Shown: positions 1 through 49,017 of the stretch, piece after piece
Position numbering within the stretch: position 1 is the stretch's first letter
How the letters are laid out: each line of letters begins with the position of its first letter
DNA from: a virus
DNA: 49,017 bases
Direction: 5' to 3' (one strand)
IMG/VR virus record: IMGVR_UViG_3300035670_000328
Span: 1-49,017 of that record
Notes under the pieces: generated by a model
The model's database searches: none
What the model saw: only the letters and a program-made list of their open reading frames with translations
Told to the model about the DNA's origin: nothing
Translations under genes and position numbers: made by a program

Positions 1-2
1 CC

Positions 3-932
3 TTAAAAATTGCTCAACGAGCCGTGTTTACACGACGGCGCGACATCGAAGCGCGTTATGGCATTGTGCTGAAATACACAGGAACTAACGGCATCAGTAA
101 AACGAAAGTATCTAAACAGTCTGCGGCAGGACGAAAAGCAGATCAGTTAGCCGAAACCCGTGCGCGTGTATACGAGCGAGATATACAGTTGGAATGCGCC
201 AATGGCGTAGTGATGATTGCTTCGGACTGCCATTACTGGCCCGGTATGGTGTCGGAAGCTCACAAAGCCTTTTGCAAATTAGCTAAACAATTAAAACCCC
301 ACACCGTCATTCTGAATGGAGACATCTTGGACGGGGCCAGAATCAGCCGCCATGACCGGTCAATGTGGCAGAAGCTGCCTACCGTGAAGGACGAGGTTCA
401 TGCCGTTCAGGACCGCTGTGCTGAGATTGAACGGGCTTCGGGCAAGGCGGCATTGGTCCGCACCATAGGTAACCACGACGCTCGGTTTGAGAATTACCTC
501 TGCCGGATGGCTCCTGACTTTGAAGAGATGATGGGGACGACCCTATTAGACTATCTCCCACGATGGCGGGCAGGCTGGGCAGTGCATTTAAATCCCGGTA
601 CGGATAGCTGGGTCACGGTTCGACACAGGCCCGTGGGAGGTGGTATACACTCCGCCTATAACAGTACATTGAAATCTGGTGTACATTATGTTCACGGACA
701 CCTTCATAAACTGGAGGTAAAGCCTTGGTCTGACTACCGAGGTCGCCGATACGGTATCGACTGTGGAACGCTTGCCGAGCCACAGGGACCGCAATTTGAC
801 TACACCGAAGCCGCGCCTCTGAACTGGGCCTCCGGCTTTGCGGTGCTGACGTTTAAGGACGGATACCTGCTGCCACCTGATTTGTGCATTGTAGAGCGCG
901 GTCAGGCTTGGTTCAGGGGTCAAGCTGTATAG
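3..932 (+). CDS. Calcineurin-like metallophosphoesterase (5' end outside window)
   Basis: Metal-dependent phosphoesterase of the calcineurin-like superfamily, which uses two metal ions to hydrolyse phosphomono- or diesters. The ligand motifs are all visible in order: SDCH (D-x-H), NGDILD (GDxxD), GNHD, a histidine in VRHRP, and GHLHK (GHxH) near the C-terminus. The reading frame is open from base 3 with no stop, so the gene probably begins left of the window. The GTG at 24 is possible but has no good ribosome site, and the residues before it continue a basic helical segment. It sits 9 bases upstream of the nozzle-like gene, in the late virion block. The substrate cannot be inferred. Similar genes in phages may act on nucleic acids or nucleotides. 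Confidence 0.85.
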   Translation, partial: LKIAQRAVFTRRRDIEARYGIVLKYTGTNGISKTKVSKQSAAGRKADQLAETRARVYERDIQLECANGVVMIASDCHYWPGMVSEAHKAFCKLAKQLKPHTVILNGDILDGARISRHDRSMWQKLPTVKDEVHAVQDRCAEIERASGKAALVRTIGNHDARFENYLCRMAPDFEEMMGTTLLDYLPRWRAGWAVHLNPGTDSWVTVRHRPVGGGIHSAYNSTLKSGVHYVHGHLHKLEVKPWSDYRGRRYGIDCGTLAEPQGPQFDYTEAAPLNWASGFAVLTFKDGYLLPPDLCIVERGQAWFRGQAV

Positions 933-941
933 GTTTAACCG

Positions 942-3248
942 ATGCCACTATCAAAACTCACACTCAGACCCGGCGTCAACCGAGAAACGACTAACTACTC
1001 TAACGAGGGTGGGTTTTTCACGGTTGATAAGGTCCGGTTCCGTGGCGGCAATGCCCAGAAGATTGGCGGCTGGCAGAACATCACGCAGGTCAATGGAGCG
1101 ACGAACACATTTAAAGGTGTTGCCAAAGCCCTGTGGAATTATCTGACCACGCTGTCCCAGAACCTGCTGGCAGTCGGCACTAACCAGAAAGTCTATGTCG
1201 AACAAGGCGGCGTCTATAACGACATCACTCCGCTCAGAACCACGGTCACGTTGGGTACTGATCCTATTGCTACGACTAACGGCAGTCGACTAGTTGATAT
1301 TACTGCCACAGCGCACGGGGCTACGGTCGGAACGTATGTCGATATTTCCGGTGCAACCGCCGTGGGTGGGCTGACAATTTCAGGGTCGTACGAGATTGTT
1401 GCGGTACCGGATGATAATAGCTACTTCATCGTGGCAGATTCACCTGCGACTTCTACGGCTACGGGTGGCGGTGCAGCGGTTGTGGTGGAGTACGACATTA
1501 ACGCGGGTCCAGCCGTGGCGACTCAGGGTATTGGCTGGGGTGGTCCGCCTTGGGGCTTAGGTACTTGGGGGTCAAACACTCCCGTAGGCTTGCCGCAGCG
1601 CCTGTGGTCTATGACTAACTTTGGTGATGACCTTATCTTTGCTGAGCGTGAGGGAGACATTTATTACTGGACGCGAGATACAACCACATGGTCACGCGCC
1701 ACAACACTAGAAGCCAAAGCCAACTCCGTAACCTATCTCACCACGACAGCGACGTTTGTTTCAGGGTCAGTCACGATTACGGTGCCGGATGCGTCCAATC
1801 TCAGTACGGGTATGGTGGTCTCGGGAAGCGGCATTCCGTCAGGCGCGTTTATTACAACGTCATGGGATGGGTCTACTTCGCTCACTATTTCTGCGGCGAC
1901 CACGGAATCCCACACCGTATCTGCTATTGCTGTCACATTCTCTTACGCAGGGCGGCATGTCCCTGATGAGACGATGTTGATCCTTGATTCGCCGGTTAAT
2001 GACTTCCTGATTTGTATGGGTGCTAACCCTTATAGCCCTGTGAACTTTGATACGGCGTTTGATCCGTTGTTAGTGCGTTGGTCAGATCAGGGCGACCCTT
2101 ATCAATGGGTTCCGCAGGTCATTAACCAGTCAGGTGAACAACGCTTATCCAACGGCTCTATGATCATGGCAGCGGTCAACACCCGCCAAGAGATTGTGAT
2201 TCTGACCGATACGGCTGTGTTTTCGATGCAGTACATCGGGCCTCCCTTCGTGTGGGGCATCACCCTGATGGATCAGGAAATCTCTGTTGCTTCGCAGAAT
2301 GCCGTCATCTCAGTTAATAACTCCGTCTACTGGATGGGGCAGGACAAGTTTTACGTCTATAACGGACGAGTGCAGACACTAGATTGCACCCTAAGACAGC
2401 ATGTTTTTGCGACGTTGAACCGCGATCAGATCGCACAGGTCGTTTCCGGTCACAACGAAGAGTACAGTGAAATTTGGTGGTTCTATCCCGGCACAGGGAG
2501 TCAGACCAATAGTCTGTATGTCACGTATAACTACCTAGAAAATGTATGGAGCTACGGCAGTTTGTATCGCTCTGCCTATGCGTTCCAGTCACTACGGGGT
2601 TTCCCAATGTTGGCGTTCAGTGTCCAGAATAGTTATCTGGGCGCGGCAATTAATGCAACTCAAGACACCATATCTTTGCTAGATGCAACGTCATATCCAT
2701 TGACGGGTGTAGTCTCTGTCGATTCTGAACAGATCCAATACACAGGCATCAGCGGTAACTTGCTCACAGGATGCGTTCGGGGCTTCAACGGCACCACGGC
2801 ATCGACTCATGCCCAGTATGATCCGGTCACGCTCTACACTCCGAATCAGGTCATGTTCCACGAAGTCGGTTGGGATGATCTGTCTAACGGAACCCCGCTG
2901 CCGATTAGCTGCTTCATTGAGACTTCGGACTTTGACATTGGCGATGGTGAGCAGTTTGCTTTTGTGTCCCGTATTATCCCTGATGTGAAGTTCTTGGGGT
3001 CAACCTCAACGAGTCCGTCTGTCACTTTAACCGTGTATCCGCACGATTATCCGGGCGCAGTTTATGGCACAGGTGATGCGAATGAGGTCCGAGCGTCGGT
3101 GGTGTTACCGGTGGAGAGATATACCGAGCAGGTCTTTACCCGCATCAGGGGCAGGCAGATAGCCTTCCGTGTGGCCTCATCGGACTTGGGAGTCGCGTGG
3201 CAGATGGGCGCGATGCGTTTACAAATTAGACCCGATGGTAGGCGGTAA
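942..3248 (+). CDS. Virion protein, tail-nozzle / DNA-stabilisation (P22 gp10)-like
   Basis: 768-residue structural protein. The N-terminus (PGVNRETTNYSNEGGF, then a GGWQ segment) is followed by beta-rich blade-like repeats and a C-terminus ending RGRQIAFRV...GAMRLQIRP. This resembles the overall plan of the P22 gp10 packaged-DNA stabilisation/nozzle family; that is a resemblance, not a proven homology. Two beta inserts stand out: residues near 100-170 (ATAHGATVG...) and near 570-625, where VDSEQIQYTGISGN and a GCVRGFNGTTASTHA segment match a small module common in phage tail and fibre proteins. It lies between the phosphoesterase and a small beta-rich protein, as expected for a tail-completion gene. 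It could instead be another adaptor or tail protein. Confidence 0.6.
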   Translation: MPLSKLTLRPGVNRETTNYSNEGGFFTVDKVRFRGGNAQKIGGWQNITQVNGATNTFKGVAKALWNYLTTLSQNLLAVGTNQKVYVEQGGVYNDITPLRTTVTLGTDPIATTNGSRLVDITATAHGATVGTYVDISGATAVGGLTISGSYEIVAVPDDNSYFIVADSPATSTATGGGAAVVVEYDINAGPAVATQGIGWGGPPWGLGTWGSNTPVGLPQRLWSMTNFGDDLIFAEREGDIYYWTRDTTTWSRATTLEAKANSVTYLTTTATFVSGSVTITVPDASNLSTGMVVSGSGIPSGAFITTSWDGSTSLTISAATTESHTVSAIAVTFSYAGRHVPDETMLILDSPVNDFLICMGANPYSPVNFDTAFDPLLVRWSDQGDPYQWVPQVINQSGEQRLSNGSMIMAAVNTRQEIVILTDTAVFSMQYIGPPFVWGITLMDQEISVASQNAVISVNNSVYWMGQDKFYVYNGRVQTLDCTLRQHVFATLNRDQIAQVVSGHNEEYSEIWWFYPGTGSQTNSLYVTYNYLENVWSYGSLYRSAYAFQSLRGFPMLAFSVQNSYLGAAINATQDTISLLDATSYPLTGVVSVDSEQIQYTGISGNLLTGCVRGFNGTTASTHAQYDPVTLYTPNQVMFHEVGWDDLSNGTPLPISCFIETSDFDIGDGEQFAFVSRIIPDVKFLGSTSTSPSVTLTVYPHDYPGAVYGTGDANEVRASVVLPVERYTEQVFTRIRGRQIAFRVASSDLGVAWQMGAMRLQIRPDGRR

Positions 3249-3253
3249 GGTCA

Positions 3254-3859
3254 ATGTCTTCCCCTCGCGGCGTTACTCCTCCAAACTTACCGACTGCCCC
3301 GAATCAGTATGAGCGGCGGTATCAGGATCAGTTTGCCAACGCGCTGCGTTTGTTCTTCAATCTCCTGACAAGAGAAGTTAATTCCCCTACGCCCCATGCA
3401 TCGTATTTCGACACCACCACACAGACGAACCCGGTGGCTGATACGGTCAATCTCTTCACCTACAACAGCAAGGTTAGTGAGTTTAAAATTACGCGAGGCA
3501 GTCCGACATCCAAGATATTTATCAACGAAACAGGGCTGTACAACTTTCAGTTCTCTGCACAGTTAGATAAAGCGGGTGGTTCTGCCACAGATGTCTACAT
3601 TTGGCCCCGTGTAAACGGAGTTAATGTCCCAGACAGTGCGACCAAGGTCGTGATTGATGGCCCCAACAATGAGATTGTCCCTGCATGGAACTTTGTGTTG
3701 CTGATGCAGACCGGAGACTACTTTGAATTGGCATGGCAGTCCGCTGATACGGATGTGATCATCTTGGCTGCTCCGCCAGCCAGCAACTACCCCGGAATCC
3801 CGTCCATCATTATGACGGTGACATGGGTATCCAACTATCAATTGAACGGATCGACTTGA
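3254..3859 (+). CDS. Small beta-rich virion protein (C1q/jelly-roll-like)
   Basis: 201 residues. A proline-rich, probably helical N-terminal third (RYQDQFANALRLFFNLL) would anchor or oligomerise the protein. The rest reads as beta strands: ETGLYNFQFSAQL, VYIWPRVNGVNV, NFVLLMQTGDYFELAWQSAD and a final TVTWVSNY. That pattern of a strand, then 'NG', then 'GDYFEL..' is typical of C1q/TNF-like jelly rolls used as phage fibre or decoration heads. The family call is inference. It starts 5 bases after the nozzle-like gene, with the same direction and presumably the same late transcript. There is no signal peptide and no cysteine. Confidence 0.55.
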   Translation: MSSPRGVTPPNLPTAPNQYERRYQDQFANALRLFFNLLTREVNSPTPHASYFDTTTQTNPVADTVNLFTYNSKVSEFKITRGSPTSKIFINETGLYNFQFSAQLDKAGGSATDVYIWPRVNGVNVPDSATKVVIDGPNNEIVPAWNFVLLMQTGDYFELAWQSADTDVIILAAPPASNYPGIPSIIMTVTWVSNYQLNGST

Positions 3860-3896
3860 TGTTACTATTTAAAAAACCTTTCCCCACGGGGGGCTT

Positions 3897-6800
3897 ATGA
3901 ATCAGCAATATCCTGCAGCGGGACTCGCCTCCCTTCTTGCATCTCAAGGGCGTGGCGGGGACTCTACTCTTGTCCACATGACTCCTGATGAAGTTCAGGT
4001 ACTTAAAGAGTTTGCCGAAGCAAATGGGCTACCTCTAACTTACAACCCTCAAACGGGGTTACCCGAAGCGTTTTGGCTCACTGATTTTCTCAGAGGGGCT
4101 TGGGATAGCGCTAAAAAGATTGGCACTGCAGCAATCCAAAATCCCGCCATTACAAGCGCTTTGGTTGGTACCGCTTATGGAGCCGTGAAAGGTGACCTGC
4201 AGAAGGGTCTTGAAGCAGGTATGGCGGCTTATGCCGGGACGAAACTACTGGGCGGGATTACTCAAGCCGCGCAACGCACAGATACTTCTAGGGGTGGAGT
4301 GCGGCGTCCAACTCTTAGCGATGAAGCTTTAAAAAGCAAAGGGTATACAGATAAAGAAATTGCTAATTTAAAAATTGAGTTTCCCCAAACCGTTACTCAG
4401 CAGCCTGAAATAGGTGGCATCGCAAGTATTTTTGGTCGAGGGCGGCAGGGGCAAGGATTGTTTCAGTCAAACGATCCGATTATGCAGGCCATCGCGCTTT
4501 ACGGCGCACAACGGCTAGAGCAGAGGTTGACGGGACAAAAACGAGGGATTCCGGCTCCTCAACCCCAACAGTTTAGGGATGTCCAGTTTAGTCGTGGGCA
4601 GGTCAATCCGCGATTTGGTGAACCGGGCCAGCCTTATTTTATTGGCGGTGGGTATGCAGATCGAGGCATCACTACGCAATATCCCGGCTACACGCAAACA
4701 CCCACGACACCTCAACCGCAGAGTCCGGTGCAGGGACAACAGCAACCTCCACCACCACCGAATAGACCACAGGAGAGGCCACCCCCCTTTACGGGGCCTT
4801 TTTATCAGGAACCCCCTCGCTACGGACTTAACCTAGCGTCGGGCGGGATTGCTTCGCCTACTAGGTATGCAGAAGGCGGTGAAGTGGAGACGGAAGAAGA
4901 AAGGAGGCGGAAATACTTCGAGAATCTGCGCCCTTTCGCTCCCGCCCTGTCTGACTTTTATCGCTCCGGCACTACAGGTGTCGGGTCAGATCAGGGCGTA
5001 GCTCCAGCGAATGTAGACTCCATGACACGGCTCCCGCAGCCAGCACCGACAGGGGTCGCGACAAGTGCAGATTCACTTCAACCTTTTGATCCGGATTTAG
5101 CGGATTGGTATCAGTCCTTATTGACTCCTCCGACCAGCCGCCCCCCTGTAGAGATGGGGGACTATTTCCAACCTGAAGCATTTAAAGCACAGCCTCAGTT
5201 TGGGCCGGTTGTAAATTATCCTTACGAGCGTCCCCCGCCACCCCCGCCTCCAGCAGCACCCTACACTTGCCCGGACGGTAGCGAACCGGACTACAGTCTT
5301 TTAGCTCAAGGCTTAGATCCTTGCGGACTCCTCAAGCGCTGCCCTGACGGTAGGATAGTTTTTTCCACTGAATCTTGCGATGGGCAAGGTGATGGCGACG
5401 AAGGTGGCGACGAAGGTGGCGACGAAGGTGGCGACGGAGGTGGTAATGGGTGTCCTTCCGGACAGACCCGCAATCCTATAACGGGCGTATGTGAGGGTGA
5501 TGGAACTACTCCTCCGGGGCCTCCTCCGCCTCCGGGACCTCCTCCGCCTCCGGGACCTCCTCCGCCTCCGGGACCTCCTCCGCCTCCGGGACCTCCTCCG
5601 CCTCCGGGACCTCCTCCGCCTCCGGGACCTCCTCCGCCTCCGGGACCTCCTCCGCCTCCGCCTCCCGCGTTTGAGGTTTGTTGGGACGGGTCCGTTATTT
5701 ATCCGGAATTAGGTGAGGTCTGCCCAGAACAACCGCCTCCGCCTCCTCCGCCTCCTCCGCCTCCTCCGCCTCCGCCACCGGTTAAAACATGCCCGGACGG
5801 CTCGGTTATTCCCGTAGGAGAAGAATGCCCTCCACCTTTAACAGACCCAACTTGTGACCAGCCGGGGCAAATTTACGATCCAGAAATAGGCCGATGCCGC
5901 ACGAACGCCTCTAGTGATGCAGACTGCCAAGATCTTTTTGGTAGCGATTACGAGTACGACCCTAGCGCTGATGGGGGGCTTGGTGGCTGCCGTAAAAAAC
6001 AAGCTCCGCCTCCACCACCTCCGCCGCCACCTTCTAGTGGTGGAACGCCCTTTAAACAGTGTCCGGAAGGTTATGAGTTTGATTTAGCCCGTGCGACGGT
6101 AGGGTTAGATCCGTGCGTACCTAGGGAGCAGCCACCTACTAATAGACCGCCACCGCAAGAACCATTACCCCCGACATTAGATTGTCCACGAGGGTTTAAA
6201 CCACACCCGTACTTAGACAGATGTATCTTTGAAGATACAGAAGTAAAACTGCCTAGCAAAGATGCTATCGGGGCACCTTTCTGCGAGCCGGGTTGGGAAT
6301 ACAACCGCATGGACGATATGTGTTACAGGCGGGCACCGCAAGAAGAACCCCCTGCCGATGAAGGAGACTATGGCGGCGGAGATAGTGGCGGTGATTACCA
6401 AGATGCGTACTCTGATCTTTGGGACCGCGTTACTAGACCCGTTGGGGGTGGTGGAGGTAAAGGGCCGGGTAAACCGTCAGTGGAGGTTGATATTCCGCCC
6501 GAACATGACGCCCGAGATGGCGGCGGTAAAGCACAGGGCGGTCCCGTCTACAACCGAGACATCGACTTATCTTCTATGAATGCAAACCCGTTAGCGGAGT
6601 TGACTATGTATGACATCCCAACATCTCCCCCGCCAAGACTAGGCTCGGAGGATTACCGAATGATGCGGCGTGACCCTTACTACGCACCGATGGGACTTGC
6701 TGCGTTGACTCGTAATCCTCAGTTGGGTGCGGCAACTAATCCTGTAAGTGGTTATAACTTCGGTTTCGCAGCAGGTGGCTTGACTGGGCTTCCAGAATAT

Positions 6801-7061
6801 GCAGCAGGTGGTAAACTCTTGCGTGGCCCCGGTGACGGCATGTCCGATGACATCAAGGCCAACATTGACGGCGAGCAAGAAGCACGACTAGCTGATGGTG
6901 AGTTTGTAATCCCCGCTGACGTAGTGTCGCATTTAGGCAACGGCTCTACTGAAGCAGGAGCGAAAGCGTTATACGCCATGATGGATCGCATCCGTAAAGC
7001 ACGGACAGGGCGTAAACGACAAGCTCCCGAAATTAGCGCTGATAAATACTTGCCCGCCTAA
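3897..7061 (+). CDS. Cysteine-module / polyproline virion protein
   Basis: 1054 residues, low complexity in the middle. Residues ~60-120 are Ala/Gly-rich and could be amphipathic or membrane-active. Residues ~320-345 and ~960-985 carry a GG-box motif (ASGGIASPTRYAEGG; AGGLTGLPEYAAGG). Residues 458-809 hold about ten short modules, each bounded by a Cys pair and often starting CPDGS or CPxG, spaced by proline runs including a perfect (GPPPPP)n rod. The last ~100 residues (GPGDGMSDDI, then an RLADGEFVIPADVVSHLG segment, then YAMMDRIRKAR) form a conserved tail seen in virion proteins of uncultured aquatic phages. The function is unknown; position in the late block argues for a structural or ejected protein. 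The proline and cysteine content is unlike its neighbours. Confidence 0.7.
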   Translation: MNQQYPAAGLASLLASQGRGGDSTLVHMTPDEVQVLKEFAEANGLPLTYNPQTGLPEAFWLTDFLRGAWDSAKKIGTAAIQNPAITSALVGTAYGAVKGDLQKGLEAGMAAYAGTKLLGGITQAAQRTDTSRGGVRRPTLSDEALKSKGYTDKEIANLKIEFPQTVTQQPEIGGIASIFGRGRQGQGLFQSNDPIMQAIALYGAQRLEQRLTGQKRGIPAPQPQQFRDVQFSRGQVNPRFGEPGQPYFIGGGYADRGITTQYPGYTQTPTTPQPQSPVQGQQQPPPPPNRPQERPPPFTGPFYQEPPRYGLNLASGGIASPTRYAEGGEVETEEERRRKYFENLRPFAPALSDFYRSGTTGVGSDQGVAPANVDSMTRLPQPAPTGVATSADSLQPFDPDLADWYQSLLTPPTSRPPVEMGDYFQPEAFKAQPQFGPVVNYPYERPPPPPPPAAPYTCPDGSEPDYSLLAQGLDPCGLLKRCPDGRIVFSTESCDGQGDGDEGGDEGGDEGGDGGGNGCPSGQTRNPITGVCEGDGTTPPGPPPPPGPPPPPGPPPPPGPPPPPGPPPPPGPPPPPGPPPPPGPPPPPPPAFEVCWDGSVIYPELGEVCPEQPPPPPPPPPPPPPPPPVKTCPDGSVIPVGEECPPPLTDPTCDQPGQIYDPEIGRCRTNASSDADCQDLFGSDYEYDPSADGGLGGCRKKQAPPPPPPPPPSSGGTPFKQCPEGYEFDLARATVGLDPCVPREQPPTNRPPPQEPLPPTLDCPRGFKPHPYLDRCIFEDTEVKLPSKDAIGAPFCEPGWEYNRMDDMCYRRAPQEEPPADEGDYGGGDSGGDYQDAYSDLWDRVTRPVGGGGGKGPGKPSVEVDIPPEHDARDGGGKAQGGPVYNRDIDLSSMNANPLAELTMYDIPTSPPPRLGSEDYRMMRRDPYYAPMGLAALTRNPQLGAATNPVSGYNFGFAAGGLTGLPEYAAGGKLLRGPGDGMSDDIKANIDGEQEARLADGEFVIPADVVSHLGNGSTEAGAKALYAMMDRIRKARTGRKRQAPEISADKYLPA
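5389..5436 (+). repeat. 12-bp coding tandem repeat
   Basis: Tandem copies of a 12-bp unit (GGTGGCGACGAA) encode Gly-Gly-Asp-Glu repeats, giving an acidic glycine-rich linker between two cysteine modules of the polyproline virion protein. The last copy is degenerate. Boundaries are approximate. Confidence 0.7.
5520..5645 (+). repeat. Seven perfect 18-bp coding tandem repeats
   Basis: Seven identical copies of CCTCCTCCGCCTCCGGGA lie head to tail, each encoding Pro-Pro-Pro-Pro-Pro-Gly, followed by a degenerate partial copy. The total absence of silent differences points to recent slippage or unequal recombination. It is coding and in frame, so it is not a CRISPR array (no unique spacers). A second proline run made of CCT/CCG triplets follows at about 5731-5780. 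Confidence 0.9.
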
Positions 7062-7073
7062 GAGGGTATCGCA

Positions 7074-8093
7074 ATGGCTGAAACAACACCGGTTTACCAA
7101 GAAACTGCCACCTCTAATATCCCAGAGTGGGCAAGACCCTATGCACAAGACCTGCTGGGCTTTGGCGCAGCATTAACGTTTCCGAAATTCAACCCTGAAA
7201 CAGGGCGACTTGAAACCGGCTTTCAGCCATACGGTGGGGAACTTGTTGCTGGGCTTAGTCCATTACAGCAGCAGGCGATGGGCGATATATCGCGGATGCA
7301 GGTCTCTCCCCAAACCGCTCAAGCAACAGGTTTCACAGGACTCGCCGCGCTTCAGGCGCAGAATCTTGCTCAGTACAACCCACTTGCGGCTCAGCAATAT
7401 TATCAGTCGGCGTTTCAACAACCCGGCGGTCTTAGTCAGTACATGTCCCCCTACATGCAGGATGTAGTGGAGGAGCAGAAGCGACAAGCAATACAGGATT
7501 ACCAAAGACAAATTCCCGGTATGGGGGCAGCGGCTGTCCGTGCAGGTGCGCGAGGCGGCACTCGTGAGGCGTTACTTCAATCTGAAGCACAACGTGGTTT
7601 ACAGCAACAACTCGGCACGATTCAAGCAACCGGACTGCAGAATGCTTTCCAACAGGCTCAACAGGCCGCGATGCAAGATGCCGCAATGCGTGCACAGTAT
7701 GGTCTTGCCGGTACTCAGTTAGGCGAGCAGTCTCGGCAGTTCGGTGCAGGTCTTGGCTTGCAAGGTCTTCAGCAGCAGTTGGCTGCAGCAGGCCAGTTGG
7801 GTCAGTTGGGTCAGCAGCAGTATCAACAACAGGCGGGTATACTCGGTGCACAACTCGGTGCGGGCGCTCAGCAGCAAGCCTTGAGACAACAGCAGTTGAC
7901 TTCTAACTACCAGCGGTTTGTCGACGAGATGCAGTATCCGTACAAGCAGTTGGAGTTCTTCTCAAACCTCTTACGTGGTACACCGTCTTCAGCGCAGACC
8001 GTAAGTGGGTACTCACCAGCGCCTAGCCCATTTGGTCAAATATATGGACTGACAGGCGGATTAGGTGGTCTGTTCGGCGGATTGGGGAGTTAA
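7074..8093 (+). CDS. Gln/Ala-rich internal virion (ejection-type) protein
   Basis: 339 residues. After an N-terminal 'IPEWARPYAQDLLGFG' segment, residues ~60-290 are dominated by Gln, Ala, Gly and Leu in long helical or coiled-coil stretches (QQQLGTIQATGLQNAFQQAQ; GLQGLQQQLAAAGQLGQLG). The C-terminus is Gly-rich and flexible (TGGLGGLFGGLGS). A similar composition and size are typical of internal head or ejection proteins of short-tailed phages, which leave the particle with the DNA. The gene starts 12 bases after the cysteine-module gene and ends 3 bases before the next, implying co-translation. No enzymatic motif is visible. Confidence 0.55.
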   Translation: MAETTPVYQETATSNIPEWARPYAQDLLGFGAALTFPKFNPETGRLETGFQPYGGELVAGLSPLQQQAMGDISRMQVSPQTAQATGFTGLAALQAQNLAQYNPLAAQQYYQSAFQQPGGLSQYMSPYMQDVVEEQKRQAIQDYQRQIPGMGAAAVRAGARGGTREALLQSEAQRGLQQQLGTIQATGLQNAFQQAQQAAMQDAAMRAQYGLAGTQLGEQSRQFGAGLGLQGLQQQLAAAGQLGQLGQQQYQQQAGILGAQLGAGAQQQALRQQQLTSNYQRFVDEMQYPYKQLEFFSNLLRGTPSSAQTVSGYSPAPSPFGQIYGLTGGLGGLFGGLGS

Positions 8094-8096
8094 GCC

Positions 8097-9380
8097 ATGA
8101 TTGGTCCAGTTAGCGAAACCGGAAAGACGATGTTGGCCTCTCTCCAAGGGGCGATGGCTCGTGGGATGCCGGTCGATCAAGCAATCACTTATGTTAAGAG
8201 CATGGCGCAGCAGGGCGTTGCCCCACTCGTTGACCTATACGCACTCCTCAAACAATTTGAAAGACTGAAGCAGCCTGTGGCTCAACCTCCGCAAGGGGGC
8301 AGTGTGCGTGAGCAACTCAACATGCTAGAGACCGGACAAGGCGCGATGGGTCCGCAGGCTGGGGCGGCTCCGATGGAGCAGGGTCTCGGTGGTTTAAATG
8401 CAGGCAGTATGCAGAACCCGCAGTTTGCCGGAGGCGGCATCGTAGCGTTCCAAGAAGGAGGCGAGACGGAGAGCTTCACGCCGGAGTTGTATACGCTACC
8501 TAAGACTCGTGAGGAGGAAGCACAGCGGATCGTCGATCAGTTGAATCGCTTGCCGGAGTTTAAAGCGCGTCGTGAAGCCGAGATGCGTGAGCGTGGGATT
8601 GGCAAGTTTGCGAAATCGCTTGAGATGGGCAAAGAATACGCGGAGACGTTGGGCGAAGAAGCTGAGTTGCTACCTGAAGAATTGGCGGCGTTGGATGAAG
8701 AAGCCTATTACGCTGATATCGCGGCAACGAAGGAGCCTGACTTCTTGTCTGCGTTAGGCGCAGCAGAACCGAAAAGAGTTGAACGTAAACGCGCAACTAA
8801 AAAGGAAGCCGCTATTGCCAAAGATAAGGCACGGCTTGAGAAAATTATTCGGCAGTCGGCTGTTGAAGCAGCGGAGAAGGGCGACTACGAAGCGCTTGAA
8901 AAGATTAGGACAGATTTGGAAACACTTCGTGGTAGCGCTGTTGAGGGTATGTTCAAGGCTGAAGAGGCTGCAGCAACGCGAAAGACTATGATTGATCAAA
9001 CTGATCCGGGTCGCCTCAAGGCAATGGAAGCGAGTCAAATTAAGATAATTCTTGATCCAAATTCTTCTGAGGAACAGCGTAAAACTGCACAAAAAAACCT
9101 TGAAATTATTCGAGGGGCCGGTAAACGAGCGTCGGGCAGCGATGCACTTAAAAGATCACGGTTAGTAGCAGTTGAACGCAGAATTCTTGAAACTGAAAAA
9201 GCGCTTTCTGAACCTACGGGACAAATCCCTGCTACAAAAGCAATATTAGAAGACCGTCTTGCAGAACTTAATGAAGAAAAAAGTATGATCCTTTATGAAA
9301 ACCCGGATTTGTCAGCAGGCCAAGGAATGATGCAAGGAAGTGCTGAGATGCCTCCGGGTTTTCAACCGTTGACTCCGTAA
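8097..9380 (+). CDS. Coiled-coil internal virion protein
   Basis: 427 residues, rich in Glu, Lys, Arg and Ala, and strongly helical from residue ~130 onward (heptad-like stretches such as EEAQRIVDQLNRLPEFKARR). The N-terminal ~60 residues (MPVDQAITYVKSMAQQGVAPLVDLYALLKQF) form a helical bundle-like segment. A GG-box motif, FAGGGIVAFQEGGE, lies at residues ~121-134, the same motif as in the 1054-residue protein upstream. It is sandwiched between the Gln-rich protein and the giant polyvalent protein with gaps of only 3-4 bases. The likely role is an internal or ejected virion component (inference from position and composition). No known enzymatic domain is seen. Confidence 0.5.
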   Translation: MIGPVSETGKTMLASLQGAMARGMPVDQAITYVKSMAQQGVAPLVDLYALLKQFERLKQPVAQPPQGGSVREQLNMLETGQGAMGPQAGAAPMEQGLGGLNAGSMQNPQFAGGGIVAFQEGGETESFTPELYTLPKTREEEAQRIVDQLNRLPEFKARREAEMRERGIGKFAKSLEMGKEYAETLGEEAELLPEELAALDEEAYYADIAATKEPDFLSALGAAEPKRVERKRATKKEAAIAKDKARLEKIIRQSAVEAAEKGDYEALEKIRTDLETLRGSAVEGMFKAEEAAATRKTMIDQTDPGRLKAMEASQIKIILDPNSSEEQRKTAQKNLEIIRGAGKRASGSDALKRSRLVAVERRILETEKALSEPTGQIPATKAILEDRLAELNEEKSMILYENPDLSAGQGMMQGSAEMPPGFQPLTP

Positions 9381-9384
9381 AGAC

Positions 9385-12300
9385 ATGGCGCTGCAGTTAG
9401 CAGAAAATCCGCAAACCGGTGAACGTATCGCGTTCATTAATGGGCAGTGGGTGCCTTTTACCCAACTTGCTCAAAACCCTGAAACGGGGGAGCGAGCGGT
9501 TTTAGCCGATGGTCTGTGGTATACCGAAAGTCAATTAGGAGGAGTACCGTCTCGCCCCACGGCTCCTGCACCTGCGCCACCTCAAGAAGAGTCAGGCATT
9601 CTACGGCAGGCAGCGGACGTACCGGTCCAAGTCGCGTCGGGTCTAGCGACGGGCGTTCGCCTAATTAGTGATGCCTTCGGTGCAGCCAACCCTATATCTC
9701 AAAGTATTCGGGGCGTTGAAGATTACCTACAGGGGTTGCTAAGCGCCCAAGCCAAAAATGACCAGCAAGAAATTGCTCGGATTATGAAAGAGGCTGAAGA
9801 CAAAGGCGTGGGACAGCAGCTTATCGCCTCTGTTAAAGCTTTTGCGACGGCTCCTCTTGATCTGATATCTCAAGCAGTCGGTACGACCATCCCTACCATT
9901 GCGGGTGGTTTGGCGGCAGGATTACTTCGTGCCCCGGCGTTACTTGCTTCGACCGGCATTGGCGCGACGATGGGTGCGGGTGTCGTCAAAAGTTCGATTT
10001 ATGATGCGACCTACGAAACCCTGCGTGAAGCAGGCGCTAGCGAAGAAGACGCCAGAAGTCGCGCACAACTCGCCCAAGAATACGGCGGTGAAAACCTCGA
10101 CCAAATTTTACTGGGTACCGCACTAGGTGGAGTCGCGGGCCGGATCGGTGTGGAACCTGCGGTAGCTAAACAATTAGCAGGTGAAATTACTAAGAGAAGT
10201 ATTGCCAAGACAGCGGCAACAGAAGCAGGCACCGAAGCGGCTCAAGCGGGCCAAGAGCAGCTTGCTCAAAATATTGCACTGCAACGGCAGGGGTTTGATG
10301 TCCCCACCATGCGAGGTGTTGCTGGAGCGGCGGGGCTTGAGGCACTAGCAGGTGCAGGTGTGGGTGCGGCGGGTGAAGTGGCGTTAAGGCGGATGCAGCC
10401 TGCTCCGGAAGTAGAACCCCCACCTCCAGAAGCACCACCCGAAGCCCCACCTGAAGCTCCACCTGAGACAAGGACGGAAGTAACTCCGCCCGCTCCTCCG
10501 ACTACCGTAGAACCCGTTGACCAATTATTGGCAGACATAGAGGACGCCGAAGCCGCTGCCCCTGCGGAGGATGAAGTTCCCTTTGAAGCTCCGAAAGAGC
10601 TAGAAGGTGTGTTAGCAGTTGCGACCAATATCGCTCGCACCCGAATACAGCAGACGGGGAAGACAGCGGCACCCTACATTCAGAACGCGGTTAATGCTTA
10701 TCGACCGGAGGGAATGCCTAAGATTACGCTTGAGCAGGCTAAGCAGATCCGTCAGCAGTTGGTGAACGAAGGCATCATTACGGGCAAAGATAAGGTTAAG
10801 AAGGTAGAGACCACTCCGCCGCCTCCGCCCCCGCCCCCGCCCCCGCCTGCTCAAGATACAACGGTTCCCCCTGCTGAGCCTACGGTAACCCCAACTACCA
10901 CTGCTGAGCCTACAGCAGCCGCTGCGCCATCTGCCCCCGCTGAGCAAATTACCGAACCTATCGTAACGCCCGCAGAAGAAGCACAAGCGGAAGAAGAAGT
11001 TGTCAGTTACGATGACTTAGAGCGGCAGCAAATTGAAGCTGCGACAAAAGATTTGGAAGAGGAGGTTGAGGATGTATCCGCACCTGCAGATGAGACGATT
11101 GTTGGAGAAGCTAAACCTAAGCGACGTAGAAAAGGCGCTAAAGCACCTGTATCTGGAGGACCGCTCACTCCAAGCGGAGCCGCTGCCGTTGCCGAGCAAA
11201 AAGTTGGAGAAGCTGTCGCAGCAGGAATGGATGCTACTAGCGATACTGCTGACACAATTACTGCAGGAGAAGGACGAGAGTCCGCTCCACTAAAAGAAGA
11301 ATCGGTAACCGATCCGCTAGAAACTTATCAATCTTTGTTGCGTAGACTTGAAGGTCTGCGTACATCCAAGCGTATTGACGTTTTTAATTTTAATCGTATC
11401 CGCACTCAGCTTAGACGAGGCAATCCGGTTACTAACCCAGAAGGGTACGCCGAAGTTCAGCGAGAGGCTGACGAACTTTTAAATCAATACGAACTTGCAG
11501 CAGAAGCTCGTGAGGCAGAAGACACCGCGCAAGGTATTGACCAAAGAGAGCGGCAACTTAAAGACCAAGAACGTATCGCACTAGAGCGGGCGCAAAGACA
11601 AATTGCACAAGATAAAGTCGCGGAGTCTTTGCGTACTCGACTCGATAAAACTTTAACTGAAAGAGAAATTCTTCCGCAACATGCGCGTGAAATCCGCGAT
11701 GCATTAGAAAACAATGACGTTAAGTCAGTTACTAAATTGCTGGTGGAAGACGACGCCGCAAACGAAACTTATCCAATAAGCGCAAAAGGATTCCGCCCAC
11801 TCTTCACTGCAATTGCGCGAAAGCTTAACAGCGTAAATTTTTCCAACGTCAAAATACAAACAGAAGCTACGCCGGGGGCTGACCTTGAGGTATTTAAGCG
11901 GCTAAAGAATGAATTTAAAAATGCTGAGTACGACCCTGCAACCAACACCGTGTATATTCGGCGGGACCGAGCATATTCAATTACCGTCATGCATGAGCTT
12001 ATCCATGCAGGCACCGTCGAGACTATTCGTGAGTATGAAGTCGATAAACTAGAAGCGCGGTTAAAAGAAGCGGAAGCAGCCCTTGCTGCAGCTAAAGGCG
12101 AAAAAGAAACTGAAAAAGCTAAGGCCCGTGTTGAACAGGTTAAGAATCAGCAGTTGGGTGTTCGCCGCCTCATGGCGACCTATGAGTTAGTTCAGACGCA
12201 AGCAGATGATATATCGCTGATGCGCGAGTTCCCAAATGCGTTTGAGAACATGTATGAATTTATTGCGATTGGATTAACTAATCCGCAATTCCAATCGCGT

Positions 12301-15300
12301 TTGGCGCAAATCGAAGTAGCACTGCCAGCCCGCAGGGTTAACTTGTGGACCGAGTTTGTTGAAGCCATCTCGAAACTGTTTGGCTTAGACGTAAAGAAAA
12401 CCGACACGGTGTCGGCGCTCAATGAAGTGGGTCAAGCGTTCAGTGAAATCCTTGCTGCACCGACTTCTGAGGGGGTAACTGGTGTCGCTCCGCTTGCTGA
12501 GAAAGAACGCAAGAAAGCAAAGAAAGAACCCAAACCTGAAATCAATCCGTACGAAGAAAGTTCCAAGCAGTTCGATACCATCCAAGGCAATCGTCTGACC
12601 TTGAAGGGGCTTGTCGAATATTTGACCTCTGCAAAAAGTATTGAGAACTTGGTTGAAAAATACCAAGACGAACAGCGCCCGCTACTCCGACAACAGACGG
12701 ATTTGGACCGCGCCGGGTTGGCTATTTGGGCGGCGGCAAAGGACGGCGGCAATACGCTGGCTGCAGCAAACGATGAATCAGCGGGGTTGTATCAAAACAA
12801 CGAGACTGTCGTTGCCCCCTTGATCCAGAATAACAACAAAGCTGTCAACGCTTATGCCGCACGCAAAGGTATTTCCTACAACGATGCCGTGAAGCGTTTG
12901 GATACGTTCTTCATGGCGGAAGCCATCGACGTTCGTCGCCTGACCAACTACCTCAAGCAGAAGCCACTTAGCACTAAACCTACCCTGCGTTTGAAAGGCG
13001 CGAAGGACAAGATCAGCCCCGCTCAGTTGCGGGATAAACTGATTGACTCTGTGCTGACCACTGAAGTGCTGAGCGATGCACGGCGCGATGCGATCCACGC
13101 TCGCTTGATGCAGCTTGCAGGGGTAGAGATTGGTCCTGACGGTAAAGTTCGCCGCACAGCAGATGCTGCCAAATACGAAGATGCCCTTGGCGCGTCTTAC
13201 AATCAAATAGATCGTGAAGGAAAGCCGCGTAAGCCCGGTCCACGTGATTTAAATTACGATTCTCCTGCCTACGACATCATTGCTGGGTGGAGCGTTCGGG
13301 TTAACGACGGTGTGTTGAACGACCTTAAAGATGAAATGAGCAAGTTCGGCGATGAAATTAATGCCGTCCGCAAGTCGCTTGTTGAGCTTGACAAGGTCAC
13401 GATGAAGTTCAACGAGGAAGCCAACTACCTGACACAGCCCGCAAAGAACTTAATTAAGCTGTATGGTTGGGGCGACAAGTACGTCCCCCTCATGGGTAAG
13501 GTCAGCAAAGAGTACAAGAATACGGAAGGTGCGATTTACTCCAACACCGTTCCCAACGAAATCCTGCCGGGTTTCCGTACTCGTGAGACGCTACCAGACA
13601 GCCCAATCCTGATGAGCCAGATCAACGCAGGTAAAGCTGCGACTCGTTCAGCGCGGGCAGACATCGTGCCGACTCTGGTTAACCTGATGAAACCTCATCC
13701 TAAAACAGGTAAGACTTACACCAAAGGTAAGTCGATGGGCATCATTACATTTAAACAACGTTATCAAAACGACATCGACTACACAGAGTCAGATGGAGAG
13801 GGCGGCAGGCGGTGGACCGGGCGCGACAAGTTCTACAATTTCTTACCTAATGGCGACATTGAAGTTTGGAAGGTGTACGACGAGCCTACCGTCAATTCAC
13901 TGCGTCCTGAGTGGACTCCGCCTAAAGGTTTGTCGGGGCGGTTCCTTGCTGCGTCTCAAAGAATCACAAGCATCATTGGGCAGGGCCATACTCGGTACCA
14001 GCTTAAGTTCGCTATCTATGACTTCCCCCGCAACATCTTCGCCAACGCTGGAGCCATCTACTCTGAGATGGGGCGTGAAAACGCAGGCAAATACTTTGCA
14101 GGTGTCGGCAGAGAAGTATTCCAGAAGGTCCGCATTCCACAGGTTTGGAAAATTGCAAATGCTCATTTCAATGGGGACCTTGATGCAATTAAGAAAATAG
14201 GCGGATTCAACGAGAAGACCCAGCAGTGGAAAGACCCGTTTGTCGAAGCGGCGTATCAGTTCTTAGAGCGTGGCGGTAAAGTTTCTATCGTCCGTAGCTG
14301 GCAGACTCGTGGGCAGCTTGAGAAGCTCATTGACGATGCTAATAAAAGCGACATCCGTAAAAGTGCGAGAAGATACAAAGACGCGCTGGATCGGATCTTT
14401 GACTTGTGGCTCGATGGATTTGAGCTTGTCGCTCGTGTAGAAGGTTTCCGAGTAGCAAAGTCTTATGCCGTCAATCAGCGTAAGATGAATGAGGCGGACG
14501 CAGAAACATATGCCGTCAACTTTGCTAAGAACCTCGCCAACTTTGAAAAGCGTGGACTGAAGAAACTGCCGGGGGCATTGTACGCATTCTGGAATCCTGC
14601 AGCGACCGGTGCGGTGCGTGCGTTTGACGCCATTATGCCTGCCCTGCGCGTTGGGTTTAATCCAAAAAACCTTGAAGCTATTTTAGACGAACTGCCTGAC
14701 GAAATTAAAAACGACCCACAGGCCCGTGCACAGTACGCAGAGCGGTACCAACAGCTAGCAAAGAACGCACAAGGCGCGATTGGTGCGTATGCTGGCGTGG
14801 GGTTCATCACTTACATGATGGCGTTGTCGTTGGGTGCGGCAGTGAAAGGCATCATCGGTGAAGATGATGAAGATCCTAAGAACGTTGTGGCGGAGGACAG
14901 CAAGGAGCTTTGGACCCGTAACCTGCGTATTCCCATCGAGTGGCTTGGGGTTGAGGGCAAATTCTTTCAGATACCGTGGGGCTTCGGTTTAGGTGCGTTC
15001 GCAGCGACGGGTGCTCAGGTTGCGGCATTGGTGACTAACGGACAGTCGCTCAAGGATTTCTTGGGTAACACGGCGACCATCGCGGCGGACAGCTATTTGC
15101 CGTTGCCAGTAGCTCGCTACAATCCGATTGACTCGCCCTTCAACTGGCTGATTAGTTCGATCATGCCAACCTACTTGCGTCCGTTCTATGAGCATAACGT
15201 CAACATGAGCGGGCTTGGGCAAGCCATACATCGGGACTATTACAACCGATACGGACCTGCTTTGGCGGGATCTGAAAACATTGAAGAGATGTATCGATAC

Positions 15301-15849
15301 ATTGCCGTAAGCATTAGAAACGCCACAGGCGGGCGGTATCAACCTGAACCCGGCGAGATACGTTATTTCTTGACGGCTTACATTGACGGCATTGCGGCTA
15401 TTGCTTCTGACTTTACTAATCTTGGGTTGGTTGCGAGTGGTGACAAGGGCTTTGATCCAAAAACCGATTTGATCATTCTCGATAGCTACATCGGAAATAA
15501 GATCAGTCCGGACCTCATACAGTTTGGTAAAGCTCGCCCTCGTATCGAAGCGTTAAAGCGGGGCTATGACTCTGCCATCAGCAGCCCAGATCCTGCGTAC
15601 CGCGAGCGTTTCCTGCGGGACAACCCGAATGCGCCAGTCATTGTCTACATCTACAATCAGCAGCTTGCTGCCATGCGCCGGTTCCGGCAACAGACAACGG
15701 CCCCGGAAGTTTTCGCGCAAACTCCTAAAGAACGTAAAGAACTTGTCAAAGAATTTAACAAAACACGTGACGTTTTAATGGGGCAAGTAGGCAGCCTGTA
15801 TGAGCAGTATCAAGAAGACATTGACGATTACTACAGCATACTGCGCTAA
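9385..15849 (+). CDS. Giant polyvalent virion protein with metallopeptidase-like motif
   Basis: 2154 residues, the largest gene. Two N-terminal repeats (LAENPQTGERIAFINGQWVP; LAQNPETGERAVLADGLWY) are followed by a hydrophobic Ala/Gly region (~150-200) and a low-complexity Pro/Glu/Ala region (~340-620). A helical stretch leads to a peptidase-like segment with HELIH at 870-874 (HExxH zinc motif) and an upstream YDPATNTVYIRRD strand. The C-terminal half resembles large polyvalent-protein-associated domains, including 'AFWNPAATGAVRAFDAIMPAL' near 1730-1750 and a hydrophobic helix near 1805-1825. Such proteins are packaged and injected with phage DNA; here this would be the main ejection protein. 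The peptidase activity is inferred from the motif alone. The gene ends tail-to-tail with the - strand block, stops overlapping. Confidence 0.7.
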   Translation: MALQLAENPQTGERIAFINGQWVPFTQLAQNPETGERAVLADGLWYTESQLGGVPSRPTAPAPAPPQEESGILRQAADVPVQVASGLATGVRLISDAFGAANPISQSIRGVEDYLQGLLSAQAKNDQQEIARIMKEAEDKGVGQQLIASVKAFATAPLDLISQAVGTTIPTIAGGLAAGLLRAPALLASTGIGATMGAGVVKSSIYDATYETLREAGASEEDARSRAQLAQEYGGENLDQILLGTALGGVAGRIGVEPAVAKQLAGEITKRSIAKTAATEAGTEAAQAGQEQLAQNIALQRQGFDVPTMRGVAGAAGLEALAGAGVGAAGEVALRRMQPAPEVEPPPPEAPPEAPPEAPPETRTEVTPPAPPTTVEPVDQLLADIEDAEAAAPAEDEVPFEAPKELEGVLAVATNIARTRIQQTGKTAAPYIQNAVNAYRPEGMPKITLEQAKQIRQQLVNEGIITGKDKVKKVETTPPPPPPPPPPPAQDTTVPPAEPTVTPTTTAEPTAAAAPSAPAEQITEPIVTPAEEAQAEEEVVSYDDLERQQIEAATKDLEEEVEDVSAPADETIVGEAKPKRRRKGAKAPVSGGPLTPSGAAAVAEQKVGEAVAAGMDATSDTADTITAGEGRESAPLKEESVTDPLETYQSLLRRLEGLRTSKRIDVFNFNRIRTQLRRGNPVTNPEGYAEVQREADELLNQYELAAEAREAEDTAQGIDQRERQLKDQERIALERAQRQIAQDKVAESLRTRLDKTLTEREILPQHAREIRDALENNDVKSVTKLLVEDDAANETYPISAKGFRPLFTAIARKLNSVNFSNVKIQTEATPGADLEVFKRLKNEFKNAEYDPATNTVYIRRDRAYSITVMHELIHAGTVETIREYEVDKLEARLKEAEAALAAAKGEKETEKAKARVEQVKNQQLGVRRLMATYELVQTQADDISLMREFPNAFENMYEFIAIGLTNPQFQSRLAQIEVALPARRVNLWTEFVEAISKLFGLDVKKTDTVSALNEVGQAFSEILAAPTSEGVTGVAPLAEKERKKAKKEPKPEINPYEESSKQFDTIQGNRLTLKGLVEYLTSAKSIENLVEKYQDEQRPLLRQQTDLDRAGLAIWAAAKDGGNTLAAANDESAGLYQNNETVVAPLIQNNNKAVNAYAARKGISYNDAVKRLDTFFMAEAIDVRRLTNYLKQKPLSTKPTLRLKGAKDKISPAQLRDKLIDSVLTTEVLSDARRDAIHARLMQLAGVEIGPDGKVRRTADAAKYEDALGASYNQIDREGKPRKPGPRDLNYDSPAYDIIAGWSVRVNDGVLNDLKDEMSKFGDEINAVRKSLVELDKVTMKFNEEANYLTQPAKNLIKLYGWGDKYVPLMGKVSKEYKNTEGAIYSNTVPNEILPGFRTRETLPDSPILMSQINAGKAATRSARADIVPTLVNLMKPHPKTGKTYTKGKSMGIITFKQRYQNDIDYTESDGEGGRRWTGRDKFYNFLPNGDIEVWKVYDEPTVNSLRPEWTPPKGLSGRFLAASQRITSIIGQGHTRYQLKFAIYDFPRNIFANAGAIYSEMGRENAGKYFAGVGREVFQKVRIPQVWKIANAHFNGDLDAIKKIGGFNEKTQQWKDPFVEAAYQFLERGGKVSIVRSWQTRGQLEKLIDDANKSDIRKSARRYKDALDRIFDLWLDGFELVARVEGFRVAKSYAVNQRKMNEADAETYAVNFAKNLANFEKRGLKKLPGALYAFWNPAATGAVRAFDAIMPALRVGFNPKNLEAILDELPDEIKNDPQARAQYAERYQQLAKNAQGAIGAYAGVGFITYMMALSLGAAVKGIIGEDDEDPKNVVAEDSKELWTRNLRIPIEWLGVEGKFFQIPWGFGLGAFAATGAQVAALVTNGQSLKDFLGNTATIAADSYLPLPVARYNPIDSPFNWLISSIMPTYLRPFYEHNVNMSGLGQAIHRDYYNRYGPALAGSENIEEMYRYIAVSIRNATGGRYQPEPGEIRYFLTAYIDGIAAIASDFTNLGLVASGDKGFDPKTDLIILDSYIGNKISPDLIQFGKARPRIEALKRGYDSAISSPDPAYRERFLRDNPNAPVIVYIYNQQLAAMRRFRQQTTAPEVFAQTPKERKELVKEFNKTRDVLMGQVGSLYEQYQEDIDDYYSILR

Positions 15850-16046
15850 AGCACTCGCCAGACCCTAATACCTAGTGTGTCATCTTTCGATGACGGATAA
15901 GCCTTGACCTTGAGTCCAGCTACCTTGGCGCGGTTCTCCACAACAAAAATAAGCTCAGCGGGGCGGAGTGTAGGGATAAAGAAACTATCCCCTACGTCCA
16001 TGCTGTCAAACGGAAAGATCCACTCCGGCTCAGGTATTCTGTCCAT
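15846..16046 (-). CDS. Small conserved phage protein, function unknown
   Basis: 66 residues. The segment FPFDSMDVGDSFFIP is a motif that recurs in small phage proteins of unknown function, followed by a basic helix (ENRAKVAGLKVKAY) and a C-terminal strand (GIRVWRVL). The layout looks like a compact alpha/beta nucleic-acid-binding fold, but that is a guess. The start at 16046 overlaps the 3' end of the primase-helicase gene by 17 bases. It is the last gene of the leftward block, and its TAG stop overlaps the TAA of the rightward giant gene. Confidence 0.65.
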   Translation of the reverse strand: MDRIPEPEWIFPFDSMDVGDSFFIPTLRPAELIFVVENRAKVAGLKVKAYPSSKDDTLGIRVWRVL

Positions 16047-18873
16047 CTTTGTTTAGAACCTGCTCTGGTAGTTTGCACTTAATGGCGTACACAGAAATCG
16101 GATTGTCGTGCAGCCCCGACCCCCACCCTGTCGACAGTCGCTGCCTTGTCTTACTTAAGCCGTGGTTCTTCATGGCTCTTTCAAACTCACCACTACTAAC
16201 TTGCTTCTCTGCCAGAAACTTCTTCAAGGCGCTCGTAGAGATGTACTGCATACTGTTATGGATTTCTGATCGTGCAACAAAGGGACGACCTTTCATCGGC
16301 TCCTGAACCACTCGTGACTCGTCAAGGACCAGCAGTCCCGCTAAGTTGTTGTGCAAGAACTCTGTGACCAATGCTGGGTAATCCGTGTTATTAATTTTGA
16401 CCGTGTCATCCTTCAACTGAATGATTTCCAAAATCACTGCGTCAAATATTCGCTCCAGATCGTAGTCGACGATGCCCGCCTCCATTGCTAACTCAGTTCC
16501 TGCGAACGTTGCAGCAACGATGTTTCTGTAGAACCGGTAGCCTGTATCCTCACCAAGCTCTGTATTGAAACGCTCAAACCATTTGTCTACTAGGGCTTTT
16601 ACGTAGGCTTCTCCGCGCTTGTAGTAGTGCTGGATATACTCAATGCCTGCGTGTCCGTAGTGAAATCGGAACTTATCGAAGTGTGCGATACCTATGTTGT
16701 CATTGAACCATTCAGGCTGCTTTATGATGAACTCAACCAGTCGAGCCATCTCCCCATCCGGACTACCCTTCAAAGTCTCCAATTTGTTGTAAATCGACTG
16801 GTTACTCGTAAAGAACGTAATCATTGACGCAGAGGCTTCATGCTCCCGCTCGGCATTCACCGAAGCCTGCATACGTACCTTTGCCTTACCGTGAGATACC
16901 GCATGGATCAGCTTAGCTAAGTCTTCCGGTTTAGCGTTCGACGCTTCGTCGATGCCAAGTGGCAAGTTCTTCAGGTTCAAATAGCGCCCAATAAATCCGT
17001 TTTGAGTTGCGCCTTGATCCACAAGGCTTAACTCCTTGGGATTACCCCAGATACTAATCGCTCCGTACAAAGAGCCAGTCTTACCTGTACCTGAGCTTGC
17101 ACTGAGAAAACAGATTGATGTCCCTGCTACGGTAGTCATACTCATCAAGGGTGAGCCAAACCCCGTCATCATTCCGAATGCCTGCATCTCGAAACCGGGG
17201 CGGTTAAAGATCGTAGTCGCCTGCTTCCATACAGCGTAATCGCCCGTAGGCTTTAAATGCTTCGCCACTCCACGCACTAAAGGTGACGATGCCGCCCGTA
17301 CAACCTCGCCTGTATTCTTAATCTCATTGTTCCCAATGACGAATGCATCTCGCTCTTCTGTCCAACCCATCTGCATCCGCATCTCTTCGGCTCTCCCTAC
17401 GCTCGATAGGTACTCTACCCATCGAATAAAATACTTCATCACCAACTTCGTCTTGTCTGGATCAAATGTTACCCCGCTCTGAACAATCGCTTTAGTCAAA
17501 TGCTCAGAAGAATAAATCTGATTCACCGGCAACATAAACTCGCGAGGTCCATCCATCGGCATCACTGTCCGCACCATCAGGCACTCCCCATCATGGGGGC
17601 TAAACATTCGCTTGTACGGATAGATCGGGCGTGTGATCAACTCAATCGGTGGTGGCTGCTTTACCTTACCTGTCTTATCAATCGTCGCAGGTGGGGTGTA
17701 GACGATGCTCCCCCGTGCGCTGCGCGTGAACGGCTCCAGATACTCAGGGAAGATCAGCAGGTCCTGCGTCTCCGCCTCGCCCCACACCGTGTCTGTCATC
17801 GGGGGCAACGGGGCTGTCGACTGCTCCGGTAACCGGACCTTCCGCGCCAAGGCAATGGGCGACGTAAACTGCCCTTTGAACGGACATCCTTCACAGCCCT
17901 CTGGGTACTCTTCCGCAAACTTTGAGCAGGTCCAAGGCCCACTAGCTTTAAGGGTCTCCTTGGCTTTTAGATCTGCCTTCTCAAACGTGTAATCAGGATG
18001 GCCTTCCGACACCGCACGTATTGCCGCATCGCGGTCCACGCATCTCTGAGCCACGGATAAAGCGCCAAACCATAGCCCGTACGACAGCGTCTCGCGGTTC
18101 TCAATAGCGTGCTTGATCTGATTACATCCGTTACCGGAAAGACTTTTATCTGCCAGCAGTGCAAATGAATCCTCAAAGTTGTCGAGCCTTGCAATGGCCT
18201 TGGTCTCTTCGTCCATACCTCGCGACTTCGCTTTGATAAGCTCAATCGTCTGCACGACATCCAATTCCTTGCTGCCAAGGAACTCTTTAAAAGCTTCAAA
18301 GTCATACTGGTAAAACTCGGTGTCGATAAACTGAGAAGGCGCTCCCACACGTAGGTTCATGGTCTCAGGGCAGCGCATGACGCGGGCTGCATCTGCCGTT
18401 ACCGCAGGATCAATCAGCAGCCCCTTGTCCATACAGAACTGTTTGAAGCGAGCGGCAAATACTTTCCACTCGTCGATCTGTACCTCTTCTTCAAACAGCC
18501 AGTATGCCTGCACGCCGCCGCCCGAATCGATGCGGGTGGGAGGGGGTAACTCAAACTCAGTTACAAACTGATCCAGTGCATTTAAAGCATCTTCTTTACT
18601 TTCGTACGATACACTGCCGTGATTGACATCAAGGTCAATAAAGAAAGACCGTCCGAAGACTGCGTTGCTAGCCGACCGACTCTCGTCTTTAAACGAACAC
18701 GGAGTCACATAAACGTTACTATCGGTTTGCTCGGAATACTTTTGTAGTAATTCCTCAAGCTCATCAACAGAGTGCGCGTACTCGTGCCGTGTTCGTTTCG
18801 TTTCCGGATTGATCAGTGCTACGCAGTAGACCCCAGAAGACGGTAATGCTTTTTCGTAAAATTGTTTTCTCAT
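16030..18873 (-). CDS. Primase-helicase (AEP/PrimPol-type primase plus ATPase)
   Basis: 947 residues. The N-terminal half looks like an archaeo-eukaryotic primase: FIDLDV at 78-83 (metal-binding D-x-D), SGGGVQAYW around 117-125, and DAARVMRCPETMN at 161-173. A small cysteine cluster, C...CEGC near 316-334, suggests a zinc finger. The C-terminal half is a P-loop helicase domain: Walker A-like ASSGTGKT near 588-596, LGIDEAS near 638 (Walker B), and TFFTSNQS (sensor/polar residue). The protein should lay primers and unwind the phage fork. It follows the HTH gene after a terminator-like hairpin and has only a weak Shine-Dalgarno. The fold assignment is confident; the exact family is not. Confidence 0.85.
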   Translation of the reverse strand: MRKQFYEKALPSSGVYCVALINPETKRTRHEYAHSVDELEELLQKYSEQTDSNVYVTPCSFKDESRSASNAVFGRSFFIDLDVNHGSVSYESKEDALNALDQFVTEFELPPPTRIDSGGGVQAYWLFEEEVQIDEWKVFAARFKQFCMDKGLLIDPAVTADAARVMRCPETMNLRVGAPSQFIDTEFYQYDFEAFKEFLGSKELDVVQTIELIKAKSRGMDEETKAIARLDNFEDSFALLADKSLSGNGCNQIKHAIENRETLSYGLWFGALSVAQRCVDRDAAIRAVSEGHPDYTFEKADLKAKETLKASGPWTCSKFAEEYPEGCEGCPFKGQFTSPIALARKVRLPEQSTAPLPPMTDTVWGEAETQDLLIFPEYLEPFTRSARGSIVYTPPATIDKTGKVKQPPPIELITRPIYPYKRMFSPHDGECLMVRTVMPMDGPREFMLPVNQIYSSEHLTKAIVQSGVTFDPDKTKLVMKYFIRWVEYLSSVGRAEEMRMQMGWTEERDAFVIGNNEIKNTGEVVRAASSPLVRGVAKHLKPTGDYAVWKQATTIFNRPGFEMQAFGMMTGFGSPLMSMTTVAGTSICFLSASSGTGKTGSLYGAISIWGNPKELSLVDQGATQNGFIGRYLNLKNLPLGIDEASNAKPEDLAKLIHAVSHGKAKVRMQASVNAEREHEASASMITFFTSNQSIYNKLETLKGSPDGEMARLVEFIIKQPEWFNDNIGIAHFDKFRFHYGHAGIEYIQHYYKRGEAYVKALVDKWFERFNTELGEDTGYRFYRNIVAATFAGTELAMEAGIVDYDLERIFDAVILEIIQLKDDTVKINNTDYPALVTEFLHNNLAGLLVLDESRVVQEPMKGRPFVARSEIHNSMQYISTSALKKFLAEKQVSSGEFERAMKNHGLSKTRQRLSTGWGSGLHDNPISVYAIKCKLPEQVLNKDGQNT

Positions 18874-18885
18874 AAGCGCAGCGAA

Positions 18886-18913
18886 GAATAAGGCGGGGGA
18901 GTGACCCCCCGCC
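18886..18913 (-). terminator. Terminator-like hairpin
   Basis: On the - strand an 8-bp GC stem (GGCGGGGG / CCCCCGCC, 6-base loop) is followed by TTATTCTT. It lies between the HTH gene and the primase-helicase and would partly terminate or attenuate transcription into the primase. Confidence 0.6.
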
Positions 18914-18932
18914 GTTGAAGGGGGAAACCATA

Positions 18933-19247
18933 TTACTGAATAGGTCTACCAATCATTGACTCAATGTAGTCAATAGCTGCCTTTGAATCTTTGACTGGCA
19001 AAATCCCATTAGCAAAGTCTTCCTTCAGTAAGTCTATGAAGACCTCCACTGCCTTACGCTTATGCTCTCTTACGCCCTGTCCACGAAACCATTTGTAGAC
19101 CGTCGTTCCTGATACTTCCAAAGCTGCTGCGACAGCCGTGGCAGGAAGGTTGGCTTTTACACACAGCTTCGCGAGTTGTAGCCCGAGGGTCTCAGGCGCT
19201 GACTTTTCCAAAGCTATAAGAAACTTTTGTCCGTAAGGTCTTGGCAT
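18933..19247 (-). CDS. Helix-turn-helix DNA-binding protein
   Basis: 104 residues. The segment LPATAVAAALEVSGTTVYKWFRGQG (~34-58) is a clear helix-turn-helix with the recognition helix ending in TVYKWFRG. It is preceded by a helical N-terminus (LEKSAPETLGLQLAKLCVKANL) and followed by a helical C-terminus that may dimerise. It probably regulates transcription or assists replication. It is 9 bases downstream of the candidate ssDNA-binding gene and just upstream of the terminator-like hairpin before the primase. Candidate targets include the palindromes near the promoters or origin in this window (inference). Confidence 0.75.
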   Translation of the reverse strand: MPRPYGQKFLIALEKSAPETLGLQLAKLCVKANLPATAVAAALEVSGTTVYKWFRGQGVREHKRKAVEVFIDLLKEDFANGILPVKDSKAAIDYIESMIGRPIQ

Positions 19248-19256
19248 GGTTCACCC

Positions 19257-20084
19257 TTACTTTTTCTTCGACCACTTCTTGATAACATCCGACACATCTG
19301 CAGGCTGACCGGCTTCGACCTTGTCAGATTTACGCAAGACGGGTTCCGGAATCTCAGTCGATTCACTCTCATCGGCTTGGTAGACCGTGAGCTTGACCGC
19401 GCTCTCCGCCGCTGAAGACTTAGCCTGCGCGTCAATAACTGACAGCATATCGTCGTCAATGGCAGAGACTGGCGAGAACATCACCTTCGGTACAGGCGAC
19501 TTCGTGTCGAACTGCATCTTAGTGACCACGTGCTTCGCACTGATGTTGTTGTTCGCCAGATACTGGCAGTAGGCACGGAAGCCCCACTTGCCTGCATCTT
19601 CTTTGGCAAACGCCGAGGTAGCCGGTAACACCAACTGCATGACATCACCGCTTGGGTCATTCGGTAACACCACCGCTGTACGCCACGACATGCGGCACGC
19701 TGCACCCCCACCCATACCAGACCCTTTGACGGACCATTGGCAGGTATCGCAAGAAGAAGCTTGCGGGTTTTTCACCTCTGGATCTGGGGTCTTGGAGTCT
19801 GACGACCAGCACGCAGGGGCAACTCGCTCACCTTCCTTGTAAGCGCCCGTGTAGTACGTACGGCTCGGGTCCGGAGCCATCTTGACGAAGACCACGTTCA
19901 TGTGGCGATCCTCAATAGCTGCAACTTCCTTGCCGCCAACATACTTACGGAACACGCCGCCTTTGATGGAGATGCGCTTGCTCCCACCACCGCCACCGGA
20001 TCGACCGGCAACTGCACGGGTTTCGTCGTCTACTCCAACCTTGGCGAGGCTGTTCTTGATACTCAGAATTAAATCGGTACTCAT
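19257..20084 (-). CDS. Candidate ssDNA-binding / replication protein
   Basis: 275 residues, of a family common in uncultured aquatic phages. After a Gly-rich linker (RSGGGGGSKRISIKGGVF), residues ~30-200 form a beta-rich core with four conserved cysteines (ACWSS; SCDTC; ACRMSW), consistent with a zinc site. The C-terminal 75 residues are charged and flexible, ending in basic KKWSKKK rather than the acidic tip of bacterial SSB. Position between the HTH protein and a coiled-coil protein in the replication block suggests a single-strand DNA-binding protein. The function is an inference from context and remembered family resemblance. Confidence 0.6.
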   Translation of the reverse strand: MSTDLILSIKNSLAKVGVDDETRAVAGRSGGGGGSKRISIKGGVFRKYVGGKEVAAIEDRHMNVVFVKMAPDPSRTYYTGAYKEGERVAPACWSSDSKTPDPEVKNPQASSCDTCQWSVKGSGMGGGAACRMSWRTAVVLPNDPSGDVMQLVLPATSAFAKEDAGKWGFRAYCQYLANNNISAKHVVTKMQFDTKSPVPKVMFSPVSAIDDDMLSVIDAQAKSSAAESAVKLTVYQADESESTEIPEPVLRKSDKVEAGQPADVSDVIKKWSKKK

Positions 20085-20097
20085 AACTAAACTCCTA

Positions 20098-20496
20098 CTA
20101 ACTTGCTTTGCGGACTGTGATGCCGAATTCGCGCATCACGTTAACACCGGGGGGAAGCCCTTGGCCCTGAATGTCGACCATATGCTCCCTGAAGTTACCC
20201 TGATGTATACGACGCTCAAGAAGCTCCACAGCCTCGTTCTCAAGCACGTAATTCTTGAAGTTATCCCAGTCAGTGCAGTAAAAGCGCTCATTGACTTTAC
20301 GCATCACAGTGCCGACCGAAGTCTTAATGCTGTCTGCTCCGACCTCATTACAAATCTCCAACATGGTCTGTTCAATCTTTTCCATGTCGGTCTTCAGCTT
20401 GCCATCAGCTTCTTCGTATTCTTCTTTGAGCTTAGCTCGTTCATTACGAAGCGCGATGTACGCCCCCACTAATTCTTCCGTATTGTACTTACTCAT
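20098..20496 (-). CDS. Coiled-coil phage protein, function unknown
   Basis: 132 residues. The N-terminal half is a long charged helix (IALRNERAKLKEEYEEADGKLKTDMEKIEQTMLEIC) that should form a coiled coil. The second half (VGADSIKTSVGTVMRKVNERFYCTDWDNF... then GLPPGVNVMREFGITVRKAS) is a conserved beta-containing domain found in small phage proteins near replication genes. Its start overlaps the helicase stop by 8 bases, so the two are translationally coupled. It may be a recombination or replication accessory protein; no catalytic motif is seen. Confidence 0.6.
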   Translation of the reverse strand: MSKYNTEELVGAYIALRNERAKLKEEYEEADGKLKTDMEKIEQTMLEICNEVGADSIKTSVGTVMRKVNERFYCTDWDNFKNYVLENEAVELLERRIHQGNFREHMVDIQGQGLPPGVNVMREFGITVRKAS

Positions 20497-22072
20497 TGCT
20501 TTCTAACTCCTGTTTATACAAATCAACTAACTGTTGGTGACTATCAACTTTACCTTGCAGCATCTGATACATCTTCTTCTCTACATCCGATCCTTCTAAA
20601 TGAACCACTGTCATCCTGTTCTTTTGCCCCACTCGATCAATGCGAGCAATACATTGCAAGTATGTCTCGACACTCATCACGGGCGACCAGAACACCACTG
20701 TGTCAGCCGCTGTCAAAGTAATCCCATGTGACGCTGCTTGAGGTTGTATGACCAGCACCCGAGGATGCTGCTGCGTTTGAAATCTTTGAATGATGTCAGC
20801 ACGCTTTGTTGGCGATACCGACCCTTGAATGATTTCATTGCTATAACCCCGCTTCGTCAAATGTTCCGACACAACATCGATAGTATGCGTGTACGGAATG
20901 AATACTACAACCTTATTTGTAGTTTCATCAAGTACTTCTTCAAGAGCATTTAAACGCGGAGAAATGTCAAACTCTACGACCTCATGGTTGTCGGTATACA
21001 CCGCGCCGCCTGATATTTGTAACAGTTTATTAAGCGCAGCGGCAGCATTGACTGCTGTGATTTGTTCCCCAGCAGCTTGTATAAGTAATTGACTAACAAG
21101 CCTTTTATAGTACGCCGTAACTTGTGTGGTGAGTGGCACGACACGGGTCTGATGTGTCACATCAGGGAGGTCAAGGCACTCTGCCTTCGTAAAGCGTATC
21201 GCCGGTTGCAGGGCATTAAAGACATCTTCCTGTGCCGTTTTCTTTGGGACCCACTTAAACCGTGTGACTTGATGCATGACCTTGTCGCGCCACGCTGTCA
21301 TAAACTTCGGGATTCGATACGGGCTAACCAACTTAGCTAACCCAAACGCATCGACCGGAGACTGTGAAGCCGGTGTACCGGTCATCATCCAAAGCCACGT
21401 GTGAGGCTGGATCAACTTAGCGAGTGTCTTCCATCGACGGGTGCTGGTGGTCTTATAAGCGTTGGCTTCATCGATGATAATCAAATCATAATTCGCAGCC
21501 TGTAGTTCGTTCAGCATGACATGCGTACCATCGTAGTTAATGATGGTGAAGTCATAATTGTTCTTAATGATTTTCTTACGTCTGTCTTGCGGACCGTACG
21601 CCACGCCGCAGCTTCGATGCATTGCGGTCTTCAAAACGTCGGACTGCCACGCGGAGTGCATGATTGAAAGTGGGCATATCACCAGCACTTTCTTAATCAC
21701 TTCAAGATTCATAAGGTAATCTGCAGCCCATATCGCCGCAGAAGTCTTGCCGGTTCCCGCTTCGTTAAAACAAAACGCCCGCTGTCTTATCGATAAGAAT
21801 GCAGCGGTATCTCTTTGATGGCTGAAAGGTTTATAGATACCGGGCCATTTGTAATCCCGAAGTATGGGCGATGGAATTTTTAGTCCGGTCAAAGAAACCG
21901 CATCACAGATCTGCGCGAGGCGCTGCGCTTCTTCTTGCCCCCAGTACAAGAGCAACTCGGTGTTATCGCTTTGAGCTTTGTGGACTTCGCACTTGTCGAT
22001 GCAAGAATAAACATCGTGGGCGAGGCGAGTGGGCAGCGTAAACTGCAGAACAGAATCATCAATAATTTGCAT
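20489..22072 (-). CDS. SNF2-type superfamily II DNA helicase
   Basis: 527 residues with the ordered helicase motifs: GTGKT Walker A (106-110), DEAN Walker B (201-204), TGTP motif III (231-234), FIPYTH-type motif IV, and ARIDRVGQ motif VI near 486-493 as in Swi2/Snf2 enzymes. These proteins translocate on double-stranded DNA using ATP. In phages they often sit beside the primase and polymerase and may help replication restart or recombination. The start at 22072 is preceded by GGAG at good spacing. A hairpin and a folded intergenic segment lie immediately upstream. Confidence 0.9.
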   Translation of the reverse strand: MQIIDDSVLQFTLPTRLAHDVYSCIDKCEVHKAQSDNTELLLYWGQEEAQRLAQICDAVSLTGLKIPSPILRDYKWPGIYKPFSHQRDTAAFLSIRQRAFCFNEAGTGKTSAAIWAADYLMNLEVIKKVLVICPLSIMHSAWQSDVLKTAMHRSCGVAYGPQDRRKKIIKNNYDFTIINYDGTHVMLNELQAANYDLIIIDEANAYKTTSTRRWKTLAKLIQPHTWLWMMTGTPASQSPVDAFGLAKLVSPYRIPKFMTAWRDKVMHQVTRFKWVPKKTAQEDVFNALQPAIRFTKAECLDLPDVTHQTRVVPLTTQVTAYYKRLVSQLLIQAAGEQITAVNAAAALNKLLQISGGAVYTDNHEVVEFDISPRLNALEEVLDETTNKVVVFIPYTHTIDVVSEHLTKRGYSNEIIQGSVSPTKRADIIQRFQTQQHPRVLVIQPQAASHGITLTAADTVVFWSPVMSVETYLQCIARIDRVGQKNRMTVVHLEGSDVEKKMYQMLQGKVDSHQQLVDLYKQELESNE

Positions 22073-22157
22073 AACTACTCCGTTTACTAAGACCCCTTAC
22101 GGGGGTTAGTCGGCTAGCGCACAGTTTGGAAAAGCAATAAAGCTAACTGTCACTAGC

Positions 22158-22232
22158 AGGCATGGTTATAGCGGCTATCAGATCCGCTCGGGCTAAGTGG
22201 GGTGAGAAGCCCGGTCCTCCACACTCATGCCT
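22158..22232. other. Folded intergenic element with possible pseudoknot
   Basis: Non-coding 75-base stretch between the HNH-like gene and the SNF2 helicase. Closing stem 158-164/226-232 (AGGCATG/CATGCCT) is perfect. Inside lie stem 170-174/184-188 (AGCGG/CCGCT), then directly stem 189-194/208-213 (CGGGCT/AGCCCG). The loop of the last, 197-202 (GTGGGG), can pair with 217-222 (CTCCAC), making a pseudoknot. (Offsets are from 22000.) The pseudoknot pair 201/218 and a P1 extension are G-U only if the + strand is the RNA. As a - strand leader it would precede the helicase, followed by a weak hairpin with a T-rich tail. It matches no RNA family I can recognise; tRNA was considered and rejected. Confidence 0.35.
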
Positions 22233-22240
22233 TGTGGGGA

Positions 22241-22528
22241 TTACGCTTTCACCGCTCCCGAGGATGTTCGTTTAAATGAGCGGTTACGGCGGACAGACTG
22301 AATAGTATACCCGTGTTTGTTAGTTCCACCTTTGGATAACGGCTTTTTGTGAGCGATATCTTTGCCCTCACGGCGATCTGCCTTGCCGTTCTTGTTGCGA
22401 TCTTTACCGGTTTTGTCGACAGCCCTACGCGCACGTTGCCGCTCCATGCGATCCGCATGTTCTCCGCGAGCCTTCTGTTGCTGGTACTCTTTCTTGTAGG
22501 GTCTTGGCTTGTTGACGTAAGGCATCAT
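22241..22528 (-). CDS. Small basic HNH-like protein
   Basis: 95 residues, very basic. The N-terminus is MPYVNKPRPYKKEY followed by a charged helix. The C-terminal part has HKKPLSKGGTNKHGYTIQS, then NRSFKR, resembling the H-x-PLS-x-GG-x-N...N core of HNH nucleases, but it lacks zinc cysteines. It may be a minimal HNH nuclease or a DNA-binding derivative. The start ATG at 22528 overlaps the stop of the RecB-like gene (ATGA) and has AAGGTG upstream; the next codon is also ATG. Similar proteins follow RecB-like nucleases in related phages, so a joint DNA-processing role is plausible. Confidence 0.65.
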   Translation of the reverse strand: MMPYVNKPRPYKKEYQQQKARGEHADRMERQRARRAVDKTGKDRNKNGKADRREGKDIAHKKPLSKGGTNKHGYTIQSVRRNRSFKRTSSGAVKA

Positions 22529-23178
22529 CGCACCTTGTTAAATTGACAGGTTGTTACCGGACACCACCCGCATAGCGGAGTAGGGTTCTCGGGCCATCGG
22601 TCATTATCATACGACATCTTCAATCGTTCCAAATCAGGTAAAAAATCTTTCCAAAGTTCCTCTGACTGATCGCGAGTGTACTCTTCGTTAATGAACACAT
22701 TGTGCGCGACAAACAGTAGTCCTGCCTTGATGTTCTGCACCGTAGGGAAATGCGCGTATGTCATCAATGACATAAGTTTTAACTGCTTCACATCCGGATA
22801 CTTCGCACTACCTGTCTTGTAGTCCACGATGTGCGCTGTGTCCCCTCCTACCACTAGTAGATCCACAATACCTCTTACCCAGTAATCGTCTGCTCCAAAT
22901 TTACAAGGCTCCAAATCCATATTTAACGCCATGCGATATTCCGGATAACGCTCTCCCTCAATCTCTAGTAGCGCATCCAGCATGGGTTGGTACCGCTCGT
23001 AGTTCTTCTCCAGCGGCCTGTTATCAGTAACGTAATCCTCCAGTGCCTTATGCACTGTCAACCCGTATAGCATCTGCTGCGTCGGGTGCTTCTTAAAATT
23101 CTTAGCGACTTTGACTTCGTAGTACTGCCTTGGGCAAGTCACGTAGTCCTTCAGACTGCTGAAACTCCACTTGATCAC
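22525..23178 (-). CDS. RecB/Cas4-like PD-(D/E)XK exonuclease
   Basis: 217 residues. Features in order: SFSSLKDYVTCPRQYY with Cys15; GLTVHKALEDYV; VRGIVDLLVV and HIVDYKTG (the catalytic D...D-x-K core, around 102-122); QLKLMSLMTYA; and a C-terminal CGWCPVTTC. The N-terminal cysteine plus the C-terminal cysteines match the iron-sulfur cluster layout of Cas4/AddB-type nucleases. It should degrade DNA ends during replication or recombination. It begins with GTG overlapping the previous stop (GTGA) and is coupled to the HNH-like gene downstream. Confidence 0.85.
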   Translation of the reverse strand: MIKWSFSSLKDYVTCPRQYYEVKVAKNFKKHPTQQMLYGLTVHKALEDYVTDNRPLEKNYERYQPMLDALLEIEGERYPEYRMALNMDLEPCKFGADDYWVRGIVDLLVVGGDTAHIVDYKTGSAKYPDVKQLKLMSLMTYAHFPTVQNIKAGLLFVAHNVFINEEYTRDQSEELWKDFLPDLERLKMSYDNDRWPENPTPLCGWCPVTTCQFNKVR

Positions 23179-23402
23179 TCAACGATCTCCACTTCACTTT
23201 CAGTTACCACGGCGACCCGTGCCCCGCAGGAAAGTAAAGGTTTGTCGTTGCCTGAGTACACCACTTCGGAAGGACCCAGAATCTTTACCCGCCTACAATA
23301 GGTGTTCTTTTTGCCCTGCTTCACGGTGATGACGGGATCGTCTGCGCCGGTCTTCTTGTTCGACCGAATCACGTGCTGGTTCACGTGGATGTACGTCTTC
23401 AT
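23175..23402 (-). CDS. Small conserved phage protein next to DNA polymerase
   Basis: 75 residues from the ATG at 23402, chosen because it forms an ATGA overlap with the polymerase stop; a start two codons earlier is possible. The sequence (KTYIHVNQHVIRSNKK; ITVKQGKKNTYCRRVKILGP; PLLSCGARVAVVTE) is mostly beta and basic. It belongs to a small family repeatedly found beside family A polymerases in uncultured phages. The function is unknown; a polymerase accessory or DNA-binding role would fit the position (inference). Confidence 0.65.
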   Translation of the reverse strand: MKTYIHVNQHVIRSNKKTGADDPVITVKQGKKNTYCRRVKILGPSEVVYSGNDKPLLSCGARVAVVTESEVEIVE

Positions 23403-25255
23403 CCGCAATCTCCGTACGATTCTCCGTACTTTGCTTCACAAGCCACAGGCAAATTTAAACACCAATCAGGTGGAGTAGACATAACTTTCGTTACAAAATC
23501 AATAGCTTCGTCAACTTCTTTAACGGGCACTACTAACACGGCTGCGTCATGCACTGTCAGGACGGGGCGATAGCGTTCACGGAGCTTCAGCATCTGTTCT
23601 CCCACAATGATGCGGGCTAGAGCCTGCACGACGTTCTCGACCATCGCTCCACCCCAGATGTTGACCGGTCCCTTGCGGGAGTCATACACCAGCTTGTCAT
23701 CCTCTAACCGTAAGTTGGGGTAGCGGATGTAAAGATCGTTCGGTAGCTGCACGCCTTCCGAGTCCACGTACAGCGCTTCACCTTCCCCCAAATAAAAGCC
23801 ACGTGCCGTTCCCCGCATGAGTTGATTTAAAGCACGGTCACAGTCCCGCCATAGCGCAGGAATCTTGGCGTTCTCCTGCCGGTACAGATCGACAATGCGT
23901 TTGCATTGCTCCTCGGTCAGGTCTGCTCCCGGCGGTTGAGTCTTCAGTGTGTGCTGTAGCTTGGCGGCTCCCGTGCCGTAGCCCAATCCAAGGATGCAGG
24001 TCTTACCTACGAATCGCTCTATGGGATTCGCTTTGCTGATAGGTTTCTTATATATCTTCGACGCAAAGATCGAATACACATCCTCGCCCTTGGCAAACTG
24101 CTCGACCACATCCGTCTGACCTGCCAGCCACGCCAGCACCCGCGCTTCGATCTGCGAGGAGTCACAGTTGATGACGTAGTGATCAGGTGGGGCAATGACC
24201 GAGTTCTTCAGCGCCTTCTTTTTCTTATCTCTTGATGGAAGGTTCTGTAGGTTGACCGAGTCCATCCCCGACCAACGCCCCGTATGAGCGCCGTAATACT
24301 TGAGCGGAATAGGTAACCGACCACGATTCCTGCCACGAATCCTAATAAAGCGTTCAATTCTGCTTTCCTCCAGTGTTGATTTAGTACCCAGACGCACCGC
24401 GCACAGTTGTTGGATCAGAGGGTCCTCACTGTTCTGCAGTGCAATAAACCCTTCGTCGTTTTTGGCAAACGCAAACGTCTCCTTGCCGGTCCTTGCGCTA
24501 ACCTTCGTCGGCGGACTGACCCCAAAACTTTTTAGGACCTTGGCGAACTGCGGGTTGCTGCAAAGCTTCTTACGGACCTCTTCCTCATCGGTAGCATTTA
24601 AATCCTTCATCAGCCCTTGTAAAAGTGTTGACTTTTCTCTTTTGATTTCTTCCAGCCGATCTGTTAGCAACCCGTCGTCAATCCGCAACAAAGGATCGGT
24701 GTACATTCGGAGGGTGAGATCAATAAGGTCAAGCTCTGACTGTGGGAAATCCCCGGCAGCAAAGGTAGAGAACAAACGATAAGTAAGGTCAACGTCGTTA
24801 ACACAATACTTGCCGTACCGATCCAACTCATCAGGCGTGAAGTCACACCGTCGCTTACCCACTGCATCGCCAACCTCTGTTCCTTTCTGACCTAACTGGT
24901 ATCTCTCCACCAAAGCGGCTAACGATCCGCCCGCATCCACGCCGTGCTTAGCCCGTGCCATACAGAGCGTATCAAAGTAATAGGCGGGGATGATGTCGAA
25001 CGTCCAAGCTAGGATCGCTCCGTCGAACTGAGTGTTGTGACAGAGCAATGCAGAGTTCTTCCAATCAACTTGGTTTAGCCACGCCTTGATTTCATCGTGA
25101 GTCCCACTGAACCACTGCGTCGGATCGTCATCGATCTTCATGCCCACGCCAATCACTTCAAAGCGAGAGTCACGGATGTACTCCTCAGTAGTCATCCTAC
25201 TCAAACTAAAATCTTTGGCGTAATACGTCTCAAAATCCAACGTCACAAAACTCAC
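23399..25255 (-). CDS. Family A DNA polymerase with 3'-5' exonuclease
   Basis: 618 residues from the GTG at 25255, which overlaps the previous stop (GTGA). A longer form from 25300 would overlap the neighbour by 49 bases. The N-terminal proofreading exonuclease shows LDFETYY (D-x-E) at the start and NDVDLTYRLF further in. The polymerase domain shows motif A INCDSSQIEARVLAW near 365, motif B GKTCILGLGYGTG near 420, and motif C VHDAAVLV near 565. This is the replicative polymerase of the phage. The motif A residue after D is Ser. It belongs to the leftward replication chain with RecB-like and helicase genes downstream. Confidence 0.93.
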   Translation of the reverse strand: MSFVTLDFETYYAKDFSLSRMTTEEYIRDSRFEVIGVGMKIDDDPTQWFSGTHDEIKAWLNQVDWKNSALLCHNTQFDGAILAWTFDIIPAYYFDTLCMARAKHGVDAGGSLAALVERYQLGQKGTEVGDAVGKRRCDFTPDELDRYGKYCVNDVDLTYRLFSTFAAGDFPQSELDLIDLTLRMYTDPLLRIDDGLLTDRLEEIKREKSTLLQGLMKDLNATDEEEVRKKLCSNPQFAKVLKSFGVSPPTKVSARTGKETFAFAKNDEGFIALQNSEDPLIQQLCAVRLGTKSTLEESRIERFIRIRGRNRGRLPIPLKYYGAHTGRWSGMDSVNLQNLPSRDKKKKALKNSVIAPPDHYVINCDSSQIEARVLAWLAGQTDVVEQFAKGEDVYSIFASKIYKKPISKANPIERFVGKTCILGLGYGTGAAKLQHTLKTQPPGADLTEEQCKRIVDLYRQENAKIPALWRDCDRALNQLMRGTARGFYLGEGEALYVDSEGVQLPNDLYIRYPNLRLEDDKLVYDSRKGPVNIWGGAMVENVVQALARIIVGEQMLKLRERYRPVLTVHDAAVLVVPVKEVDEAIDFVTKVMSTPPDWCLNLPVACEAKYGESYGDCG

Positions 25256-25794
25256 TGATCCACACTCCACACTTCGGTCTGCCTTTTGAGGCGAGGCCAC
25301 TCGGACTTCGTGATGAACGATTTGTCCTGCACCAACACATGATTGGTAGGCTGCGCCGTGTAACGACCGTTGTCTAACTGAATGAAATAAAACTCTTTGG
25401 ACTGTTCTGGTTCCAAACTAAACCCATCCAACATCGGAATGGCGGTAAAAAGATAAACTCCACGATGCTCTGCCTTCGACCGTAATCGAACGATGACAGG
25501 CACACCTTCCAAGAACGGATACTCCACCATGCTGAAATCATGTCCGTAGCAGTCCCACGTTTGAGCCTGATCTGTAGTCCACTCCACCGTGTCGGTCTTA
25601 TGGGCTAGTCGATGCAGCGGGACGTTGCGGTACACCGCTCCACATTCGAGCATCACATGACAGCCCCACGTGCGACCCGGATGACTGACCAAACCAAACC
25701 ACGCGACACGCTCCCACCCCTCATTGCCAAACGTTTCAGGCTGCACAAAACAGTATCGATGACGTAGTAACGGACCTGCTCCTGAATAAATCAT
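25252..25794 (-). CDS. Conserved phage protein of unknown function
   Basis: 180 residues, rich in Trp, His and Tyr. Notable stretches: LLRHRYCFVQPE, VAWFGLVSHPGRTWGCHVMLE, VYRNVPLHRLAH, and a C-terminal YTAQPTNHVLV. The pattern looks like a compact beta-rich enzyme or binding domain, but no catalytic signature is certain. The ATG at 25794 overlaps the upstream stop, and its own TGA overlaps the polymerase GTG start, so it is translationally coupled on both sides. Related phages carry a similar gene near the polymerase, suggesting a replication-linked role. Confidence 0.6.
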   Translation of the reverse strand: MIYSGAGPLLRHRYCFVQPETFGNEGWERVAWFGLVSHPGRTWGCHVMLECGAVYRNVPLHRLAHKTDTVEWTTDQAQTWDCYGHDFSMVEYPFLEGVPVIVRLRSKAEHRGVYLFTAIPMLDGFSLEPEQSKEFYFIQLDNGRYTAQPTNHVLVQDKSFITKSEWPRLKRQTEVWSVDQ

Positions 25795-25988
25795 TTCTTA
25801 ACTTTCTTACTCAGTCGGGCGACTTCTTTTCGCAGGTAAACAATCTCGTCATAGCAAGCCCACAAGACCCCACCTACTGTTAGAAACTTCATCTCTGTGG
25901 TTGTCCCTGTATCGTTGATCTCGTGTGGTAGATCCCTGATCAGGTCTAGTATGTCTTCTTCAGTCCCCACGTAGCTTCTCCAGTTCAC
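25791..25988 (-). CDS. Small hypothetical protein
   Basis: 65 residues, GTG start. An acidic N-terminal part (GTEEDILDLIRDLPHEIND) is followed by a helix ending in basic residues (EIVYLRKEVARLSKKVKK), probably a short coiled coil. It overlaps the upstream gene by 29 bases and the downstream one by 4. Not recognised; a small accessory protein in a tightly packed leftward operon. Confidence 0.55.
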   Translation of the reverse strand: MNWRSYVGTEEDILDLIRDLPHEINDTGTTTEMKFLTVGGVLWACYDEIVYLRKEVARLSKKVKK

Positions 25989-26187
25989 GCCTCACGTAGG
26001 AAAGTTCTGACTGAAGGGTTTTAATCTCCTGCTCCACGGTGTTGGCTTCGCGCCAGAGTCCAACGGTTCGGATGTTGGCGACGGCGGCTTCCAACTTAAT
26101 CGTCTGCGACTGTCCGTATCCCCACGGATGTTTTTCTAGCTCACGCTGCCACGACCCCGGCTCGCTTTCGTTGTCAATTGTTGCCAT
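25960..26187 (-). CDS. Small coiled-coil hypothetical protein
   Basis: 75 residues. The C-terminal half (NTVEQEIKTLQSELSYVRRELEKL) is a clear heptad coiled coil, and the N-terminus is polar (GSWQRELEKHPWGYGQSQ). It overlaps the preceding gene by 14 bases. The next gene also ends in a coiled-coil helix, so the two could pair, but nothing proves it. Confidence 0.55.
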   Translation of the reverse strand: MATIDNESEPGSWQRELEKHPWGYGQSQTIKLEAAVANIRTVGLWREANTVEQEIKTLQSELSYVRRELEKLRGD

Positions 26188-26407
26188 CTCTCATCTCCTC
26201 ACGTGTTTGCTTACGCACAAGGAACATCAGCTTCGCAATCAACATCTGTTCAGTTCTTCGGTCAGGATGAGTCGCATCGAACTCAGCAGTCAGCATCTCC
26301 ACGGTAGGCCAGTGTATGTACTCAAGCTCTCCCGCATCGTTGATCTTGCACCAGACTCGTTCTTTCTGACTGGGAACCATCAAGTATGAATCTTCTTCGT
26401 CGGTCAT
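26174..26407 (-). CDS. Small hypothetical protein
   Basis: 77 residues, acidic at the N-terminus (TDEEDSYLMVPSQKERVWCKI) and helical at the C-terminus (RTEQMLIAKLMFLVRKQTREEM). The ATG at 26407 overlaps the TAA of the glycosyltransferase gene (TAATG). No recognisable domain. Confidence 0.55.
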   Translation of the reverse strand: MTDEEDSYLMVPSQKERVWCKINDAGELEYIHWPTVEMLTAEFDATHPDRRTEQMLIAKLMFLVRKQTREEMRDGNN

Positions 26408-27087
26408 TACAGTGCTCCATAAACTTTTTTGTACATGTCAACCCATTCGTTACCATACTCAACGTCTACGTAATCTTTGAACCACGGCCCACCTCGGGTG
26501 AAGTGTACCCCAAGCGGGTTCGGCTCATCGTCCTTCGTGTACCATCCTTCCAAGTAATTGAACTTAATCGGTAGCTCACCGATATCCTCCCCTGCCCACA
26601 TCATTTGATGCAGATACATACCCATCTGATTGTTTACGTCTTCAATCTTCAGGTTGTCCTTCACACTTCTATGCCCACAATTAATCAGCATAAAGCTCGA
26701 CCAATTTTTACGGGGATACCGCGTCTGCACCTGCCCATCCATCTTCATCGTTTCCTTCGGCTCATAGTTATGCTTCACGACACAGACAGCGTAGGCAGGA
26801 TCCATGTACTGCTCGATCTCGGCAATGTCCCCTCGCCAAAGAAAGTCACAGTCCATGAAGATAGCCCAACCGGTGTATCCAGTTAGATACGGAACCAAGA
26901 AACGGGTGAAGCTAAACTCAGTGCTACTTAAGTGGTCTTTCTCCCGCCAGTACAAACCACGCTCACGCATCTCCGACTGCTTGATCGGATGGATGCCAAG
27001 CAATATGGATGACTGTCGTGCGAGGGATTCCCGACAGACTTGATACGCCGATTCTTCGCGGGGGTCATAACCGATAAAGACTTTCAC
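26407..27087 (-). CDS. GT-A fold glycosyltransferase (GT8-like)
   Basis: 226 residues. It has the nucleotide-sugar transferase layout: N-terminal VFIGYDPREESAYQVCRESL, the metal-binding D-x-D as FMDCDFLW (D79, D81), and a C-terminal VHFTRGGPWF near 197-206 comparable to the HxxGxxKPW end motif of GT8 enzymes. It should transfer a sugar from a nucleotide donor to an acceptor, perhaps cell-surface glycan, phage DNA or virion protein. GTG start overlaps the neighbouring stop (GTGA). It is one of three adjacent transferase genes. Confidence 0.8.
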   Translation of the reverse strand: MKVFIGYDPREESAYQVCRESLARQSSILLGIHPIKQSEMRERGLYWREKDHLSSTEFSFTRFLVPYLTGYTGWAIFMDCDFLWRGDIAEIEQYMDPAYAVCVVKHNYEPKETMKMDGQVQTRYPRKNWSSFMLINCGHRSVKDNLKIEDVNNQMGMYLHQMMWAGEDIGELPIKFNYLEGWYTKDDEPNPLGVHFTRGGPWFKDYVDVEYGNEWVDMYKKVYGAL

Positions 27088-27728
27088 TTACGGTTCCCCT
27101 TGTAGTGCAGGATCTTGGCATTGAACTGTTCTTGATGTTCGGGCAGACACGCATAGTCCCGTTCGTGCAGCAGCCCCATCGCTTTGTTCGGTATGCTGAG
27201 CGCGTACAACTTCAACGCTTCCTGATCGCCGTACCACTTCTTGAACTTCGGGTTCATGTGATCAAGCATCGCATACATCTCGCCCCACGCTTTCCAATCC
27301 CGAGTCACGGTGCAGCAGCCCAGATACGGATAAACTTCATCGAGGCTACGGTTCGTATACTCAGACAGATCTAAGTCTTTGAACTTCGTATTGAACAACG
27401 CTTCACGATTGAATGTTCTACGACAGAACAGAATGTGCTTGTCGCCCAGTAATTCTTCAGGGTTCAGCTTCGTCTGCACCACCATGTCGGTGTCCAGATA
27501 AAACGTCGGCCTGTCACGTACTAGGGCAGTGAATCCCGCCAAGCGCATCGCCATGATGTCTTCACGGTTGCCTTTGATATCAATGCGTTTAAATACACCC
27601 GGTATCTGCGGCGTGTCTTTGTCTGATGCCATATAAACTTCAGCATCGGGGTTGGTCTCGTAGATCGACTCCACCAAACGCTTTGGCTGAGTGATGTCTT
27701 CACCCACGTGGAAGAACGCGAATCTCAT
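27084..27728 (-). CDS. GT-A fold glycosyltransferase-like protein
   Basis: 214 residues. After a nucleotide-binding-like N-terminus, FYLDTDMVV provides the D-x-D (D79, D81) at the same position as in the next gene. It is followed by LGCCTVTRDWKAW, KWYGDQEAL and a C-terminal ILHYKGN, in the order expected for GT-A transferases. It overlaps the TPR-transferase gene by 29 bases and has GGAG upstream of its ATG. Despite the similar plan, its sequence is clearly different from the GT8-like neighbour, so the two are at most distant paralogues. Confidence 0.75.
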   Translation of the reverse strand: MRFAFFHVGEDITQPKRLVESIYETNPDAEVYMASDKDTPQIPGVFKRIDIKGNREDIMAMRLAGFTALVRDRPTFYLDTDMVVQTKLNPEELLGDKHILFCRRTFNREALFNTKFKDLDLSEYTNRSLDEVYPYLGCCTVTRDWKAWGEMYAMLDHMNPKFKKWYGDQEALKLYALSIPNKAMGLLHERDYACLPEHQEQFNAKILHYKGNRK

Positions 27729-28887
27729 CGACTATCTCCTGTACTTGTTTATCCCACGGAGCCACAACATTCTCACGCGGAAAGGTTTTCACACTCGGAT
27801 ACCACAGGTTCCTACCCCCACGGGTATTGCTCCAGTACCACAACTTATTGGCATCAAGCAGATACGTGTCTTTACCCAACGCCCCTGCCAGATGTGCCGT
27901 CGCATTGCTCACCGTCACGACAACATCGCAAGCCATGATCAGACCTGCTAACGAATCGAAATCGTTACGCTTGTCAATGGGAATATCCTCCACCACGTAA
28001 CCCATCTCTTGCTGTAGCTCATCGATGTCGGCGTAGCACGTGCCGTATTGCAGTGACACACAACGCACACCAGACAACTTAAACAGTGACTCCAACTCAG
28101 GGAGCCTGATCGACTTGTGGTTCCCGATCCTCGGCGCACCGCTATGCCATGACAGCCCCACGATCAGTTCGCCTGACTCTTTCCCGATCTTACGCCGCAT
28201 CTTCTCGACCTGTGCAGGGTCAGCCTTCAGATAACTCCGTGCGGCATACTCAGGGATGTCGTCTAGCTTGCGTATGAATTCCGCACCGATACTGCCAATC
28301 GGAATCTGTGCATCGAACCCGCGCACCCGTGCATTCTGTGGCATGAACGTCATGTTCGGAAATGATCTTTGAAACATCGGAATCATCCGCGCATCGACCA
28401 TCACGAATAAATCTTTGACACAGTTACGCAGTGTCGGGAGCAATGACGCATAGAGAATCTGATCGCCTACGCCTTGTTCAGACCAGACGAACACTTCCTC
28501 TGCGCCCAGATCTTTGTGCCACAACGGTTTGTTAGTTTTTAATCTTGGGCTATCAAACTTCTTTGACTGCCACCGATACTCGATGTCCTGCCACCCACGG
28601 TTGAAGTCAGCCAACTGCAAGTGCATCAGGCACAGTGTCCATCGGATGTCAGGGTTATCAGGATCAAGTGACAACGCTACTTCAAAGTCTTCGACAGCGA
28701 TTCTCCACCGCTTCATCTCCCAGTTAGACCGACCTCGCTGAATATAACCTTGGGTGTACCCCGGATGCAGGGAGATAACCTCGTTGAAGCACTCGATAGC
28801 CTCATCGAACTTGTCCTGATCTGAGAGTTTTACCCCACGCTTCAGGATATGCGCGGCATTCTCAGTAATGGCGGTCTCACGGTTCAT
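27700..28887 (-). CDS. TPR protein fused to GT9/GT41-like glycosyltransferase domain
   Basis: 395 residues. The N-terminal ~100 residues contain tetratricopeptide repeats (KFDEAIECFNEVISLHPGY; RWRIAVEDFEVALSLDPDN). The rest resembles GT-B transferases of the heptosyltransferase/O-GlcNAc-transferase type: VWSEQGVGDQILYASLLP, GLSWHSGAPRIGNHKSI near 245, and CDVVVTVSNATAHLAGALGK near 322-341. TPR-linked transferases usually modify proteins or surface glycans. The start ATG overlaps the preceding stop (ATGA). Confidence 0.8.
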   Translation of the reverse strand: MNRETAITENAAHILKRGVKLSDQDKFDEAIECFNEVISLHPGYTQGYIQRGRSNWEMKRWRIAVEDFEVALSLDPDNPDIRWTLCLMHLQLADFNRGWQDIEYRWQSKKFDSPRLKTNKPLWHKDLGAEEVFVWSEQGVGDQILYASLLPTLRNCVKDLFVMVDARMIPMFQRSFPNMTFMPQNARVRGFDAQIPIGSIGAEFIRKLDDIPEYAARSYLKADPAQVEKMRRKIGKESGELIVGLSWHSGAPRIGNHKSIRLPELESLFKLSGVRCVSLQYGTCYADIDELQQEMGYVVEDIPIDKRNDFDSLAGLIMACDVVVTVSNATAHLAGALGKDTYLLDANKLWYWSNTRGGRNLWYPSVKTFPRENVVAPWDKQVQEIVDEIRVLPRG

Positions 28888-29084
28888 GTATCTGCCTCTA
28901 AAGAATCAAAAGCGTAGTCAGGTATGTTCTCGCCTTTTTCTTTCAGTGCTTTCAAAAAATCAATTGTTTCCTGCGCCGTGTCAAAATGGTGTTCACCTTC
29001 ACACGACCAAACTTCGTAGTACCCACACGTACTGTAAAAACAGTAAACATCTGAACCATCTGCACCGAGTCTACAAAACGCCAT
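28884..29084 (-). CDS. Small hypothetical protein
   Basis: 66 residues with four cysteines (FCRLG, VYCFYSTC, SCEGEHHF) and an acidic helical C-terminus (TAQETIDFLKALKEKG). The cysteines could bind zinc, but the spacing matches no motif I know. The start forms TAATG with the upstream stop, and the stop forms ATGA with the downstream start. Confidence 0.6.
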   Translation of the reverse strand: MAFCRLGADGSDVYCFYSTCGYYEVWSCEGEHHFDTAQETIDFLKALKEKGENIPDYAFDSLEADT

Positions 29085-29503
29085 TACTCTTTACTCCACA
29101 AAAACCTCGGCTTGATATCTCTGCGATATCTGAATCGGTACTTGCGGTCACGCACCAACAGTCCCAACACAAACCCATTGTGCATGATGGTTAGATTAAA
29201 TCCCTGACGATACAACTCGCCTTCGGGTCTCAGCCAGAACCATAGGAAGCCTCGCACTCCCTGTTCAGGTTTAGCTCCTGCGTAGATCGTGGCGTTTCCT
29301 TTTAACGGATGCACGGTCTCAACATCCTTCGCACCCTGCGATACGTCTACGTATTTAATCATCCACCCTTTCTGCTCATTCTTGTAGTGCCAAATCGCAA
29401 GCATGGCAAAGTGCTCCAACTTGTCGAGCGTGATACGCTCATCGGTCAGGTTCAAAGGGATTCGGGCTTCTTCGGCTAATTTTATAATGGTGTCTCTATC
29501 CAC
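29084..29503 (-). CDS. Phage protein of unknown function
   Basis: 139 residues from the GTG at 29503 (MDRDTIIKLAEEA), preferred over a start 33 bases earlier because GAGGAG sits just upstream and the overlap with the preceding gene falls to 8 bases. The N-terminal 35 residues (RDTIIKLAEEARIP...) are a common leader in small phage proteins. The middle has a positively charged beta segment, and the C-terminus is Arg-rich (RDRKYRFRYRRDIKPR), suggesting nucleic-acid contact. Function unknown. Confidence 0.6.
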   Translation of the reverse strand: MDRDTIIKLAEEARIPLNLTDERITLDKLEHFAMLAIWHYKNEQKGWMIKYVDVSQGAKDVETVHPLKGNATIYAGAKPEQGVRGFLWFWLRPEGELYRQGFNLTIMHNGFVLGLLVRDRKYRFRYRRDIKPRFLWSKE

Positions 29504-29726
29504 GTTCCTGCTCCTCTTTCCACAGCATATAGTCATACCGCTTGATGCCCTTACGGGCGGCAGAAGTGACGGTGGTCACGCCAATCCCAAGCTCTTTGGC
29601 AAGCTGCACGTAGCTCTTAGTACACTTCTTCTTCAACTCGCGTAGCTCCACGATTTCTTTGTACTGCTCATACGTCATGGCAGGGGGAGTCCCCGGTGTT
29701 TTAGGCACTTTCATCGTAGCCGCCAT
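29496..29726 (-). CDS. Helix-turn-helix protein
   Basis: 76 residues. SYVQLAKELGIGVTTVTSAARKGI is a classical helix-turn-helix (SYVQLAKELG, turn, TTVTSAARKG). It is probably a small regulator. A later in-frame ATG (MKVPKTPG) is a possible alternative start; neither has a strong ribosome site, and the gene overlaps the preceding one by 26 bases. Confidence 0.65.
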   Translation of the reverse strand: MAATMKVPKTPGTPPAMTYEQYKEIVELRELKKKCTKSYVQLAKELGIGVTTVTSAARKGIKRYDYMLWKEEQERG

Positions 29727-29901
29727 CGTCTAACTCCACATGTGTCTTAATCAGAATAGTCTCTATCAACCGCAGTACGCCTATGGTTTCGGCAAGTGAT
29801 ATCTCGCCGTCGTACTCATCAAGAACAGCAAAAATTTTGTCAGCTAATTCTTGGTTATGCATAAACTTCTTATTGAAGTCACGCTTGATTATGTCGCCCA
29901 T
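29701..29901 (-). CDS. Small hypothetical protein
   Basis: 66 residues (MGDIIKRDFNKKF...). The start at 29901 overlaps the TGA of a 37-codon gene upstream (TGATG) and is preceded by GGAG at 8 bases. It is helical and acidic toward the C-terminus (LIETILIKTHVELDDGG). Not recognised. Confidence 0.55.
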   Translation of the reverse strand: MGDIIKRDFNKKFMHNQELADKIFAVLDEYDGEISLAETIGVLRLIETILIKTHVELDDGGYDESA

Positions 29902-30014
29902 CACCAGTACTCCACACCACCACGGGAACATCTTGTATTCGGAGGAGGGACTGACCGCCACTCGTAGTCACGGCAAGTCTTCCATCGCCTGATTAAATCT
30001 CTGATGAATCTCAT
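29901..30014 (-). CDS. 37-residue micro-gene, basic peptide
   Basis: A very short frame fitted exactly between neighbours: its ATG overlaps the methyltransferase stop (ATGA at 30014-30011), and its TGA overlaps the next start (TGATG at 29903-29899). The product is highly basic with two cysteines (MRFIRDLIRRWKTCRDYEW near the start, CSRGG near the end). The coupling at both ends is the main evidence that it is translated. It may mainly pass ribosomes along, or be a real small effector. Confidence 0.5.
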   Translation of the reverse strand: MRFIRDLIRRWKTCRDYEWRSVPPPNTRCSRGGVEYW

Positions 30015-30643
30015 ACCGCCTCCTGTCGCACCAACTGGATCATACTTATGGGTATAACTATCGCGGTCTTGTGTCCTTCTCGGGGATAGATCAGGGCAAA
30101 GCTTGGACCATCAAGCACCACGGCATTCGCTACGCCTTTCTCTGTGCCTTCAAAGTCATCAAGCACAAACACGGTGTCGTGAGTAATAACATTCAACAAA
30201 TGCGGGATGTCCTTCTCACTCAGCCGCCCATCCAGATAGATCAGATCTACCTTGACTTCCGCTGTCGCCAGACTCTCAAACATCTCGTGTGATGGTTTCT
30301 TGCGATATTGCGTGACGCCCGTCAGATCCAGATCAATGTCATTCGACATATCACAGGTGTAGATCTGTGCATCGGGTGCAGCCAACCGCATCGTCCGTGT
30401 CGAGACGCCAATGAATGTCCCCACCTCGGCAATAACCTTGGGATTGAATAACGTCACGATTCGATACAGATCTGCTGCATCATCTAGAGTTACTGTCCCC
30501 GTGTTGTAATCCGCCTTGGCGCGATGGGCTTGCTGTTGCTCAGTGATGCCCTCCAACACCCGCCAGTCGATGTCGGTCTTTTCATCGATGATGCCCCACA
30601 CAATCTCACTCAATCGCTTACGACCAATTTGTATTGCGTTCAT
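30011..30643 (-). CDS. Class I SAM-dependent methyltransferase-like protein
   Basis: 210 residues. VIAEVGTFIGVSTRTMRLAAPDAQIYTCDMS (motif I and acidic end of strand 2) is at about 70-100, and VDLIYLDGRLS near 131 matches the post-II region of the O-methyltransferase/Methyltransf_24 group. VFVLDDFEG follows. A clear GGAGG precedes the ATG at 30643. It probably methylates a small molecule or sugar; with the three glycosyltransferases nearby it could belong to one surface- or glycan-modification set. Confidence 0.75.
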   Translation of the reverse strand: MNAIQIGRKRLSEIVWGIIDEKTDIDWRVLEGITEQQQAHRAKADYNTGTVTLDDAADLYRIVTLFNPKVIAEVGTFIGVSTRTMRLAAPDAQIYTCDMSNDIDLDLTGVTQYRKKPSHEMFESLATAEVKVDLIYLDGRLSEKDIPHLLNVITHDTVFVLDDFEGTEKGVANAVVLDGPSFALIYPREGHKTAIVIPISMIQLVRQEAV

Positions 30644-30656
30644 GCTACCTCCACTT

Positions 30657-31031
30657 CTAAATATCCAGAATGTGCTTCATCTGCACAACCAATTTTGAAT
30701 AGTCCAATGCTTTTACAGGGTCATCTTCTTCGCACGCCCGTAAAACTCGGTAGGCAGCAATTCGCATTGCCCCTCTCAAATTCTCATGCGTTTCTCCTGT
30801 AATTGGATGTAACTCTCCCGCTTTCATACTTAATCTAAGACTATACCTAGACAAAACTTCCTTGATTTCTTCCAAGGATTTCTTACCCATACCCGGTGCG
30901 AGGAGTAGTTCGCGTTCTGTACGTGTTACCAAGTCCGCGACGGTCTCAATCTGGTCCGCTTTTAGGCAGTTGTGCGCTCTAACCGTAAGCTCTAATTCGC
31001 TTACAGGCATCCTCAATACTTCAGGGTTCAT
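30657..31031 (-). CDS. RNA polymerase alpha C-terminal domain homologue
   Basis: 124 residues. Residues ~9-70 align without gaps to the bacterial RpoA C-terminal domain, offset by 247 residues. The DNA-contact residues of E. coli alpha are kept: R18 (R265), N21 (N268), C22 (C269), G49 (G296), K51 (K298), S52 (S299), E55 (E302). The sigma-contact acidic residue E14 (E261) is also present, whereas the position of V287 is Arg here. There is no alpha N-terminal domain, so it cannot assemble polymerase. It could bind AT-rich UP-like DNA or compete with host alpha. The last ~50 residues are a helical extension. It overlaps the next gene by 4 bases (ATGA). Confidence 0.85.
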
Positions 31032-31726
31032 GCTTGCTCCCTCGCAGCAATCTCACGTTGCAAATACCACGCAGCCTTCTTCAGGTCCTCGATGGGATCG
31101 GTATCCTTCTTACCGGCGCGGCTCACGTACTTCACCACATTACCCAAGCGGTAATTTAAATCCTTCGCCTCAATGAAATCGATGGTCTCGACGCCACCGG
31201 CTCGGTAGTGCAGGGGATGGTTCACGGTGTCATCGTCCTTGTACTTCTCGTACGCTTCGTTGAATAGCTTGCCGACATCTTTGTTGGTTTCTTCAATCGC
31301 ACTCATCATCCGAGTTTTCGGTTTGAAGTTAAACCGCATCTCCATCTTGTCCCAGTACTTATCTGTGTACGGAGTAATACCTGCCTCGATAAGCTGCTCG
31401 TGATACTTCAACGCCTCAACCGTCTTAGCCTCATCGACCCCAAACCACGGGCGGATCGACCACCACGACTCTGCCTTGATGTCATGGACCTGTTTCGCCA
31501 CCGACTTGGGTAGACCATTAAACAATTTATTGACCTTCTTGACGTACTTCTTCTCGGCCTCACGCACGCTCGGATCTGGGTGCTGCTCAGGCATCACCTT
31601 GGCTTTCTTTTTCTCCTGCCACGCTACGGTGTAGACGCGCCCGACCTTGATCTTAAGTGCCTTCGCGATCTGCGGAGCGGTCTTGCCTTCCTTCAAAAGT
31701 TTCCGAATTTTCGCTGCTGTAGTCAT
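31028..31726 (-). CDS. HTH protein fused to scaffold-like module and DUF3310 (gp1.7-like) domain
   Basis: 232 residues from the ATG at 31726, chosen for the AAGGAG 7 bases upstream; a TTG two codons earlier is less likely. Three parts: an N-terminal HTH ([22 protein letters not shown]); a middle helical module [32 protein letters not shown] around 90-125 (shared with the scaffold-like protein at 44.6 kb); and a C-terminal DUF3310 domain ([11 protein letters not shown]...[18 protein letters not shown]...[13 protein letters not shown]). The latter family includes T7 gp1.7, a nucleotide kinase. Regulation plus nucleotide handling is plausible. Its first 74 bases overlap the VRR-NUC gene. Confidence 0.8.
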
Positions 31727-32003
31727 GTTCAATCTCCTTGCGTAGGTTCTCTACGTTTGTTTCATCGATCACATAGACGCGCCCACCTGCGTCTCTGATC
31801 CGTTGCATAGCTGCCTCTTGCAAGGCGGTGGGCTTGTTCCCTTTTGCCTTAGTCTCTATCGCTAAGAACTGGCATCGATAACAGACCAAGAAGTCAGGCG
31901 TCCCTGCGTGCCCATAGCCAGACGCTACAGGCATCGCGTAATAGGCCCCCATCTCGGTCAAGGTCTTCTTGACCTTCGCTTTGACTCTCCCCTCTGGCGT
32001 CAT
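31653..32003 (-). CDS. VRR-NUC domain nuclease
   Basis: 116 residues. MTPEGRVKAKVKKTLTEMGAYYAMPVASGYGHAGTPDFLVCY, then LAIETKAKGNKPTALQEAAMQRI, is the PD-(D/E)XK pattern of VRR-NUC nucleases: D in TPDF, then E-x-K in IETKAKG, then Gln. These act on branched DNA or junctions. The last ~25 residues lie outside the fold and are encoded by the stretch shared with the next gene. The ATG overlaps the preceding stop (ATGA). Confidence 0.85.
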   Translation of the reverse strand: MTPEGRVKAKVKKTLTEMGAYYAMPVASGYGHAGTPDFLVCYRCQFLAIETKAKGNKPTALQEAAMQRIRDAGGRVYVIDETNVENLRKEIEHDYSSENSETFEGRQDRSADREGT

Positions 32004-32392
32004 GCGGCGTTATCAAAAGTAAATTTAAATGTCATCTGTAGCGGCTCCTCCTCTGGCTCGTCATCGTCGTCATTGTCGACACACAGGAACACAGGCGTGC
32101 GCGGCCCTGCGTAGGTCCCTAGCACGTTGTACTCCATCCATTCGACCGCCTCTTCAAAGGTCATCCCGTCTCGCTCCAGTATCTCCACGCATCGCGCATA
32201 GTCATAGATGGCTATGCGGTGACTGAACTGCACGCCATACCCGACCAGAGCATCTTTGAACTCTGGGAAAATAATCGGCGCATCGCTCTCTTCTTCGTAC
32301 TGGCGTAGCTCCTCCTCAGATTGCTGAGACCATCTCTCGTCGAGGTCCTGCTCGCGCCACCATTCGTTCGGCATATTTGATTCATTCATCAT
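32000..32392 (-). CDS. Conserved phage protein of unknown function
   Basis: 130 residues starting at the ATG at 32392 (AGAGGAA upstream, ATGA overlap with the previous stop); a longer start would overlap that gene by 40 bases. The core IAIYDYARCVEILERDGMTFEEAVEWMEYNVLGTYAGPRTPVFL is a compact domain common in phage and prophage islands. It is followed by an acidic stretch (DNDDDDEPEEEP) and a short C-terminus. Very acidic overall, possibly an interaction protein. Function unknown. Confidence 0.6.
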   Translation of the reverse strand: MMNESNMPNEWWREQDLDERWSQQSEEELRQYEEESDAPIIFPEFKDALVGYGVQFSHRIAIYDYARCVEILERDGMTFEEAVEWMEYNVLGTYAGPRTPVFLCVDNDDDDEPEEEPLQMTFKFTFDNAA

Positions 32393-32595
32393 GCTTTTCC
32401 TCTTGTCATGTTGAGACCATCTAACCACACTTCCAATCCCTTCCCACAGGTTGCGGCATCGTTGCCATGCTCGGTGTAGAAGGTATCAGTCTTTGCATAG
32501 GTATACCATTCTTTGCCCGTCATGCGTAGCTCTAAGTTTTTGTTGTAGTCATATCCAAACAACTTTGTCCGCGCAGGGAGTTTGACCGGCTTCAT
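32389..32595 (-). CDS. Small hypothetical protein
   Basis: 68 residues, basic N-terminus (MKPVKLPARTKLFGYDYNKN), then ELRMTGKEWYTYAKTD and a C-terminal 'LEVWLDGLNMTRGKA'. The GGAG of its ribosome site lies in the preceding stop region next to a TTTAAA. Its TGA overlaps the next ATG. Not recognised. Confidence 0.6.
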   Translation of the reverse strand: MKPVKLPARTKLFGYDYNKNLELRMTGKEWYTYAKTDTFYTEHGNDAATCGKGLEVWLDGLNMTRGKA

Positions 32596-32763
32596 TTAAA
32601 TCTCCTGTAGCTGATACTCATAGGCCCAGTGTCCATTGTCGAGGTCATACACGGGCTGTCCGTTCTTCTCCCCCTTGTCGATAATCTTTGCAGGCTTCGG
32701 AGCTTGCCGACCCCATCCGCCTGACCACATTACCTCTTGGCCTATCTCGTATTGGTAGTCCAT
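32596..32763 (-). CDS. Small hypothetical protein
   Basis: 55 residues from the ATG at 32763 (MDYQYEIGQEVMWSGGWGRQ). The start is set by the GAGGAG that ends the preceding 55-residue gene; a longer frame to 32820 would run through that gene. The small beta-rich sequence (KIIDKGEKNGQPVYDLDNGHW) resembles SH3-like barrel proteins, a guess only. Confidence 0.6.
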   Translation of the reverse strand: MDYQYEIGQEVMWSGGWGRQAPKPAKIIDKGEKNGQPVYDLDNGHWAYEYQLQEI

Positions 32764-32764
32764 C

Positions 32765-32932
32765 TCACTCCTCTCCACTGATTTGTTCCATCTCTCGTAC
32801 GTCAGCAGAGTACGCGCCAAGCTCCGCCATTACTTCGGCGTGCGCTAATATGAGGGCTTGCTCCTCGGTCTCTGCTTCCACAATGACGGTACGCAAAACT
32901 TTTGCCTCGACTGTGGCTATATAAACTTCCAT
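32765..32932 (-). CDS. DpnD/PcfM-like small protein (copy 1 of a tandem pair)
   Basis: 55 residues (MEVYIATVEAKVLRTVIVEA..., ending in ISGEE). The order is beta hairpin then helix with EEQALILAHAEV. It resembles, at identical positions, its upstream neighbour: ME-Y--T--A-V---V-V-A--E--A--LA. Small beta-hairpin-helix proteins of this kind (DpnD/PcfM-like) are common and lack a known role. SD GGAGG lies inside the upstream gene's end. Confidence 0.6.
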   Translation of the reverse strand: MEVYIATVEAKVLRTVIVEAETEEQALILAHAEVMAELGAYSADVREMEQISGEE

Positions 32933-32933
32933 C

Positions 32934-33122
32934 TCATACCTCCGCTAGGTCATGCTCAGACCCAATCACATAATCGGTCCACTCCCACTCAAGGTCACTG
33001 CAGTCGATGGTCCCACCGCGCACGATCCGCTCTGCAAGTTCAAAGGCGGCGTCTTCATCTCGGGCCTTGACGGTCACCCGCTCGGTCACCTGAGCGGTCA
33101 AGGTAATCTCGTAAATCTCCAT
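32934..33122 (-). CDS. DpnD/PcfM-like small protein (copy 2 of a tandem pair)
   Basis: 62 residues, MEIYEITLTAQVTERVTVKA then EDAAFELAERIVRGG, with an acidic C-terminal tail containing three Trp/Tyr residues. It has the same hairpin-helix pattern as the gene just downstream; the two look like an old duplication, or convergent members of one family. The start lies 3 bases after the upstream TPGPW gene, beside a TTTAAAT. Confidence 0.6.
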   Translation of the reverse strand: MEIYEITLTAQVTERVTVKARDEDAAFELAERIVRGGTIDCSDLEWEWTDYVIGSEHDLAEV

Positions 33123-33125
33123 GAT

Positions 33126-33407
33126 TTAAATCTCCTCTCCAGTGGCCTTGGCAATCACGGCACGTACAATCTCATGGGCTTCGCTGCCACGGGTTGCGAT
33201 GAAATAGTGCAGTTCGCTTTGGGCTACCCTCAATGCGTCGAGCATCTCGGGTGCGGCTGCGATCAAGCGGGCGTTTGCTTTTAGCGTCTCTGCATCTATA
33301 TCGTCGCAGTCGAGCATGGCGACCCGACCACCTTCGCCGAGTACATCTAAATTTTCGGTAGCGACTGCTCCATCTACCGTCCACGGGCCTTGCGTATGCT
33401 TGCTCAT
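33126..33407 (-). CDS. TPGPW-type phage protein
   Basis: 93 residues with the signature of a widespread phage and prophage family: N-terminal HTQGPWTVDGAVATE and central LKANARLIAAAPEMLDALRVAQ. The fold is likely a small beta region followed by helices. Function unknown; usually found in early or accessory gene clusters. The ATG overlaps the stop of the upstream small gene (ATGA). Confidence 0.75.
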   Translation of the reverse strand: MSKHTQGPWTVDGAVATENLDVLGEGGRVAMLDCDDIDAETLKANARLIAAAPEMLDALRVAQSELHYFIATRGSEAHEIVRAVIAKATGEEI

Positions 33408-33580
33408 GGCTGCATCTCCTCTTCTCTAGCCGCGCTGAGTGCCAGAAACAAATCATTGAAGTACTGGATATGCTCTGGGCGCGTATGGTTCATCTCCTGC
33501 GTGAGCGCGTGGCTCTTCAGTGTGGCGAGCTGCCGTTCGGTCAGCACCACGGTGTAAATCTTCTGGGTTGTCTCGTTCAT
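33404..33580 (-). CDS. 58-residue hypothetical protein
   Basis: 58 codons; ATG at 33580 with GGAGAAGCAACC directly upstream (the recurrent leader of this block) and an ATGA overlap with the next gene. The sequence (TTQKIYTVVLTERQLATLKSH, then YFNDLFLALSAAREEE) is a beta strand followed by amphipathic helices. It resembles small DNA- or protein-binding regulators, but the family is unknown. Confidence 0.6.
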   Translation of the reverse strand: MNETTQKIYTVVLTERQLATLKSHALTQEMNHTRPEHIQYFNDLFLALSAAREEEMQP

Positions 33581-33592
33581 GGTTGCTTCTCC

Positions 33593-33793
33593 TTAGTTCG
33601 TCCAAGCCGCAGCTTGGGCCTCGTCTAGTTTCTTCTCGATCCGCTTCAAGGCGGCTCGGCTCTTCTGCCATCGGTTCATCACCCGCGCTAGCTGCCGCTC
33701 GATCTCGGCGTGGCGGTCAAGGACCTTGGCGTACTGCGCTCCCAAATTTCGGGGCCGCTTCTTGTCGGTGTTCTTCAGGGCGAGTATGTCCAT
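33593..33793 (-). CDS. Small coiled-coil protein
   Basis: 66 residues from the ATG at 33793 (GGAGGGG upstream); a longer frame would run through the neighbour. After a basic N-terminus (MDILALKNTDKKRPRNLG), residues ~22-62 form a long charged helix (HAEIERQLARVMNRWQKSRAALKRIEKKLDEAQAA). Probably a dimeric coiled coil; role unknown. Confidence 0.6.
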   Translation of the reverse strand: MDILALKNTDKKRPRNLGAQYAKVLDRHAEIERQLARVMNRWQKSRAALKRIEKKLDEAQAAAWTN

Positions 33794-33795
33794 GC

Positions 33796-34119
33796 TCACC
33801 CCTCCTTCGCTGTTGTGTTGATGAGTTGAAACAAGTAGGCCCCACCTGTCCCGCTCGGGTTGTCCGAGTTCGCGATCAACTGCCATGTCTCGTTGTCCCT
33901 GATGATCCGCTTACACAGGTACTCAACCGCCGCTGCCTGATGCCGGTCCGTGTCTGCGTGGTCAAGATCGACCATCAGCTTCTTGCGGTTCGCCCCGCTC
34001 TTTTCGTACGCCATGATCTTAGGTCCACGGGTGTTGGTGGCCCCCACGTATCGGGTGTAGACGGTCAGCACGTAGGGCACGTACTCGGTGGGGACTTGGG
34101 CGTTCTGGGTAATGATCAT
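33796..34119 (-). CDS. Hypothetical protein with beta-rich core
   Basis: 107 residues from the ATG at 34119, which has GGAGAAGCAATC directly upstream and an ATGA overlap with the preceding short gene. Segments: IITQNAQVPTEYVPYVLTVYTRYVGATN, KKLMVDLDHADTDRHQAAAVEYLCKRI, and a C-terminal YLFQLINTTAKEG. The alpha/beta order looks like a small enzyme or nucleic-acid-binding fold, but no motif is decisive. Confidence 0.6.
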   Translation of the reverse strand: MIITQNAQVPTEYVPYVLTVYTRYVGATNTRGPKIMAYEKSGANRKKLMVDLDHADTDRHQAAAVEYLCKRIIRDNETWQLIANSDNPSGTGGAYLFQLINTTAKEG

Positions 34120-34283
34120 GATTGCTTCTCCTGTTTCTGGTTGCGGTACTGCTCTACACGTGCTTTCTTGTCTCGAATCCAATCCCCCAAAATGGGTGCG
34201 TTGGGGAGTCTGTTCCGAATAGTGATTCGGGCAAGGCGATCTGCTAGCGGCTCTAATTTCTTTGTTTTCTTGAAAGGTCCCAT
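34116..34283 (-). CDS. 55-residue basic hypothetical protein
   Basis: 55 codons, strongly basic (GPFKKTKKLEPLADRLARI; RDKKARVEQYRNQKQEKQS). It is the first gene after a strong promoter (34321-34349) and has the GGAGAAGCAATC leader before its ATG. Its TGA overlaps the next ATG. The charge suggests nucleic-acid binding or host-factor interaction. Confidence 0.6.
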   Translation of the reverse strand: MGPFKKTKKLEPLADRLARITIRNRLPNAPILGDWIRDKKARVEQYRNQKQEKQS

Positions 34284-34320
34284 GATTGCTTCTCCAGTTA
34301 AGTTAAGTAACGTTTGTTGT

Positions 34321-34349
34321 AGAATACAGAGTGTTTAAATCCTTGTCAA
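34321..34349 (-). promoter_or_regulatory. Sigma70-type promoter
   Basis: On the - strand: -35 TTGACA (34349-34344, perfect), 17-base spacer, -10 TATTCT (34326-34321). It reads into the 55-residue basic gene and the chain of small genes below. Its spacer holds a TTTAAA. The strong -35 suggests early expression. Confidence 0.7.
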
Positions 34350-34360
34350 CTCTTTTCGAT

Positions 34361-34918
34361 CTATCCGTGGAACTGCCCCCCGCAAGCGCATGACGGGTTG
34401 CCGGTCTGCTCGATCCACTTGGCGGTGGTGCGGATCAACATCCCACAGGAGTCACACTCCAACTTCACAAGGCGGGTGGGCTGTTTCTTGCGCCCCGTCA
34501 GGTCCAACGCACCGTGGGTCAGGGGTGGCAGGGCGGCGAGTATCCGCTCCAACTCCGCCTTGAGTTCGGCCCCCGCATGGGTGCTCGTCATCTTCCCTTC
34601 GAGGCCAATGGCCTTGGCAATGGTCCTGAATGCCTTCTTGTGACCCGACACACAGTCATCGACAGCATGGACCGCCTCATGGGCCAGTACATCAAGCATC
34701 TGCACGGGGTCCGACAAGGTGGGGTTGATGAATATCTCGTTGACGTTGTCCTTGGACCGAGCACGGGGCCAACACTCTCCGATCCGCTTACGGGCAGAGC
34801 CGCCGCCGGGGAATCCTACGGACACTCGGGTGTCTGACGGTATCTCGACTTGGGCCTTCTCTTGGAACCAAGGGCGCAGTGCGTTTAAACCGGCGTTGAG
34901 CCATTCTTCACGGGTCAT
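34361..34918 (-). CDS. SprT-like zinc metalloprotease
   Basis: 185 residues from the ATG at 34918 (GGAGG upstream, ATGA overlap). HEAVHAVDD at ~80-88 carries the HExxH zinc motif, GHKKAF (~92-97) supplies the next helix, and the C-terminus has a zinc ribbon (CDSCGM...CACGG). SprT/Spartan proteases degrade DNA-bound proteins or crosslinks. In a phage it might clear proteins ahead of replication (inference). Expressed from the leftward small-gene operon that starts near 35.6 kb. Confidence 0.85.
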   Translation of the reverse strand: MTREEWLNAGLNALRPWFQEKAQVEIPSDTRVSVGFPGGGSARKRIGECWPRARSKDNVNEIFINPTLSDPVQMLDVLAHEAVHAVDDCVSGHKKAFRTIAKAIGLEGKMTSTHAGAELKAELERILAALPPLTHGALDLTGRKKQPTRLVKLECDSCGMLIRTTAKWIEQTGNPSCACGGQFHG

Positions 34919-35145
34919 GGTGCTACCTCCGCTTGACGCTTCTCCCACTCCTTACGCTCCTTCCGCAGGGCCTCGATGTACGGGGCGAGGTTGTGCAGGT
35001 CCGACAGGGCGTAGGTCAGGTCCTTGATATGACGGCTCCGCGTTTTGGTTCGGGCGGTGTACAGATAGGTTGCGGCTAGCTCCTTATCTCCTAGCTTAAG
35101 TGCTCGGACCGCCACCGATAGGTTCTGAACGTCTTGCTTGATCAT
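34915..35145 (-). CDS. Small helical hypothetical protein
   Basis: 76 residues, almost entirely helical and basic (MIKQDVQNLSVAVRALKLGDKELAATYL, then an ALRKERKEWEKRQAE C-terminus). GGAGAAGCAAAC precedes the ATG. It overlaps the SprT gene by 4 bases. Not recognised. Confidence 0.6.
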   Translation of the reverse strand: MIKQDVQNLSVAVRALKLGDKELAATYLYTARTKTRSRHIKDLTYALSDLHNLAPYIEALRKERKEWEKRQAEVAP

Positions 35146-35157
35146 GTTTGCTTCTCC

Positions 35158-35343
35158 TTATCCGAAGTAGTCGGCAAGGACCGACAGGTCAGTGAAGTCT
35201 TGGGTCTCGGCCTCCAGTTGGGCGGCGTCGTCCCCTTGTACGAAAATCTCGCCACCGTGGGTCAGGCATTCGATGGCATAGGCCATGCCGTTCCCGTATG
35301 AGGTGATGGCGTAACCGTCTTTGGTGAATCGTGTCTGTCTCAT
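35158..35343 (-). CDS. Small hypothetical protein
   Basis: 61 residues from the ATG at 35343, chosen for the GGAGAAGCAAAC immediately before it. Sequence MRQTRFTKDGYAITSYGNGMAYAIECLTHGGEIFVQG, then an acidic helix (DDAAQLEAETQDFTDLSVLADYFG). It has the same opening (M-x-QTR) as the next gene, so the two may be related. Confidence 0.6.
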   Translation of the reverse strand: MRQTRFTKDGYAITSYGNGMAYAIECLTHGGEIFVQGDDAAQLEAETQDFTDLSVLADYFG

Positions 35344-35357
35344 GTTTGCTTCTCCTG

Positions 35358-35561
35358 TTATCGCCAACCGGCACGGCGTTCGACGCTGTAGTAGTGGTTC
35401 CCGACTTCGCCTGCTGCTTCCTTGGCGGTCTCGTATGACGGGTAGGTGATCTCGCCGGTCAGGCCGGTGACCTCATTGATGACTTGCCATGCGTTGCCAT
35501 ACCCCACGATGGAGGCGTAGCGGTTGACCCGATATTCGCGGGTGGTGCGGGTTTGCTTCAT
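35358..35561 (-). CDS. Small hypothetical protein
   Basis: 67 residues from the ATG at 35561 (GGAGAAGCAGAC upstream). It is the first gene after the 35.61-kb promoter. MKQTRTTREYRVNRYASIVGYGNAWQVINEVTG is followed by SYETAKEAAGEVGNHYYSVERRAGWR. It shares the M-x-QTR start and the 'YGN.W/A' motif with the next gene, suggesting a tandem duplication. Confidence 0.6.
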   Translation of the reverse strand: MKQTRTTREYRVNRYASIVGYGNAWQVINEVTGLTGEITYPSYETAKEAAGEVGNHYYSVERRAGWR

Positions 35562-35579
35562 GTCTGCTTCTCCAGTTGT

Positions 35580-35596
35580 CGCAGCACCGTGCTGCG
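35580..35596. promoter_or_regulatory. 17-bp palindrome in the leader (operator or hairpin)
   Basis: CGCAGCACCGTGCTGCG: perfect 8-bp arms around a central C. It lies just downstream of the -10 at 35610-35615 and just upstream of the ribosome site of the 67-residue gene, so it may be an operator or a leader hairpin. Confidence 0.5.
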
Positions 35597-35609
35597 TTGT
35601 GGAACATAC

Positions 35610-35636
35610 GTTATAGAACATTTAAACCCCTGTCAA
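35610..35636 (-). promoter_or_regulatory. Candidate sigma70 promoter
   Basis: - strand: -35 TTGACA (35636-35631) and TATAAC (35615-35610), with a rather short 15-base spacer holding TTTAAA. It reads into the small-gene block that includes the SprT gene. The spacing makes it weaker than the others. Confidence 0.5.
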
Positions 35637-36060
35637 CACTTCTCGTGAAAAAAGTTGGGGGCCTGTGGATAACTCTGTGCCGGTTGTGCCGGTTGTGCCG
35701 AAAATTGAGGTTGTAGAATAGCACAAGAAAAATGACCGTATGGTGGTATGTGCGATTTGTAAGTGTCTGATATTATTATTATTATTATTTTAATTTATAT
35801 AATATATGTATAGTATGTGTCAATGTGCCGGTGTTTTTGAAATAGGACGGCCCCAAAACGGGTATTGATGATGCGCTTGCCGTCCCTCCTCCCCTTCTCC
35901 ATTTTTCCGTTTTCGGACCCCCTATGTCGAAAAAACCGGCACAACCGGCACAAAGTGTCACTTTTCCCAATAAAATCATAAACTTAGCTTGTGCCGGGAT
36001 CAAAGAAAAACCGGCACAAACCGGCACAAAGCCGCACAAAAACCGGCACAAGAAAAAAAG

Positions 36061-36089
36061 TTGACAACGCGAAAACGTTCTGGTAGCCT
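36061..36089 (+). promoter_or_regulatory. Candidate + strand promoter inside the origin
   Basis: -35 TTGACA (36061-36066), 17-base spacer, extended -10 TGGTAGCCT (TG at 36081-36082, hexamer 36084-36089). The -10 hexamer is poor, so the call rests on the -35 and the TG. It points toward - strand genes with no + strand gene ahead, so it would make a non-coding or primer transcript. Confidence 0.4.
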
Positions 36090-36103
36090 TGGGTACCCAA
36101 GGC
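36086..36103. promoter_or_regulatory. 18-bp perfect palindrome
   Basis: GCCTTGGGTACCCAAGGC, an exact 18-bp inverted repeat, overlaps the -10 of the candidate promoter within the origin. Such a site may be an operator for a dimeric repressor. The centre is GGTACC. Confidence 0.6.
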
Positions 36104-36228
36104 CGGACGAAGAAAAATCGGGATCGCAAAGTCAAGCAGAATCCACCGGCACAAAGCGCGGTTCAGCGCAGTATGCAACGTGACGTTTAAATGACCTCGC
36201 CGGAGGTGGCACGCACGCTGCGCCCGCG

Positions 36229-36248
36229 CTCACGCATAACTGGTATCA
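36229..36248. repeat. Conserved motif, copy 1 (CACGCATAACTGGTATCA type)
   Basis: CTCACGCATAACTGGTATCA, one base different from copy 2 at 37043-37062. It lies just 5' (on the - strand) of the origin and after the terminator of the GP88 gene. No promoter follows at the expected spacing in this copy. Confidence 0.6.
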
Positions 36249-36264
36249 GGCGTCGGCAGACAAG

Positions 36265-36295
36265 AAAAAAGGCGGGGGGCCGAAGCCCGCCCGCC
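36265..36295 (-). terminator. Rho-independent terminator after GP88 gene
   Basis: - strand: GC-rich stem (36271-36276 with 36290-36295, then GGGC/GCCC, one bulged base) with a short loop, followed by a run of six T. It lies just downstream of the GP88-like gene stop and separates it from the origin. Confidence 0.8.
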
Positions 36296-36309
36296 CCCGG
36301 AGGATTCCG

Positions 36310-36930
36310 TCAGTGTTGGTAATACGCCACATTCTGGACCTTGACATCCCAACATGCGCGACAGGGTCCACACTTGCCAGCCCGCTCGAATGCCCGACAC
36401 GTTGCCAGACTCTTATCCGATACCACCGTTGAGGTGTGCGGGTAGTTAGGCGCAGCCTTGTCGATATGAGTAGCAGATACCCGCACGATCAAGTTAGCCG
36501 GAACGTCGACACCCTTAACGTAGCGCGGTTCCTTAGTTGGTAACCAATGCGTGGTGTTGGGTGTTGCGCGGGCTATGTCGCAAATGAGCCGGAAGTGATC
36601 CGTTGATTGCAGGTCACCCGAGTCGTGCCAGCGAAAATAAGGATTCCGGCTAATCAAGTAAGTCATCGCCGAAATAAACTCTGCACGAAACGTGCTATCC
36701 GCTAACGCACGAGCCAACACCGACATGCGGCGAGTTAACGCATCCTGCACATTCGGGAATACGTATCGCCCTTTGCGTGCGTAGCACATCGCGCACACTG
36801 AACCGGCAAGCTTCGACAATCGTCCGCCCGTCTGACATAGGAATGCACTAATCGAGAATGACGGACAAGGCATTTTGCTAGGCGCGGATAGTCCACCGAC
36901 TAGCGCGTTCGCTGTTTTAACTTTCCACAT
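36310..36930 (-). CDS. GP88-family phage protein
   Basis: 206 residues of the phage 'Gene product 88' type. Recognisable pieces: KMPCPSFSISAFLC, GSVCAMCYARKGRYVFPNVQDALTRRM, FRWHDSGDLQS, HWLPTKEPRYVKG, NLIVRVSATHID, and a C-terminal CRAFERAGKCGPCRACWDVKV. Three cysteine clusters could bind zinc or a metal cluster. Function is unknown in this family. It has its own strong promoter (36970-36997) and terminator, so it is an independent early cassette, placed next to the origin. Confidence 0.8.
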   Translation of the reverse strand: MWKVKTANALVGGLSAPSKMPCPSFSISAFLCQTGGRLSKLAGSVCAMCYARKGRYVFPNVQDALTRRMSVLARALADSTFRAEFISAMTYLISRNPYFRWHDSGDLQSTDHFRLICDIARATPNTTHWLPTKEPRYVKGVDVPANLIVRVSATHIDKAAPNYPHTSTVVSDKSLATCRAFERAGKCGPCRACWDVKVQNVAYYQH

Positions 36931-36969
36931 GATGCTTTTCCTCCACGTGGCAACATCGCCACGGTTCCC

Positions 36970-36997
36970 ATTATACGATTCGTAAGTTACGTTGCAA
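36970..36997 (-). promoter_or_regulatory. Early promoter 1 (conserved, with embedded palindrome)
   Basis: - strand: -35 TTGCAA (36997-36992), 16-base spacer, -10 TATAAT (36975-36970, perfect). It shares the core TTACGAATCGTATAATGG with two other promoters at 37.68 and 38.99 kb. The spacer holds TACGAATCGTA, an inverted repeat reaching into the -10. It drives the GP88-like gene. A hairpin (GTGGC...GCCAC) lies in the leader. Confidence 0.85.
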
Positions 36998-37042
36998 TAT
37001 TAATTTTCGCCCACGCCCCCGCTCGCACGCATGGCCCACGCG

Positions 37043-37062
37043 CTCACGCATAACTGGTTTCA
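37043..37062. repeat. Conserved motif, copy 2
   Basis: CTCACGCATAACTGGTTTCA (on the - strand TGAAACCAGTTATGCGTG). Its near edge is 45 bases upstream of the -35 of early promoter 1. A nearly identical site has the same position before promoter 2. Confidence 0.7.
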
Positions 37063-37077
37063 AAAATCGAGGGCAAT

Positions 37078-37111
37078 AAAAAAGGGCCGAGGAGCTTTCG
37101 CTCCCCGACCC
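37078..37111 (-). terminator. Strong rho-independent terminator
   Basis: - strand: 12-bp stem with a GAAA tetraloop (37084-37095 with 37100-37111, two G-U pairs) followed by a run of T (37083-37078). It ends the transcript of the coiled-coil gene at 37120-37311. Confidence 0.9.
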
Positions 37112-37119
37112 CCAGAGGA

Positions 37120-37311
37120 TCAGTAATCTAAATTTGCTTCATCGAGTATGCGCTTGAGCTTGTTCATTTCTGTCACAAGCGCTTCGTTCTTTTCTTGCAG
37201 TTCGTTGTACCACTTGTAGTAGTTATCATGCTGTCTTTTGTGATACTCAAAGTCATCACATTTCTTTGATAAGGCACGAATCAAATCAACCATTGCTTCC
37301 ATATGTTCCAT
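37120..37311 (-). CDS. Small coiled-coil protein
   Basis: 63 residues, nearly all helical: DLIRALSKKCDDFEYHKRQH, then YKWYNELQEKNEALVTEMNKLKRI with clear heptads. It is likely a dimer. It is preceded by a hairpin-terminator plus ribosome site and followed by a strong terminator, so it is the last gene of a promoter-2 transcript. Confidence 0.65.
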   Translation of the reverse strand: MEHMEAMVDLIRALSKKCDDFEYHKRQHDNYYKWYNELQEKNEALVTEMNKLKRILDEANLDY

Positions 37312-37323
37312 TTGCTTTCTCCT

Positions 37324-37353
37324 AAAAAGTGGGGCGGTTTGCAGTCCCGCCCC
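37324..37353 (-). terminator. Intercistronic hairpin / attenuator, copy A
   Basis: - strand: stem GGGGCGG/CCGCCCC (9-base loop), then ACTTTTT, immediately before the ribosome site of the 63-residue gene. Two other copies occur at 38.50 and 38.74 kb, and a variant at 37.79 kb. It would attenuate expression of the downstream gene. Confidence 0.7.
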
Positions 37354-37360
37354 GTTGGGG

Positions 37361-37627
37361 TTATTTACCTTCTAACTTGTCCGCAATTTCGCGAAGCAAA
37401 GCTGCGGTGTAGGGTCGGCGGCTAATGACGTAGCTAACGACCGATTCCAGCGGAAGACAGTCCAGCACTTCGTCTGTGTCTCTGCCTGTAAGAATGTCAT
37501 CAATATCTACGTCGTCGCAGACAAAACGAAGAATGTCCTGCGTATTTATATTTTCCAACAATTCCTGAACGTCGAGTTCGACCTCAACGTTTTGGTCTAG
37601 GTGGATGGTTTGGAGTATGTAACTCAT
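37361..37627 (-). CDS. Small acidic hypothetical protein
   Basis: 88 residues from the ATG at 37627 (GAGGAAAAG upstream); the upstream extension would run over the promoter. Very acidic: DVQELLENINTQDILRFVCDDVDIDDILTG, then a C-terminal helix (ALLREIADKLEGK). Acidic proteins of this size may mimic DNA or bind host factors, an untested inference. First gene of promoter 2. Confidence 0.65.
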   Translation of the reverse strand: MSYILQTIHLDQNVEVELDVQELLENINTQDILRFVCDDVDIDDILTGRDTDEVLDCLPLESVVSYVISRRPYTAALLREIADKLEGK

Positions 37628-37676
37628 AGTCTTTTCCTCTGATTTGCAACTGAACGGCGTTGCCCCGACGATTTCC

Positions 37677-37704
37677 ATTATACGATTCGTAACTTTCGGT
37701 GCAA
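37677..37704 (-). promoter_or_regulatory. Early promoter 2 (conserved, with embedded palindrome)
   Basis: - strand: -35 TTGCAC (37704-37699), 16-base spacer, -10 TATAAT (37682-37677). Same core and palindrome as promoters 1 and 3. It drives the 88-residue acidic protein and, through an attenuator, the coiled-coil protein. Confidence 0.85.
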
Positions 37705-37747
37705 TATTTTTATCCCGCCCCCCGTTCGCACACGCGACCCCCTCGCG

Positions 37748-37767
37748 CACACGCATAACTGGTTTCA
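37748..37767. repeat. Conserved motif, copy 3
   Basis: CACACGCATAACTGGTTTCA, one base different from copy 2. Its near edge is 43 bases upstream of the -35 of promoter 2, almost the same distance as copy 2 from promoter 1 (45). Confidence 0.7.
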
Positions 37768-37780
37768 AAGATTAGAAACC

Positions 37781-37814
37781 AAAAGAAAAGAGGCAGGTTT
37801 GCAGTCCCTGCCTC
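37781..37814 (-). terminator. Rho-independent terminator
   Basis: - strand: 8-bp stem GAGGCAGG/CCTGCCTC (9-base loop), then TTTTCTTTT. It ends the transcript of the 80-residue gene, and its loop resembles the intercistronic hairpins. Confidence 0.85.
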
Positions 37815-37822
37815 ACGGAGAA

Positions 37823-38065
37823 TTATTTCTCGAATACGTCGATCAGTGCGGTGAGCGCATCGATCAGATCATCACGCTTGGTGTTCTTCGGCATCCCAAG
37901 TTCCTGCCGTGCTATTGAAGCGCAGCTAGGTCCACGCTTCTTCATCCCAAGCTTTTCAAGTTGAATGCCTTTTCTTAGAACGATCAGGCGGTAACGTAGG
38001 ATTTTATCCTTCTCTGTTAACACTGTGTGACTCGGTGTCTGCAGTGCTAGTTCTAACTGGATCAT
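37823..38065 (-). CDS. Small basic hypothetical protein
   Basis: 80 residues. A hydrophobic start (MIQLELALQTPSH) is followed by basic helices (KILRYRLIVLRKGIQLEKLGMKKRGP) and a C-terminal segment (ASIARQELGMPKNTKRDDLIDALTALIDVF) that looks HTH-like. It may bind nucleic acid. It closes the promoter-3 transcript, with a terminator behind it. Confidence 0.6.
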   Translation of the reverse strand: MIQLELALQTPSHTVLTEKDKILRYRLIVLRKGIQLEKLGMKKRGPSCASIARQELGMPKNTKRDDLIDALTALIDVFEK

Positions 38066-38081
38066 GTCGCGTCTCCTATGT

Positions 38082-38288
38082 TTACAGTGCTAGTTCATCT
38101 TCTGGTGTGATTTCTAGCGCGTCCTCCACATCTTGCATTTCAATATGTTCAATCAATCCGCGTAAGTTAATCGCCAGTCTATGTACTGCGTAATCGCCGT
38201 CATACCATTGATCTCCTGCTAAACTTCTTAGCTGCTGCTGTAGATCAACAAGCTGCATTAACTGTGATTCAGTGATTTCGTATTTCAT
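38082..38288 (-). CDS. Small acidic hypothetical protein
   Basis: 68 residues, helical and acidic: ESQLMQLVDLQQQLRSLAG, GDYAVHRLAINLRGLIEHI, then a strongly acidic tail (DVEDALEITPEDELAL). A GAGAGAGCAG site precedes the ATG. Not recognised. Confidence 0.55.
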   Translation of the reverse strand: MKYEITESQLMQLVDLQQQLRSLAGDQWYDGDYAVHRLAINLRGLIEHIEMQDVEDALEITPEDELAL

Positions 38289-38299
38289 CTGCTCTCTCC

Positions 38300-38485
38300 T
38301 TATGACAATTTATCCAGTGCGCGAGTGAACAATGTTTGATTGTTACGATGCAGAATGTACTGTCGTGCAATCCATATCATCCACAATGCTTTTCTACGTG
38401 GCATAAAGTTAATGCGGGTTAAAAAATCATAGGCATACCAATATCCGAATGCCTCGATTGTGTCCGCCGTTTCAAATATGTTCAT
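38300..38485 (-). CDS. Small aromatic-rich hypothetical protein
   Basis: 61 residues, rich in Trp, Phe, Tyr and Ile (EAFGYWYAYDFLTRINF, ALWMIWIARQYILHR). The central stretch could be an amphipathic or membrane-associated helix, but it is not long or apolar enough to call a transmembrane segment. The GGAGAAAGC site directly follows the hairpin of copy B. Confidence 0.55.
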   Translation of the reverse strand: MNIFETADTIEAFGYWYAYDFLTRINFMPRRKALWMIWIARQYILHRNNQTLFTRALDKLS

Positions 38486-38496
38486 CTGCTTTCTCC

Positions 38497-38527
38497 AAAG
38501 AAATGGGGCGGTTGGCAGTCCCGCCCC
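38497..38527 (-). terminator. Intercistronic hairpin / attenuator, copy B
   Basis: - strand: stem GGGGCGG/CCGCCCC with a 9-base loop, then ATTTCTTTGGAGAAAGC, so the T-rich tail runs into the ribosome site of the 61-residue gene. Near-identical to copies at 37.33 and 38.74 kb. Confidence 0.7.
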
Positions 38528-38534
38528 GTGATGG

Positions 38535-38723
38535 TTAGTTACTCATGTCCGCTGGTGCGTAGTCATCGAACATATGCTCGAATGCTTCAACCAGTCGTGC
38601 ACGATTCCAAGAGTCTGCAGCGTAGTACGCTCTGGCTAATGCTGCAGCGAAGTGACCGCCATGTTGTTCCATGTTGTGTGCGGCGCGTGTGTAGTAGTCA
38701 GATCTTTCTGCTGTGTAACTCAT
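38535..38723 (-). CDS. Small hypothetical protein
   Basis: 62 residues: YTAERSDYYTRAAHNMEQHGGHF, AAALARAYYAADSWNRARLVEAFEHMFDDY. Helical, tyrosine- and histidine-rich. Flanked on both sides by the intercistronic hairpin. Not recognised. Confidence 0.55.
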   Translation of the reverse strand: MSYTAERSDYYTRAAHNMEQHGGHFAAALARAYYAADSWNRARLVEAFEHMFDDYAPADMSN

Positions 38724-38735
38724 ATGCTTTCTCCT

Positions 38736-38765
38736 AAGAAATGGGGCGGTTTGCAGTCCCGCCCC
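38736..38765 (-). terminator. Intercistronic hairpin / attenuator, copy C
   Basis: - strand: stem GGGGCGG/CCGCCCC, then ATTTCTTAGGAGAAAGC, again merging with the ribosome site of the gene downstream (38723). Confidence 0.7.
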
Positions 38766-38771
38766 GTTGTG

Positions 38772-38942
38772 TTAACCCACGATTTTGTAGTACTCAAATG
38801 CGCCGGGTGCGCGGTAATGCGTCCACTCCACGGCTTTTTCTTTTGCCTCATCTAATGTCCGTGCCATGATTGGCAGTGTGTATTTGATACCGAACGGCAT
38901 ATGCTGAACGGTTACAGTGAAGACTCGTAGATCATTGGTCAT
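38772..38942 (-). CDS. 56-residue hypothetical protein
   Basis: 56 codons from the ATG at 38942, with GGAGAAAAG upstream; a longer frame to 39188 runs through the promoter and is rejected. It has the beta-hairpin-helix pattern (RVFTVTVQHMPFGIKYTLPIMA, LDEAKEKAVEWTHYR) of small DpnD/PcfM-like proteins, as at 32.8 kb. It is the first gene of promoter 3. Confidence 0.6.
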   Translation of the reverse strand: MTNDLRVFTVTVQHMPFGIKYTLPIMARTLDEAKEKAVEWTHYRAPGAFEYYKIVG

Positions 38943-38988
38943 ATGCTTTTCTCCGTTAGCGTCGGGCGGTGTTGCCTCGACGGTTCCC

Positions 38989-39016
38989 ATTATACGATTC
39001 GTAACCTTTATTGCAA
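38989..39016 (-). promoter_or_regulatory. Early promoter 3 (conserved, with embedded palindrome)
   Basis: - strand: -35 TTGCAA (39016-39011), 16-base spacer, -10 TATAAT (38994-38989). Same TTACGAATCGTATAATGG core as the other two. The leader contains CGTCG...CGACG. It is divergent from the late + strand genes that start at 39253. No motif of the type seen upstream of promoters 1 and 2 is present here. Confidence 0.85.
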
Positions 39017-39120
39017 AACCTTTCCGCCTTGACCCCACTGGGGTGGCACCCCCCGGATTTTTCATGGGACCCCCCGCTCGTGCTACGCACTTAAATCCGT
39101 ACAAATCACCACCCCATTTT

Positions 39121-39141
39121 CCAAATTCCAAATTCCAAATT
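39121..39141. repeat. Three tandem 7-bp repeats
   Basis: CCAAATT repeated three times head to tail within the 310-base divergent control region (38943-39252), followed by a C-rich stretch and two TATATAG elements. Possible binding site; nothing else is recognised there apart from the promoters. Confidence 0.7.
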
Positions 39142-39194
39142 CCCCCCAACCGACCCCCACCCCCCTCTATATAGAACCCACCCCCCATTTAAAT

Positions 39195-39224
39195 TTGGTT
39201 CCATGCCATTTTTTATGTTATATA
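39195..39224 (+). promoter_or_regulatory. Candidate late promoter before terminase
   Basis: -35 TTGGTT (39195-39200), 18-base spacer, extended -10 TGTTATATA (hexamer 39219-39224), about 29 bases before the small terminase start. It is the only promoter-like site ahead of the packaging genes in the window. Confidence 0.5.
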
Positions 39225-39252
39225 GCGCAGAACTTGGGGTTACCCTTGCACG

Positions 39253-39804
39253 ATGATGAACCACGATTATCTCGTTCCCGACATAGAAGAGGACATCCCT
39301 CTTCCTAAAAACGCCTCCGAGGCGTTGCCGACCCTGTCCCCCCGCGAAGAACTGGACAGAATAGCTAACACTATCAAGGGGTTATCGGATTTAACGGACA
39401 CTCCACTCGAATTTGACGCCTCCGATGTCGAATCGGCGAAGAAAGTGGCTAAGGAATTGGTCCAGAATCCCAAGACAAGACCTAACTACAACGCTTTGCG
39501 GGATAGCACCAAGGCGGTTTTGGCGGGGATGGTGGCTCAATACGACTTTGAAGTGGTCGATGATTTGGTCCAACTGAAGAACTTCGTGATCAACGGGCTG
39601 TTGGATGAGTACCGGAACGCCTCAGAGAGTAAAACTCGGTTGCAGGCTCTGACCAAACTGGGTGAAGTCGACGGGGTAGACGCCTTTAAGAAGCGCAGTG
39701 AGGTCACGCATCAGATCAAACCGATTGAAGAAGTGGAAAAAGAGTTACTACAAGTGCTGGAGGGCGTAGAGTACACGGTATTAGAGGGCAAAAATGCCAA
39801 TTGA
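39253..39804 (+). CDS. Putative terminase small subunit
   Basis: 183 residues just upstream of the large terminase. Acidic N-terminus, helical body (AVLAGMVAQYDFEVVDDLVQLKNFVINGLLDEYRNASES), and a charged C-terminal tail. It lacks an obvious HTH, so assignment rests on position and on similarity in size and layout to proteins preceding large terminases in related phages. It starts ATG-ATG with a weak ribosome site and overlaps the next gene by 11 bases. Confidence 0.55.
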   Translation: MMNHDYLVPDIEEDIPLPKNASEALPTLSPREELDRIANTIKGLSDLTDTPLEFDASDVESAKKVAKELVQNPKTRPNYNALRDSTKAVLAGMVAQYDFEVVDDLVQLKNFVINGLLDEYRNASESKTRLQALTKLGEVDGVDAFKKRSEVTHQIKPIEEVEKELLQVLEGVEYTVLEGKNAN

Positions 39805-40000
39805 TTGGAAGCTTATGGCCCGAAGCTCAACGGCAGAGGATCGATTGGCGCATTGTGAACCGTGTGAACACAACAAGATGGGCATTTGTAAGCGTTGCGG
39901 GTGCATCATTAAGGCCAAAGTCCGGTTTGCAAACCAACGTTGCCCGATTGGTCTGTGGGGGAGGGAGAGTCAGGGTTTAAAGGACCTGATTCCGGACTAA
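39794..40000 (+). CDS. Small cysteine-rich zinc-ribbon protein
   Basis: 68 residues. CEPCEHNKMGICKRCGCIIKAKVRFANQRCPIGLW has five to six cysteines in C-x2-C...C-x2-C pairs, a small zinc-ribbon family common beside phage terminases. It probably helps DNA recognition or packaging. It overlaps the small terminase and ends one base before the large terminase. Confidence 0.75.
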   Translation: MPIDWKLMARSSTAEDRLAHCEPCEHNKMGICKRCGCIIKAKVRFANQRCPIGLWGRESQGLKDLIPD

Positions 40001-40001
40001 A

Positions 40002-41513
40002 ATGCAGCAAATTACCCCTGAAAAACTTGCGTCGATTAAAGCTGCCCTGCCGACTATGCCGGATAAGCAGAAAAGGCAGGTTTTGGAGCTACTTAAGCAG
40101 TATCAAAGCCAGAAAACGCAGGAGTTAGGGAAGGATTCCTTCCTAGATTTCATCAAACACGTGTATCCGGGCTACAAAGTCGGCCCTCACCACGAAAAAC
40201 TAGGCCGAATCTTCGAGGAAATTGCGGCAGGCAAGAAAAAACGGGTGATCGTCAACATTGCCCCCCGTCACGGCAAGTCGGAGATGATCAGTTACCTCGC
40301 TCCGGCGTGGTTTTTGGGCAAATACCCGCATAAAAAAGTCATTATGGCGTCTCACACCGCAGATTTGGCGGTTAATTTCGGTCGGCGGGTGCGTAACTTG
40401 GTGGACTCGGACCTATACCATGACATCTTCCCGAACGTCTCTCTTCAAGCTGACTCGAAATCTGCTTCTCGCTGGGGTACTAACTTTAATGGCGAGTATT
40501 TTGCTATTGGTGTTGGGGGCGCTCTTGCTGGTCGCGGTGCCGATTTATTCATTATTGATGATCCTCATTCCGAACAGGATGCCAAACAAGGACGGGCCGA
40601 TGTATTTGAGCCAGCATGGGAGTGGTTTCAGTCGGGACCGGTCCAACGATTGATGCCGGGTGGTGCCATTATCGTCGTGATGACACGATGGTCGAAGTCG
40701 GACTTGACCGGCAAAATTATCGATCATATGACCCGTGAGGATGGGGCGGATCAGTGGGAAGTGGTGGAATTCCCTGCCATCTTAAATGACAAACCCCTGT
40801 GGCCTGACTTCTGGCCCATTGAAGAACTTCTCGCTAAGAAGGCATCGATGGACGTTCGGTACTGGCAAGCCCAGTACATGCAGGACCCCACGGCAGAAGA
40901 AGGGGCATTAATCAAACGGGAGTGGTGGCAGATCTGGGATAAGGAGTCCCCGCCAAGTTGCGAGTACATCATTATGTCTCTTGACGCGGCTCAGGAGAAA
41001 ACCAACCGCTCGGACTACAACGCGCTGACGACATGGGGCGTGTTCTTTAATGAGGAAGTCAGCAACTACAACATCATTCTCCTCAACAGTATTAAGCAGC
41101 GTCTGGAGTTTCCCGAACTCAAAGCCCTCGTGTTGGAGGAGTACAAGGAGTGGCAACCGGACTCCTTTATTGTGGAGAAGAAATCAAACGGGGCGGCTCT
41201 GTATCAGGAGATGCGGCGGATGGGGATACCCCTCAGTGAGTTCACGCCGGGTAAAGGGCAAGATAAGATATCGCGTGTAAATGCCGTATCCGATCTTTTT
41301 TCTTCAGGTATAGTTTGGACGCCGGATAGAAGATGGGCATGGGAGGTTGTAGAGGAATGCAACGATTTTCCCAGTGGCTCCCACGATGACTTGGTTGACT
41401 CAACAACGCTGGCCCTGATGCGGTTTAGGCAGGGAGGGTTTATCCGCCTTCCGTCAGATGAGCCAGAAGAGACACGGTACTTTAAGTCGCACAGAGCGGC
41501 GGGGTATTACTAG
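40002..41513 (+). CDS. Terminase large subunit
   Basis: 503 residues. ATPase: APRHGKSE (Walker A, ~88-94) and LFIIDDPHSEQ (Walker B, ~182-192). Nuclease: MSLDAAQEKTNRSDYNA (first catalytic Asp near 328) and a C-terminal SHDDLVDSTTLAL near 461. It pumps DNA into the prohead and cuts it at the end of packaging. The gene begins one base after the zinc-ribbon gene and ends 10 bases before the portal. Confidence 0.95.
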   Translation: MQQITPEKLASIKAALPTMPDKQKRQVLELLKQYQSQKTQELGKDSFLDFIKHVYPGYKVGPHHEKLGRIFEEIAAGKKKRVIVNIAPRHGKSEMISYLAPAWFLGKYPHKKVIMASHTADLAVNFGRRVRNLVDSDLYHDIFPNVSLQADSKSASRWGTNFNGEYFAIGVGGALAGRGADLFIIDDPHSEQDAKQGRADVFEPAWEWFQSGPVQRLMPGGAIIVVMTRWSKSDLTGKIIDHMTREDGADQWEVVEFPAILNDKPLWPDFWPIEELLAKKASMDVRYWQAQYMQDPTAEEGALIKREWWQIWDKESPPSCEYIIMSLDAAQEKTNRSDYNALTTWGVFFNEEVSNYNIILLNSIKQRLEFPELKALVLEEYKEWQPDSFIVEKKSNGAALYQEMRRMGIPLSEFTPGKGQDKISRVNAVSDLFSSGIVWTPDRRWAWEVVEECNDFPSGSHDDLVDSTTLALMRFRQGGFIRLPSDEPEETRYFKSHRAAGYY

Positions 41514-41523
41514 GAGAATTTAG

Positions 41524-44061
41524 ATGGCTATCGACAAAAGCTTGATGGAAGCCCCGCTTGGGATTGAAGCCCTCGCTGCGGAAGAACCTGCCATTGAAAT
41601 TGAGATTGAAGATCCGGAAGAAGTTTCCATCCGTATGGGCGGACTTGAGATTGAAATAGAAAAAGGCGAACCCCGCGCCGAAGACTTCGATGCCAACCTC
41701 GCTGAGTTTATGAACGAAGGCGAGCTTCAGATGGTTGCTGGAGAACTACTTGGGCATTACGACAGCGACTTGGCGTCACGCAAAGATTGGCTGGATACGT
41801 ACGTCAAAGGCTTGCAGATTTTAGGTATTAAGTACGAAGAGCGTACGGAGCCGTGGCCCGGTGCGTGTGGGGTGTTCCATCCCCTCTTGATGGAGTCGGC
41901 GGTCAAGTTCCAGTCTGAGACCATCATGGAGACCTTCCCTGCGGCAGGGCCGGTCAAAAGTAAAATCGTGGGTAAGGAGACGGCAGAGAAGAAGGACGCT
42001 GCCATTCGTGTCGCTGATGACATGAACTACCAACTGACCGAGGTGATGAAAGAATACCGCCCAGAACATGAGCGGATGCTGTTGTCCTTGGCCCTTTCAG
42101 GTAACGCCTTTAAGAAAGTGTATTACGACCCGAGTTTGGCGCGTCAGACGGCAGTCTATATTCCGGCTGAAGATATCGTGGTGCCTTATGGCGCAGCGAA
42201 CTTAGAGACGGCGGAGCGTGTTACGCACCGGATGCGTAAGACCAAGAATGAGTTGAGGAAGCTGCAGTACGCAGGCTTTTATCGTGACATTGACTTGGGT
42301 GAACCCATGCGTGTCATGGACGAGGTAGAAAAGCAGAAGGCGGAAGATCAAGGGTTTAGTGCTTCGACAGACGACAGGTTCTTGCTCCTTGAGATGCATG
42401 TGAACCTAGATTTGGAAGGTTACCCAGACGTTGACGATGACAACAACGAGACCGGCATTGCACTGCCTTACGTCGTGACGATTGAAAAAGGGACCGGGAC
42501 GATTCTTGCGATACGTAGGAATTGGCGTGAAGATGACAAACTCAAACAAAAACGACAGCATTTCGTCCATTACGGCTACATCCCCGGTTTTGGATTTTAT
42601 TACTTCGGACTCATCCACCTCATTGGAGGCCATAGCAAGGCAGCCACGAGCCTTCTTCGACAGCTTGTTGATGCAGGAACGCTTAGCAATCTACCGGGCG
42701 GCCTTAAGAGCCGAGGACTCCGAGTTAAAGGCGACGATACTCCGATTGCTCCGGGTGAGTTTAGAGACGTAGACGTACCGTCAGGCGCGATCCGCGACAA
42801 TATCCTACCGCTTCCGTACAAGGAGCCGAGTCAAACGCTGTCCATACTGATGGACAAAATCGTCGAAGACGGGCGGCGGTTTGCTGCAGTGTCGGATCTC
42901 AAAGTATCCGATATGTCTTCGCAGGCTCCGGTCGGTACGACGCTCGCCATTTTGGAGCGTGTACTCAAGGTCATGTCGGCAGTACAGGCCCGCATCTACT
43001 ACGCCATGAAGCAGGAGTTCAAACTCCTTGCGGGGATTATTAGAGACTACACTCCAGACGAATATTCGTACGAGCCTGAAGTCGGGACTCGCAAAGCTAA
43101 AAAATCAGACTACGACGACGTAGATGTTATCCCGGTCAGTGACCCCAATGCGGCAACCATGTCGCAGAAGATTGTGCAGTACCAAGCCGTTCTTCAATTA
43201 AGTCAGACCGCACCACAGCTTTATAACTTACCTTACCTCCATCGTCAGATGATTGAGACGTTAGGAGTGCGAAACGCTGACAAGATTGTTCCGCTTCCGG
43301 ATGATCAAAAACCGGTCGACCCTGTGACCGAAAACATGCACGCCATGATGGGCAAACCATTGAAGGCATTTGTTTACCAAGATCACGAAGCGCATATCCA
43401 AGTCCATATGGCTTTTGGACAGGACCCCAAGTTTGCTCAGATGATTGGGCAGAACCCGATGGCCCAGCAAATTACCGCCTCGTTGCAGGCGCATATCATG
43501 GAGCACTTAGCGTTCCAGTACCGGCGCGATATCGAAAAACAATTGGGTGCGGCCTTGCCGCCCGTGCCGCAAGACGATACGGAAGATTATCACCTGCCTC
43601 CCGAACTCGAAGTTCAAATTGCTCAAGTCTCGGCGGTGGCTGCACAACGTCTGTTCCAAAAGGATCAAGCCGAAGCTCAAGCGCAACAGATGGCGCAACA
43701 GATGCAAGATCCGCTTGTACAGATGCAGCAGATGGATTTGCAGATCAAGCAAATGCAAGCGCAAACGAAGCAAATGCAAGCTCAGATGGAAGCACAGGCC
43801 AAGATGGAAGAACTGCGCCTCAAAGAGCAGAAAAACATCATCGACGCCGCAGCCAAAGAAGACGAACTGCGTCTACGCGAAGCCGAGATTTCTGGGCGTC
43901 AGCAGCTTGAAGCCGCCCGTCTTGGCGCTGACATTGAGAAGCATAAAGCTCAAGAAGCCGGTAGGCAGCAGCTTGAAGGAACCAAACTCGGGTTTGAAAT
44001 TGCTAAAGCCCGCGAAGATATGGAAAAGAATTCGCCAACGGAGGCGCAACCACGGGAGTAA
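41524..44061 (+). CDS. Portal protein
   Basis: 845 residues. The core SRKDWLDTYVKGLQILGIKYEERTEPWPGACGVFHPLLMESAVKFQSETIMETFPAAGPVKSKI is characteristic of portals of P22-like and uncultured short-tailed phages. Further along: IPAEDIVVPYGAANLETAERVTHRMRKTKNEL, and a C-terminal ~180-residue Gln/Met/Lys-rich coiled coil (QQMAQQMQDPLVQMQQMDLQIKQM...). It forms the ring through which DNA enters and leaves and binds the terminase. It is longer than P22 portal; the extra length is the C-terminal coiled coil. Confidence 0.9.
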   Translation: MAIDKSLMEAPLGIEALAAEEPAIEIEIEDPEEVSIRMGGLEIEIEKGEPRAEDFDANLAEFMNEGELQMVAGELLGHYDSDLASRKDWLDTYVKGLQILGIKYEERTEPWPGACGVFHPLLMESAVKFQSETIMETFPAAGPVKSKIVGKETAEKKDAAIRVADDMNYQLTEVMKEYRPEHERMLLSLALSGNAFKKVYYDPSLARQTAVYIPAEDIVVPYGAANLETAERVTHRMRKTKNELRKLQYAGFYRDIDLGEPMRVMDEVEKQKAEDQGFSASTDDRFLLLEMHVNLDLEGYPDVDDDNNETGIALPYVVTIEKGTGTILAIRRNWREDDKLKQKRQHFVHYGYIPGFGFYYFGLIHLIGGHSKAATSLLRQLVDAGTLSNLPGGLKSRGLRVKGDDTPIAPGEFRDVDVPSGAIRDNILPLPYKEPSQTLSILMDKIVEDGRRFAAVSDLKVSDMSSQAPVGTTLAILERVLKVMSAVQARIYYAMKQEFKLLAGIIRDYTPDEYSYEPEVGTRKAKKSDYDDVDVIPVSDPNAATMSQKIVQYQAVLQLSQTAPQLYNLPYLHRQMIETLGVRNADKIVPLPDDQKPVDPVTENMHAMMGKPLKAFVYQDHEAHIQVHMAFGQDPKFAQMIGQNPMAQQITASLQAHIMEHLAFQYRRDIEKQLGAALPPVPQDDTEDYHLPPELEVQIAQVSAVAAQRLFQKDQAEAQAQQMAQQMQDPLVQMQQMDLQIKQMQAQTKQMQAQMEAQAKMEELRLKEQKNIIDAAAKEDELRLREAEISGRQQLEAARLGADIEKHKAQEAGRQQLEGTKLGFEIAKAREDMEKNSPTEAQPRE

Positions 44062-44064
44062 TGT

Positions 44065-44259
44065 ATGGCATATGGCAACGCTCTAGAGTACTTGGATTCA
44101 AAACTCCAAGATGAGCGCACTTTAATTGTAGACACTCTTATTCAAGGAAAGTTGAACGAGGGGGAATATAAACGTCTTTGCGGGGCGTTACAGGGTCTTG
44201 AACTCGCAAAGAATCACATCAAAGACCTTGCAAAACGCTTGGAGCGCGACGATGAGTAA
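44065..44259 (+). CDS. Small helical protein after portal
   Basis: 64 residues, all helical (NALEYLDSKLQDERTLIVDTLIQGKLNEGEYKRLCGALQGLELAKNHIKDLAKRL). Small helical proteins at this place are often seen between portal and head genes in uncultured phages; role unknown. It overlaps the GroES-like gene by 8 bases. Confidence 0.65.
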   Translation: MAYGNALEYLDSKLQDERTLIVDTLIQGKLNEGEYKRLCGALQGLELAKNHIKDLAKRLERDDE

Positions 44260-44629
44260 TATTGACGTAGATGCAACGAAGGAGCAGGCGGAAAAAGCTA
44301 AACTCCTGCCCGACCCGAAAGGCTATCGAATCCTCTGTGCAGTGCCACAGGTGGAGGAAGAGTACGAAGGTGGGTTAATCAAGGCGGATGAAACCAAGAA
44401 GGTTGAAGAGCAAACAACCGTGGTTCTGTTCGTGATCAAAATGGGCGATCTGTGTTACGCCGACAAGGACCGGTTCCCCACTGGCCCGTGGTGTAAAGAA
44501 GGGGATTTTGTCCTCACCCGCCCGTATTCAGGCACCCGCGTAGTCATTCACGGTAGGGAGTTCCGCATTATCAACGACGACACGGTGGAAGCGGTGGTTG
44601 ATGACCCCCGTGGAATCCGTCGCGCATAA
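44252..44629 (+). CDS. GroES-like co-chaperonin
   Basis: 125 residues from the ATG at 44252 (inside the end of the upstream gene). The order PKGYRILCAVP, EEEYEGGLIKA (mobile-loop-like Gly-Gly), TVVLFVIKMGDLCYADKDRFPTGPWCKEGDFVLTRPYSGTRVVIHGREFRIINDDTVEAVV matches the small beta-barrel subunit of GroES: strands, mobile loop and terminal strands are all placeable. By analogy with T4 gp31 it may help host GroEL fold the capsid protein. The gene sits directly before the scaffold and capsid genes. Confidence 0.8.
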   Translation: MSNIDVDATKEQAEKAKLLPDPKGYRILCAVPQVEEEYEGGLIKADETKKVEEQTTVVLFVIKMGDLCYADKDRFPTGPWCKEGDFVLTRPYSGTRVVIHGREFRIINDDTVEAVVDDPRGIRRA

Positions 44630-44639
44630 GGAGTAGATC

Positions 44640-45602
44640 ATGGCTGAAGACTTTAAGTTCCCTGACGAACAGGAAGAAACTAAATCCGCAGCGTCCACTG
44701 AGGACGATATTGAGATTGAAATTGAAGACGACACCCCTGAACCAGACAGAGGGCGGAAGCCGCTTCCTAAAGAGATCGTAAACGAGCTTGAAAAAGACGA
44801 TCTTGAGGATTACTCCGATAAGGTTAAGAAGCGCCTTTCCCAGATGAAGAAGGTCTGGCACGACGAGCGTCGTGAAAAGGAACGTGCCCAACGCGAGCGA
44901 GAAGAAGCGCTTAAATTTGCTCAGTTACGTGAACAAGAAATCCAACAGCTTAAGAAGCGGTTAGGGACTAACGAGCAGGCGCTTATTAAAGAAGCGGAAC
45001 GTTCTGCAACCAACGACCTTGCTATGGCGAAAGAGAAGCTAAAGCAGGCGTATGAAGCAGGGGATTCTGAGTTAATTACTAACGCTCAAGAACTACTGAC
45101 TGACGCTAAACTAAAGCTACAGTCTATTAATCGAGTACGCCCCTCTTTACAAAAAACAGAAGAGAGTGTACAAAACCCACAACAGGCACAAGCCCAACCT
45201 GCCGCTCCTACGCCAAAAGCTGATCCAAAAGCCGAAGCGTGGCGAGAGAAAAACACTTGGTTTGGGGCAGACGAGGAGATGACCGCCCTCGCACTTGGCC
45301 TGCATGAAAAGTTGGTCCGGAGCGGCGTAGACCCGAATACAGACGAGTATTACCGCCGAATCGATGACACGATGAGGAAACGATTCCCTGAAGCCTTTGA
45401 CGGCGATGAGGAAGAAGAACCTCAAACGAAGCAGGACAAGCCTGCTCGCACCAACAAACCAGCTACTGTAGTGGCTCCGGTAACGCGGAACACCGCGCCG
45501 CGTCAGGTCCGCCTGACACCGACTCAAGTTGCGATAGCCAAGAAACTAGGGCTTAGCAATGAACAGTACGCACGTGAATTACTCAAACTGGAGAATAACT
45601 AA
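44640..45602 (+). CDS. Scaffold-like head assembly protein
   Basis: 320 residues, acidic N-terminus (DDIEIEIEDD), then a long charged coiled coil (LSQMKKVWHDERREKERAQRER...), a Gln/Ala/Pro linker, a compact module WFGADEEMTALALGLHEKLVRSGVDPNTDEYYRRIDDTM around 208-245, and a basic C-terminal tail. The position between GroES-like and capsid genes and the composition suggest a scaffold protein. The WFG module also occurs in the HTH-DUF3310 protein. Ends with TAATG overlap. Confidence 0.7.
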   Translation: MAEDFKFPDEQEETKSAASTEDDIEIEIEDDTPEPDRGRKPLPKEIVNELEKDDLEDYSDKVKKRLSQMKKVWHDERREKERAQREREEALKFAQLREQEIQQLKKRLGTNEQALIKEAERSATNDLAMAKEKLKQAYEAGDSELITNAQELLTDAKLKLQSINRVRPSLQKTEESVQNPQQAQAQPAAPTPKADPKAEAWREKNTWFGADEEMTALALGLHEKLVRSGVDPNTDEYYRRIDDTMRKRFPEAFDGDEEEEPQTKQDKPARTNKPATVVAPVTRNTAPRQVRLTPTQVAIAKKLGLSNEQYARELLKLENN

Positions 45603-46051
45603 TGGCTGAAAACAGATTGGCTCGTGAAATCGAGAGTCGAGAGTCAACGCAACGTAAAATGCAGTGGACGCCCCCGCAGGTATTGCCCTCACCGAAGGAG
45701 CAGCCCGGTTGGGTATTTCGCTGGATCCGGACCAGTATGATGGGTCAAGCAGACCCTACCAATACATCCGCAAAGCTTCGAGAAGGTTGGGAGCCGTGTA
45801 AGGCCGAAGACCACCCGGAGTTAATGTTACAGGCCGATCCGAATTCCAAATTTAAAGGAAACATCGAGATTGGCGGGCTGTTGTTATGCAAGGCTCCTGA
45901 AGAGTTAATGAAGCAGCGTGATGACTTTTACAAGAATCAAGCCGCCTCTCAGATGGATGCCGTGGATAACAACTTCATGCGTACGAATGATGCGCGGATG
46001 CCGCTCTTTAACGAGAAACGCTCCACAACGTCGTTCGGACGAGGCAAATAA
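45602..46051 (+). CDS. Small head-region protein
   Basis: 149 residues, basic N-terminus (AENRLAREIESRESTQRKMQW), then a Trp-rich segment (PGWVFRWIRTS) and a compact domain (GNIEIGGLLLCKAPEELMKQRDDFYKNQAASQMDAVDNNFMR). Seen at this place in uncultured phages. It might bind capsid or scaffold. Start overlaps the scaffold stop (TAATG). Confidence 0.65.
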   Translation: MAENRLAREIESRESTQRKMQWTPPQVLPSPKEQPGWVFRWIRTSMMGQADPTNTSAKLREGWEPCKAEDHPELMLQADPNSKFKGNIEIGGLLLCKAPEELMKQRDDFYKNQAASQMDAVDNNFMRTNDARMPLFNEKRSTTSFGRGK

Positions 46052-46070
46052 ACCTATTTTGGAGTAACAA

Positions 46071-46913
46071 ATGGCTTATCCTACTGTCTCAGCCCCTTAC
46101 GGGCTAAAGCCGGTCAATCTGATCGGCGGGCAGGTATTCGCGGGCGCGATCCGTGAACTGCCCATTCAGTACGCCTATGCTACGAACATCTTCTACGGCG
46201 ATTTCGTCGTGTTGTCTCGTGGCTTTGTCACTCGCGCGGCTGTGTCCACGGGCACGAGCGTGAACCAAGTGACGGGCGTTTTCCTTGGCTGTGCCTACAC
46301 CAACCCAACCACCAAACAGCGTCAGTTCGCTCAGTACTGGCCTGCTTCGACGTTGGCTGGTGATGCGGTGGCCTACGTGGTCGATGATCCGGATACCGTC
46401 TTCAAGGCGGCGGTCTGCTCGTCGGGCACCACGATGGCGTCGGGCGCGTTGGCGATGGTCGGCACTAACCTGTCGATGATCAACAACACGGGTAGCGTGA
46501 ACACGGGTAACTCGGCAAACGCCGTGCTTGCTCCGACCGCGACCCCAGTCGGCACCATCCTGCCGGTGCGTTGCGTAGACGTTGTGACCGATACGGCCTA
46601 TAGCATCACTGCTTCGGGTTCGTCTTCGTCCACCACGATTACGTTGACGGGTTCAGGTCTTCCGGCTGCGATTCCGGTTGGAACGAACGTCGCTTACCTC
46701 GCCAGCAATGGTCAGGTCATTGAGACTTCTTCGTTCGTGACCGCTGCAGCGGCGGCTGGCGATACCTCTGTAACCATCAACGCAGCAGTTGCTGTGCCCG
46801 GTGGTGTCACGGCTATCCCGTCCGCTTCAACCATTGTTTTCACGGTTTATCCGGAGATCATGGTTAAGGCGAACCTGCTGATCCACGGCTACTACAGCAG
46901 CGCCACGGCTTAA
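46071..46913 (+). CDS. Beta-rich structural protein before capsid
   Basis: 280 residues, very Ser/Thr/Ala/Val/Gly-rich with almost no charged residues. The N-terminus MAYPTVSAPYGLKPVNLIGG and the central PEIMVKANLLIHG are recognisable in structural proteins of related phages. The insert ASGSSSSTTITLTGSGLPAAI reads like an Ig-like or beta-sandwich domain. Decoration or head-stabilising protein is the best guess. GGAG precedes the start. Confidence 0.65.
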   Translation: MAYPTVSAPYGLKPVNLIGGQVFAGAIRELPIQYAYATNIFYGDFVVLSRGFVTRAAVSTGTSVNQVTGVFLGCAYTNPTTKQRQFAQYWPASTLAGDAVAYVVDDPDTVFKAAVCSSGTTMASGALAMVGTNLSMINNTGSVNTGNSANAVLAPTATPVGTILPVRCVDVVTDTAYSITASGSSSSTTITLTGSGLPAAIPVGTNVAYLASNGQVIETSSFVTAAAAAGDTSVTINAAVAVPGGVTAIPSASTIVFTVYPEIMVKANLLIHGYYSSATA

Positions 46914-46926
46914 GGAGTTATAGAAA

Positions 46927-47838
46927 ATGGCTATTTCACGTGCACAACTACTGAAAGAGCTGCTCCCCGGCCTGAACGCTTTGTTCGGTCTGGAGTACAA
47001 GCAGTATGGTGAGGAGCACAAGGAGATCTACGAGACTGAGACCTCCGAGCGTTCCTTTGAAGAAGAGACGAAGCTCTCGGGCTTCAGCGCGGCTCCGGTT
47101 AAGGCGGAAGGCCAAGCGATTGAGTACGACAATGCTCAGGAAGCTTGGACTGCCCGTTACAACCACGAGACCATCGCTCTCGGCTTCTCCATTACGGAAG
47201 AAGCGGTTGAAGACAACCTGTACGACTCGCTCAGCAAGCGCTATACGAAGGCTCTTGCTCGCGCTATGGCGTACACGAAGCAGGTCAAGGCTGCTGCTGT
47301 GTTGAACAACGGCTTCAGCGCTGCCTATCCGGGCGGTGACGGAGTGTCGCTTTTCAACTCGGCTCACCCCTTGGTTTCGGGTGGTACCAACAGCAACCGT
47401 CCTGCGACGGGCGCTGACCTTAACGAGACCTCGTTGGAAGCTGCGGTCATTCAGATCGCCGGTTGGACTGACGAGCGTAGCTTGCTCATTGCAGCGAAGC
47501 CCCGCAAACTCATCGTCCCGCCTGCTCTGATGTTCGTTGCGAAGCGTTTGCTCGATACCGAGCTTCGTGTGGCGACTGCGGATAACGACATCAACGCCCT
47601 CAAGGCGATGGGTTCGATTCCGGAAGGCTATGCGGTCAACCACTTCTTGACCGACACGAACGCTTGGTTCTTGACGACGGATGTTCCGAACGGTCTGAAG
47701 CACTTTGTCCGTATCCCGTTGCAGAACGGAATGGACGGGGATTTCGATACTGGGAATGTCCGCTACAAGAGCCGCGAGCGGTATAGCTTCGGCTGGTCGG
47801 ACCCATTGGGTATGTTCGGTTCGCCCGGTTCGGCCTGA
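46927..47838 (+). CDS. Major capsid protein (HK97 fold, Mu gpT-like)
   Basis: 303 residues. The opening MAISRAQLLKELLPGLNALFGLEYKQYGEEHKEIYETE, the E-rich loop (RSFEEETKLSGFSAAPVKAEGQAIEYDNAQEAWTARYNHETIALGFSITEEAVEDNLYDSLSKRY) and the C-terminal domain (KLIVPPALMFVAKRLLDTELRVATADNDINALKAMG) match gpT/HK97-fold capsids. It is followed by a strong terminator, typical for the most highly expressed late gene. Confidence 0.92.
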   Translation: MAISRAQLLKELLPGLNALFGLEYKQYGEEHKEIYETETSERSFEEETKLSGFSAAPVKAEGQAIEYDNAQEAWTARYNHETIALGFSITEEAVEDNLYDSLSKRYTKALARAMAYTKQVKAAAVLNNGFSAAYPGGDGVSLFNSAHPLVSGGTNSNRPATGADLNETSLEAAVIQIAGWTDERSLLIAAKPRKLIVPPALMFVAKRLLDTELRVATADNDINALKAMGSIPEGYAVNHFLTDTNAWFLTTDVPNGLKHFVRIPLQNGMDGDFDTGNVRYKSRERYSFGWSDPLGMFGSPGSA

Positions 47839-47863
47839 TAAATCAAGCACTTTTGTGTTTGGA

Positions 47864-47889
47864 GAAGGGGCTTCGGCCCCTTCTTTTTT
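47864..47889 (+). terminator. Rho-independent terminator after capsid gene
   Basis: GAAGGGGC, loop TTCG, GCCCCTTC, then six T. It lies just after the capsid stop and isolates the homing endonuclease gene from capsid transcription. Confidence 0.95.
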
Positions 47890-47955
47890 GGGTCTTGTGT
47901 TATTAGTTTGGATCGTGTACAGTTACCTGTGTCTGAATCAAAATGGGCTTCCATC

Positions 47956-48768
47956 ATGAAAAAGTCAGGTATCTACAAGATCATTAACGTCATAAATAAC
48001 AAGTTCTACGTAGGGAGCGCGGTTGATTTCCGTCGGCGTAAGCGGATTCATTGGTGGAAGCTGCGGCGAGGGGATCACGTTAATAAGCATCTTCAAGCCG
48101 CTTGGAATAAGTACGGGGAGAAGTCCTTTACCTTTGTAATTGTTGAGGAGTATCCAGAAGGCGCAGATCTTCTTGCAGCAGAGAACGTATGGCTCAAGGC
48201 ACATGTTGGTAAGGAGTACTGCTACAACGTAGCAACTGACGCTACCGCTCCTACGTTAGGTATGTCGGGCGAAAAGAATTACATGTGGGGAAAGACGTTT
48301 AGTCATACCCCCGAAGCCAAACTAAAAATTGGTAAGCACAGCCGAGGGCGTCGTCATACCAAGAAGTCCCGTGAAAAAATCCGCCTCCGTTTAATAGGCA
48401 AACCCCGAACCGCTGAAGTCCGAGCGAAGATTGCTGCGTCTGTATCGGGGGAGCGTAATCCGAACTATGGCAAGCCCCGTGATGCTTCGTTCATCGAGAA
48501 GGTGAGCCGAAAAGTTGTGGCTATAAAACCTGATCAAACTGCCAAAGTTTATCCAAGCATCAAGGCGCTTCGGGAAGAGCTAAACATTAAACCTCCCACC
48601 ATTAATCGCGCACTGAAGTCGGAAAAACCGTTAGCTCGTGGGCCATATAAAGGTTGGATATTCAAAGCAGTTGACACTCCATCAGCCCCAGCGTATATAG
48701 ACGATACCAAGACAACAAACCCATCAGACAGCTTTCTTGGTGCTGACGACATGCAGACTGGTGGGTGA
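47956..48768 (+). CDS. GIY-YIG homing endonuclease with NUMOD motifs
   Basis: 270 residues from the ATG at 47956 (an earlier ATG at 47908 is possible). The catalytic domain begins SGIYKIINVINNKFYVGSAVDFRRRKRIHWW..HVNKHLQAAWNKYGEKSFTFVIVEEY (GIY-x10-YVG). Two NUMOD3-like pieces follow (GEKNYMWGKTFSHTPEAKLKI; GERNPNYGK) and a C-terminal NUMOD1-like helix-turn segment (YPSIKALREELNIKPPTINRALKS). It is a free-standing mobile endonuclease, inserted after the capsid terminator. It has no clear ribosome site or promoter of its own. The upstream 16 codons are probably untranslated. Confidence 0.9.
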   Translation: MKKSGIYKIINVINNKFYVGSAVDFRRRKRIHWWKLRRGDHVNKHLQAAWNKYGEKSFTFVIVEEYPEGADLLAAENVWLKAHVGKEYCYNVATDATAPTLGMSGEKNYMWGKTFSHTPEAKLKIGKHSRGRRHTKKSREKIRLRLIGKPRTAEVRAKIAASVSGERNPNYGKPRDASFIEKVSRKVVAIKPDQTAKVYPSIKALREELNIKPPTINRALKSEKPLARGPYKGWIFKAVDTPSAPAYIDDTKTTNPSDSFLGADDMQTGG

Positions 48769-48788
48769 CTCGCATGTGAGGTATTAGC

Positions 48789-49017
48789 ATGGCTCGTACA
48801 ACTTTTTCCGGCCCAGTCCGTTCGGACAATGGCTTTGAAGGCAACATGGTTTCTGGCACCGTTTCCGCCAGCTTTGTTTCCGCTTCTGTTTTGGTCGCCA
48901 CTTCTGCCACGATCAACAACGTGGCGGTGAGCAATGCCAACGCTGCTTCGGGCGCTGTCTCGGCTCAGTTGGGCTACATTCCGGTCCTCGTGGGTTCGAC
49001 CACTGCGTACATCGCGC
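48789..49017 (+). CDS. Start of a beta-rich structural protein (cut by window edge)
   Basis: First 76 codons of a gene running off the window. MARTTFSGPVRSDNGFEGNMVSGTVSASFVSASVLVATSATINN is Ser/Thr/Val/Ala-rich, like decoration or head-protein genes next to capsids in related phages. A GAGG site precedes the ATG. It lies right after the homing endonuclease, so the endonuclease split it from the capsid gene. Confidence 0.7.
   Translation, partial: MARTTFSGPVRSDNGFEGNMVSGTVSASFVSASVLVATSATINNVAVSNANAASGAVSAQLGYIPVLVGSTTAYIA

Follow-up and report, generated by a model that had tools for sequence, protein, structure and literature searches.

The stretch of DNA analyzed here, referred to as the window, is a virus record of 49,017 bases in which no terminal repeat was found. 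Its structural genes are read rightward and fill 0–15.8 kb and the part from 39.25 kb onward, up to the last base; its early genes are read leftward from 39.2 to 16.0 kb, encoding among others an SNF2-type helicase, a RecB-like nuclease, a family A DNA polymerase and a 947-amino-acid primase-helicase with a DUF927 domain (16030–18873, minus strand). A 104-amino-acid XRE-type HTH protein is encoded at 18933–19247 (minus strand), and its gene is the upstream neighbor of the primase-helicase gene in all genomes in which the two were readable. An open reading frame after the capsid-like gene (47908–48768, plus strand) looks to encode a GIY-YIG homing endonuclease. Named phages are only distantly related, the nearest being 023Pt_psg01, DSL-LC04 and pelagiphages by terminase (50–53%), and Pseudomonas phage Rollin and Rhizobium phage RHph_TM27A by primase-helicase (24%). 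The phage belongs to an abundant, mostly uncultivated freshwater group; a bacterial genome bin labelled Rhodocyclaceae holds a 77% terminase relative, and there is a hint that the hosts are betaproteobacterial.

Within the leftward early operon, between a small open reading frame (35358–35621) and a GP88-family gene (36310–36930), lies an iteron array of 12 sites of the TTGTGCCGG type spanning 35675–36154. Five sites are on the plus strand, at 35675–35683 (CTGTGCCGG), 35684–35692, 35693–35701 (TTGTGCCGA), 35823–35831 (ATGTGCCGG) and 35989–35997, and seven on the minus strand, at 35936–35944, 35945–35953, 36011–36019, 36021–36029, 36031–36039 (TTGTGCGGC), 36043–36051 and 36146–36154. Eight are perfect (2 plus, 6 minus), all within 35684–36154 (471 bp), and the other four are near copies, so that exact and near-match counts agree with the original prediction of about twelve copies, eight of them perfect. 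The suggested search of the whole 49-kb window found no perfect copy outside the array, against a chance expectation of 0.66 copies over the window, and the expected over-representation relative to shuffled sequence was also seen, as no 9-mer in 20 window shuffles ever exceeded 4 copies per 490 bp. Open reading frames were called mechanically inside the array, but none is a credible gene because relatives rewrite the repeats, in agreement with the earlier description of the region as devoid of genes. Rfam and tRNA searches returned no match. A perfect 16-bp palindrome, CCTTGGGTACCCAAGG, lies within the array at 36087–36102 and occurs in the relative G011 as well. A scan of viral contigs for paired TTGTGCCGG recovered L082, which is the same phage, and otherwise few contigs with clusters. 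A separate repeat, GGAGGCGGA, present 14 times in 490 bp near 5525 (5.5–6.0 kb), is a coding repeat of a 1054-amino-acid structural-side gene and is unrelated to the iterons.

The predicted AT-rich tract is present at 35768–35815 (94% A+T), where no 50-bp stretch of the genome is richer in A+T than the one beginning at 35771, and it is a candidate DNA unwinding element flanked by iterons, with 35675–35701 on one side and 35823–36154 on the other. Beside the tract is an IHF-like site, TATCAGACACTTA (35760–35772, minus strand), with one mismatch to WATCAANNNNTTR, the IHF consensus. A second, AATCATAAACTTA (35974–35986, plus strand), also has one mismatch and is inverted relative to the first, 214 bp away. 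Sites with at most one mismatch number 46 over the window against 34 expected, so the window's own pair is not outstanding by itself. As had been predicted, the region contains one perfect 9-bp DnaA box, TTATCCACA (35664–35672, minus strand), which adjoins the outermost iteron; the window has two occurrences of the looser motif TTWTNCACA, against an expectation of 3.2. The shift in GC skew at 35.7–36.1 kb that the original prediction led us to look for did not appear. The cumulative GC minimum falls at 39,423, a divergent gene boundary, and third-position skew of the leftward genes differs little between the two flanks (0.14 and 0.11). Skew follows gene direction and was rejected as an origin marker; it neither supports nor refutes an origin here.

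Relatives were collected through the neighboring GP88 gene or the terminase (at least 590 terminase relatives were matched), and nearly all are metagenome contigs. The same layout was found beside the terminase in 60 other regions from related uncultivated phages, making 61 with the window. The arrays of these relatives occupy the same place, with 8–15 copies in most, but the repeated unit differs from the window's: it is TTGTGTCAG in G011 (GP88 protein 96% identical to that of the window), TTGTGTCAR in G002, TTGTGCGG in G012, ATGTGTCAG in G013 and G015, and TTGTACGCT, TTGTTCCAR, TTGTTCCGC, TTGTTCTGG or TTGTTCACG in further relatives. Nearly all units have a TTGT or TGT in common, after which the other half varies. 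The sites mostly keep their order and orientation. Iterons come first, then one inverted iteron, and these are followed by a conserved box and a pair of iterons; some 100 bp of filler separates that pair from an inverted one, beyond which lie a similarly placed A+T tract, a second conserved box, more inverted iterons and the promoter side of the next operon. Nearly all copies have thus changed at once on a constant scaffold, as if the change were imposed by a protein of changing specificity, and this comparison marks the array as a functional unit.

Other elements share this neighborhood. CCAGTTATGCGTGNGCGCG occurs three times on the minus strand of the early region, at 36225–36243 (CCAGTTATGCGTGAGCGCG), 37039–37057 and 37744–37762, against 0.03 expected, and most relatives have one to six CCAGTT elements ahead of the iterons, on the strand that the iterons occupy. 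Between the array halves, at the centre of the window's origin region, GGCAAGTGCA (at most one mismatch) adjoins a G+C-rich inverted repeat; it was found in 23 of the 61 regions against 1.9 expected and could be a primase or single-strand start signal. The parts read of HTVC027P, DSL-LC04 and Pseudomonas phage Rollin contained no comparable cluster of iterons. The cultured relative RHph_TM27A (L517), which has a similar gene order, has an A+T-rich gap before the early operon (7357–8126 of L517, 19355–20125 of the phage record) with no clear iterons; the 48.9 kb read contained just two exact matches to the IHF consensus, both in this gap and 318 bp apart. In G033, the terminase (gene at 34611–37004) is split into two matching segments inside one 817-amino-acid open frame, like an intein or in-frame insertion.

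The conserved box of the relatives, GTAAGTGCTTGATT, reads AATCAAGCACTTA on the opposite strand and fits WATCAANNNNTTR, and many relatives have the exact consensus at the position aligned with the IHF-like site at 35760–35772. Across the 61 regions (39.7 kb), the exact consensus was counted 80 times compared to 3.05 (sd 1.7) in dinucleotide shuffles, a count inflated by some near-duplicates among the regions, which leave the disjoint-pair test described below unaffected. The density was 2.0 per kb in the origin regions, while the phage DNA around them had 0.04 per kb, and 43 of the 61 regions contain an inverted pair 150–350 bp apart with at most one mismatch in each site. Helical phasing of the pair was also considered and set aside, as the peak near 10 bp was weak and unconvincing.

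Covariation with the iterons was tested for two proteins, the primase-helicase, whose gene lies 17 kb from the origin, and the 104-amino-acid HTH protein, with the array and both genes readable in 39 genomes. When every genome pair was used, neither protein gave more than a weak partial correlation, and the assignment of an iteron reader therefore rests on close pairs (58–97% identity over primase-helicase residues 1–780). Among these close relatives, the excess divergence that accompanies different iterons is confined to the last ~125 residues of the primase-helicase. Measured against the remainder of the protein, conservation of residues 821–947, the approximate extent of its C-terminal domain (16030–16413, minus strand), is lower by ~22 points in different-iteron than in same-iteron pairs, a contrast of about −0.22 (p ≤ 0.0014) over 500 random sets of disjoint pairs, each holding 4–5 different-iteron and 9–10 same-iteron pairs, with only 4–5 independent iteron switches usable. 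In 60-residue windows starting before residue 760, the largest contrast was −0.08, compared to −0.27 for the C-terminal domain. Individual pairs with differing iterons follow this pattern: identity over residues 1–860 and 866–947 was 83% and 58% for the window's phage and G012, 84% and 55% for G002 and G012, 71% and 38% for G087 and G078, and 66% and 40% for L162 and G070. Same-iteron pairs had no such C-terminal drop, and in a mirror case, G018 and G012, which have similar iterons, identity was 67% outside the domain and 68% within it.

The primase-helicase profile matches the solved structures of SCCmec Cch (5dgk) and SaPI Rep (8tch), with E-values of 7.6e-15 and 2.8e-12, and the NCBIfam cassette chromosome helicase model also matches, at a score far below its family cut-off. 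An AlphaFold2 model of the last 162 residues had a pLDDT of 82.8; the best two PDB folds for the predicted C-terminal domain were again 5dgk and 8tch, at a weak Foldseek E-value of ~0.03, followed by winged-helix HSF domains, also with weak E-values. Together, covariation and fold suggest that a winged-helix-like C-terminal domain of the primase-helicase may read the iterons, and the primase-helicase is probably the initiator. The occurrence of iterons in a phage with a primase-helicase, which had been considered an uncommon arrangement, is no longer odd, since covariation makes the primase-helicase itself the probable initiator.

In the original prediction, host DnaA was suggested to work together with an iteron-binding protein of the phage. 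Comparable cases are pSC101 and R6K, where Rep, DnaA and IHF are all needed (PMC5043065). For the window's phage this part of the prediction stands as a possibility, since the perfect box lies beside the last iteron and is kept in G011. It does not extend to the group: a perfect box was found in only 5 of the 61 regions (the window, G011, L197, L228 and L218), in differing places, and was absent from G002, G012, G013 and G015, the next closest relatives after G011. Although TTATNCACA exceeds expectation across the 61 regions (5 observed, 1.3 expected), this low and positionally variable occurrence indicates that DnaA is not part of the common mechanism, and self-loading has been proposed for Cch2, a helicase of the same type as the primase-helicase (PMC7581432). 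A cooperating role for DnaA, which would be compatible with the explanation we prefer, is on balance unlikely.

A second alternative keeps the origin and has the iterons read by the 104-amino-acid HTH protein, which then recruits the primase-helicase. This protein, whose gene sits beside that of the primase-helicase wherever the two were readable, was initially our favorite on account of residue 47. Of the 841 variable columns scored against iteron distance, with whole primase-helicase distance held constant, residue 47 had the top association both with the iteron and with the iteron's fifth base; it is the first residue of the predicted recognition helix and is G or S with TTGTG, K with TTGTA and R with TTGTT. 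The association rests, however, on about two clades. G002 and G012 have one recognition helix in common and yet carry TTGTGTCAA and TTGTGCGG, respectively, and XRE proteins usually bind palindromes as dimers, while the iterons here are not palindromic. In close pairs, the HTH region showed no excess divergence with differing iterons (contrast −0.04, median p 0.21), and the protein was demoted because the same pairs place that divergence in the C-terminal domain of the primase-helicase. The earlier expectation of a separate HTH protein as the iteron binder is thus not supported, and we consider this reading improbable. A code based on HTH residue 57 (WFRGA with TTGTTCT, WFRGQ with TTGTTCC) was good in 26 genomes and was abandoned when broken by G076, G087, G088 and G090.

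Many relatives also carry phage-type-specific palindromes of 14–18 bp, in 2–8 copies (for example CGTATTANNTAATACG, TCCTGACANTGTCAGGA and GCCATTANNTAATGGC), near early genes and to either side of the origin. Such sets were found in G044, G047, G054, G058, L162, L179, L197, L213, L218, L228 and others, and also in G033, G065, G067, G068 and G070, but not in the window's own clade. They look like phage-specific operators, perhaps for the XRE-type HTH protein.

These operator-like palindromes close to the array in many relatives lend something to the view that the repeats are an operator or activator array for early transcription and no origin at all. The repeats also lie between genes of the leftward operon and upstream of a promoter-like TTGACA...TATAAC near 35610–35636, a site judged from the sequence and not called by the promoter scan. 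Against this, ~40 bp separate the promoter-like site from the nearest iteron, the array extends over 480 bp and encloses an A+T tract accompanied by a pair of IHF sites, and its sequence changes together with a domain of the replicative helicase, and we regard a purely transcriptional role as very unlikely. A DNA packaging (pac/cos) or partition site is the least credible reading, for although terminase genes lie 1.5–4 kb away in relatives and IHF also acts at lambda cos, the terminase is 77–94% identical between phages with entirely different repeats, and it is the C-terminal domain of the primase-helicase that tracks the repeats.

The explanation we consider probable is that the region is an iteron/IHF origin opened by a self-loading primase-helicase whose C-terminal domain reads the iterons. 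An iteron-type origin, the core of the original prediction, is very probable and well supported because the layout is kept in 61 regions, the unit is rewritten in concert, IHF sites flank the tract and the C-terminal domain of the likely initiator covaries with the repeats. Judging from covariation and fold, several copies of the primase-helicase would bind the 9-bp iterons through the winged-helix-like domain, and the conserved consensus sites suggest that host IHF would bend the DNA at the two inverted sites by the A+T tract and so join the array halves. By analogy to known relatives, the tract would then melt, the helicase ring would load itself, the fused primase would start synthesis and the phage family A polymerase would take over. 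Host DnaA may assist at the one box in the window's phage, which would not be a general feature.

Iterons, A+T tract, IHF and DnaA are already known from plasmid origins (PMC5043065), and SaPI, SCCmec and P4 already provide initiator-helicases that carry a reading domain. In the open literature searched, we found no precedent for a phage with its initiator gene 17 kb from the origin and an origin label repeatedly rewritten among close relatives. We tentatively propose, as a possibility that we would not yet favor, that replication specificity in this group is a switchable two-part lock, in which all the iterons and the C-terminal domain of the distant initiator would change in step on a constant host-IHF scaffold. 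If this is true, a change of iteron could place relatives that infect one cell in different replication compatibility groups, or could shield a phage from satellites or competitors that use its replication proteins. The origins of most environmental phages are unknown, and here a conserved one is located in a large group and its likely initiator domain named. The relatives form a natural series of matched iteron and domain pairs, which offers data for a code by which a DNA-binding domain carried on a helicase recognizes its origin, and the question of why close relatives keep changing the origin label becomes testable.

Several known systems can be compared with this origin. HTVC023P-type pelagiphages have a related terminase (52%), and 023Pt_psg01 (L322) has seven TGTGCCA, several of them paired (AGTGTGCCAAGTGTGCCA), ~4.1–4.4 kb upstream of its terminase gene; tblastn found no match to the primase-helicase in 023Pt_psg01 or these pelagiphages, and the paper describing them does not mention iterons or a replication origin (PMC9599517). 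The pSC101 and R6K gamma origins contain tandem iterons, an A+T-rich opening region, an IHF site and a DnaA box (PMC5043065). The window has all four kinds of element, its IHF sites being IHF-like, and differs in that the DnaA box is not conserved in its phage group; no plasmid Rep initiator of the pSC101, R6K or RK2 type was found among the window proteins scanned. The initiators of pSC101 and R6K are not known to be helicases. In lambda, the iterons lie inside the initiator gene and a host helicase is loaded, whereas in the window's phage a single protein, whose gene is distant from the origin, probably serves as both initiator and helicase. The lambda origin otherwise offers a parallel, with replicon-specific iterons bound by the phage's own initiator O and an A+T tract beside the array (PMC5043065), as the window's array likewise adjoins such a tract and combines replicon-specific iterons with a proposed phage initiator.

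The satellite phage P4 alpha protein fuses primase and helicase and has a C-terminal winged-helix origin-binding domain (PMC10516667, PMC7145576). The window protein has the same fusion and a C-terminal domain predicted to be winged-helix-like, although the repeats differ and the P4 domain is not among the listed fold matches of the window's domain. We know of no conserved IHF pair at the P4 origin. Initiator-helicases of SaPI and SCCmec bind iterons through their C-terminal domain (PMC7581432), and the SaPI Rep/Pri and SCCmec Cch/Cch2 proteins of Staphylococcus, AAA+ initiator-helicases with short iterons, resemble the window's primase-helicase by profile and by C-terminal fold. The placing of iterons to either side of an A+T-rich region is a further point that the window shares with replicons of the SaPI, P4 and SCCmec type. 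Unlike these elements, the window's primase-helicase is found in a phage with its own family A polymerase, and its phage group has paired IHF sites. The SaPI origin lies directly downstream of the helicase gene; because the window's origin is 17 kb from its helicase gene, we class the system as SaPI-like in its working and not as a SaPI replicon.
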